Counted from the stretch's first letter, positions 1 to 41,301 are shown. The stretch is DNA of 41,301 bases from Bacteroidota bacterium (GCA_024103355.1 JAGFIU010000017.1:1-41301); one strand, 5' to 3'. Notes: generated by a model from the letters alone, not told the origin. Made by a program: numbers and translations.

Positions 1-525
1 CCCGCTTTCAGAAAACAAGTTGATTTGAATATCAACCTGATGATTACCATGCTGCTGGGAGGTTTGTGGCACGGCTCAACATGGAATTTCATTATTTGGG
101 GAGGAATAAACGGGATTGGTTTGGTGGTATATAAACTTTGGAAGAAAATCAGTCCTTATGAAAAACTCAAAGGATGGTATATCAGGGCATTTAAAATTGC
201 GCTGACCTTTGCATTTGTGAGTTATACACGCATTTGGTTTAGAGCACCCACTAAGGAAGTTGCCGACACTGTTAGATATAAAATCTTTCAAGACATGGAT
301 TGGTCCTTGGCCGACAACGTGATTTTGGGTTATTGGAAAGTTTTTATACTTTTTCTCATTGGTATGATTATTCATTGGCTTCCTCACACATTTAAACTCA
401 AATACCGATTTGCATTTATCAGATTGCCGATTCCATTAAAATTATTGGCGGTTATGGTTACTGTTTTTCTTATTTGGCAAACAGTTACAGCCGGTTTTAT
501 ACCCTTTATTTATTTCCAGTTTTAA
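1..525 (+). CDS. MBOAT-family O-acyltransferase, C-terminal part
   Basis: The reading frame is open from the first base of the window, so this is the last 174 residues of a gene that starts outside it; the family is usually about 450-500 residues. The fragment holds the hallmark G-G-L-W-H-G-S-T-W-N segment, whose histidine (residue 24 of the fragment) is the conserved catalytic residue of AlgI/DltB-type membrane-bound O-acyltransferases. Several hydrophobic helices follow, ending in an aromatic tail. Known members move acyl groups, often acetate, across the inner membrane onto extracellular polysaccharide. The substrate cannot be told from this fragment. The usual SGNH-hydrolase partner of AlgI-type systems is not downstream, where a methyltransferase follows after about 100 bp. 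Confidence 0.88.
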   Translation, partial: PAFRKQVDLNINLMITMLLGGLWHGSTWNFIIWGGINGIGLVVYKLWKKISPYEKLKGWYIRAFKIALTFAFVSYTRIWFRAPTKEVADTVRYKIFQDMDWSLADNVILGYWKVFILFLIGMIIHWLPHTFKLKYRFAFIRLPIPLKLLAVMVTVFLIWQTVTAGFIPFIYFQF

Positions 526-552
526 GCATTATTTATACCTCATGGAAAGAAA

Positions 553-586
553 TTTGATTTCTAATAAACAATAAATTATAGCTTTG
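553..586 (+). promoter_or_regulatory. Putative Bacteroidota promoter for the methyltransferase gene
   Basis: TAGCTTTG (579-586) fits the TAnnTTTG -7 element, and TTTG (553-556) lies 22 bp upstream as a possible -33 element. A leader of about 40 nt before the ATG at 633 would result. Confidence 0.45.
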
Positions 587-632
587 AAAATTCCACATTT
601 GAGCAACAAATCATCCATTTAATGAAACTTAT

Positions 633-1493
633 ATGATAGATAAAATCAAGTCGGTTTACCGCTTCATATCTCCCAAATTTCAGACTCTGCACTTAGATTA
701 CAAGGTTTCCCCAATGCCCCGATACGGTCACGGAAATCCTCCACACCCCATGCTGCATGATTTGATCAATCAAAACAGAACATTGTATAAAGAAAATATA
801 GAGTCGTTTCTGAATCATACTAACAACATACAAAACATAAAGAATTCCAACGAGGAGAAAGATGAGAACAACCCTGCCTGGAACAATGGATTTCTTCCCG
901 GACTTGACATCATTGGGATTTATGGAATGATTGCAAAATACAAGCCCTCACAATACATTGAGATAGGTTCCGGAAATTCAACAAAGGTTGCACGAAAATC
1001 CATTACAGAAAACAACCTTAATACTCAAATTACCTCCATAGACCCATTTCCCAGAGCCAATATTGACCACTTGGCAGACAAGGTAATCAGAATGCCTTTT
1101 GAGAGTTTGCCTGATAACAAATTCATTATTGACACATTGCAGGAAAATGACATTTTGTTTATTGACAACTCTCACCGCATTTTACCCAATTCGGATGTTA
1201 TGGTTTGTTTTATGGAACTTTTACCTTTTTTGAAAAAAGGTGTAATTGTTCATATTCATGATATTTATCTTCCCTTTGATTATCCTCAGTTTATGTGTGA
1301 CAGATTTTATAGTGAACAATATATGTTAGCAATGTTGTTACTTGCCAATTCAGAAAGATTCAAACCCATTTTACCCAATTACTTTATTAGTCAGGACAAG
1401 GAAATATCCAAGATTATAGAACCAATATGGAATCACCCCAACATGCAAACTGTTGAAACACACGGAGATTCATTTTGGCTACAAATTGACTAA
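633..1493 (+). CDS. Class I SAM-dependent methyltransferase-like protein
   Basis: 286 residues with a Rossmann-type methyltransferase core in the second half. Motif I is Y-I-E-I-G-S-G-N-S-T (about residues 108-117), followed by an acidic strand end, S-I-D-P-F-P, and later D-I-L-F-I-D-N-S-H and V-I-V-H-I-H-D-I, which resemble the Methyltransf_24 family often found beside glycan genes. There is no signal peptide or membrane segment, so it should be cytosolic. The first 80 residues look unrelated to the core. It is a single-gene unit with its own promoter, between an MBOAT acyltransferase and a converging thioredoxin-fold gene. A role in modifying a surface sugar would fit the upstream gene but is only inference; the substrate is unknown. 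Confidence 0.75.
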   Translation: MIDKIKSVYRFISPKFQTLHLDYKVSPMPRYGHGNPPHPMLHDLINQNRTLYKENIESFLNHTNNIQNIKNSNEEKDENNPAWNNGFLPGLDIIGIYGMIAKYKPSQYIEIGSGNSTKVARKSITENNLNTQITSIDPFPRANIDHLADKVIRMPFESLPDNKFIIDTLQENDILFIDNSHRILPNSDVMVCFMELLPFLKKGVIVHIHDIYLPFDYPQFMCDRFYSEQYMLAMLLLANSERFKPILPNYFISQDKEISKIIEPIWNHPNMQTVETHGDSFWLQID

Positions 1494-1507
1494 TAACAGG
1501 ACAATGC

Positions 1508-2086
1508 CTATTTGTTACCGGTAGTTTGATTGATATTGCTCAGTAAATGCACAAACTCATTTTGCAAAGCCTGACCTTTGTCTTTGTTATACCACAATTG
1601 CAATTGAGTTTTAACCTCATCCATCTCAACTCCTTTGTTTTTCAATTCAAGAAAGAAATCCTGAGCTAATTTAGGTCTAGGGCCCCATCTGAAAATATCT
1701 TTTCCATTTTCATCTCTAACCACAACAATCGGAATAGCTTTGCCTCCATTGGTAAGGTATTGATTGATAGTAAAAGGTTCGGAGTCTCTGAGTTCGTATT
1801 CTGCATGAATCAGTGGATTGAGAGAAGCAATCAAATGAATAAAAGGAACAATATGAGCTGCATCACCGCACCATGGTTCTGTAATTATAACCCAGTTCAT
1901 AGGTTTGTTAATTTTGGAAACAACTTCTTTGAGTTCGGGGATAATTTCACCTCCTTTGGTCCATCGGCTAAGCCTTGACCAATTGAGTTTTACATACTCT
2001 GCATAAGCTGGGTCATCATAGGGTGCAGGTGGATTGGGGTTTTCTAAAATTTGAGTAAATTGATTAAGATAAGATTGAAAGTTCAT
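1508..2086 (-). CDS. Thioredoxin-family protein with a WCGDA motif
   Basis: 192 residues with a thioredoxin-fold core: W-V-I-I-T-E-P-W-C-G-D-A-A-H, then a helix, a strand with acidic residues, the cis-proline region A-I-P-I-V-V-V, and F-R-W-G-P-R-P. This matches the cytosolic Thioredoxin_9-like family common in Bacteroidota and Firmicutes. Only the first cysteine of a CxxC pair is present (C-G-D-A), so ordinary dithiol-disulfide exchange is unlikely and a monothiol or non-redox role is possible. There is no signal peptide. It converges on the methyltransferase gene with 14 bp between stop codons and is divergent from murG across a 235-bp spacer carrying promoters for both. The biological partner is unknown. 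Confidence 0.82.
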   Translation of the reverse strand: MNFQSYLNQFTQILENPNPPAPYDDPAYAEYVKLNWSRLSRWTKGGEIIPELKEVVSKINKPMNWVIITEPWCGDAAHIVPFIHLIASLNPLIHAEYELRDSEPFTINQYLTNGGKAIPIVVVRDENGKDIFRWGPRPKLAQDFFLELKNKGVEMDEVKTQLQLWYNKDKGQALQNEFVHLLSNINQTTGNK

Positions 2087-2115
2087 AAACGATTAATATT
2101 AAATAAATGATGGTG

Positions 2116-2123
2116 CAAAATTA
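2116..2123 (-). promoter_or_regulatory. -7 promoter element for the thioredoxin-family gene
   Basis: Reading on the minus strand, TAATTTTG fits TAnnTTTG and lies 29 nt upstream of the ATG at 2086. No convincing -33 element was found. Confidence 0.5.
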
Positions 2124-2291
2124 GTTTATTGAAGAAAGATAAAAAAACATCTCTATGGACAAGAAATTGTATTTGATGTAAAACACAGGAATTGTATGAG
2201 CTAAGATTTACTCATTAAAAAAATAAAAATCCATCAGAACAGATAGAAGACAACTGTGGGCAATTTTATTCTAAAAGACATTTAGTGAATT

Positions 2292-2299
2292 TACATTTG
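2292..2299 (+). promoter_or_regulatory. -7 promoter element for murG
   Basis: TACATTTG, a full TAnnTTTG match, lies 22 nt upstream of the murG ATG at 2322. It indicates that murG is transcribed by itself here and not from the dcw cluster 26 kb away. Confidence 0.5.
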
Positions 2300-2321
2300 T
2301 TGAACAAATCAAAGACATTAT

Positions 2322-3413
2322 ATGTCATACAAATTTATCATATCAGGCGGTGGGACAGGTGGACATATTTTTCCTGCCATTGCAATAGCAAACGAAATAA
2401 AATCAAGATATCCTGATGCAGAGATATTATTTGTCGGTGCCAAAGACCGTATGGAAATGGCCAAAGTACCCGAAGCTGGATATAAGATTGAAGGTCTTTG
2501 GATAAGCGGGATTCAAAGAAAATTCACATTCAAAAATTTCGCTGTACCTTTCAAACTTGTTCACAGTTTATACAAAGCAGGCAAGATTGTAAAAACATTC
2601 AAGCCCGATGCGGTTATTGGAGTTGGCGGTTATGCAAGTGCTGCTATTTTATATGCTGCTTCTAAAAAAGGTGTCCCTTGTTTGATTCAGGAGCAGAATT
2701 CTTTTGCCGGTATTACCAATAAATGGTTAGGCAAAAAGGTTCAAAAGATTTGTGTCGCTTATGACGGTATGGAACGTTTTTTCCCTAAAAATAAAATTAT
2801 CAAAACAGGCAACCCGGTTCGCAGCAATTTGTTTAACATTTCTATTTCAAAAGAAGAGGCATTAACAAAATACGGTTTGCAACCCGACAAAAAAACTGTT
2901 CTGATAACCGGAGGCAGTTTGGGAGCAAGAACCTTGAATGAAGCTATTCGAAGCAGTTTGCAAGACATTGACCATGCTGACATTCAGTTGATTTGGCAAA
3001 CAGGTTCTTTTTATTACAATGAATACCGCAACTTTGAGAAAAGCGGTATCAAAGTTTTAGAGTTTATAAAAGATATGAATGAAGCCTATCAGGCGGCTGA
3101 TTTAGTCGTATGCAGAGCCGGTGCGCTCACACTTGCTGAAATCTGTGTGTTGGGTAAGCCATCTATTCTTGTGCCCTCACCTTTTGTTACCGAAGACCAT
3201 CAGACTCACAATGCCATGCAGTTAGTCAACAACAATGCAGCCATGATGATTAAGGACAAAGAAGCAATAGAAACCTTGGTTGCAAGCATTCTGTCAATAA
3301 TCTCAAATCAAGAATTGCTTCAAAGTCTTTCTGAACACTCAAAAGCTATGGGAATACCGGACGCAACACAAAAGATTGTCAATGAAATTGAATCTATTAT
3401 GAAAAAATCATAA
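2322..3413 (+). CDS. murG: UDP-GlcNAc:lipid I N-acetylglucosaminyltransferase MurG
   Basis: 363 residues, normal for MurG. It transfers N-acetylglucosamine from UDP-GlcNAc to lipid I to make lipid II on the inner face of the cytoplasmic membrane. The N-terminal G-G-G-T-G-G-H loop (residues 9-15) is the lipid I-side signature. Also visible are G-V-G-G-Y-A-S, Q-E-Q-N-S, G-G-S-L-G-A at the start of the C-terminal domain, and R-A-G-A-L-T-L-A-E-I with P-S-P-F-V-T-E-D-H-Q-T-H-N-A in the UDP-GlcNAc-binding region. In many Bacteroidota murG sits in the dcw cluster between ftsW and murC. Here it stands alone with its own promoter, 25 kb from mraZ-murD. It converges on a TonB-dependent receptor gene. 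Confidence 0.97.
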   Translation: MSYKFIISGGGTGGHIFPAIAIANEIKSRYPDAEILFVGAKDRMEMAKVPEAGYKIEGLWISGIQRKFTFKNFAVPFKLVHSLYKAGKIVKTFKPDAVIGVGGYASAAILYAASKKGVPCLIQEQNSFAGITNKWLGKKVQKICVAYDGMERFFPKNKIIKTGNPVRSNLFNISISKEEALTKYGLQPDKKTVLITGGSLGARTLNEAIRSSLQDIDHADIQLIWQTGSFYYNEYRNFEKSGIKVLEFIKDMNEAYQAADLVVCRAGALTLAEICVLGKPSILVPSPFVTEDHQTHNAMQLVNNNAAMMIKDKEAIETLVASILSIISNQELLQSLSEHSKAMGIPDATQKIVNEIESIMKKS

Positions 3414-3446
3414 AGTGTTCTAAATAGTCTCTTGAGTTATTGGATT

Positions 3447-5882
3447 TTAAAAATCCATTTCATCCCCTCCGCTTCCGCCATCATCCATCCTGCGTTTTGG
3501 CTTCTTATCAATATTATCATTTAGACTCCCAAATTTATAGGTAAAATTCAGGGTCAAAACTCTAGATTGCCATTTCCATGTTGACTCACTCTCAAAATTA
3601 ACTCCATTACTTACAATAGAAAATTCACGTGTATTGAAAACATCTGTTAAGTTGATAGCAATGCTACCTCTTTTATCAAAGACTTCCATTTTGAATCCTA
3701 AATCCAAACTATGCATTGGGTTCATTGTCCCTTGTACATAGGTAACTTTTCCACGATAAAAATAAGATGCTTGCACATCGATAGATTTATTAACTTTATA
3801 ACTTGCAAGTAATTTCCCAAACCAAGAATAGTTTGTTGCCGAAGCTGCAATATTTGTAAGATTACCTGAAACTTGTTCTCTAAATAAGTTAAAATTTAAG
3901 GTAGTACTAAGATTACGTATTTTTTTCCTAAAAATCCCCTCTAACCCAATATTTCTAGCCACATCCAGATTAGTAAAGGTCATAGTAGCAATACCATTTT
4001 CATCAACTATCCTATAGCGTTGGAACTCACCATTTACTTGCCTATAATAGATAGTTCCTGAAATAAAATCCCCCTTTTTAGAAACAAAATAGGTTGCTTC
4101 ATAAGCATCAATTAATTCCGGATTTAAATAAGGATTTCCTTTTCGAAGATTGTATGGGTCTGTTTGTTCTGCAAATGGGTTTAGTGAGCTAATCCAAGGT
4201 CTTTGGATTCTACGGCTGTAACTCAATTGAAAATCTTGTCCTTTAGATATCTCCTTTGTCCAAAAAACAGAAGGAAATAAATTTATGTAATTTCTGCTAA
4301 AGGTTAAATTACCAACCTTTTGATCTCCATTGATTATAGACTGCTCAGCTCTCACTCCGGCTTTAACCTTAAACCATTTAAACTCCTGAGAGTAGTTGAC
4401 ATAAGCGGCATTGATGACTTCACTATAGATAAAATTGTTGGTAAGGCTTCTGTCAACATCATAATTGTGTGAATCAAAATTCATTGTATCTGCATAAAAA
4501 TCGTTACCAATTTTTCTCATAGTAAATTTAATTCCGGATTCAAAAACGCTCTTACCACCAATTGGGAGAACGTAATCTAATTGTGCAAGAGGAAGAATAT
4601 TATCAGTGTTGGTTTTTGTGTTTTGTAACTGTTTATATAAACCCAACTCATCTTGATTATATTGAGAATTGTTTTCACTTTTTGAGCTAGAAATATTAGC
4701 AAGAAAAAGGAGGTTGTGTTTCTTTTCTTTATCAAAATGATGGTTAAAAGAGAAACCAAGTTCTCCATTACTGCTGTTTCTTTTGTCAGCTCCATTCCTA
4801 TAATATTCATATAGCGGAACAAAATCAGGGTCTTCAAATGAGTAAAAAACTGTTTCGGGATTTCGATTTGTGCTCAAACTTCCCAACCAATTAAAAGACA
4901 ATGTGGTTTTTGGGGTTATTTCATAATCAAGATTTCCATTCCATGTATTGCTCAAATTACCTCTATTTGTTTCACTGTTCTGCAATAAAAAGTAGGTAGT
5001 GTCCTCTAATAAATTCAATCTTTGAGTCGTACCTTTAGAAACACTATGATGATTTCTATACCCATAAGTAGTACTGAATTTAAGTTTATTATTCCCGTAT
5101 GAAAAACTCGCAGAACCATTGTACCTGTCAAAGGTACCATAACCGGCAGTAACACTTGCATTCCAACCAATTTTATTTGATGATTTCAATATTATGTTAA
5201 TGATACCTGCTGTACCTTCTGCATCATATTTTGCAGAAGGGTTATTGATAAGTTCAATTCGTTCAATATTTGCTGCCGGGATTTGTTGCAAAAAAGATTG
5301 CTTGTCTGCTCCACCAAAACTCGTGGGCTTGCCGTTTATATATATCTGAACATCTGACGAACCCCTGAGAGAAATATTTCCGTTCATATCTACATCTACA
5401 GTTGGAATTTGGTTTAACACATCCACCGCTGTTCCACCTGTCGTCATAGGGTTGTCTTGTACTTCAAATACTTTTCTGTCAACATCCAATTTCATAGTTT
5501 CTTTTTCTCCTTCTACCTTAGCACCATCAAGCACCTTGGCATCCGATTTAAGAAATATCTTTCCTAAACTAATATTGGTATCATTATGTAGCACCTTCAC
5601 GTTATCTTTGATATAAGTCTGATAACCTAAAAATGAGACTGAGATCTTGTAAGTTCCTTGGGAGAGTTGTAATGAAAAAAAACCGTTAATATCAGTAACT
5701 ACACCAACAAAGTCGTTTGTTCCGTGCTTGGAAGCACTTATGGTAGCATACGGTAGTTCCATTCCTGCTTTTTGGTCCCATACATAACCATAAACCTTAA
5801 CAGTTTGTGCTGATAATAGCGATGAAAGAAGGGTAAAAACTGAAAGGGTCAGAGTGAATTTTAAAAGATGTTTTGATTTCAT
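3447..5882 (-). CDS. TonB-dependent outer-membrane receptor (CarboxypepD_reg-like domain plus beta-barrel)
   Basis: 811 residues. A signal peptide of about 25 residues ends near L-S-A-Q-T. Next comes a CarboxypepD_reg-like/CnaB-like domain (about 27-110; V-Y-G-Y-V-W-D, then F-F-S-L...G-T-Y-K-I-S-V-S-F-L-G-Y), a plug domain with D-V-L-N-Q-I-P-T-V-D-V-D and S-S-D-V-Q-I-Y-I-N-G-K-P, and a long aromatic-rich beta-barrel ending in F-T-Y-K-F-G-S. The layout fits the outer membrane beta-barrel (OMP_b-brl_3) family rather than SusC, and no SusD-like partner is adjacent. A charged, Gly/Asp-rich tail (R-R-M-D-D-G-G-S-G-G-D-E-M-D-F) follows the last strand. The gene is a single unit with its own promoter. 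The ligand cannot be predicted from the sequence. Confidence 0.9.
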   Translation of the reverse strand: MKSKHLLKFTLTLSVFTLLSSLLSAQTVKVYGYVWDQKAGMELPYATISASKHGTNDFVGVVTDINGFFSLQLSQGTYKISVSFLGYQTYIKDNVKVLHNDTNISLGKIFLKSDAKVLDGAKVEGEKETMKLDVDRKVFEVQDNPMTTGGTAVDVLNQIPTVDVDMNGNISLRGSSDVQIYINGKPTSFGGADKQSFLQQIPAANIERIELINNPSAKYDAEGTAGIINIILKSSNKIGWNASVTAGYGTFDRYNGSASFSYGNNKLKFSTTYGYRNHHSVSKGTTQRLNLLEDTTYFLLQNSETNRGNLSNTWNGNLDYEITPKTTLSFNWLGSLSTNRNPETVFYSFEDPDFVPLYEYYRNGADKRNSSNGELGFSFNHHFDKEKKHNLLFLANISSSKSENNSQYNQDELGLYKQLQNTKTNTDNILPLAQLDYVLPIGGKSVFESGIKFTMRKIGNDFYADTMNFDSHNYDVDRSLTNNFIYSEVINAAYVNYSQEFKWFKVKAGVRAEQSIINGDQKVGNLTFSRNYINLFPSVFWTKEISKGQDFQLSYSRRIQRPWISSLNPFAEQTDPYNLRKGNPYLNPELIDAYEATYFVSKKGDFISGTIYYRQVNGEFQRYRIVDENGIATMTFTNLDVARNIGLEGIFRKKIRNLSTTLNFNLFREQVSGNLTNIAASATNYSWFGKLLASYKVNKSIDVQASYFYRGKVTYVQGTMNPMHSLDLGFKMEVFDKRGSIAINLTDVFNTREFSIVSNGVNFESESTWKWQSRVLTLNFTYKFGSLNDNIDKKPKRRMDDGGSGGDEMDF

Positions 5883-5898
5883 TATTCAAATAAGGCTG

Positions 5899-5906
5899 CA
5901 AAAATA
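5899..5906 (-). promoter_or_regulatory. -7 promoter element for the TonB-dependent receptor gene
   Basis: On the minus strand TATTTTTG fits TAnnTTTG, 16 nt before the ATG at 5882. This would leave a leader of roughly 10 nt. Confidence 0.5.
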
Positions 5907-5999
5907 ATCAAGGCAATAGCAAAGTCTTTGCCCTTTGGCACCAAAACATCTGTTTATAAGACAGAAGTATAAAATCCTCTATGAGAATGAATTATATTT

Positions 6000-6818
6000 C
6001 TATGAAGCAAAAATAGCACCCTCTAAACTGAGTGAACGTGCATGCACAGATAATACTGGTATTGAAGAATGATGAACAAGTTGTTGCGCATAAGTTCCCA
6101 TGAAGAAACTATTGGTAGTTTCTGTTTCTGTCATGATTGAGATTAAGTCTACACCATTCTTTTTTGCAAAATCTACGCAAGCATCTGCCACATTTCTACC
6201 ATATTCTTCTGCGGCTGAATTCGTTACATTATTTTTGTCTAAATACTCCTTCGCTTGCTTAGCATACAATCTAAGTTTGTTGATAGTCTGTTCATCTTTT
6301 CTTGCGCTAACACAGAAAATAACAACCTCAGCATCAAAACCTCGTGCTAATTTTGTTACAACAGGAATTTTTTGTCTTGTTTGATCGGTATCATTGAGTG
6401 GTAGCAAAATCTTTTGAAAAGAATCAGGATAAGGTAATTCCTGCATTGTCAAAACAGGACATTTAGAGGAACTCACAACCCTAAAGGCATTAGTTCCTAT
6501 CCAATTCTCTTGAAATCCCTTTGCACCATGAGTTCCCATCATAATCAAGTCTGCCTCGATTTCTTTTTCGACTGTGGTAATCTCCTTGTAAATTCTACCT
6601 TTTCGTTGGACAAAATTCATCTGAACTCCACGATCTTGATACTTGCCAATTGTTACCTCTTTTACTTTCTCTGCCATTGCTGCTGCGGTAGAATCTGTTA
6701 CTACAAATACTACAGTAATTTCAGCACCAAATATCTTGGCACATAAAACAGCTTTCCTCAGAGCGATTTCTGAAGATGGTGAGCCTTCATAGGGTACTAG
6801 TATTTTTTTAATTTCCAT
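6000..6818 (-). CDS. Tandem universal stress protein (UspA family)
   Basis: 272 residues containing two Usp domains (about 1-140 and 145-262). The first keeps the ATP-binding signature G-x2-G-x9-G-T: G95-T-H-G98, nine residues, then G108-T109, with the usual V-P-Y-E-G-S start. In the second the equivalent region reads T-E-T-E-T-T-N-S-F-F-M-G-T-Y, which lacks the first two glycines, so it probably does not bind ATP in the same way. Such tandem proteins are cytosolic and are induced by starvation or other stresses in other bacteria; the exact role is unknown. The gene is monocistronic, with the clearest promoter of the window upstream. Confidence 0.92.
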   Translation of the reverse strand: MEIKKILVPYEGSPSSEIALRKAVLCAKIFGAEITVVFVVTDSTAAAMAEKVKEVTIGKYQDRGVQMNFVQRKGRIYKEITTVEKEIEADLIMMGTHGAKGFQENWIGTNAFRVVSSSKCPVLTMQELPYPDSFQKILLPLNDTDQTRQKIPVVTKLARGFDAEVVIFCVSARKDEQTINKLRLYAKQAKEYLDKNNVTNSAAEEYGRNVADACVDFAKKNGVDLISIMTETETTNSFFMGTYAQQLVHHSSIPVLSVHARSLSLEGAIFAS

Positions 6819-6852
6819 AAGCTATAAAGTTTGATTTTTAATTTTGATATTT

Positions 6853-6884
6853 CAAAAGTAAACAACAAATGTTTATCCGCCAAA
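6853..6884 (-). promoter_or_regulatory. Bipartite promoter for the universal stress protein gene
   Basis: Read on the minus strand: TTTG (6884-6881), 20 bp, then TACTTTTG (6860-6853). Both elements of the Bacteroidota TTTG / TAnnTTTG promoter are present at close to the expected spacing, 34 nt upstream of the ATG. Confidence 0.6.
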
Positions 6885-6988
6885 TATTTATCTTTATCTA
6901 TTTTACGAAAGGAAACAAAAACATTTTCACATAGCATAAGAACCTTGACTATGTAGTATCTTATTTCAGTTTATTAATAACATTTTTT

Positions 6989-7645
6989 TTACAAAATCAT
7001 CTTTTTAAGATTTTGAGAAATGGTGAGTCTGCCTTCTGTTTTTGCTTTAACCTCCTCAACAGTAATATCAGGTGCTATTTCCACAAGCTCAAAACCGTTT
7101 TCTGTGATATTAAAAAACCCGAGTTCTGTTACTACCTTCTTTACGCACGCCAAACCGGTAATCGGCAATGTACATTCTTTGAGCAACTTTGACTCTCCGG
7201 CTTTGTTTGTATGTTGCATGGCAACAATGATATTCTTTGCAGATGCAACCAAATCCATGGCTCCGCCCATACCTTTGACCATCTTACCCGGAATTTTCCA
7301 ACTTGCGATATCTCCCCTGTCACTCAGTTCCATTGCGCCCAAAACCGTCAGATTTACCTTTCCGGCTCTTATCATCCCAAAACTCAAGGCTGAATCAAAA
7401 AATGCAGACCCTTTGACTGTTGTTACAGTCTGTTTCCCTGCATTGATTAGATCAGCATCTTCTTCTCCCTCAAAAGGAAAAGGACCTATACCCAGCAAAC
7501 CATTTTCGGATTGCAAAACTACTTCTATTCCTTCGGGTATATAATTAGCTACAAGTGTAGGTATTCCAATTCCGAGATTTACATAATATCCATCTTGCAG
7601 TTCCTTTGCAATCCTTTGTGCTATTTGTTCTTTTGTGAGTGCCAT
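6989..7645 (-). CDS. scoB: 3-oxoacid CoA-transferase subunit B
   Basis: 218 residues from the ATG at 7645, normal for subunit B. An upstream in-frame ATG would add 26 residues but lies inside the subunit A gene; the A-LTKEQIAQRIAKEL start is the usual one. The S-E-N-G-L-L-G-I-G-P segment holds the catalytic glutamate that forms the enzyme-CoA thioester, and G-G-A-M-D-L and H-T-N-K-A-G follow as in the family. With subunit A it should move CoA between succinyl-CoA (or another acyl-CoA) and acetoacetate, in ketone-body or branched-chain and fatty-acid degradation. It starts 4 bp after the subunit A stop codon, so the two are co-transcribed. The exact acyl donor cannot be read from the sequence. 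Confidence 0.93.
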   Translation of the reverse strand: MALTKEQIAQRIAKELQDGYYVNLGIGIPTLVANYIPEGIEVVLQSENGLLGIGPFPFEGEEDADLINAGKQTVTTVKGSAFFDSALSFGMIRAGKVNLTVLGAMELSDRGDIASWKIPGKMVKGMGGAMDLVASAKNIIVAMQHTNKAGESKLLKECTLPITGLACVKKVVTELGFFNITENGFELVEIAPDITVEEVKAKTEGRLTISQNLKKMIL

Positions 7646-7649
7646 ATTC

Positions 7650-8348
7650 TTAATTTCTTTTTCTTGTTGTCCTTTGCTCAATTCTTTTTTCGTACTGTTT
7701 GCCCTGAAAAATCCTGTGAACATAAATACCGGGGGTATGAATCATGTCAGGTTCAAGTTCACCTGCCGGAACCAAATGTTCCACCTCTGCGATTGTAATA
7801 TTGCCGGCCATTGCCATTACGGGATTAAAATTCCTTGCTGTTTCTTTATAGATTAAGTTCCCGTGTGTATCTCCTTTCCAAGCTTTAACAATTGCAAAAT
7901 CGGCTTTAAAAGCGTGTTCGAGCAGATATTTTTTGCCGTCAAACTCCCTGACTTCTTTGCCTGCGGCAACCTCGGTTCCGACACCGGCAGGCGTAAAGAA
8001 TGCAGGCATTCCATATCCGGCAGCCATACAACGAGTAGCAAGCGTGCCCTGAGGTACAAGTTCTACCTCCAATTCTCCTGACAATAACTGTCTTTCAAAC
8101 TCAGCATTTTCACCTACATAAGAGGCTATCATCTTTTTAACCTGTCTTTTTTGCAGCATCAAACCAATTCCAAAATCATCAACTCCGGCATTATTGGAAA
8201 TGCATGTAAGATTGTTTACGCCCTTCTTTACCAATGCAGCTATGCAATTCTCCGGCAACCCGCAAAGCCCAAAACCTCCGAGCATCAACGTCATCCCCGA
8301 TTCGATATCTGAAATCGCTTCGTCAGCGTTATTATATACTTTATTCAT
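7650..8348 (-). CDS. scoA: 3-oxoacid CoA-transferase subunit A
   Basis: 232 residues, normal for subunit A. The N-terminal L-G-G-F-G-L-C-G-L-P-E-N is the glycine-rich CoA-binding signature of family I CoA-transferases, followed by C-I-S-N-N-A-G, G-E-N-A-E-F-E-R-Q and Y-G-M-P-A-F-F-T-P-A-G-V-G-T. It pairs with the subunit B gene 4 bp downstream to form the active heteromer, in which subunit B supplies the catalytic glutamate. The C-terminal tail (K-R-I-E-Q-R-T-T-R-K-R-N) is basic. The gene is first in its transcript, with a promoter 22 nt upstream. Beyond that promoter lies the large repeat block, which separates it from the divergent GDP-fucose synthase gene. Confidence 0.93.
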   Translation of the reverse strand: MNKVYNNADEAISDIESGMTLMLGGFGLCGLPENCIAALVKKGVNNLTCISNNAGVDDFGIGLMLQKRQVKKMIASYVGENAEFERQLLSGELEVELVPQGTLATRCMAAGYGMPAFFTPAGVGTEVAAGKEVREFDGKKYLLEHAFKADFAIVKAWKGDTHGNLIYKETARNFNPVMAMAGNITIAEVEHLVPAGELEPDMIHTPGIYVHRIFQGKQYEKRIEQRTTRKRN

Positions 8349-8370
8349 CTTTTATCTGATTTTCTGCCTT

Positions 8371-8378
8371 CAAAATTA
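8371..8378 (-). promoter_or_regulatory. -7 promoter element for scoAB
   Basis: On the minus strand TAATTTTG fits TAnnTTTG and lies 22 nt from the scoA ATG at 8348. The repeat block begins about 70 bp further upstream. Confidence 0.5.
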
Positions 8379-8460
8379 GGTAGTATTTGCGAAATAATTG
8401 CAGGCTGCTTTACTCTTTGAAATGGCAACCTACCACCTCACCCTGACCACCTCACCCCAA

Positions 8461-8482
8461 CCCCTCTCCTCAAGGAGAGGGG
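8461..8482. repeat. Perfect hairpin, 9-bp stem, repeat copy 1
   Basis: CCCCTCTCC, loop TCAA, GGAGAGGGG. The same sequence and its CACCTCACCCCAA lead-in recur at 27395-27416. No T-run follows, so it is not a classical intrinsic terminator. Confidence 0.9.
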
Positions 8483-8487
8483 CTTCC

Positions 8488-8510
8488 TTCGCACATGGAA
8501 TTTGTGCGAA
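8488..8510. repeat. Perfect hairpin, 8-bp stem
   Basis: TTCGCACA, a 7-nt loop, then TGTGCGAA. The copy at the second locus (about 27422-27444) keeps the left arm's core but has a changed right arm (TTGTGTAAA), so it no longer pairs well. Confidence 0.85.
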
Positions 8511-8569
8511 AGAGCAAGAGTTGGTTTGCCGAATGGGTTTTGTCATGCCGGTTCCGTATCGTTCCTCCG

Positions 8570-8629
8570 AATTTTTGTCATGCTGAGTGATTTGCGGTAG
8601 CAAATCGTATCGAAGCATAGACAAAAATT
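8570..8629. repeat. Repeat A, copy 1 (near-palindrome)
   Basis: Outer arms AATTTTTGTC-ATGCT and AGCAT-AG-ACAAAAATT pair with a one-base bulge. An inner stem GATTTGC, loop GGTA, GCAAATC (8589-8606) gives a long cruciform-like structure. It resembles the REP-type GTCATGCTGAG...CGAAGCAT elements that I know to be scattered through Bacteroidota genomes. Confidence 0.85.
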
Positions 8630-8633
8630 CCAG

Positions 8634-8952
8634 ATGCTGAGATGGTTGCGGTAGCAAATCGTATCGAAGCATGGCAAAAATTCTAGATGCTGAGATGGTT
8701 GCGATAGCAAATCGTATCGAAGCATAGACAAAAATTTTGAAAGGGAGTTTGAGCTTCTTCCTCTGCTCGGCATCCTTCGATACATTTTCGCCTTAGGGGC
8801 GAAAACACTCAGGATGACAACTTACGATACGGAAGTCAGGATTTTTGTCATGCTGAGATGGTTGCGATAGCAAATCGTATCGAAGCATAGACAAAAATTA
8901 TAGATGCTGAGATAGTTGCGGTAGCAAATCGTATCGAAGCATAGACAAAAAT
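8634..8952. repeat. Repeat A copies 2-5 and repeat B copies 1-2
   Basis: A copies 2-5 (8634-8682, 8687-8736, 8841-8899, 8904-8952) share ATGCTGAGAT(G/A)GTTGC and GTAGCAAATCGTATCGAAGCAT or one-base variants (GATAGCAA in copies 3 and 4). Their inner stem is shorter than in copy 1 (TTGC/GCAA). B copy 1 (8737-8819) follows A3 directly, and B copy 2 (8954-9034) follows A5. B contains a hairpin with arms CATCCT...AGGATG and TTTTCGCC, loop TTAGG, GGCGAAAA (8771-8816 in copy 1), which is also REP-like. Confidence 0.85.
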
Positions 8953-9224
8953 ATTGAAAGGGAGTTTGAGTTTTTCTCCACTCTGCATCCTTCGATACAT
9001 TTTCGCCTTAGGGGCGAAAACACTCAGGATGACAGTTTGTTCCGTTTCGCTCCAATAAAAAACATTGAAAATTCTGTGAGGAACGATACGGAACCGGGAT
9101 GACAAGCACGTCACGGAACTCGGAATAATCGTTGGGTTATTGTTTTCTTTGTGTTTGCTGTTTAGTACCGAACACCACTTATAGGTTACTAAAAAAGGTA
9201 TTCAAAACGCTACAAGTAAATAAA

Positions 9225-9232
9225 TATCTTTG
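9225..9232 (+). promoter_or_regulatory. -7 promoter element for GDP-fucose synthase
   Basis: TATCTTTG, a full TAnnTTTG match, ends only 8 nt before the ATG at 9241. Transcription would start at or within a few bases of the start codon, so the message is probably leaderless or nearly so. Confidence 0.55.
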
Positions 9233-9240
9233 CAACTGCA

Positions 9241-10170
9241 ATGGAGAGAAATGCTAAAATTTATATTGCCGGTCATAGAGGGATGGTGGGTTCTGCCGTG
9301 ATGCGACATTTAGAAAAGTTAGGTTATACTAATTTTGTTTATAGAACTTCAGCAGAATTAGATCTGAGAAATCAGCAAGCAGTGGCAGATTTTTTTATCA
9401 AAGAAAAACCGGATTATGTATTTCTTGCTGCGGCCAAAGTGGGTGGTATAATTGCCAATAACACATACAGAGCAGAATTTATCTATGATAATCTGCAAAT
9501 TCAAAATAATATAATACACCAATCATATTTGAACGGAGTAAAGAAACTGATGTTTTTCGGCTCTTCGTGTATCTATCCCAAATTAGCAGAACAACCACTC
9601 AAAGAAGAAAGTCTGTTAACAGGTCCTCTTGAACCTACCAATGAACCTTATGCCATAGCAAAAATAGCCGGTATCAAGATGTGTGAAGCATACAGAGAGC
9701 AATATGGATGTAATTTCATCAGTGTCATGCCAACCAATCTCTATGGTTTGAATGACAATTATCATCCTCAAAACAGTCATGTGCTACCTGCTCTTATACG
9801 AAAATTTCATGAGGCAAAAGTTAATCAAACTCCTTTTGTTGATATATGGGGCACAGGGACTCCTCGAAGAGAATTTCTTTTTGCAGACGACTTAGCAGAT
9901 GCTGCGGTTTTTTTGATGTTAAATTATCACGATAAAGGTTTTGTCAATATTGGTTGTGGCGAAGATTTGTCTATCAAAGAACTTGCTGAAATTGTTCAAA
10001 ACATTATAGGATATAAAGGTGAATTAAGATTTGATTCGACCAAACCGGACGGAACTCCCCGAAAACTAATGAGCGTTGAAAAACTATTTTCATTGGGTTG
10101 GAAACCTAAAGTGAATCTGGAAGAAGGGATTGGTATTGCATATAGAGATTTTTTAGAGAGGAACATTTGA
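9241..10170 (+). CDS. fcl: GDP-L-fucose synthase (epimerase/reductase)
   Basis: 309 residues, normal length. It turns GDP-4-keto-6-deoxy-mannose plus NADPH into GDP-L-fucose, a sugar donor for surface glycans. The extended SDR fold is clear: G-H-R-G-M-V-G-S-A near residue 9 binds [12 protein letters not shown] follows, the S-S-C-I-Y-P motif holds the active-site Ser and Cys, and Y-A-I-A-K gives the catalytic Tyr and Lys. The next gene, a glycosyltransferase, starts inside this gene's stop codon, so the two are co-translated and the transferase may use fucose or a related sugar (inference). The GDP-mannose 4,6-dehydratase that makes the substrate is not in the window. Confidence 0.95.
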
Positions 10171-11144
10171 AAAATTTCTGCATCAAATATCTGAGCGATG
10201 GACCCAAAAACACAGGGGGCTATTATCACGAAAGTTTTTGGTTTGAACAACTACAAGATTACTATGCAGCTAAAGGTTTTAATATTACGGCTATAGAAGA
10301 AAGAGCAAAAGACTATCACAAGGGTTTTATTAAGCGATTCAAGTGGTTTTGGCATTTATTTAAAATTGCCAAAGCAGATGTTGTACTTGTACCCGGCAGA
10401 TGTGCTATGCCCGTGCTATTGAGAAACTTTTTTTCAAAAAGAAAAGTAATGGTAGTTTTTCATTCACTCAATTCAAAAGGATTAAGAAAGAACAGGGTTT
10501 TGTCTTTCTATTATTCCGTTATTTTTAAACTTGTTCGCATAAAAAGCAACTACAGCCTTGTGGTAGTTGCACAATATTGGAAAGCATTTTTCTATGATAA
10601 AACCCGAATCCCTATTGAAAGGATTCTGCTACTACCCAACTTGTTCGACCCAACAGATTATATCCATTTTCAAACCAAAAATAAACAAAAAAACATCCAC
10701 CTGGGAATGTGGTCAACCAAATTGGATAAATCAATTTATGAGATAGCCTCCCATTTGAGCCACAAAGGTTATTATTGTTTTTTTACAACTCCTGATGATA
10801 TAATGTCATTGGGTTCTTATGGATATGATATCATTTATTGTAAAACTCAAAACGAGTATAAAGAACGGGTTGCGAATGCACTATTCACTCTAACCATTTC
10901 AGCTATTCCTGAGGGCTGGCCAAGGGTGGCCCATGAAAGTTTTTTGCTCGGAACTCCGGTAATAGCTTTCAACAATGCCGGTTTAAGTGAACTAATTTAT
11001 GAAGCAAACGGATATATACCAAAGAATACCATTGAGCTATTAGAGATTATTGATTCGCTCGAAGATTGGGAGCTATCGGGAAGATTTGTACAAAAATTTC
11101 ATATTAATCAGGCTCAAAAAATCCTTGCAACTTGTGGATTATAA
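10167..11144 (+). CDS. Glycosyltransferase, GT4-like (GT-B fold)
   Basis: 325 residues beginning at a TTG codon that overlaps the TGA of the preceding gene (TTGA); there is no better ATG, since the next in-frame one would remove the N-terminal strand. The C-terminal half shows the GT4 donor-binding pattern [21 protein letters not shown] then N-A-G-L-S-E-L-I, with the conserved Glu that contacts the sugar nucleotide. The N-terminal half contains a likely acceptor-side region with many basic residues and short hydrophobic stretches, suggesting contact with the membrane. Acceptor and sugar are unknown; fucose is plausible from the neighbour. Its TAA stop shares the palindrome TTATAA with the stop of the convergent gene. 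Confidence 0.8.
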
Positions 11145-11546
11145 TAGCTCTCTGAGCCTTTTTTCTATCCGTTCTTGTGAATGATCTTTGCTCTCATAGC
11201 GTGTTCTTTCAACCCCATCTTTAAGTAGGATTATAACAGGAAAACCGCGCACAACATAGTAACGGGCAATATTCTGGTTATTATCAAAATCTACCTTGGC
11301 AAAATAAACTGAATCAAATTCAGCTTTTATGGCAATTGACTCTAATTTGGGCAAAATATCAAAGCTATTCTTGTCCCATGAATTATAGAAAAAGATGAGT
11401 GAAACCCCGGATTGAGTTGCTCTTTCGAGTTCATCAAAATTATCTTTATCCGGTATTATGCTTTTGGAGGGGTCAAAAAGCGGCTCTTTTTTGCATGACC
11501 CCAAAAGGATAAAAAGAGATATGATAAAAAGATATACCGACTTCAT
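11139..11546 (-). CDS. Thioredoxin-fold lipoprotein lacking the CxxC cysteines
   Basis: 135 residues from the ATG at 11546. A longer frame exists, but a TAATTTTG promoter lies inside that extension and the shorter form begins with a lipoprotein signal: hydrophobic stretch, then L-L-G-S-C-K-K (lipobox Cys about residue 18). The mature part has a thioredoxin fold with a strand ending F-F-Y-N-S-W-D-K-N-S where W-C-x-x-C is expected, then K-V-D-F-D and R-G-F-P-V-I-I-L with the cis-proline. Both redox cysteines are therefore missing. It may bind a partner in the periplasm or act as a non-redox scaffold. It lies downstream of pnuC but has its own promoter. Confidence 0.75.
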   Translation of the reverse strand: MKSVYLFIISLFILLGSCKKEPLFDPSKSIIPDKDNFDELERATQSGVSLIFFYNSWDKNSFDILPKLESIAIKAEFDSVYFAKVDFDNNQNIARYYVVRGFPVIILLKDGVERTRYESKDHSQERIEKRLRELL

Positions 11547-11555
11547 TTTCGAATG

Positions 11556-11563
11556 CAAAATTA
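11556..11563 (-). promoter_or_regulatory. -7 promoter element that fixes the lipoprotein start
   Basis: On the minus strand TAATTTTG fits TAnnTTTG and ends 9 nt before the ATG at 11546. It argues for that start and against the longer frame reaching 11597. Confidence 0.5.
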
Positions 11564-11617
11564 GTTTGTATGTTGCATAAATGATGTTTAGAAACATAGA
11601 TAAATCAAATAAAAACT

Positions 11618-12202
11618 TTATTGCTTAACGGATTTAAGCCAAGAAACCAACCCATAAACAGACATCAGTGTAAAAATAATTCCGAGAACAGAATACAAAT
11701 GCAATCCTTTTACAATAAATAAACCGAGCGATATCGGGTTAACCACTAACCAATAATACCAACAAGAGAGGATTTTTTTTGCTTCCAAAAATGTAGCAAT
11801 AATGGCAAAAGATGTTGTGAACGCATCTATATAAGGGAAGTGAGCTTGGGTGAAATTTTTAAAATACCACCCTGTAATGAATGTTAAGATAAAACCTGTT
11901 AATAACAAAACGACATGAATACCCCATTTCAATTCGGTGATGGTATTTTTTTTCTCATTTTGTTGTTCATTTTGTTTTTTTAACCTAATCCACTTCCACC
12001 ATCCATAAAAGCCGAGTATTACATATAAAATCTGCAAATATGATTCGGAATATAGTTTCTCCTCATAAAAAAGAATACTTGCCAAAAAAGCACCCACAAT
12101 TCCAAAACTCCAAGCCCATACTTTTTGTCGTGCTGCACCAATAATAAACACCAGAGAACAGAAAACAGAGACTATTTCAATGGGATTTGAGAAAAAATCC
12201 AT
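11618..12202 (-). CDS. pnuC: PnuC-type nicotinamide riboside (or related vitamin) transporter
   Basis: 194 residues from the ATG at 12202; a TTG three codons upstream is the only alternative. PnuC proteins are seven-helix facilitators that let nicotinamide riboside in, trapped by phosphorylation inside the cell; close relatives carry thiamine. Hydrophobic helices alternate with family motifs: G-F-Y-G-W-W-K-W at about residue 65, the W-Y-Y-W-L-V-V-N-P segment, and Y-G-L-V-S-W near the C terminus. A Lys/Gln/Asn/Glu-rich cytosolic loop (about 75-95) separates the helices. It lies 12 bp after uppP and is presumably in its operon. No kinase or NadR gene is nearby, so nicotinamide riboside as substrate is inferred from family only. 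Confidence 0.85.
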   Translation of the reverse strand: MDFFSNPIEIVSVFCSLVFIIGAARQKVWAWSFGIVGAFLASILFYEEKLYSESYLQILYVILGFYGWWKWIRLKKQNEQQNEKKNTITELKWGIHVVLLLTGFILTFITGWYFKNFTQAHFPYIDAFTTSFAIIATFLEAKKILSCWYYWLVVNPISLGLFIVKGLHLYSVLGIIFTLMSVYGLVSWLKSVKQ

Positions 12203-12214
12203 TTTGTTCAATTC

Positions 12215-13012
12215 TTAGACAATTGCCAATTCATACTTAAACAGCAAAAGACAAATAATAATACCACCCACAACAATCCTATACCAACCAAACCACACAA
12301 ACCCTTTGCGTGTGAGAAACGAGATAAATCCTTTGATAGCAATCAATCCAACAACAAATGAAACAATATTTCCAATCAAAAGCACATTGATATCATGATT
12401 GGATAGTACCAATCCATCTGATTTCAGATACTTGAGCAGTTTATAACCTGTAGCAGCCAACAGAGTTGGGACTGCAAGAAAGAAGGAGAACTCCGCAGCA
12501 TTTTTACGATTTAATTTTGCAGCCAATCCACCAACAATAGTAGCTGCAGAACGACTGGTTCCCGGTATCATCGCCAAAACCTGAAAAAGTCCAACCGTCA
12601 AAGACTTTTTATAATTCATCTCTTGATTGGGATTATTCTCGTTCTCTTTGAACCAACGATCAACGAACAAAAGGAGTACGCCACCAATAAAGAGTGTAAT
12701 ACCAACCGTCAATGGACTTTCTAACAAGCTATCAAGCAAATCATCAAACATAAATCCAAAAACGGCAGCAGGAATAAATGCAATCAACAAGTATAGATAA
12801 AACAAGAAAGATTTGAGAAACCTTTTCCAATAAAGCACTAAAACAGAAAGAATTGCACCCGGCTGGACTGCAATGGTATATAATTTAACAAAATCAGTTG
12901 GTTCAAGTCCAAGCAGAGCGGTTCCAACAATCAGATGTCCGGTAGAAGAAACAGGCAAATACTCTGTAAGGCCTTCTATAATGGCAAGTATGATTGCCTC
13001 AAAATAATTCAT
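12215..13012 (-). CDS. uppP: Undecaprenyl-diphosphatase UppP (BacA)
   Basis: 265 residues, normal for the family. This integral membrane enzyme removes a phosphate from undecaprenyl pyrophosphate so that the lipid carrier can be reused for peptidoglycan and surface glycans; overproduction gives bacitracin resistance in other bacteria. Both conserved active-site motifs are present: E-G-L-T-E-Y-L-P-V-S-S-T-G-H at residues 13-26 and P-G-T-S-R-S-A-A-T-I at about 144-153. Roughly eight hydrophobic helices are visible. It sits between DUF3098 and pnuC in a row with ftsX, an order seen in many Bacteroidota, and supports the lipid II pathway whose other enzymes are encoded by murG and the dcw genes here. 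Confidence 0.96.
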   Translation of the reverse strand: MNYFEAIILAIIEGLTEYLPVSSTGHLIVGTALLGLEPTDFVKLYTIAVQPGAILSVLVLYWKRFLKSFLFYLYLLIAFIPAAVFGFMFDDLLDSLLESPLTVGITLFIGGVLLLFVDRWFKENENNPNQEMNYKKSLTVGLFQVLAMIPGTSRSAATIVGGLAAKLNRKNAAEFSFFLAVPTLLAATGYKLLKYLKSDGLVLSNHDINVLLIGNIVSFVVGLIAIKGFISFLTRKGFVWFGWYRIVVGGIIICLLLFKYELAIV

Positions 13013-13026
13013 TTTCTAAACCAAAA

Positions 13027-13302
13027 TTATTCGGCTGACCCGGAGTTGTCATCGGATGATTTTGCTATGATTGAATAGATAGCAAGTCCAAATCCTAACA
13101 TAACCACTATGGGTGCAATGGTTAATTGTCTGCTTTTCACATCTACAACATTTCCGTTACTGCCTGCCATAAGCATAAAGCCAATGACGACAATCACTGC
13201 GCTTGCAATCAGAAGCAGATAATTTTTTTTGTTAAAAACCATGGGTTCGGTTGTTTTTGTAGTTTGTGGTTTGTTTGGTGTTGTTTTATTAGTTTTAGCC
13301 AT
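13027..13302 (-). CDS. DUF3098 small membrane protein
   Basis: 91 residues. A Thr/Lys/Pro-rich, positively charged N terminus (1-20) is followed by F-N-K-K-N-Y and two hydrophobic helices (about 27-46 and 62-80) joined by a short loop, then an acidic tail (S-S-D-D-N-S-G-S-A-E). This matches the DUF3098 family, which in Bacteroidota is regularly found between ftsX and uppP. Its function is not known. The location, 30 bp after the ftsX stop and 14 bp before uppP, suggests a part in envelope or division work, but that is guilt by association only. Confidence 0.85.
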   Translation of the reverse strand: MAKTNKTTPNKPQTTKTTEPMVFNKKNYLLLIASAVIVVIGFMLMAGSNGNVVDVKSRQLTIAPIVVMLGFGLAIYSIIAKSSDDNSGSAE

Positions 13303-13311
13303 AATAACAGT

Positions 13312-13345
13312 CCTTTTAGTATAGTTTTCCTTTTAGTATAGTTTA
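13312..13345. repeat. 17-bp tandem duplication at the end of ftsX
   Basis: CCTTTTAGTATAGTTT(T/A) occurs twice head to tail (13312-13328 and 13329-13345). The second copy carries the ftsX TAA stop and the last codons; the first lies just downstream in the gap before DUF3098. Confidence 0.95.
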
Positions 13346-14196
13346 TTGATATCTAATCTTAAATATTTTCTGCAAGCAAAATAAGTAGCCGGCAAAATAA
13401 TGATAATTGAAAGTAAAATCAAAGCCCCGGCAATCACTACGTAAGGAATAGGGTCTTTGAACTGTAACAATCCTTCAAAAGTCTGGTTTATCCAATACAA
13501 AATACTTGCATTCAATGCAATGGCAAAGAGAGCTCCGATAATCCCCTGAATGAGGTACATTTTCAGAAATGGTTTGATGATAAATCCATCTGTTGCACCC
13601 ACAAACTGCATACTTTTAATTAAGAATCTTCGAGCAAAAATGTTGAGCCTGATGGTATTGTTGATTACAAACAATGCTGCTAAAAAGAAAACTGAAACCA
13701 ACACAAGCAAAACAATCTCAATGGTTTTTAGATTCTCATTTACCATTGACAATATATTTTCGGGAAAATTGACACTCTCAACAATCTTATTCTTTTTGAT
13801 TTTTGAAACAAATTTATCTACATAATCCTTATTGGTATAATCAGAATTAAGTTTAATAAAAATTGCATGAGGTAATGGGTTATATCCAAGACTTTCAATG
13901 AAATTAATTCCTTGCTCTTCCATTTCCTGTTGAGCTGCTTCATCTTTGCTTACAAACACTGCACTTTTAACTTCTTTCATATCCTTTAGTCTCATACTAA
14001 AGTCTATACCATCCTTCTCTTCAGTTCCCTGCTGAAGGAAAACTCTGATTTCAAAGTTTTCCCTAAAATAATCATCCATTTGATGCGAGAATTGATAAAT
14101 CAAGCCCAACAATCCTGTGAGGAAGAGTACGACACCTATACTCATAACAGTTGGGAGAAACGAAGTACGTTTACGATATTTTTTTTCCTTTGTCAA
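13333..14196 (-). CDS. ftsX: Cell division protein FtsX (permease-like)
   Basis: 287 residues, close to the usual length. FtsX is the membrane half of FtsEX, which links division to activation of peptidoglycan hydrolases in the periplasm. The layout is typical: basic N terminus, first membrane helix (about 17-35), a large periplasmic domain with R-V-F-L-Q-Q-G-T and S-L-G-Y-N-P-L-P (about 36-165), then three helices, with the cytosolic loop carrying F-A-R-R-F-L-I-K-S-M-Q-F-V-G-A-T. Translation starts at TTG (14196); no in-frame ATG exists before an upstream stop, and the next ATG is inside helix 1. FtsE is not adjacent; the ABC ATPase at 38.6 kb resembles MacB/LolD more than FtsE. Confidence 0.93.
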   Translation of the reverse strand: MTKEKKYRKRTSFLPTVMSIGVVLFLTGLLGLIYQFSHQMDDYFRENFEIRVFLQQGTEEKDGIDFSMRLKDMKEVKSAVFVSKDEAAQQEMEEQGINFIESLGYNPLPHAIFIKLNSDYTNKDYVDKFVSKIKKNKIVESVNFPENILSMVNENLKTIEIVLLVLVSVFFLAALFVINNTIRLNIFARRFLIKSMQFVGATDGFIIKPFLKMYLIQGIIGALFAIALNASILYWINQTFEGLLQFKDPIPYVVIAGALILLSIIIILPATYFACRKYLRLDINKLY

Positions 14197-14692
14197 TGAG
14201 TGGGCAAAATAATGAAATAATCAAGCAAGGACAAAAAGTTTTTTATAACAACCAATCTTCAAAGAAATTACAAATAGATGACAAATAACTTAAAACTCAG
14301 CAGAATATTTGCTCGCTCTATTTTAATCGTATGACAATGAAACCCGTATTCTAATGATCCTTCTATATTATCCAAATTTACACAGAGCATTCTTTATGGA
14401 CAGAATTTAATTAATTTACAAAACTATATTCTCTCCGACCCAAACACAAGAGATATTCTTCTGATTCGGATTATGTACTGTAAGTAAAAAAATTGAAGCA
14501 AAAGGATTCAATCAACAATGTTTTGTGTGCTCAGAAATAAGTGTCGTCAGAATATCTTTAAACAACAATTTGAGCATCAATTATTTATAGAGATAACAAT
14601 AAAGTGTCGGATATTTGTTAAAAACTTAGTAAAAAAAAAGCGCGATGGATTTTTAATTTCATAGATTTTTGTGACCTAAAATCTTAACACAA
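14197..14692. other. Intergenic region between divergent ftsX and glnN
   Basis: About 500 bp with no open frame worth calling. On the minus strand TTATTTTG (14205-14212) is one base off the -7 consensus and lies 8 nt before the ftsX TTG. On the plus strand TAGATTTTTG (14662-14671) is a near-match 21 nt before glnN. I see no convincing operator for nitrogen control, no hairpin and no repeat of note, although the length suggests regulatory input to glnN. Confidence 0.55.
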
Positions 14693-16876
14693 ATGGCAAA
14701 AAACAAATCAATCCCTGAACATTCCTCAGATCCTAAGACCAACACACAGAACATCAATTACAATCAGATTTCTTCATATTTTGGGATGAATGTTTTTGCC
14801 GGTAAAAACGCAAAAAAATACCTCTCATCACAGGTTATTAAAGAATTAGAAAAGGTAGCCCGAAGCGGAGAACATCTTTCTCGCAAAATGGCAGATGAAA
14901 TTGCCGAAGGGATGAAGAAATGGGCAATGAGTCGAGGGGTCACACATTACACACATTGGTTTCATCCGCTCAGAGGGACAACTGCCGAAAAACATGATGC
15001 GTTTTTTGAACCTACAGGATTTGATTCCGGGATTGAAGTCTTCTCTGGCAAATCCCTTGTTCAGCAAGAACCCGATGCATCAAGTTTCCCGAATGGTGGG
15101 ATGAGAAATACTTTTGAGGCAAGAGGATATTCAGCATGGGATCCCTCATCTCCTGCTTTTATTATTGAAAAAGCATCCGGGAAAACCCTTTGTATTCCTA
15201 CTGTTTTTGTTTCATACACCGGTCAGGCATTGGATTACAAAACTCCGATGTTGCGCTCGGCAAAATTCTTACAAGATACTGCAACTCAAGTTTGCAACTT
15301 GTTTGACAAGAAAGTAAAACACACCAATATTTCGCTTGGAATCGAACAAGAATACTTTGTAGTTGATTATAAACTCTATCGCAAACGCCAAGATCTGATG
15401 CTGGCAGGAAGGACATTGCTCGGACATGCTCCTGCCAAAGGACAACAGTTGGAAGACCACTATTTCGGCAGCATTCCCGAAAGAGTATTCGAGTTTATGA
15501 CAGCATTGGAAAAAGAAGCATTGAAACTCGGAATTCCTCTGAAAACAAGACACAACGAAGTTGCTCCTTGTCAGTACGAATGTGCACCCATGTTCGAAAC
15601 TATTAACCTTGCCATTGACCACAACTCTTTGTTAATGGATTTGATGGAATCAATAAGCGAAAAATATAACCTCAAAGTACTGTTGCACGAAAAACCTTTC
15701 AAAGGAGTCAACGGAAGCGGTAAACACAACAATTGGTCTTTGATTACAGACACCGGTGTTAATCTACTTTCTCCGGGCTCCACTCCTATTGAGAACCTTC
15801 AATTTTTAACTTTCTTTATCAACACCATTAAAGCCATACATGACCATGGTTCATTACTCAGAGCAAGTATCGGAACTGCCAGCAATGACCATCGATTGGG
15901 GGCAAATGAAGCACCTCCTGCAATTATGTCTGTGTTTATCGGCAGTTTCTTGAGCAAAATATTAGATGATTTTGAAAAAGAAAAATCAAACAAAACAAAG
16001 GGGAGCGCTGATGAGAAAACATTGAACATCCCTCATATCCCTCCAATTTTACAAGACAATACCGACCGAAACAGAACCTCTCCTTTTGCTTTTACCGGTA
16101 ATAAATTTGAGTTACGTGCCGTGGGTTCTTCCGATAATTGTTCATCTTCAATGGTTGTACTCAACACCATTGTCGGAAATCAACTTAAAGAATTTTTGAA
16201 AGAGGTGAATACACTTCATAAAAGCGGTAATTCAAAAGAAAAAGCGATTCAACAAGTTTTGCGAAGCTATATCAAAAAATCTTCTAAAGTTATTTTTGAA
16301 GGAAACGGCTATAGTCAGGAATGGGAAAAAGAAGCAAAAAAGCGTGGCTTGGAGAATGTAAAAACCACTCCTCATGCTCTGACTAAGTATTTAGATGCTA
16401 AATCAAAGAAAGTTTTTATAGACAACGGGATATTGTCAGATGAAGAAATTGAAGCACGAACCGATATTCGCTACGAAAGTTATGCGCTGAAATTACAAAT
16501 TGAAGGCAGGGTATTAGCAGACATGGTCAAAACCAATATTATTCCACCTGCCATTGAGTTTCACACACGTGTTTTGGAAAATCTTAAATTACAAAAAGAC
16601 TTGGGGATAAAATCAAGCCAATATACCTTGACTTTGGAGTTGGCCAACAAAATTGGCTACTATATTCAGCAAGTTCAACACTTTACAAAGCTGATGGTTG
16701 ATGAAAGGAAAAAAGCCAATCTTATTGAATCCCATGCAGAGAAAGCTCTTGCATATTGTGAAAACGTCTTACCTCTGTTTGATAACATTCGCTATCAGGC
16801 AGATAAGTTAGAAAGGTTGGTGGACGACAATTTGTGGCAAATACCAAAATACAGAGAATTATTATTTATAAAATAA
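14693..16876 (+). CDS. glnN: Glutamine synthetase type III
   Basis: 727 residues, matching GSIII (about 700-730), far longer than GSI or GSII. It joins ammonia to glutamate using ATP. GSIII-specific features are the long N-terminal region with H-W-F-H-P-L-R-G-T-T-A-E-K-H (about 82-96), E-Q-E-Y-F in the first metal-binding motif, the H332-E-K-P-F-K-G-V-N-G-S-G-K-H-N-N-W segment, and R459-N-R-T-S-P-F-A-F-T-G-N-K-F-E-L-R. GSIII is the usual ammonia-assimilating enzyme of Bacteroidota and forms dodecamers. The 496-bp upstream region could carry control elements. msrA follows after 9 bp and may be on the same transcript. Confidence 0.97.
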   Translation: MAKNKSIPEHSSDPKTNTQNINYNQISSYFGMNVFAGKNAKKYLSSQVIKELEKVARSGEHLSRKMADEIAEGMKKWAMSRGVTHYTHWFHPLRGTTAEKHDAFFEPTGFDSGIEVFSGKSLVQQEPDASSFPNGGMRNTFEARGYSAWDPSSPAFIIEKASGKTLCIPTVFVSYTGQALDYKTPMLRSAKFLQDTATQVCNLFDKKVKHTNISLGIEQEYFVVDYKLYRKRQDLMLAGRTLLGHAPAKGQQLEDHYFGSIPERVFEFMTALEKEALKLGIPLKTRHNEVAPCQYECAPMFETINLAIDHNSLLMDLMESISEKYNLKVLLHEKPFKGVNGSGKHNNWSLITDTGVNLLSPGSTPIENLQFLTFFINTIKAIHDHGSLLRASIGTASNDHRLGANEAPPAIMSVFIGSFLSKILDDFEKEKSNKTKGSADEKTLNIPHIPPILQDNTDRNRTSPFAFTGNKFELRAVGSSDNCSSSMVVLNTIVGNQLKEFLKEVNTLHKSGNSKEKAIQQVLRSYIKKSSKVIFEGNGYSQEWEKEAKKRGLENVKTTPHALTKYLDAKSKKVFIDNGILSDEEIEARTDIRYESYALKLQIEGRVLADMVKTNIIPPAIEFHTRVLENLKLQKDLGIKSSQYTLTLELANKIGYYIQQVQHFTKLMVDERKKANLIESHAEKALAYCENVLPLFDNIRYQADKLERLVDDNLWQIPKYRELLFIK

Positions 16877-16885
16877 AAAATTAAA

Positions 16886-17419
16886 ATGGGCCTAGACACG
16901 ATTGTACTTGGTGGTGGGTGTTTTTGGTGTACCGAATCTGTTTTTTCACAAATTAAAGGGGTTGAAAAAGTAGAATCCGGATACTCTGGCGGACATGTAA
17001 AAAATCCGACATACAAGGAAGTGTGTACCGGAATGACCGGACACGTTGAAGTTATCAAGGTATGGTTCAACCCTGAGTTGATAACTCTTGAGACCCTATT
17101 CTCAGTATTTTTTACAACTCACAACCCCACAACCATTGACAGACAAGGAAATGATATTGGAACGCAATATAGAAGCGTAATTTTTTATGCTGATGAAAAC
17201 CAACGTCAAATTGCTCAAAAAGTAATGAACGAAATTGCTATGCAAAAGATTTATGAAAACCCCATTGTAACTGAAATTTCACCACTTATCAATTTTTATC
17301 GTTCGGAGGAATATCACCATAATTATTTTAAAAACAATCCACACGAACCGTATTGTGAATCAGTTATCAATCCAAAGGTTACTAAGTTCAGAGCGCATTA
17401 TAAGGACATTTTAAAATAA
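16886..17419 (+). CDS. msrA: Peptide-methionine (S)-S-oxide reductase MsrA
   Basis: 177 residues, normal for a single-domain MsrA. It repairs oxidised methionine (the S form) in proteins. The catalytic G-G-G-C-F-W-C-T-E motif is at residues about 9-17, followed by E-S-G-Y-S-G-G, Y-K-E-V-C-T-G-M-T-G-H-V-E-V and Q-G-N-D-I-G-T-Q-Y-R-S, all family hallmarks, and a Y-H-H-N-Y-F region. A further cysteine at P-Y-C-E-S in the C-terminal part could serve as resolving residue. There is no signal peptide, so it acts in the cytosol. It lies 9 bp after glnN; functional linkage to nitrogen metabolism is not evident. Confidence 0.96.
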   Translation: MGLDTIVLGGGCFWCTESVFSQIKGVEKVESGYSGGHVKNPTYKEVCTGMTGHVEVIKVWFNPELITLETLFSVFFTTHNPTTIDRQGNDIGTQYRSVIFYADENQRQIAQKVMNEIAMQKIYENPIVTEISPLINFYRSEEYHHNYFKNNPHEPYCESVINPKVTKFRAHYKDILK

Positions 17420-17510
17420 TAATTATCGCTTCTGCGTTCAATGTCTTGTTATCTCTCCATTACTTAATAGGAAGACACTCATTCCAAAATCTTTCAATGT
17501 AAAAATAGTT

Positions 17511-17518
17511 TAGATTTG
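17511..17518 (+). promoter_or_regulatory. -7 promoter element for recR
   Basis: TAGATTTG, a full TAnnTTTG match, ends 23 nt before the recR ATG at 17542. Confidence 0.5.
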
Positions 17519-17541
17519 CAAAGCATAGCAATCAATACTGA

Positions 17542-18147
17542 ATGGCATATTCATCCAAAACGATAGAACAAGCAGTCGAATATCTTTCAAAATTCCCCGG
17601 TATTGGCAGCAAAAGTGCTCTAAGAATGGTGCTGTATCTTGCAAAGCGACCCGAACATGAAGTTTTTGGAATGGCAGAAGCAATCAAATCCATCAAAACC
17701 AAATTACAAGTTTGTTCAGAATGTGGCAACCTCTCTGACAGTCCACTATGCAGTATTTGCGCTTCTCCTGCCCGAGTCAAACAACTGCTATGCGTTGTAG
17801 AAGATTTCAAGGATGTTTTGGCGGTAGAAAACACAGCACAATTCAAAGGGTTATACCATGTCTTGGGAGGATTGATATCTCCTATAGACGGTGTAGGTCC
17901 TGAAGATTTGAATATACCCAAACTTTTTGAACGAATTAAAACCAATCATATCAATGAAGTTGTGTTTGCCTTGAGTGCAAACATGGAAGGAGACACAACT
18001 ACTTATTATCTAAGCAAAAAAATCAAAGAAATGGGAATTGCTGTCAGCACAATTTCACGAGGAATTTCCGTGGGTTCCGACTTAGAGTTTACCGATGAAA
18101 TCACTCTCGGACGTTCTATCATAAACAGAGTCCCTTACGAATTATAA
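17542..18147 (+). CDS. recR: Recombination mediator RecR
   Basis: 201 residues, normal length. RecR works with RecO and RecF to load RecA on gapped single-stranded DNA. The order is typical: helix-hairpin-helix near the N terminus (L-S-K-F-P-G-I-G-S-K-S-A), a four-cysteine zinc finger C-S-E-C...C-S-I-C (about residues 56-72), and a Toprim domain with V-V-E-D-F-K-D-V, L-G-G-L-I-S-P-I-D-G-V-G-P and S-A-N-M-E-G-D-T-T-T-Y-Y. The next gene starts 9 bp after the stop, so a GT2 glycosyltransferase is probably co-transcribed from this promoter. The dnaX or ybaB genes that neighbour recR in many bacteria are absent. Confidence 0.97.
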   Translation: MAYSSKTIEQAVEYLSKFPGIGSKSALRMVLYLAKRPEHEVFGMAEAIKSIKTKLQVCSECGNLSDSPLCSICASPARVKQLLCVVEDFKDVLAVENTAQFKGLYHVLGGLISPIDGVGPEDLNIPKLFERIKTNHINEVVFALSANMEGDTTTYYLSKKIKEMGIAVSTISRGISVGSDLEFTDEITLGRSIINRVPYEL

Positions 18148-18156
18148 TAACAGCCG

Positions 18157-20082
18157 ATGAGCGACCTGAGTGTAATCATAGTCAGTTACAATGTTCGCAG
18201 ATTTCTGGAACAAGCAATCCTTTCAATCCAAAAATCAATAGGAGACATAGAAATTGAAATAATTGTGGTTGACAATGCCTCATCTGATGACAGTTCCAAT
18301 ATTGTTCGCGAGAAATACCCTCAAGTAAAATTGATTGAAAACAAAGACAATCAGGGATTTTCAAAAGCCAACAATCAGGGAATAAAAATAAGCACAGGCA
18401 AATATATTTTGCTGCTCAACCCCGATACAGTCCTTGCTGAAGATACACTCAAGAAATGCTATGATTTTATGGAAAACACTCCTGATTGCGGTGCTTTGGG
18501 AGTAAGGATGATTGATGGGAGCGGAACTTTTTTGCCGGAGAGCAAAAGAGGATTACCCACTCCAAAGGTTTCATTTTATAAAATATTCGGGCTTGCATCT
18601 TTGTTCCCAAAATCAAAAAAGTTTGGGGCTTATCATCTCAAATACTTAAACGAATTCGAAACCCATCCGATTGATGTACTATCCGGAGCTTTTATGTTTA
18701 TGAGAAAAGAGGCTTTAGACAAATCCGGATTATTGGATGAAACCTTCTTTATGTATGGAGAAGATATTGACTTGAGTTATCGTATTACTTTAGCAGGATA
18801 TAAAAACTATTATTTTCCGGAAACTTCTATTATCCACTACAAAGGCGAAAGCACAAAGAAAAACAGTCTTCATTATGTTAGAGTATTTTATCAAGCAATG
18901 ATCATCTTTGCTGAAAAACATTTTGGTGTCAAATCGGGGAAAATTTTTGGTCAACTAATTTATCTTGCAGTCTATTTGCGCGCTTTTGCTGCATTGCTAA
19001 AACGGTTTGTTATCAAAGGCTTTCCTGTTTTTGTTGAATACATTTTACTCTATCTATCCTATTTCGCGGTGACCCGGTATTGGGAAGAATACAATAAGTG
19101 GGTAGAGGGTGGTGCTTATCCTCAAGAATACTTCGTTTATCATTTAAGTGCATATTCTCTTATTCTGATTATAGGTTTATTGTTGGGAGGAGCATACAAG
19201 AGATACTTTTCGGGTAATAATCTTTGGAGAGGATTCTTTATTGCCTCATCCTTGCTGGTTATTTTCTATGCTTTTCTACCGGAAACACTCCGCTATTCAA
19301 GAGCTATTCTCCTTTTAGGAGCATTTTTAGGGTTGAGTATTCTCGCTATTTATCGTTCCGTTTTAAATTTTATAAAAAACCAGTCTTTCTCTTTAGGGAG
19401 CAGCAAAGGAAAGAGAATTCTTGCGGTAGGTAAACCACATTCCATTGAAAAGGTAAGAGAAATTGTTGCAGGAAGTAGTCTCCATGCCGAAATCATAGGC
19501 AGCACAATTTTCTCAAATGACACAAACGAAATAACACTGTCAAACTACAACGATTTTTATAAAATTGATGAGATTGTTTTGTGTTCAGGCGATTTGTCTA
19601 ATAAACAAATCATTGAATGGCTATGCAAACCATATTTTTCCGGTGTTGAAATCAAAATTCTACCTGAGGGTTCAAATTTTATCATAGGAAGCAGCAATAA
19701 AAACAAGACGGGAGATTTTTATTCTACAGAAAAAATTTTAAAACTTGGAAGCCCCGGCACTTTGCTAAATAAAAGAATATTTGACATCTTCAGTTCCATT
19801 GTGATCATTCCGCTCATGATTCTGACATTAAACAGAAAAAAGAAGGTTTGGAGCAATTGGTTGAACGTTATTTTAGGAAAAAAAACATGGATTGGATATA
19901 ATCATTCAGAGGACTATGCACAACTTCCGGCTATTAAAGAAAGTGTCTTTGAACTAAAAGAATCACTTGCGGAAAACCATAATTTAAGTAGTTATTTTGT
20001 AAAAGAAATGAACCAATTCTATGCACAAAATTACTCATGGAAAACCGATTTAGATTTGTTTGGCAAATGCTTATTTAGGTAG
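18157..20082 (+). CDS. GT2 glycosyltransferase fused to a degenerate sugar-phosphate transferase-like domain
   Basis: 641 residues. Residues 1 to about 235 are a GT-A family 2 domain: S-V-I-I-V-S-Y-N, V-D-N-A-S-S-D, L-L-L-N-P-D-T (the DxD-like metal site), G-A-F-M-F and D-I-D-L-S-Y-R. Hydrophobic segments at about 295-310, 335-357 and 362-410 follow. Then comes a Rossmann-like part (about 418-530; K-R-I-L-A-V-G-K-P) like the CoA_binding_3 region of WbaP/WcaJ-type phosphoglycosyl transferases, and L-L-N-K-R-I-F-D-I-F-S-S-I-V-I-I-P-L, typical of their membrane helix. The catalytic stretch usually found after that helix is missing: the chain goes directly to N-V-I-L-G-K-K-T-W-I-G-Y and a C-terminal N-Y-S-W-K-T-D-L-D-L-F. 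The GT2 domain should be active; the second domain looks like a pseudo-enzyme. Confidence 0.82.
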   Translation: MSDLSVIIVSYNVRRFLEQAILSIQKSIGDIEIEIIVVDNASSDDSSNIVREKYPQVKLIENKDNQGFSKANNQGIKISTGKYILLLNPDTVLAEDTLKKCYDFMENTPDCGALGVRMIDGSGTFLPESKRGLPTPKVSFYKIFGLASLFPKSKKFGAYHLKYLNEFETHPIDVLSGAFMFMRKEALDKSGLLDETFFMYGEDIDLSYRITLAGYKNYYFPETSIIHYKGESTKKNSLHYVRVFYQAMIIFAEKHFGVKSGKIFGQLIYLAVYLRAFAALLKRFVIKGFPVFVEYILLYLSYFAVTRYWEEYNKWVEGGAYPQEYFVYHLSAYSLILIIGLLLGGAYKRYFSGNNLWRGFFIASSLLVIFYAFLPETLRYSRAILLLGAFLGLSILAIYRSVLNFIKNQSFSLGSSKGKRILAVGKPHSIEKVREIVAGSSLHAEIIGSTIFSNDTNEITLSNYNDFYKIDEIVLCSGDLSNKQIIEWLCKPYFSGVEIKILPEGSNFIIGSSNKNKTGDFYSTEKILKLGSPGTLLNKRIFDIFSSIVIIPLMILTLNRKKKVWSNWLNVILGKKTWIGYNHSEDYAQLPAIKESVFELKESLAENHNLSSYFVKEMNQFYAQNYSWKTDLDLFGKCLFR

Positions 20083-20126
20083 TTTCGCTATAATTCGCTA
20101 TAAAGTGAATTAAATAAATCAAAATA

Positions 20127-20160
20127 TTTGGTATTTTATAGATTATATATTATACCTTAG
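20127..20160 (+). promoter_or_regulatory. Promoter for the T9SS PKD protein
   Basis: TTTG (20127-20130), 22 bp, then TACCTTAG (20153-20160), one base off TAnnTTTG, 25 nt before the ATG at 20186. Confidence 0.45.
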
Positions 20161-20185
20161 CACCCCAAATTAAAACAATTGTGCT

Positions 20186-23100
20186 ATGAAAAAGATTTTT
20201 ACCCTTCTTTGCGTATTCGCCCTTGGAATATTTGGCGTATATGCCCAAACAGTACTATTATCTGAAGATTTTAGTGTGTCTTCAGATACAACTCCACCTT
20301 CAGGTTGGGACAATGTTCAATACTATACTTCAAGCCCAACTACCGACTATTGGCATTTTGACAATCCCGGAAGTCGTAGCCCCTCAGGTGGTTTCTCAGG
20401 CAAATTTGCCATTTATGATAGCGATAACTACTCCAATAATGGTGCTCTTGAAGATATTGGATTAGAAACTCCTACATTTTCAACCATAGGTTATGACTCT
20501 TTATTTATCAGTTTTGACTTTGCTACTGAACCCTCACTAACCAATAGAACATCAATATATATTGATGTTTTTGATGGTGAGTTTTGGAAAACGGCAAAAG
20601 CATATATTGATACAACAACCTCAGGCCAAAGAGACACCTTTGACATTTCATCACTTGCAAGGAATGATTGTAATATCAAAATCAGATTCAGATATTATTG
20701 CCAGAGTGGTGGTTGGTTTGCAGTTGACAACATCAAGGTATATTCTCCAAACTCAGCAGTATCGACCAATGTACAGCTTATTTCAATGACAAGACCATTG
20801 CCAACAGCATGTGCAGATCCTTTTGCCCAAGTAAATCTCAGAGTAAAAAATGCCGGTATTATTCCTGCATCAAACATTCCATTCTACGTTGATATTGATG
20901 ACGGCAACTATACCCAGCATTATACATATACCTTTACCTCTACTTTATCTCAATGTGCTGATACAGTAATTATCCTTCCAGACACAATCAATGTTGCATA
21001 TGATTCGGCATTCGATTTTACAATATATTCTGCATTGTCTGGAGACAATATCAAAATTAATTCTGACACAATCTATATAAAGGACTTTAAAAACTTGCCT
21101 TCTCCGCTCTTTTACCCCGATATTGATTCCTCTTTCTGTGGTCATCTTTCTATGATTGACTCTATTCCCATTTCAGGTAACCAAACAGCAAAATGGTACA
21201 AGAGCCTGAGCGACTCATTACCCATCTATATTGGTCCAAAAATTAATTTAGGAATCCTGAGCAAAGACAGCATTCTCTATTTAGAAACCGGTTTTAAAGA
21301 AGATTTTAGATATCCTTCAAACAGTTCTGCTCCTCTACCTAGCAGTGCTGCTTTTGCCCCTCCAACAATCTCGGGAAGTTATATTGATATCACAGCCAAA
21401 ACAGATATTTATGTAGACTCGCTCGAAGTAGTAGTGAGGACCGACTGTATGTGGAAATATGAAATCTACACTACGAACGGCTCTTATGTCCCACAAATAC
21501 AGAATTTTAGTGCATGGACTCTAGCCTATAAGGGAAAAGATTCCGTCTATGCTTCAAGAAGAAATAAAATCTATATCGGTGGTATAAAAATTAAAAGAGG
21601 TGAAACCATTGGTTTCCACATCTTTGACGGAGGCGATTCAGCAACATCAAGTGGGGTCGGATTGTCAGTAGGAGGAGGAACTCCAATAATTTACGACAAC
21701 CCACAAATTAAAACTTATGCTAGCCACTACACACAACAATCTGCCGGGAGTCCCGGTACAGTTATACAGGTTTTGAGTGCATACGGTTATCATACCAATG
21801 TGTATTACAGAGTAGAGTGTCCCGGAAGTTTTAGTAAAAGGACTTATAGAAAACCCGTTGACCTACCTGAAACCAAAATACAATCTGTAGCGCCATTTGA
21901 CGGTAAATCAGGATTACACAGAGATACAATCATGAGTCGTAAACCAATGATTTATGAAATGGAAGCACCTAAGGGCTACTCTAACAGCGACTTCGGAACA
22001 AAATGGGTAGTTACCGGGTTAGATTTTGAAACTGTTAATGGCACACCGGTTCCTGCTGCTCACTATAGTATCACAAATAATCCTCCATCACCGGGGAACA
22101 ACCTAAGACTCACTTATACTCCAACTGAGGATTGGGTTGATTCTTTAGTAAACATTAGTGTTGCTATTAAAAACACAGATATCTACCCCTATTGTGACAC
22201 TGTGATAAATCGCCAAATATTAGTTACGGCAAGGCCGGAAATCAATATATCCTATGTTGCCGCATGTCAAAATAATCAAACAATATTTAGTAACCTCTCC
22301 ACTATATCTCACGGAAGTGTCTCTTACTTTTGGGACTTTGATAATGGTGAAACATCTATATTAACAAATCCAATAGTGGTATTTAAAAATTATGGAAGTT
22401 TTGACGTCAAACTTACCATTACAAATAATTATAACTTACAAGTTGATACAACATTTACGGTTACAATCAAGGAAAAACCTAATGTCTTATTTACTTCTGA
22501 CAATAATCTATGTGCAGGCTTAGATGTTCACACAAAAAATAATTCAATATATAATTCCGGTAGCTCCACCTATCTATGGAAGTTCGGTGATGGAAGGAGT
22601 TTTAGTACTAAAGAGCCTATAATCAAATATAACAAAGGTGGCGTTTATCCGCTGCGACTCATTGTTTACGGAGATAATGGTTGCTCAGATTCATTAACCC
22701 AGCCGGTTAATATCTATTTTTCACCCGCTGCTGACTTTATGGTTAGCTCTGACACAATTTGTATAGGAGAAATTATTACCTTCGACAACACAACAATACT
22801 TGATTCCGGCACTTTCTTTTCTAATTGGAAATTTGGTAACGCAGGAACATCTTCTGCAAAAAGTCCGCAGTTCTCCTTCGCTAATGGGGGAACATACAAC
22901 GTCAAACTTCTTGTTTACACTCCCTTAGGGTGCAGAGATTCAATAAACAAAAATATCGAGATTTATAATTCTCCAAATGTTGATTTCTCAATCTTAGGTA
23001 ACTGTTCAGACAAACCAATCCAATTAATTAATAATTCATCCATTAGCAATGACACTATAGCTTCTTATGTCTGGGACTTAAATTTTGAATCTCAATCAAG

Positions 23101-23983
23101 TGACAAAAACACAAGCTATATATCTTCAACACCCGGAGTAAAAACCTTTATACTAACAGTAAAAACCAATAAAGGTTGTGTAAGTTCATTGAGTAAAACC
23201 CAAACTGTTTCTCAATCCGCTAAAGCAAAATTTGATTCAGATGATAAAGGTTGTGCAGGAAAGATGATTACATTTACAAATACTACTAGTCCGGTACCCG
23301 GTACCATTAACTACAAATGGAATTTTGGTGATGGGGATTCAATGACGTTGAAGAACGCCAATCACACTTATTCAAATACTACCGGTCAAAACTTCAATGT
23401 AGCATTGATTACCAACGTAAATGGAAATTGTCCGGATACAGCTACTAAACAAATTTATATTGGTGAAATGGCAGTCTGCAGTTTTAACATTGAAAATGAT
23501 TATCTCCCTGGACATAGAGCATATAAATTTGTACCCGATCGCAATCATTATGTTACCTATGATTGGGATTTTGGTGATGGTACAACATCGAATGAAGTGA
23601 GTCCTATTCACCAATATACGCAGGACGGAAATTATTCTATTGAACTTCATGCCGTAACTGCAGATAATTGTGAATGTACACTTATCCAAAACAAATCTGT
23701 TGTTAATTTAGGGGTCAATCAATTTGATAATAATGCTTTTATTAGGTCTTACCCAAATCCTGCTTCAGATATTATTCATATTGAGTATACTGTTCCTCAA
23801 GGTATTCATACTATGAACATTGTTGATTATACCGGAAAACAAGTAAAGATGCTAGAACTAGGTAAAAACAACATTTCCGGTGATTTTTACATTAGTGTGG
23901 CCGACCTTGCAAGCGGGGTTTATTTTATTAAAGCAGAAACTAATAATGGAATTATGATAAGCAGATTTGTAATAAGTAAATAA
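20186..23983 (+). CDS. Large secreted PKD-repeat protein with T9SS type A sorting domain
   Basis: 1265 residues. The signal peptide ends at about A-Q (residue 21). Residues 25-190 form a jelly-roll domain like the choice-of-anchor J/MAM-like family (S-E-D-F-S..G-W; W-F-A-V-D-N-I-K-V). About 195-300 looks CARDB-like, followed by Ig-like modules. Six PKD-type domains begin near 684, 765, 846, 929, 1011 and 1095, most with a Y-x-W-(D/N/K)-F-G-(D/N)-G turn and paired cysteines. The last 78 residues (from about 1188) are a type A T9SS sorting domain: S-Y-P-N-P-A-S-D, then G-K-Q-V, L-A-S-G-V-Y-F-I-K and a final R-F-V-I-S-K. It should cross the inner membrane by Sec and the outer membrane by T9SS, and be anchored or released at the surface. 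Adhesion is a guess. Confidence 0.92.
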   Translation: MKKIFTLLCVFALGIFGVYAQTVLLSEDFSVSSDTTPPSGWDNVQYYTSSPTTDYWHFDNPGSRSPSGGFSGKFAIYDSDNYSNNGALEDIGLETPTFSTIGYDSLFISFDFATEPSLTNRTSIYIDVFDGEFWKTAKAYIDTTTSGQRDTFDISSLARNDCNIKIRFRYYCQSGGWFAVDNIKVYSPNSAVSTNVQLISMTRPLPTACADPFAQVNLRVKNAGIIPASNIPFYVDIDDGNYTQHYTYTFTSTLSQCADTVIILPDTINVAYDSAFDFTIYSALSGDNIKINSDTIYIKDFKNLPSPLFYPDIDSSFCGHLSMIDSIPISGNQTAKWYKSLSDSLPIYIGPKINLGILSKDSILYLETGFKEDFRYPSNSSAPLPSSAAFAPPTISGSYIDITAKTDIYVDSLEVVVRTDCMWKYEIYTTNGSYVPQIQNFSAWTLAYKGKDSVYASRRNKIYIGGIKIKRGETIGFHIFDGGDSATSSGVGLSVGGGTPIIYDNPQIKTYASHYTQQSAGSPGTVIQVLSAYGYHTNVYYRVECPGSFSKRTYRKPVDLPETKIQSVAPFDGKSGLHRDTIMSRKPMIYEMEAPKGYSNSDFGTKWVVTGLDFETVNGTPVPAAHYSITNNPPSPGNNLRLTYTPTEDWVDSLVNISVAIKNTDIYPYCDTVINRQILVTARPEINISYVAACQNNQTIFSNLSTISHGSVSYFWDFDNGETSILTNPIVVFKNYGSFDVKLTITNNYNLQVDTTFTVTIKEKPNVLFTSDNNLCAGLDVHTKNNSIYNSGSSTYLWKFGDGRSFSTKEPIIKYNKGGVYPLRLIVYGDNGCSDSLTQPVNIYFSPAADFMVSSDTICIGEIITFDNTTILDSGTFFSNWKFGNAGTSSAKSPQFSFANGGTYNVKLLVYTPLGCRDSINKNIEIYNSPNVDFSILGNCSDKPIQLINNSSISNDTIASYVWDLNFESQSSDKNTSYISSTPGVKTFILTVKTNKGCVSSLSKTQTVSQSAKAKFDSDDKGCAGKMITFTNTTSPVPGTINYKWNFGDGDSMTLKNANHTYSNTTGQNFNVALITNVNGNCPDTATKQIYIGEMAVCSFNIENDYLPGHRAYKFVPDRNHYVTYDWDFGDGTTSNEVSPIHQYTQDGNYSIELHAVTADNCECTLIQNKSVVNLGVNQFDNNAFIRSYPNPASDIIHIEYTVPQGIHTMNIVDYTGKQVKMLELGKNNISGDFYISVADLASGVYFIKAETNNGIMISRFVISK

Positions 23984-24006
23984 TCCAATTCAATTGTTCT
24001 TTTGTC

Positions 24007-24041
24007 AAAAAAGGGTTCTGAATAATCAGAACCCTTTTTTT
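24007..24041 (+). terminator. Strong intrinsic terminator
   Basis: GGGTTCTGA, loop ATAA, TCAGAACCC (24013-24034) with A residues before and a run of seven T after. It ends the PKD-protein transcript. The A and T runs extend the stem, and it could also work in the other direction. Confidence 0.93.
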
Positions 24042-24070
24042 ATATGCTCTATTTGATACTAAATATAGTT

Positions 24071-24078
24071 TATCTTTG
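24071..24078 (+). promoter_or_regulatory. -7 promoter element of the metal-handling operon
   Basis: TATCTTTG, a full TAnnTTTG match, with TTTG at 24052-24055 (15 bp upstream, shorter than usual). Only 4 nt separate it from the ATG at 24083, so the message should start at the start codon, without a leader. It also rules out the longer frame beginning at 24044. Confidence 0.55.
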
Positions 24079-24082
24079 CAGT

Positions 24083-24550
24083 ATGATTAGAAAAGTATTA
24101 GCCATATTTCTTGCTTTCTTTGTGGTTGGAAGTGTACCCGGCTTTACCCTTTTCATTCATTATTGTAATGGTACAGCATCCCAAATTTCTTTATGGGAAG
24201 AAGCGGATGATTGCAATACTACTCAAGAAGATATTTGCTGTAAGAAAGACATTGAAAAAAGTTGTTGCATACCCTCTAAGCAAAGTAAACAATACGATGT
24301 TTGTGACATTTCTCACTCAGATTGTTGCCAAACACAGATTGTAAAAACAAACAACCTTAAACTCCTTTCTTTTAGACCTGATACAAAACTTCAAAAAGTG
24401 AGTATGGAGTTTGACATCAAATTAAATTTACTCCATTTACCTGAGGTTTTCAAAGATATTTCAGTTTATAGGTTCGACTTGGCTTCCAAGTCCCCTTTAA
24501 AGATATCGGGAAAAAATATTTGTATCTCAGACTGTCTATTCCTTATTTGA
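24083..24550 (+). CDS. HYC_CC_PP-like cysteine-rich exported protein
   Basis: 155 residues from the ATG at 24083. An N-terminal hydrophobic segment (residues 5-25) is followed directly by H26-Y27-C28, then C44 and three CC pairs (C52-C53, C61-C62, C81-C82) plus C74, within 40 residues rich in Asp, Ser and Lys. The rest has alternating hydrophobic residues without a fold I recognise. The H-Y-C plus CC pattern fits the family that annotation pipelines call HYC_CC_PP, found in Bacteroidota next to TonB-dependent receptors; no clear PP pair is seen here. The cysteines suggest binding of a soft metal, perhaps copper, in the periplasm. First gene of a three-gene operon with an HMA protein and a receptor. 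Confidence 0.72.
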   Translation: MIRKVLAIFLAFFVVGSVPGFTLFIHYCNGTASQISLWEEADDCNTTQEDICCKKDIEKSCCIPSKQSKQYDVCDISHSDCCQTQIVKTNNLKLLSFRPDTKLQKVSMEFDIKLNLLHLPEVFKDISVYRFDLASKSPLKISGKNICISDCLFLI

Positions 24551-24683
24551 TTTAATTATCTTTTTGATTTGTATTCCTAATATTTTTAGGTACTAGGGGA
24601 AACTGCGTATTTAACACTTTTTAACCATTTCCCTTAATAATCATCGCAAAAGGTAAGGTCCCAAGAATTAAAATCTAAAAAAA

Positions 24684-25067
24684 ATGAGAAACATATTTTT
24701 AAAATCAATATTTATGATGTCTATAGGCTTATTTATAATATCTATAATGACATCTGCACAACAAATCACCAAAAACAAAGATAAAAAGATAATTACAGAA
24801 ACCTTTAAAGTTGATGGGTGTTGTAGCGATTGCAAAGACAGAATAGAAGCTGCTCTTGATGTTAAAGGCATTCGATATGCCAGTTGGGAAACAAAAACCC
24901 ATATTTTAACTGTTACTTTTAATACAAAAAAAATAAACATTCAAGACATTCATAATCGAATTGCTGCGGTGGGGCACGACACCGAACTTGTAAAAGCAGT
25001 TGATAGTGTTTATAATACTTTACCCGAATGTTGCCAATACAGAGGAGGTAGTGAATGCAGTCACTAA
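24684..25067 (+). CDS. Exported HMA-domain protein (putative periplasmic metal chaperone)
   Basis: 127 residues. A hydrophobic signal ends at about S-A-Q-Q (24-27). Residues about 36-105 form a heavy-metal-associated ferredoxin-like fold: F-K-V-D-G-C46-C47-S-D-C50-K-D-R-I replaces the usual G-M-T-C-x-x-C, so the metal loop has three cysteines; later V-T-F-N and A-A-V-G-H-D-T match the family. A short tail adds C116-C117 and a final C125-S-H127. HMA domains usually carry Cu(I) or other soft or divalent metals; an exported one would pass metal in the periplasm. The receptor gene starts 13 bp before this stop codon, so translation is coupled. The 133 bp after the preceding gene show no promoter or terminator I trust. 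Confidence 0.85.
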   Translation: MRNIFLKSIFMMSIGLFIISIMTSAQQITKNKDKKIITETFKVDGCCSDCKDRIEAALDVKGIRYASWETKTHILTVTFNTKKINIQDIHNRIAAVGHDTELVKAVDSVYNTLPECCQYRGGSECSH

Positions 25068-27328
25068 GAATTGCACTATTCATATTGTTGCTTACCCTTT
25101 CACAAGTAGTAAATGGTCAAATACTTAATGGGATTGTAAGGAGTGAGTCAGAGCCCTTAGAAGCTGCCTATATTTATTGGAAGAGTTTTGTATTAACAAA
25201 TACTCAGTCAGACTCAGCGGGACATTTTACAATTAATAAAATTCCCAATCAAGATACGCTCATAGTTACCATGGTTGGTTATGAACCTACAGAAATCATC
25301 ATCTCAAAGGAGCAAAATTTTACAGAAATAGTATTAAAACCTTCGACCGTACTCAAAACTGTAAATATAGGTGATGTCAAAGCTCCTAAAATACTTAGTA
25401 AGAAAGATGTCAGACATATTTCACGTTTTTCTGAAAGAGAATTCACCAAAGCGGCTTGTTGCAACCTCTCGGAAAGCTTTGAAACTATTTCTGCAGTCGA
25501 TGTTACTACATCAGATGCTGTTACCGGAATTAGACAAATACAAATGATGGGGTTTTCAGGAATCTATGTCCAAACGCAAGTTGACAATATGCCTTTTGCA
25601 AGCGGTTTAATCGCTTCCAGCGGACTCACTTATATTCCAGGAATATTTGTAAAAGGAATGCAATTAGCAAAAGGTGTCGGGTCTGTAACCAATGGATATG
25701 ACGGGATGACAGGCTCACTCAATATTGAACTGAGAAAGCCTACTCATAAAGAAAGATTAATCATAAACGGATATTTTAACCCAATGAACCTAAGACCGGA
25801 AGGCAACATTGTATTTTCGCAACAAGTATCAAAAAACTGGGCAACTACCGCAATGCTGCATGGTTCAGGTACCTATGCAAAAGCCGATATTAATAATGAC
25901 GGATTTCAGGATTTTCCGCTCCAAAACAATCTCAATTTCAGTAACGCATGGATGTATATGAAAAATAATTGGGAAGGAAATATAGGGGTCAAATATCTCA
26001 ATTATGCTCAAAAATTGGGTATAAACGATTTAAATAAAACTCAAAACATTGACTGGCAAAGTTCTACAAAGAATGAAAGAATTGAAGTTGAGGCTATGTT
26101 GGGTCATATTTTCGAAGACCACAAACATGATAAAGATGAGCATGCAAATGAGCATGCGAATAATTCCATGGGGTTCAGGGTTAATAGTCATTCTCACACT
26201 ATCTCTAATTATTTTGGCGGAAGAAAATATGATGCAAATGAGAAGGTTATGAATCTAAAATGGGTTTTTCAAGGACTTGCCGGAAACTCTTTTCATCAAT
26301 ATATGGTTGGAGCTACACTCTATGGAAATCAGATCGGAGAGCTATTTTCAGACAATGAACATAACCTGAACCTAAGCCGAAACGAATGGATACCGGGCGT
26401 GTTTTTTGAATGGACAGAATCAGGAATCAAAAACCTTACTTTAGTGGGAGGTATTCGCTATGATTATCACAACTATTTCGGCTCAATCATCACACCGAGA
26501 TTACATGGCAAATGGACAATAGACAAGAAAAATGAAATCAGATTTGGTGGCGGTAGAGGTCAACGCACATCCAACCCTTTTGCTGATTATCAAGGTATTT
26601 TCAGTTCCGGAAGAAAAGTCATTTTGCCGGTCAAAGTAAATAATGGTTTTTATGGTTTACAACAAGAAGTATCATGGAACACAGGATTCTCTTATATCAA
26701 AAATTTCAAGTTATTCTATAGGCCTGCAAGTCTCGAAGCTGATTATTATTATACTTGGTTTGATGAACAACTCCAAGTGGACCGAGACTTCAAATCTTCT
26801 GAATTAAGATTCTATAATATCTCCGCATTGGGATTAAAATCATATTCTCATTCTGCAAGCATTGGATTAGATTTTTCTCCGGCAAAAAGGTTTGATGTAC
26901 GTATGTCCTATCGTTTTATTGACTCCCGCAGTGGTTATATCGATGGAACAACACGACTAAATCCTCTGATTTCACCTCATAGAGCATTTGTTAATGTGTC
27001 TTATGAAAATCGTAAGGGATGGGTTTATGATGCAACGGTCAATTGGCAAAGTGAAAAGAGATTACCCCAAGGTGCCTCCTTGCCTGAAGAACTAAAAGAT
27101 ATGCCTGCATATAGCCCTTCTTACACAGGAATTATGGCTCAGATTACAAAGAAATTTAACAAACAGTTTGAAGCATATATTGGTGGAGAAAATTTGCTGA
27201 ATATTGTTCAAAAGGATTTGATACGAATGGCATCTAATCCCTCAAGCCCATACTTTGACCCAACATTGGTTTGGGGCCCTTCACTTGGCATAACATTTTA
27301 TGCCGGGTTCAGATATTATATTTGGTAG
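25055..27328 (+). CDS. TonB-dependent receptor with Cys-Cys plug motif and His-rich loop
   Basis: 757 residues. Signal peptide 1-21 (V-V-N-G-Q), CarboxypepD_reg-like domain (about 22-97), plug domain (about 115-235) and a 22-strand type barrel with aromatic C terminus (F-R-Y-Y-I-W). The plug has C135-C136-N-L-S-E-S-F-E and D-A-V-T-G-I-R-Q-I-Q-M-M-G, a pattern I associate with Bacteroidota receptors linked to HMA proteins. An exposed segment at about 350-388 is rich in His and Asp (D-H-K-H-D-K-D-E-H, then H-S-H), suited to catching metal ions. With the two upstream cysteine-rich proteins this points to metal uptake, most likely copper, but the substrate is inferred. There is no classical terminator after it; the palindromic repeat block follows. 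Confidence 0.87.
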   Translation: MQSLRIALFILLLTLSQVVNGQILNGIVRSESEPLEAAYIYWKSFVLTNTQSDSAGHFTINKIPNQDTLIVTMVGYEPTEIIISKEQNFTEIVLKPSTVLKTVNIGDVKAPKILSKKDVRHISRFSEREFTKAACCNLSESFETISAVDVTTSDAVTGIRQIQMMGFSGIYVQTQVDNMPFASGLIASSGLTYIPGIFVKGMQLAKGVGSVTNGYDGMTGSLNIELRKPTHKERLIINGYFNPMNLRPEGNIVFSQQVSKNWATTAMLHGSGTYAKADINNDGFQDFPLQNNLNFSNAWMYMKNNWEGNIGVKYLNYAQKLGINDLNKTQNIDWQSSTKNERIEVEAMLGHIFEDHKHDKDEHANEHANNSMGFRVNSHSHTISNYFGGRKYDANEKVMNLKWVFQGLAGNSFHQYMVGATLYGNQIGELFSDNEHNLNLSRNEWIPGVFFEWTESGIKNLTLVGGIRYDYHNYFGSIITPRLHGKWTIDKKNEIRFGGGRGQRTSNPFADYQGIFSSGRKVILPVKVNNGFYGLQQEVSWNTGFSYIKNFKLFYRPASLEADYYYTWFDEQLQVDRDFKSSELRFYNISALGLKSYSHSASIGLDFSPAKRFDVRMSYRFIDSRSGYIDGTTRLNPLISPHRAFVNVSYENRKGWVYDATVNWQSEKRLPQGASLPEELKDMPAYSPSYTGIMAQITKKFNKQFEAYIGGENLLNIVQKDLIRMASNPSSPYFDPTLVWGPSLGITFYAGFRYYIW

Positions 27329-27644
27329 AAAGCAACTTGCAAATCAAACTACCTACCAACCACCTCACCCCAACCCTACCACACCTCACCCCAACCCCTC
27401 TCCTCAAGGAGAGGGGCTTCTATCGCACATGGAATTTGTGTAAAAGAGGAAGGACTGCTTAACCGAATAAATTTTTGTCATGCTGAGTGATTTGCGGTAG
27501 CAAATCGTATCGAAGCATGTCAAAAATTCTAGATGCTGAGATGGTTGCGGTAGCAAATCGTATCGAAGCATAGACAAAAATTTTGAAAGGGAGTTTGAGC
27601 TTCTTCCTCTGCTCGGCATCCTCCGATACATTTTTTATTGAATA
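27329..27644. repeat. Second palindromic repeat block between convergent genes
   Basis: 316 bp between the stop codons of the TonB-dependent receptor and the binding protein. It starts with CACCTCACCCCAACCC twice, then the same perfect hairpin as at 8461 (here 27395-27416). A diverged copy of the second hairpin follows, then repeat A twice (27470-27528 and 27533-27582) and a truncated repeat B (27584-27634). The B copy stops after CGATACATTTT and lacks its right half; the 3' end of the binding-protein gene begins there. No gene is present. Confidence 0.93.
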
Positions 27645-28424
27645 TCAAAGCAATTTGTTTATTTCCCTAAAGTAACGCGGAGAGAATTGCAATCTGCTAC
27701 CATACCAAGTAAACATTTCACCATCTACAAAAAGAATTTTTGAATGTCTAAAAATAGCTTCAAACTCCGGTCTGTGTTTTTCTTTAAATGGATATGGTTC
27801 GGAGGACAAAAGTACAAATTCCGGATTTAGCTCACGCATCTGCTCTATTTCCAAAATAGGATATCTATCCATTGTTGCACACACATTGTCAAAGCCTGCT
27901 AAACCAAGCATATCATGAATAAACGTATTACCTCCTACTGCCATATATGGTTTCTTCCAAATCATATAAATGCACGAATGTTTTTTCTCGAATGATAATT
28001 GCTCAAATTCATTTATAATCCTCCGGTTCAAATGATTAGCTTGCTTATCCTTTTGGCAAATTTTTCCTATTGTACTAATCATTTCACAAGCAGTTTCCAG
28101 ATTGTGAATATCACTAATCCAAACCTGATAGTGTTTTGCAAGTTCCTCAATTTCTTCTTTAATATTTTCCTCTTTGTTTGCTATTATCAAGTCGGGTTTA
28201 AGCAGGTGAATGGCTGCAAGGTTTAGTTTCTTGGGGCCTCCCACTTTGTGGGCTGTGTTGAATTTGTCTTTTGGATGGATACAAAAAATTGTTTGCCCCA
28301 CAACCCGCTCCCCACAACCAATTTCGTACAACAGCTCTGTTTGAGATGGTACCAAAGAAACTATCCTTTTCGGAGGCAGGTTTATCTCAACATTTCTCCC
28401 TAATTGGTCAACTACAATTGTCAT
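27645..28424 (-). CDS. BtuF/helical-backbone substrate-binding-type protein without a signal peptide
   Basis: 259 residues of the class III periplasmic binding-protein fold (Peripla_BP_2): D-Q-L-G-R-N-V-E-I at the start, P-K-R-I-V-S-L-V-P-S-Q-T-E-L-L-Y, a mid-protein K-P-D-L-I-I-A-N-K-E-E-N and a second lobe with E-F-V-L-L-S-S-E-P-Y. This matches cobalamin/haem-type binding proteins. Yet the chain begins M-T-I-V-V-D, with no hydrophobic signal or lipobox, and the start is well fixed by a promoter 4 nt upstream. No permease or ATPase gene is next to it. Either it works in the cytosol, or partner and export are unusual. A corrinoid link is possible: a PduO adenosyltransferase gene lies 11 kb away. 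Confidence 0.8.
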   Translation of the reverse strand: MTIVVDQLGRNVEINLPPKRIVSLVPSQTELLYEIGCGERVVGQTIFCIHPKDKFNTAHKVGGPKKLNLAAIHLLKPDLIIANKEENIKEEIEELAKHYQVWISDIHNLETACEMISTIGKICQKDKQANHLNRRIINEFEQLSFEKKHSCIYMIWKKPYMAVGGNTFIHDMLGLAGFDNVCATMDRYPILEIEQMRELNPEFVLLSSEPYPFKEKHRPEFEAIFRHSKILFVDGEMFTWYGSRLQFSPRYFREINKLL

Positions 28425-28428
28425 AGGG

Positions 28429-28436
28429 CAAAATTA
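28429..28436 (-). promoter_or_regulatory. -7 promoter element of the binding-protein gene
   Basis: On the minus strand TAATTTTG fits TAnnTTTG and ends 4 nt before the ATG at 28424, predicting a leaderless message and leaving no room for a signal peptide in a longer product. Confidence 0.5.
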
Positions 28437-28498
28437 TGCAAAAAGATACTCATGTATATTATTGATATTCAATATGGTAAAATAATTGTTGAAAATTT

Positions 28499-28533
28499 GT
28501 GGTATAAAATGGAATAAAGTGGTGGAATGTGGG
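28499..28533 (+). promoter_or_regulatory. Putative MraZ operator: four TGG repeats at 10-bp period
   Basis: TGG starts at 28500, 28510, 28520 and 28530, each followed by an AT-rich 7-mer, just ahead of mraZ (28578). MraZ is known in other bacteria to bind direct repeats of TGGGN-type boxes with 5-bp spacers, that is a 10-bp period, and to control its own dcw operon. A possible -7 element (TACTTTTA, 28545-28552) lies just downstream. Confidence 0.7.
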
Positions 28534-28577
28534 AAAATCTGTTATACTTTTACACCCTGATAAACAAGCACAACAAA

Positions 28578-29051
28578 ATGGCAAAGTTTATAGGAGAATT
28601 TGACTGTAAAATTGACAACAAAGGGAGATTGGCATTGCCCTCCAAGTTGCGCATGCAAATTCCTTCAGGGATGGAACAAACCATGGTTATTAACCGCGGT
28701 TTTGAGTGCTGCTTAGTGCTTTATGTGATGGAAGATTGGAACAAAGAGTCTGAGAAACTCAATGTTTTGAATGAATTTAACCGAGAGTCTCGAAGATTTA
28801 TCAGGCAATACAACAACGGTGCGAACATCCTATCGGTTGACAACAATTCGAGAATACTGATTCCAAAAAAATTGCTTGACTATGCCGAAATTAAAGGAAA
28901 CGTAGTATTGTCTGCTTATGGAAACAAGATAGAAATCTGGTCAGAAAAGAACTATAAGGAAGAAATGGCTTTTGATTCGGATGATTTTGGCGCAACCGCA
29001 GAAAGATTATTAGGCAACAAACCTGCTGATAACCAAAATGCTAATGACTAA
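28578..29051 (+). CDS. mraZ: Transcriptional regulator MraZ
   Basis: 157 residues from the ATG at 28578. A longer frame begins at 28527 but overlaps the operator repeats, and the family starts with A-K-F-I-G-E-F-D-C-K-I-D-N-K-G-R-L-A-L-P as here. Two SpoVT-AbrB-like DNA-binding folds are present, the second with S-V-D-N-N-S-R-I-L-I-P-K-K-L-L. MraZ forms ring-shaped oligomers, binds repeats before its own gene and regulates the dcw operon. The C-terminal 20 residues are acidic and Asn-rich. First gene of the cluster; rsmH starts inside its last codons. Confidence 0.95.
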   Translation: MAKFIGEFDCKIDNKGRLALPSKLRMQIPSGMEQTMVINRGFECCLVLYVMEDWNKESEKLNVLNEFNRESRRFIRQYNNGANILSVDNNSRILIPKKLLDYAEIKGNVVLSAYGNKIEIWSEKNYKEEMAFDSDDFGATAERLLGNKPADNQNAND

Positions 29052-29946
29052 TTATCACATACCCGTTTTGGCTTCTGAATCCATTGACGCATTGGACATT
29101 AAGCCTGACGGAACTTATGTAGATGCAACCTTTGGCGGAGGCGGGCACTCAAAACTTATTCTCAATAAATTAACCCGTGGACAGCTAATTGCATTTGATA
29201 TGGACAGCGATGCGGCAAAGAACATCCCGGATGATGAACGTTTGTTGTTTGTTAATCACAACTATGCTTATATCAAACAGTTTTTGGACTATTTGAACAT
29301 TGACAAAGTAGATGGAATCCTTGCAGATTTAGGAATTTCTTCTTATCAGATTGATACTCCTGAGCGAGGTTTTGCACATCGCTTTGAAGGCACAGTTGAC
29401 ATGCGTATGAACATAGAAAACAACCTATCTGCAAAGACTGTACTCAATGAATACTCAGAGAATGAGCTAACCCGAGTACTCAGAGAATACGGAGAATTAT
29501 CAAATGCAAAAAGAATTGCCCATAATATTTGCCTTGCAAGACAAGCTAAGCCTATTGAAACCACAAATGAACTCACAGAACTACTCAAAGAATTTGAAAA
29601 ACCAAACAAACAGGGACAATTCAGGAGCCAGGTTTTTCAAGCATTGAGAATAGAAGTAAACAAAGAGTTGGACGGGCTAAAAAACTTATTAATAAACGGT
29701 AGCAATAAACTCAAGAAAGACGGGCGATTTGTTATTATCAGCTATCATTCTCTTGAAGACCGTTTGGTTAAAAATTTTTTTAAATCAGGAAACTTTGAAG
29801 GTGTTGTAGAAAAAGATTTTTACGGAGTTTCACAAACCAAGCTAAAGCCCTTGAGCAGCAAAGCAATCACCCCAAGTCTTGAAGAAACCAAAGCAAACAA
29901 CAGAGCTCGAAGCGCAAAGATGCGTGTAGCAGTTAAACTTTCATAA
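29038..29946 (+). CDS. rsmH: 16S rRNA (cytosine1402-N4)-methyltransferase RsmH
   Basis: 302 residues, normal length. It methylates N4 of C1402 in 16S rRNA at the decoding centre. Family motifs: H-I-P-V-L at the N terminus, D-A-T-F-G-G-G-G-H-S (SAM-binding), D-G-I-L-A-D-L-G-I-S-S-Y-Q, R-G-F-A-H-R-F-E-G-T-V-D-M-R-M, F-Q-A-L-R-I-E-V-N and S-Y-H-S-L-E-D-R. Two ATG codons (29038 and 29044) are both possible starts; both overlap the mraZ end. It is second in the dcw cluster, as in most bacteria. The FtsL-like gene begins 5 bp after its stop. Confidence 0.96.
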   Translation: MLMTNYHIPVLASESIDALDIKPDGTYVDATFGGGGHSKLILNKLTRGQLIAFDMDSDAAKNIPDDERLLFVNHNYAYIKQFLDYLNIDKVDGILADLGISSYQIDTPERGFAHRFEGTVDMRMNIENNLSAKTVLNEYSENELTRVLREYGELSNAKRIAHNICLARQAKPIETTNELTELLKEFEKPNKQGQFRSQVFQALRIEVNKELDGLKNLLINGSNKLKKDGRFVIISYHSLEDRLVKNFFKSGNFEGVVEKDFYGVSQTKLKPLSSKAITPSLEETKANNRARSAKMRVAVKLS

Positions 29947-29951
29947 ATCGA

Positions 29952-30308
29952 ATGGCAGACAACAAGAAAGGAAATACGGTTAAGGAAAATCCTACTCAAT
30001 CCGAGCCAAAGAAAAAGCTGCCGGAGCTAAAACTCAATAAGGAATGGGTTACAAAATCACTTCCCGCAATTCTTTTGCTCTCGGGTTTGTCATTGATATA
30101 TATCTATATCGCAAATAGAAATATAAAAAAGCTAAATCAAGCGCAAGAGCTAAAGTTAGAGAATAAGGAACTTCGTTCAGAACTCATCGCAATTCAAACA
30201 GATTTAATGACAAAAAGCAAGCAGAGTGAAGTCGCAAACAGAGTAAAAGCAAGTGGTTTAAAAGAAATGCGTGTACCTCCCTATCAACTTAAAAAAGAGA
30301 AAAAATGA
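29952..30308 (+). CDS. ftsL: FtsL-like cell division protein
   Basis: 118 residues: a charged, Lys/Pro-rich N terminus (about 1-35), one hydrophobic helix (38-55), and a periplasmic coiled coil with Leu/Glu/Lys heptads (about 57-95), then a basic tail. Position between rsmH and the FtsI-type PBP, size and layout match the FtsL family of Bacteroidota; sequence similarity in this family is always weak. It would join FtsB and FtsQ as the periplasmic scaffold that activates FtsWI. Its TGA stop overlaps the ATG of ftsI (ATGA), so the two are translationally coupled. Confidence 0.8.
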   Translation: MADNKKGNTVKENPTQSEPKKKLPELKLNKEWVTKSLPAILLLSGLSLIYIYIANRNIKKLNQAQELKLENKELRSELIAIQTDLMTKSKQSEVANRVKASGLKEMRVPPYQLKKEKK

Positions 30309-32401
30309 GTCTGCGAAAATCCATATTGCTTAGAACTCGAATAGTGTCACTATTCATAATAATTTTTGCACTAATCATAATTGCGCAGGCATTTGAGTTA
30401 ACTGTAACAAACCGTGAAGAATACGTTAAACTCAGCAAAGAACAAAGTATCAGACTTCGGGATGTTAAAGCAATCAGGGGTAACATATTAAGTAATGACG
30501 GCAGATTGCTTGCCACTTCACTACCCAAATATGATATTCGATTTGACACAAGAGCTTCAAAGATCAGCGATGAACTTTTCAGAAATGAAGTTGACTCTCT
30601 TGCAATTCTTCTTTCAATGCACTTTCCGGACAAAAATTTCAATCTCTGGAGAAATTATCTATTGAATGGGAGGAAAAACAAAGAAAGATACCTTTTGATA
30701 CATCGCAATGTATCTTATGAAATTGCCAAAGATATGAGTGATTGGCCAATATTTAGGATGGGAAAATTTGCAGGTGGTTTAATTAAAGAGGAACATAATG
30801 TGAGAGAAATGCCATTCGGGAGGATGGCACGAAGAACGATAGGGTTCACATCCCGCGCAGGAAACTCAGTAGGTCTGGAATTATCTTTTGATTCCTTGCT
30901 GCGTGGGAAAAGTGGAAAACGATATGAACAAAGGGTTTCAGCGAATGTTTGGCGACCTATTGAGGGCGATGAATTTGAACCAGAAAATGGATATGATATT
31001 GTAACAACCATCGACATCAATATTCAAGATGTTGCAGAAGATGCACTAAGGCGTGCTTTGGACAGTGCCAATGCAATGAGTGGTTGCGCAATATTAATGG
31101 AGGTTGAAACGGGTGCAATCAGAGCTATAGCCAATTTTAACCGGATGAAAGACGGCTCCTATTTTGAGAGTATGAATCTGGCTATAGGTGACGCTTCTGA
31201 CCCCGGATCCACATTTAAACTCGCAAGTGCACTTGCACTGTTGGAAGAAGGTTTCATTGAATTAGATGACAGTATTGATATCAACTATGGAAAAATGCAA
31301 TTCTATGACAGAACTATGGAAGATGCACACAATTCTCCCCACAAGAAAATCACCTTCCGTGATGCTTTTGAATTCTCATCTAATGTAGGGATTGCCGGAC
31401 TTGTAGAAAAATTTTTTAAAAATAATCCCCAAAGATATATTGATTATTTATCTCGTTTAAATCTTGACAGACCTTTGGGAATAGAACTCAGAGGCGAAGG
31501 TAATATCCGAATAAAATCACCAAAAGACAAAGATTGGAATTTAACAACACTGCCTTGGACAGCAATTGGCTATGAATCTCGTGTTACCGCACTACAAATA
31601 CTGAACATATACAACACCATTGCTAACAATGGCAGAATGGTGAGACCTTTTTTTGTATCTGAAATCAGAAAAACAGGAAAATCGTTTTGGAAGCACGAAG
31701 TTGATATTATTAATGAGAAAGTTTGTTCTCAAGCAACGATTGACAAGTTAAAGGAACTCTTAGTGGGTGTAGTAGAAAGAGGTACTGCAAGAAACCTAAA
31801 GAATTTGGAATACAAGGTTGCCGGCAAAACAGGAACTGCACAATTATACAGAATCACCGGATTCGACAAAAACTCTCACAAAGCATCATTTGTAGGATAT
31901 TTTCCTGCTGATAAACCAAAGTACTCATGTATTATTGTGGTGAATGAACCGCGAAAAGGCGGGTATTATGGCAATATTATTGCCGGACCGGTTTTCAGGG
32001 AGATTGCAGACAAAGTTTATGCAACCTTGCTGGATATACACCCTGAAGTTGAACCGGATGAGAACATCATTTTACCGATTGTAAAAGACGGGTATAGAGA
32101 TGATATCAAGTTTGTTTTAAATACACTCCAAATCAGTTCAAACACCAAAGAGGGCAATAATGGCAGCGAATGGGTACGAGCAAATAGACAACAAAATTAT
32201 ATCAGCTTAACACCGAAAGAATTTAACAAAAATAGGATGCCCGATGTGAAAGGGATGGGAATAAGAGATGCTCTATATCTCCTAGAATCAATGGGTTTAC
32301 AGGTTATTACTCAGGGTTATGGATGGATAAAATACCAAAGTCTCCCACCCAACACACCCATTTATCCCGGAAATAAAGTATTTATTGAACTCAAACCATG
32401 A
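30305..32401 (+). CDS. ftsI: Peptidoglycan transpeptidase FtsI (class B PBP) with PASTA domain
   Basis: 698 residues. One N-terminal membrane helix (about 12-30), a PBP dimerisation domain (about 45-200; R-G-N-I-L-S-N-D-G-R-L-L-A), the transpeptidase domain, and a C-terminal PASTA domain (about 630-698). All three penicilloyl-serine motifs are seen: S302-T-F-K (in D-P-G-S-T-F-K), S358-S-N360 and K508-T-G-T. It crosslinks septal peptidoglycan with FtsW and is a beta-lactam target. The C-terminal PASTA domain, an extension also seen in Spo-type PBPs, is common in Bacteroidota FtsI. Its start overlaps ftsL and its stop overlaps murE (ATGA at 32398). Confidence 0.95.
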   Translation: MSLRKSILLRTRIVSLFIIIFALIIIAQAFELTVTNREEYVKLSKEQSIRLRDVKAIRGNILSNDGRLLATSLPKYDIRFDTRASKISDELFRNEVDSLAILLSMHFPDKNFNLWRNYLLNGRKNKERYLLIHRNVSYEIAKDMSDWPIFRMGKFAGGLIKEEHNVREMPFGRMARRTIGFTSRAGNSVGLELSFDSLLRGKSGKRYEQRVSANVWRPIEGDEFEPENGYDIVTTIDINIQDVAEDALRRALDSANAMSGCAILMEVETGAIRAIANFNRMKDGSYFESMNLAIGDASDPGSTFKLASALALLEEGFIELDDSIDINYGKMQFYDRTMEDAHNSPHKKITFRDAFEFSSNVGIAGLVEKFFKNNPQRYIDYLSRLNLDRPLGIELRGEGNIRIKSPKDKDWNLTTLPWTAIGYESRVTALQILNIYNTIANNGRMVRPFFVSEIRKTGKSFWKHEVDIINEKVCSQATIDKLKELLVGVVERGTARNLKNLEYKVAGKTGTAQLYRITGFDKNSHKASFVGYFPADKPKYSCIIVVNEPRKGGYYGNIIAGPVFREIADKVYATLLDIHPEVEPDENIILPIVKDGYRDDIKFVLNTLQISSNTKEGNNGSEWVRANRQQNYISLTPKEFNKNRMPDVKGMGIRDALYLLESMGLQVITQGYGWIKYQSLPPNTPIYPGNKVFIELKP

Positions 32402-33861
32402 AAAAAATTAAAGACATATTAAGTGGTTTGAAATCATTCCGGCTGCATGGTAGCGCGGATATTGTCATTTCCTCTTTGACACAAAATACAAACGAAGTCA
32501 AAAAAGAATGCTTATTTTTTGCGGTAAAGGGCACAAAAACGGATGGACACAACTTTATAGAGGAAGTTATCCAAAAAGGTGCAACAGCCATTGTTTGTGA
32601 AGTTCTTCCTTCAGAAACCAAAGAAGGAGTGAGCTATATCATAGTAGAAGACTCTCGTCAATCGATGGGATATATTGCCTCAGCATATTATGATAATCCA
32701 AGCGAAAAACTCACGCTTGTAGGTGTAACGGGTACTAATGGCAAATCTTCGATTGTGAGTATGCTTTATCAATTTTTTAGTAACCGAGGGAGCAAGTGTG
32801 GCTTGATCTCTACGATTGCATATACTATCGGCAATAAAACCTATGAGAGTACACACACCACTCCTGACCCCATTAGACTCAATCAACTTTTTGCTGAAAT
32901 GGTAGCGCAGAATTGCGAATATGCTTTTATGGAGGTTAGTTCAATTGCTATACACCAAGGCAGAATCAACGGACTTCACTTTGACGGTGCTATCTTTACC
33001 AATATTACCCACGACCATTTAGACTATCACGGGAACTTTGCCGAGTATCTAAGATGTAAAAAACTATGGTTTGACAATCTACCGGAGGATGCTTTTGCAC
33101 TTGTAAATCTTGATGATAAAAACGGGAAAATAATGCTCCAAAATTGCAAGGCGGGCAAGTTTTACTATGCTTTAGACCACATAGCAGATTTCAAAGTCAA
33201 AATATTGGAAACTGATTTTGAAGGGATGTTGCTCAAAATAGGAGAAGACGAAGTATGGGTAAATTTAGTGGGAGATTTCAATGCGAGCAATCTGACAGCG
33301 GTTTACGGAGCAGCCTTTTTGTTAGGTATTCCACAGACAGAAATTCTCACAGGTCTGAGTGCACTCAACGGAGCCAAAGGAAGGTTTGAGAGAATAAGAA
33401 GTGCAAACAAGATAACAGGAATCATTGACTATGCGCATACACCGGATGCCTTGAAGAATGTTTTAGAAACCATCAACAAAATCAGAACAGGTAATGAAAA
33501 ATTGATTACAGTATTTGGTTGTGGTGGTAACAGAGACAAAGCAAAACGTCCGATAATGGGAGAAATTGCAGGCAGGTTATCCACCCGCGTTATTCTGACC
33601 TCAGACAATCCACGTGAAGAAAATCCACAAACCATAATGGAAGAGGTTGCAGCAGGTATTGCGCCCTCTGACTTTAAAAAAATACTTAAAATCAGTGAGC
33701 GAGCCGAAGCAATCAGGGCGGCTGTTGCTATTGCAGCACCGGGAGATGTTATTCTAGTTGCAGGTAAAGGTCATGAAACCTACCAAGAAATAAATGGCAC
33801 TAAAACACACTTTGACGACCGTGAAGTGCTGGAAAACTCATTTAAAACGCTAATGAACTAA
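32398..33861 (+). CDS. murE: UDP-MurNAc-L-Ala-D-Glu:meso-diaminopimelate ligase MurE
   Basis: 487 residues, normal length. It adds the third amino acid of the stem peptide using ATP. Visible are L-T-Q-N-T-N-E-V in the N-terminal UDP-binding domain, the ATP loop [22 protein letters not shown], and [10 protein letters not shown]. In the C-terminal domain S-D-N-P-R-E-E-N-P contains DNPR, the motif that selects meso-diaminopimelate rather than lysine. The wall should thus be of the Gram-negative DAP type. The start overlaps the ftsI stop by 4 nt; mraY starts 4 bp after the murE stop. Confidence 0.96.
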
Positions 33862-33865
33862 AACT

Positions 33866-35119
33866 ATGCTTTATTACCTATTTGAATACTTAGACAGATT
33901 AGATTTTATTGGAGCAGGTGTTTGGAAGTATATCACTTTTAGAACTTCTATGGCGGTTATTCTTTCTTTACTTATTTCATTGGTATTCGGAAAATCACTT
34001 ATTAAGGCTTTACAAAGATTACAGGTATCCGAAACTATTCGCGACCTGGGACTCGAAGGTGAGAATCAAAAGAAAGGAACACCAACAATGGGAGGGCTTA
34101 TCATCATTGGTGCAATATTAATTCCAACCATTCTCTTTGCAAAGCTGCATAATATCTATATAGTCATCATGATTCTCACAACTGTGTGGTTGGGTCTCAT
34201 AGGTTTTTTGGATGATTATATTAAGGTTTTCAAAAAAGACAAAGGAGGTCTTGCAGGAAAATCCAAGATAATTGGACAAGTAGGAATTGGCATTGTTGTG
34301 GGTGCAGCACTGTTTTTTAATGACAGTGTTATAACTCGCAAACACTACACTCCTAGCCAAGTTGAAATGTTAGGGCTAGATTCTTCATCAATGGAAAAGA
34401 CCATTTACAATGGTGATTTAATGTATTTTGTTAATGAAAAATCAGTAAAAACAAATATCCCATTTTTAAAGAACCACGAATTTGACTACGCAAAGCTTGT
34501 GAAATTTATGGGTGATGACTATCAAAAATATGGTTGGATAGTCTTTATTCTGATGACCATTTTTGTAGTTACAGCAGTATCAAACGGGGCAAATATTACA
34601 GACGGAATAGACGGTTTGGCAGCAGGTACTTCGGCAATCATAGGACTGACCTTAGGAGTTCTTGCATACATATCGGGCAGTATCTTATTTGCAAGCTACC
34701 TGAACATAATGTACATACCTCATCTGGGAGAATTGCTTGTATTTGCAGGAGCTTTTGTCGGGGCGTGTATTGGATTTCTTTGGTATAACTCATATCCCGC
34801 TCAGGTATTTATGGGCGATACCGGAAGTCTAACTTTGGGAGGAATCATTGCTGTTTTTGCAATCATGATTCGAAAAGAATTATTGATACCTGTTTTGTGT
34901 GGAATCTTCCTTGTAGAAAACCTCAGTGTCATGATTCAGGTTGCTTATTTTAAATATACCAAAAAGAAATATGGTGAAGGAAGAAGAGTATTTCTGATGT
35001 CTCCCATCCATCATCACTTTCAGAAAAAAGGTTTTCATGAATCCAAGATAGTTACCCGGTTCTGGATTATCGGGATTTTGCTTGCAGTATTTACCATAAT
35101 AACACTAAAACTAAGATGA
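33866..35119 (+). CDS. mraY: Phospho-MurNAc-pentapeptide transferase MraY
   Basis: 417 residues, about 55 more than E. coli MraY because of an insert of roughly 60 residues between the fourth and fifth helices (about 150-215; Y-T-P-S-Q-V-E-M-L to K-F-M-G-D-D-Y), common in Bacteroidota. It makes lipid I from UDP-MurNAc-pentapeptide and undecaprenyl phosphate. About ten hydrophobic helices are seen, with G-T-P-T-M-G-G, the D-D loop (F-L-D-D-Y-I-K), [17 protein letters not shown] and the S-P-I-H-H-H-F segment near the C terminus. murD overlaps its stop by 4 nt. Confidence 0.97.
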
Positions 35120-36462
35120 GCAGTTACGACATTGTCATATTGGGAGGGGGCGAAAGCGGAACAGGCTGCGCAATACTGGCAAAATCAAAAGGATTGTCAG
35201 TTTTTCTCTCGGACTCAGGGATGATAAAGGATATCTATACCAAAGAACTACGAAAAGCCGGTATCCCGTTTGAGCAAGGTGCGCATTCAGAAGAAATCAT
35301 CTTAAACGCTGATAAAATTATCAAAAGTCCGGGGATACCGGAAAAAGCAGCTATCATCAAGGCTATCAGAGAAAAGAAGATTCCAATTATTTCCGAACTA
35401 GACTTTGCACAATCATACAGTAATGCAAAAGTGATTGCAATCACCGGTACAAATGGGAAGACCACCACTACTACCATGGTTTATGAGCTATTAAAAAAGG
35501 CAGGTTTGAATGTGAAACTCGGAGGCAATATCGGAGAAAGTTATGCAAAACAAGTTGCAGAAAAAGACCCCGAATACTTTGTATTAGAAATCAGCAGTTT
35601 CCAACTTGATGATTCCTATAGCTTCCATCCGCATATCAGCATCTTGTGCAATATCACTCCCGACCATTTGGACCGATATGGCTATGAATATCAGAACTAT
35701 ATCAACTCAAAGTTCAGAATTGCACAAACACAAACCGACAAAGACTATTTCATCTATTGCATTGACGACCCAGACACATGCAATAATTTGAATCTGTTAC
35801 CTAAAGAAGTAAACAAAATGTCCTTTGGATATTTCAAAAAACCCGAAACAGGTGCTTGGGTTGAAAATAAAGTAATGTACCTGACCGACACAGCAAATAA
35901 AATATATCTTACTATGAATACAGAAAACTTAGCCCTTAGAGGCATTCACAACACCTACAACTCAATGGCAGCAGGACTTGTAGGAAGTATCATGAACATC
36001 AGCAAAGAAACCATTCGCGAAAGCCTTGCAAACTTCGAGAACATTGAACACAGGCTCGAATATGTTGCAACTATTGGTGGTGCTGATTACATCAACGACT
36101 CAAAAGCAACCAATGTAAATTCAGTATGGTATGCTCTAGAGAGTATGCAAAAGCCCGTTATTTGGATTGTGGGCGGTGTTGACAAAGGTAATGACTACAG
36201 TTCTCTCATTCCATTGGTTGAAGAAAAAGTAAAGTTGATTATCTGTCTTGGTGTTGATAACACAAAGTTGCACCGGGCATTTAGCAAGCATGTAAATATG
36301 ATGTTGAACACTAGCTCAATGCAAGAGGCAGTAAAAACTGCCCAGCGGTTTGCCGAAAATGGCGATACTGTATTGCTTTCACCTGCATGTGCTTCTTTCG
36401 ACTTGTTTCTTAACTACCAAGACAGGGGATGGTCATTCAAACATTGTGTGAAAAACCTATAA
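35116..36462 (+). CDS. murD: UDP-MurNAc-L-alanine:D-glutamate ligase MurD
   Basis: 448 residues, normal length. It adds D-glutamate to UDP-MurNAc-L-alanine. The N-terminal domain has the [12 protein letters not shown]-binding loop, and the central domain [11 protein letters not shown] (ATP), E-I-S-S-F-Q-L-D, and [17 protein letters not shown] and G-G-V-D-K-G are in the C-terminal domain. In other Bacteroidota the next gene would be ftsW, then murG, murC and ftsQAZ. Here none follows: a 140-bp gap with only weak hairpins leads to a DUF3276 gene, so the cluster ends early. Confidence 0.96.
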
Positions 36463-36530
36463 AACAAAGCTCACTCTTTCAAGATTATTTCTTGCTTAAA
36501 TCTGATACACAATATCCGATTGGATAAAAA

Positions 36531-36548
36531 ATTACCAAAACGGGTAAT
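36531..36548 (+). terminator. Weak hairpin after murD
   Basis: ATTACC, loop AAAACG, GGTAAT, after a smaller TATCC/GGATA hairpin ahead of A-runs. There is no T-run, so termination here is doubtful, but it is the only candidate between the dcw genes and the next gene. Confidence 0.25.
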
Positions 36549-36606
36549 ATGTATGTATTTTTATGCTTTATTTGTGATGTTTAAATCAGTATAAAATAGT
36601 GTGGAT

Positions 36607-36915
36607 ATGGAGGAAAACAAATACAATGATCAGGACAAGCTCTTTTCAAAGAGAGTAAAGGCAGGTAAAAGAACTTATTTCTTTGATGTTCGTGAAACAA
36701 AGAACAATGATTATTACCTGACCATCACTGAAAGCAAAAAGAAATTTGACGACCAAACTTATGTAAAACAGAAGATTTTTCTTTATAAAGAAGACTTCAA
36801 TAAGTTTGTTGAAGCATTAAATGAAACTGTTGGATTTGTTAAAAAGGAGTTATTGCCCGAGTATGACTTTGATGAATTCACACGTAGTTCAGAAGACAAC
36901 AGTGATTCTGAATAA
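36607..36915 (+). CDS. DUF3276 (PUR-alpha-like) nucleic-acid-binding protein
   Basis: 102 residues from the ATG at 36607; a GTG two codons upstream is less likely. The middle (about 15-75) shows K-R-V-K-A-G-K-R-T-Y-F-F-D-V-R-E-T-K-N, then Y-Y-L-T-I-T-E-S-K-K, and an F-x-K-x-x-I-x-L-Y-K-E-D-F motif, the PUR-repeat pattern of the DUF3276 family whose Borrelia member binds single-stranded DNA or RNA. The tail is acidic and Ser-rich. In Bacteroidota the gene is widespread and single-copy, role unclear; it could be a single-strand-binding regulator. It lies alone between murD and the DUF4199 operon. Confidence 0.87.
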   Translation: MEENKYNDQDKLFSKRVKAGKRTYFFDVRETKNNDYYLTITESKKKFDDQTYVKQKIFLYKEDFNKFVEALNETVGFVKKELLPEYDFDEFTRSSEDNSDSE

Positions 36916-36977
36916 GATTACACCTTATCTATTCATTTTTTAATATTTGTAAGCAATGCTTGCTGCAAGTTTAGTTG

Positions 36978-36985
36978 TATTTTTG
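36978..36985 (+). promoter_or_regulatory. -7 promoter element of the DUF4199-plsC-gatC-ABC-PduO operon
   Basis: TATTTTTG, a full TAnnTTTG match, ends 19 nt before the ATG at 37005. A TTG (36960-36962) lies 15 bp upstream as a weak -33. It also shows that the longer frame starting at 36975 is not used. Confidence 0.5.
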
Positions 36986-37004
36986 CAGCCCTCACAACAT
37001 TACA

Positions 37005-37571
37005 ATGTTTAAAAAAATCTTTATTTACGGAATTTCATTCGGAAGTATTGCCGGAGCTTTTTTGTTTGTACATCTTAACAATTACGGTCCGGATATGAGC
37101 AATTTTCAAAAAATCTTTTTTCTGCTCATCTATTCACTGATTTTACCCGCCACATGTGTTTATCTGCTTTCTAAAAATATCAGAAAAGACAGTTTGGAAA
37201 AAGACCCTAAGAATTCTAAGCCGGGAACCGTAATCATTGCAGGACTTTTTGCCGGAATGGTAATCGCATTGACCATTGCGGGAATCTATGCTTTTATTGC
37301 AGCTCAATTCCCTGATATTATTGAAAAGGCTATTCAAACAGATTTAGCAAAATTGAATGACAACATGGACAAATACATGGAGTTTTACAAAAAGACCAAA
37401 GATGAAATCATTCAGCTAACCAAAGACAGATACAGTGTGGGTAACCAACTAAGGGATAATATGTATCAATTCACCTCAATAGGCTTGTTGGTATCCGGAA
37501 TTATGGCTCTTGTGTATATGAATCGCGACAAAAAACGAAGTGCTGCTAATACCAATGCACAAAATGATTAA
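37005..37571 (+). CDS. DUF4199 membrane protein
   Basis: 188 residues from the ATG at 37005. Four hydrophobic helices: about 3-22, 32-50, 70-92 and 155-175. A charged segment between helices 3 and 4 (D-I-I-E-K-A...D-E-I-I-Q-L-T-K-D-R-Y) is likely cytosolic or periplasmic and helical. Layout and the closing Y-M-N-R-D-K-K match the DUF4199 family, which in Bacteroidota is often next to a dolichol-phosphate-mannosyltransferase-like gene or, as here, other membrane genes. No function is known. plsC overlaps its stop codon. Confidence 0.75.
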   Translation: MFKKIFIYGISFGSIAGAFLFVHLNNYGPDMSNFQKIFFLLIYSLILPATCVYLLSKNIRKDSLEKDPKNSKPGTVIIAGLFAGMVIALTIAGIYAFIAAQFPDIIEKAIQTDLAKLNDNMDKYMEFYKKTKDEIIQLTKDRYSVGNQLRDNMYQFTSIGLLVSGIMALVYMNRDKKRSAANTNAQND

Positions 37572-38316
37572 AAAAACGCTCCAAACGGTTTATGCTATTT
37601 GGTTTGCAATCGTTTTTGCCATAACCTTTATACCACTTTATCCAATTTTTCTCATCCTTTTATTACACAAATCAGGTTATTTCATAGCAAACAAATTGAG
37701 AAAACTATGGGCATTATTGATAATGCTGTTTACCGGTCTTTGGATAGTTATAAAAAAAGAAGAAAAAAGTCGTAAATCCACCCTACCCTGTATTTATGTC
37801 TCCAATCACAGTTCATACTTGGATATACTATGTATGTCAATCATCGCAAGAGGTAATTATATGTTTTTGGCAAAAAAAGAGTTGAAGAAAATCCCTTTAT
37901 TCAGGGTCTTTTTTAGAACAGTGGATGTAGCCGTTGACAGAAAAAACATAGTTGAAGCATCCAATGCCTACAAACAAACAGAAGAGAGAATCAAAGAAGG
38001 ATATAGTTTTATTATTTACCCCGAAGGTACCATCGGCAAACATGCTCCGGTTTTGAGTGCTTTTAAAAATGGTGCATTCAAATTAGCCGTTGAAAATCAA
38101 CTTCCAATTGTTCCAGTAACATTTTTGGATAACTATAAAAGATTGGTTCACAAAAACGGGATAAGCGGCAGTCCCGGATTGATGCGTGCATTCATTCATA
38201 ACCCAATTGAGACAAAAGGAATGGGGAAAGACGATATTGCAGCACTCAAATCAAAAGTTTATACTATTATTGAAAACAAATTGATTGAAGAAAAAATCAT
38301 AAAAAACAATGACTAA
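37564..38316 (+). CDS. plsC: 1-acyl-sn-glycerol-3-phosphate acyltransferase PlsC
   Basis: 250 residues from the ATG at 37564; ATG 37555 or GTG 37540 are alternatives, all within the end of the DUF4199 gene. It adds the second acyl chain in phosphatidic acid synthesis at the inner membrane. Two N-terminal hydrophobic segments anchor it. The N-H-S-S-Y-L-D motif (NHxxxxD, catalytic His and Asp) and a second Y-P-E-G-T-I-G motif, which binds the phosphate, are both present, along with A-K-K-E-L-K-K-I-P-L-F and P-I-V-P-V-T. gatC starts 8 bp before its stop codon. Some family members act on other lysolipids, which cannot be told here. Confidence 0.9.
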   Translation: MIKKTLQTVYAIWFAIVFAITFIPLYPIFLILLLHKSGYFIANKLRKLWALLIMLFTGLWIVIKKEEKSRKSTLPCIYVSNHSSYLDILCMSIIARGNYMFLAKKELKKIPLFRVFFRTVDVAVDRKNIVEASNAYKQTEERIKEGYSFIIYPEGTIGKHAPVLSAFKNGAFKLAVENQLPIVPVTFLDNYKRLVHKNGISGSPGLMRAFIHNPIETKGMGKDDIAALKSKVYTIIENKLIEEKIIKNND

Positions 38317-38608
38317 AATTAACGAAAACGAGTTTGACCGCTTGGCAGAACTATCAAAACTTGAGTTCTCAGCAAATGAGAAAGCAGAGTTAATGGCAGA
38401 CCTGAACAAAACCATTGCATTTTGTGAGAAGCTCAACGAAGTCAATACAGAGGGAGTAAAGCCCTTGATATATATGACACCTAACACCAACAGTGTAAGA
38501 GAAGACAATGTGGGGGGTATGATTAGCAAAGAAGAAGCCTTGAAAAATGCGCCTGCAAAGGACTCTGACTTTTTCAGAGTTACCAAAGTAATAAAGCCAA
38601 AATCTTGA
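38309..38608 (+). CDS. gatC: Asp/Glu-tRNA amidotransferase subunit C
   Basis: 99 residues, normal for GatC. It is the small subunit of GatCAB, which converts Glu-tRNA(Gln) (and Asp-tRNA(Asn)) to the amide. Family features: the N-terminal helix with L-A-E-L-S-K-L-E-F, then [24 protein letters not shown], and T-N-S-V-R-E-D and F-F-R-V-T-K-V-I near the end. GatA and GatB are not in the window, which is common in Bacteroidota, where the three genes are dispersed. Its stop TGA overlaps the TTG start of the next gene. Confidence 0.94.
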
Positions 38609-39303
38609 CCAGCAATAAAGTCATAGAAATTAGCGACTTGAACAAGTCGTATAGAATGGGTTCACAAATGCTCAGAGTTCTGAAGAACCTTAATCTTGAG
38701 GTATTTGGCGGAGACTATGTTGCACTAATGGGACCTAGCGGTTCAGGAAAATCAACATTGATGAATATTATCGGATGCCTTGACAATTTTGACTCCGGCA
38801 AATACTTACTCAATGGAATTGATGTAACCGGATTGTCTGATAACCATTTGGCAGAAATCAGAAACAAGCAAATCGGTTTTATTTTTCAAACTTTTAATCT
38901 TCTGCCACGATACACTGCATTGGAAAATGTTGAATTACCTTTGATTTATGCAGGAATAGGTAAAAAGGAACGAGTTCAAAGAGCAAGCGAGGCATTGGAA
39001 CGTGTCGGGCTATCAGACAGAATGACCCACAAGCCCAATGAATTATCGGGAGGACAACGACAGAGGGTAGCCATCGCAAGAGCTTTGGTCAATCACCCTG
39101 CAATACTGCTTGCAGACGAGCCTACAGGGAATTTGGATTCCACAACTTCAGAAGAAATCATGCAGTTGTTTGAGCAAATTCATAAACAAGGGAATACCAT
39201 CATACTTGTTACACACGAAGAAGACATTGCACGCAAAGCAAAAAGGATTATCAGACTCAAAGACGGTATCATTGAAAAAGAAGAAATAAATCAGACCTTA
39301 TGA
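38605..39303 (+). CDS. ABC transporter ATPase, MacB/LolD-like
   Basis: 232 residues starting at TTG (38605), which overlaps the gatC stop as TTGA; no other start precedes the conserved [12 protein letters not shown]. Walker A is G-P-S-G-S-G-K-S-T, signature [15 protein letters not shown], Walker [13 protein letters not shown], and H-loop V-T-H-E-E. The I-I-G-C-L-D segment and size are typical of MacB- and LolD-type ATPases that drive lipoprotein release or export of substrates through the envelope. Its permease is not adjacent, so the partner is unknown. FtsE is a poorer match. The next gene overlaps by 4 nt (ATGA). Confidence 0.9.
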
Positions 39304-39851
39304 AAATCTATACAAAAAAAGGCGATAAAGGAATGACAACCCTTATAGGGGGAGATAAAGTAAGCAAATTTGACCCAAAAATAGAAGCTTATGGAACTGT
39401 TGATGAACTCAATAGCTATATAGGAATCCTCATTGCCACCATTCATGACCAAAGTGAAAGAGAATACCTAATCAAAGTCCAAAGCGACTTATTCAATATT
39501 GAAGCATTGCTTGCAACTCCTGTCGGCAAGGATTTCAAAATGCCTGAAGTGGAAGAAGAAGATATCAAAGAAATGGAAGGCAGAATTGACAATATTGACA
39601 ATCAACTTGAGCGATTAAAGAATTTTATTCTACCCAGTGGCAGTTTGGTTATTTCACATATTCATGTTGCAAGATGTATCTGTCGGAGAGCAGAAAGGCT
39701 TATTGTTTTACTCAATGAGCATGAACCGGTGGACGGAAGGATTATTGCCTATCTAAACCGTTTTTCAGACTATTTGTTTAATCTTGCTCGTTTTGAAGCC
39801 AAACAGACCCAAACAAAAGAAATTCTATGGGCACCTAAGGGTGTAAAATAA
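39300..39851 (+). CDS. Cob(I)alamin adenosyltransferase, PduO type
   Basis: 183 residues. It transfers the 5'-deoxyadenosyl group of ATP to cob(I)alamin to make coenzyme B12. The PduO fold is clear: [15 protein letters not shown] at the N terminus (ATP-binding), [12 protein letters not shown], the C-terminal helix [12 protein letters not shown], and [14 protein letters not shown]. The start overlaps the ABC ATPase stop by 4 nt. No other cobalamin gene is adjacent; the BtuF-type protein at 27.6 kb could be a relation. Its TAA is 8 bp from the stop of the converging TPR gene. Confidence 0.95.
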
Positions 39852-39859
39852 TTTGTTGT

Positions 39860-40642
39860 TTATTTCTTCTGATATTTATTCAGAATATCATTGTTATCCT
39901 GAATCTCTTTCATCTTTGCCTGCACCTCCATATCCTCTTTGATTTTTTTTGCAATTTCAAAATCCGGTTGAATGGATATCGCTTTTGATAAATATGAAAT
40001 AATATTCTTCTGAGATTGTTGCAAGTTTGCTTTTACAAAATAAGCAGCCGCTTTAATCTTAACACTTTGCAATTCACCTGTAGAAGTAGAAACATCAACA
40101 AAAATATTATCGGTAGCCGGATCATTTAAAATAATATCTGTCATTTCATTAGCTCTTTTAGGGTCTCCCATATAGGTATATACTTGTGCTAATGAATAAA
40201 GATATTTAGGCTCTTTGGTAATCTGATAAAGTTTTGTAATTTTTTCTTCTGCTTGTTTAAAAGCTCCTGCATCAAAATAGATATAACCTGCTATTTCCAG
40301 CATTTTGATGTCTCCGGGATCAAGCGTCAAGGCCTTTTCAGCATAATAAGCTGCACTATTTGGGTTACCTATCGCAATATAGTGTCGTGAAAGGCTATCA
40401 TAGAACTGTGTTTGCGTTGAGTCAATTAACAGCATGCGATTGATAGCAACGATTGCGGTATGATGGTCTCCCGTTTTGTATGCTTGATTATAAAGTGCCA
40501 TTTCAAAATCGTAGGCAGTCTTATTGTTTTCCTGTCCGGCAGGTGCAATTCCTTTAGTCTTTTGTTTGCATCCAAAAGCAAAAAATGAAACAATCATAAG
40601 AAAGATTAATGGGCGACTCAAAACATTAGGGTAAATTTTCAT
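39860..40642 (-). CDS. TPR-containing lipoprotein
   Basis: 260 residues. The N-terminal signal ends in a lipobox-like S-F-F-A-F-G-C-K-Q, with the Cys at about residue 25, so the protein should be lipid-anchored in the envelope. The mature part has several tetratricopeptide-like helices (about 45-150 and 190-240): Y-N-Q-A-Y-K-T-G-D-H-H-T-A-I-V-A-I-N, A-A-Y-Y-A-E-K-A-L-T-L-D-P-G-D, A-G-A-F-K-Q-A-E-E. These serve protein binding; no enzyme motif is seen. The C terminus is a charged helix. It is divergent from the PKD protein at the right edge with about 70 bp between them. Confidence 0.82.
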   Translation of the reverse strand: MKIYPNVLSRPLIFLMIVSFFAFGCKQKTKGIAPAGQENNKTAYDFEMALYNQAYKTGDHHTAIVAINRMLLIDSTQTQFYDSLSRHYIAIGNPNSAAYYAEKALTLDPGDIKMLEIAGYIYFDAGAFKQAEEKITKLYQITKEPKYLYSLAQVYTYMGDPKRANEMTDIILNDPATDNIFVDVSTSTGELQSVKIKAAAYFVKANLQQSQKNIISYLSKAISIQPDFEIAKKIKEDMEVQAKMKEIQDNNDILNKYQKK

Positions 40643-40681
40643 GATATAACTTGTGAAGTGGCAAAGAACTTATAAAATAAG

Positions 40682-40689
40682 TAAATTTG
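40682..40689 (+). promoter_or_regulatory. -7 promoter element for the right-edge PKD protein
   Basis: TAAATTTG, a full TAnnTTTG match, ends 20 nt before the TTG at 40710 and supports that codon as the start. Confidence 0.45.
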
Positions 40690-40709
40690 CAAACTATTTT
40701 AAATCAGGT

Positions 40710-41301
40710 TTGAACCTATTTTTCAAACATAGTAAATATCTTGTTGCACTATGGGTAATCATCCTTAGCAGCATTACAGCCAAATCCCAGTGCGGAGCTA
40801 TCGACTTTTATTCATCAGACACCATTTCTTGCAATCCTGCATTTGTGCAGTTTAATATTCTAAACCTTCCGAGCGGTGCTTCTGTAGAATGGGATTTCGG
40901 CAACGGCACATTAGCAGGTAATACCTCTCCCAAGAGGCTTTATGATTCTGCCGGTGACTACAATGTTAAATTAAAAGTAACCCTGATAAATAATGCGGTA
41001 TGTGAGATTGAAAAAGTAAAATATATCAAAGTAAAACCCAAGCCTGAAATCAATGTAATTTGGGACAAGACCAAACTTTGCAATGGTCCTGACACCGTTG
41101 TTTTTACAGACCTTTCTGCCAATATCAAAACAAGGGATTATATTTTGGACGGCACCGCACTGAATAATGTGCCTAAGGTTTTTCCTTATTACTTTGATTC
41201 AAGCTATGGTATTAAAACACTCTTTGTCTTTGCAACCGATAGTTTTGGTTGCAGAAATGTTAAAAGCTATGATTCTGCGGTTTATCAATATTGGGGTTTT
41301 G
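40710..41301 (+). CDS. PKD-domain secreted protein, N-terminal part
   Basis: The frame is open to the end of the window, giving 197 residues of a longer protein. The start is taken as TTG (40710): no in-frame ATG exists upstream before a stop, and the promoter sits at 40682. A basic stretch (K-H-S-K) and hydrophobic segment end at S-I-T-A-K-S-Q, a signal peptide. The first domain contains V-E-W-D-F-G-N-G-T and a Y-D-S-A-G-D-Y-N-V-K-L-K-V strand, a clear PKD fold, with C residues bracketing it; a second similar domain follows (P-E-I-N-V-I-W). Such proteins in this group usually end in a T9SS or gliding-motility C-terminal domain, which would lie outside the window. Confidence 0.82.
   Translation, partial: MNLFFKHSKYLVALWVIILSSITAKSQCGAIDFYSSDTISCNPAFVQFNILNLPSGASVEWDFGNGTLAGNTSPKRLYDSAGDYNVKLKVTLINNAVCEIEKVKYIKVKPKPEINVIWDKTKLCNGPDTVVFTDLSANIKTRDYILDGTALNNVPKVFPYYFDSSYGIKTLFVFATDSFGCRNVKSYDSAVYQYWGF

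Follow-up and report, generated by a model that had tools for sequence, protein, structure and literature searches.

One of the closest described counterparts of the locus analyzed here is the CruR–BfrG(CrtA)–BP2921 operon of Bordetella pertussis, which begins with a short exported ORF carrying Cys and Pro-Pro motifs, followed by a long gap and the gene of a copper TonB-dependent transporter (PMC9426467, PMC12914433). The CutF–CutO–CutG operon of Rhodobacter capsulatus is built in a similar way: CutF is an exported sensor that acts as a nascent chain, relying on its Cys motif and Pro-rich end as well as on a stem-loop in the following gap, and CutF-type leaders also precede CusABC-type and TonB genes (PMC9973294). 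A TonB-dependent copper importer has been described in OprC/NosA, whose plug Cys is essential for Cu(II) binding (PMC8610252), and the MbnP and MbnH proteins are found in operons for methanobactin, a copper chelator (PMC3621798).

The locus of a Bacteroidota bacterium (GCA_024103355.1 JAGFIU010000017.1) studied here occupies positions 24083–27328 (+) of the window, which is the whole stretch of 41,301 nucleotides that was analyzed. Its three co-directional ORFs encode a protein of the HYC_CC_PP family (HYC), a protein with an HMA domain, and a TonB-dependent receptor of a family with a KAACC motif in the plug. The ORF order and long gap recall CruR, and an exported Cys/Pro protein with a structured gap behind it, as seen across the HYC family, recalls CutF; by analogy, these likenesses argue for HYC working as CruR and CutF do. 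The systems also differ. CruR belongs to DUF2946 and has a CXXC motif, 45 residues, and RAPP three residues before its end, and a PepSY_TM protein stands in its operon where the HMA protein stands here. CutF is likewise a DUF2946 protein and controls a multicopper oxidase. CrtA has no conserved Cys and an invariant His in its ligand site, whereas the KAACC receptors have no invariant His column. The OprC/NosA site is CxxxM-HxM, in contrast to a CC pair without a Met four residues on, and relative to the MbnT/MbnP/MbnH systems (PMC3621798), HMA and HYC genes are added. Published lists of CutF-like proteins include some Bacteroidota and may already hold HYC proteins. A literature search, with subscription papers and preprints outside its range, found no paper on HYC_CC_PP, on the KAACC motif of a receptor, or on any Bacteroidota copper receptor.

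We propose, with a probability of about 0.5, that the locus is a copper-acquisition operon with a built-in leader ORF; what we infer are copper as the substrate, the function of the CC pair, and the sensing and stalling steps. The leader role for HYC_CC_PP is newly proposed here and would be the most interesting part of the finding.

Operon layout and recurrence in Bacteroidota

The three ORFs and the features assigned to them are listed in Table 1. The unit described in the first-pass annotation was recovered as such, with all three ORFs in place, a terminator and a TAnnTTTG box at its start, and a 13-nt overlap (25055–25067) between the HMA and receptor genes. The terminator is a perfect 14-bp hairpin with a T-run (−18.7 kcal/mol, z −5.76). 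The position of the TATCTTTG box suggests a leaderless or very-short-leader mRNA for HYC, and the TAnnTTTG motif is absent from the HYC–HMA gap of the window (24551–24683). The TTTG further upstream is a weak candidate for a −33 element because its distance to the −7 box, 15 nt, is shorter than usual.

Table 1. Positions of assigned and proposed features in the window.
Feature	Position	Strand	Basis or conservation
Intrinsic terminator of upstream T9SS/PKD gene, upstream border of unit	24008-24039	+	hairpin
TTTG, possible -33 element	24052-24055	+	sequence only
TATCTTTG, Bacteroidota -7 box (TAnnTTTG)	24071-24078	+	motif; ends 4 nt 5' of HYC ATG
HYC_CC_PP gene, proposed copper-responsive leader ORF	24083-24550	+	NF047658, conservation, spacing, context
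C28 codon, HYC motif	24164-24166	+	C in 92/92
C81-C82, conserved CC pair	24323-24328	+	C in 89/92 and 91/92
S137-P138 at family PP position	24491-24496	+	P138 87/92; P at 137 in 77/92
HYC-HMA gap, 133 nt; possible attenuator or RBS-hiding structure	24551-24683	+	family-wide fold signal
Exported HMA protein, putative periplasmic copper chaperone	24684-25067	+	Pfam HMA, co-occurrence
C46-C-S-D-C50 metal loop; C47, C50 conserved pair	24819-24833	+	C47 99/99, C50 90/99
C116-C117, C-terminal CC	25029-25034	+	conserved 89/99 each
TonB-dependent receptor, KAACC-plug family, putative copper importer	25055-27328	+	Plug, CarbopepD_reg_2, AlphaFold2 model
C135-C136 in plug, motif KAACCNLSESF	25457-25462	+	invariant 33/33
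DINNDGFQD, EF-hand-like loop, residues 278-286	25886-25912	+	D278, D282, D286 invariant, 33 receptors
His/Asp-rich predicted outer loop, residues ~348-369	26096-26161	+	genus-specific

The suggestion that the three families occur together was borne out by a neighborhood survey. At loci where at least 1300 nt of sequence precede the receptor, an HMA gene is part of the receptor unit in 37/37 loci of the order and 57/72 of the phylum, and a HYC gene lies upstream in 28/37 and 62/72, respectively; most order loci without a HYC match have another small Cys-rich ORF in its place. The two largest clusters of neighbors at 119 other loci were HMA (100 genes, all 100 co-directional) and HYC (68, of which 67 co-directional). 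Most other recurring neighbors reflect lineage-specific synteny, and none is as widespread as these two. The gene arrangement is far beyond chance, and the HYC, HMA, and receptor genes form one operon, which is real and widespread in Bacteroidota. Homologs lying apart and unconserved cysteines, two of the three outcomes named earlier as refuting, were both looked for and neither was seen.

At three loci (L118, L123, and L142), a small protein with two copies of the heavy-metal-binding domain is encoded directly 5′ of the receptor; no HMA gene was found at L118 and L123.

The receptor and its HMA partner

The receptor (757 aa) matches Pfam Plug with 24.6 bits (cut-off 23.9) and also CarbopepD_reg_2. 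Its AlphaFold2 model (pLDDT 83.8) has the Plug domain and 22-strand barrel by which TonB-dependent receptors are recognized, and residues 107–756 align with Z scores of 31–38 to receptors of solved structure, among them BtuB, Cir, and OprC. When the model was compared with viral structures, all matches were generic ones, to TonB-type proteins or barrels.

An alignment of 33 receptors gave the plug consensus E-F/L-x-K-A-A-C-C-x-L-S/A-E/G-S/C-F, in which the Cys-Cys pair pointed out in the first-pass annotation proved invariant. The residues four positions after C135 and C136 are S and E in the window's receptor, and none of the aligned sequences has a Met there. The ACCxL motif is present in 119/119 loci, 80 of which, from the phylum, had been selected by this very motif. 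Relatives of the receptor were found at E 1e-30 in 65/78 genomes of the order. A DNA pattern for the plug motif hit 93/139 class genomes and 40/198 genomes of a phylum-wide sample, in which its reversed version, used as a control, gave a single match. Scanning named genomes yielded at least 591 receptor relatives; among the 80 matches listed, nearly all are from Bacteroidota.

Vicinal cysteines can also form a disulfide, and the plug is modeled with a pLDDT of only about 60–80, both of which leave room for a structural or redox disulfide in place of a metal site. We regard this as unlikely given the invariance of the pair beside HMA and Cys-rich partners in a copper context, and the copper-binding service of the plug Cys in OprC (PMC8610252).

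Two further segments of the receptor were considered. The EF-hand-like DxNxDGxxD loop is a possible calcium-binding site within an outer loop. The His/Asp-rich outer segment, earlier thought to capture metal, is confined to 2/33 sequences, those of the window's receptor (P0003) and of L034, both from this genus, and was dropped as a general capture site because it is genus-specific.

The HMA protein (127 aa) matches Pfam HMA (PF00403) with 26.6 bits (cut-off 24.8), its CxxC being C47-S-D-C50. All cysteines reported for it (G45-C-C-S-D-C50, C116C117, and C125) are present. Across 99 sequences, conservation is restricted to C47/C50 and C116/C117; C46 and C125 are not conserved. Two other HMA proteins are encoded in the window's own genome.

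Genomic context and the likely metal

Pointers to a metal come from other genes near the receptor. In one family of the order (f2), relatives of MbnP and MbnH are part of the receptor unit (Pfam MbnP, 1.9e-29; MbnH as best NCBIfam match, 1.2e-64, below its cut-off), as in methanobactin systems, where a TonB-dependent transporter adjoins the same pair (PMC3621798). The MbnP/MbnH units of L036, L038, and L041 additionally encode a membrane protein with MauE and HMA domains 3′ of the receptor, profile-checked in L038. Receptor neighbors elsewhere include proteins with the heavy-metal-binding domain PF19335, DUF3347, a Csp-like DUF326 protein, an ArsP-type permease, and AraC regulators with the Cys motif NMVCxRC (AraC-HMA). 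Metal markers share the receptor's strand in 17/119 loci; the opposite strand carries them in 1. MbnP and MbnH adjoin the receptor in few lineages and are absent from the operon in the window; three MbnP genes are present elsewhere in the same genome, as are five COX1 matches (PF00115). MbnP reportedly binds copper, according to later biochemical work.

On the basis of the MbnP/MbnH, heavy-metal-binding, AraC-HMA, and Csp-like neighbors, copper is therefore the likeliest metal, in agreement with the earlier guess, and the operon probably serves copper uptake. That the operon handles a soft metal other than copper (zinc, mercury, silver, or cadmium) or has a role in defense instead of uptake, in which case the receptor would take in a metal chelate, seems quite improbable. 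Several soft metals are bound by HMA domains and CC pairs, the best NCBIfam match of the HMA protein is MerTP (below cut-off), and efflux-type genes are among some neighbors; yet the MbnP/MbnH, Csp-like, and RND neighbors indicate copper, and import is the role of TonB-dependent receptors.

Co-occurrence with heme-copper oxidases (PF00115) was tried as a copper test and was uninformative because 135/139 genomes have such an oxidase; the plug motif is carried by 3/4 genomes that lack one.

HYC_CC_PP as a candidate leader ORF

The HYC protein (155 aa) matches NF047658 HYC_CC_PP, an NCBIfam name that refers to motifs only, with 45.2 bits (cut-off 28). It contains H26-Y-C28 and, as the first-pass annotation had noted, three CC pairs (C52C53, C61C62, and C81C82). 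Comparison of 92 sequences revealed conservation of C28, C52, C81, C82, and a C-terminal PP, at which the window's own protein has SP; the middle pair (C61C62) is not conserved. The spacing between the CC pair and P138 is nearly fixed at 55 residues (53–58 in 74/86 proteins) across a poorly conserved stretch, and could instead stem from a small folded domain. The distance from C28 to C82 varies between 26 and 60. The PP mostly lies 10–19 residues before the stop, and the tail behind it has a conserved hydrophobic pattern. Homology to DUF2946 (PF11162) was rejected, as 0/49 HYC proteins match it at E 1; it also scores over its cut-off in 0/78 genomes of the order.

HYC genes also occur away from the receptor. 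Of 20 such genes, most stand first in units that encode RND pumps, MbnP/MbnH, heavy-metal-binding proteins, or HMA ATPases; the pumps and heavy-metal-binding proteins in these units were assigned from sequence features. A TAnnTTTG box precedes 67% of HYC genes (n = 118), compared with 24% among other genes preceded by a gap of at least 60 nt; it ends at −10 to −3 in 37% and 5%, respectively, and occurs in 2% of the gaps behind HYC. Against the leader reading, 11/119 HYC genes have a co-directional gene less than 50 nt upstream. By motif and position, the HYC gene is predicted to have its own promoter and to be the first ORF of putative copper operons.

A long gap follows HYC (median 77 nt in receptor units, 100 nt elsewhere), compared with 11 and 1 nt between later genes (p 2e-28). 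It folds more stably relative to shuffled sequences (mean z −2.42) than other co-directional gaps (−1.17; p 4e-10) or divergent ones (−0.02). Both p values ignore kinship and are optimistic because the loci are related by descent, which overstates their independence. The gap in the window itself, with a non-significant fold z of about −0.8, counts against the leader reading, as do the SP in the window's HYC and, in the family, a PP that mostly lies farther from the stop than the three residues seen in CruR. An intrinsic terminator as the switch was rejected: The T-run is missing from most HYC gaps, and terminators are predicted in 15% of them, similar to 12% of other co-directional gaps.

A second class of candidate leader was found at nine loci without a HYC match (L063, L065–L072), in which another protein forms the first ORF, with a gap and promoter layout like that of HYC. 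In 8/9 of these proteins, a Cys motif is followed by 39–40 residues, PP, and 2–6 residues to the stop, whereas the spacing in the ninth depends on which Cys motif is counted; most end in WQPPK or similar. Eight loci belong to family f1, mostly to one genus, and one to family f2.

Serial hand-over of metal by all three proteins, as first envisaged, is not supported because HYC also heads copper-efflux and MbnP/MbnH units without this receptor. Within the same copper-import operon, HYC might still be a stable periplasmic copper-binding accessory (a chaperone or buffer) that acts in trans and serves importers as well as exporters. Its N-terminal export sequence, its many cysteines, and its constancy as a partner are compatible with such a function, as are its place in efflux operons and the conserved hydrophobic tail, and a chaperone was the first conjecture for CutF, as cited in a passage of PMC9426467. 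An accessory would, however, leave unexplained the gap, its structure, and the promoter pattern, as well as the first place in unlike operons and the swap for a Cys-40-PP ORF. AlphaFold2 gave no confident fold for HYC either (pLDDT 61.7), though from a shallow alignment, and the model was not interpreted because of its low confidence. We consider an accessory role fairly unlikely. A leader or regulator role fits better than that of a carrier for the receptor because HYC heads efflux and MbnP/MbnH units that lack this receptor and, across the family, has its own putative promoter, a long structured gap behind it, and a nearly fixed Cys–Pro spacing; we lean slightly towards HYC_CC_PP being a regulatory leader ORF.

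In the proposed copper-acquisition operon, a single promoter directly 5′ of the first ATG would transcribe the HYC, HMA, and receptor genes jointly. The receptor would bring copper, free or chelated, across the outer membrane using TonB energy, with the plug Cys-Cys pair as a transient Cu(I) site during passage, and the exported HMA protein would receive it in the periplasm. HYC would be a cis-acting sensor and no carrier: Its Cys motif would sense copper during translation and export, and the Pro-Pro region, at a nearly fixed 55 residues past the Cys, would together with the structured gap set downstream expression, as in CruR and CutF. More tentatively, at somewhat less than even odds, HYC_CC_PP and the second family may both be copper-sensing nascent-chain regulators that are independent of DUF2946, act on near-leaderless mRNAs, and control import and efflux phylum-wide, including new CC-plug copper importers. 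If true, this would name a widespread importer family, its motif being present in about two thirds of the sampled class genomes, for the poorly known copper uptake of Bacteroidota, as well as the periplasmic partner of the importer, and would assign a function to HYC_CC_PP, so far a motif name. It would also suggest that nascent exported Cys/Pro-Pro proteins came to regulate copper genes on more than one occasion in evolution.

Further downstream in the window, a convergent gene at 27645–28424 (−) encodes a metal receptor of the TroA-like helical-backbone type with no evident signal peptide. Tandem copies of a repeat of about 53 nt containing GCGGTAGCAAATCGTATCGAAGCAT are located at 27480–27585 and also at 8594–8942 of the window; allowing up to three mismatches, the genome has 11 copies, which lie on this contig and contig C15.
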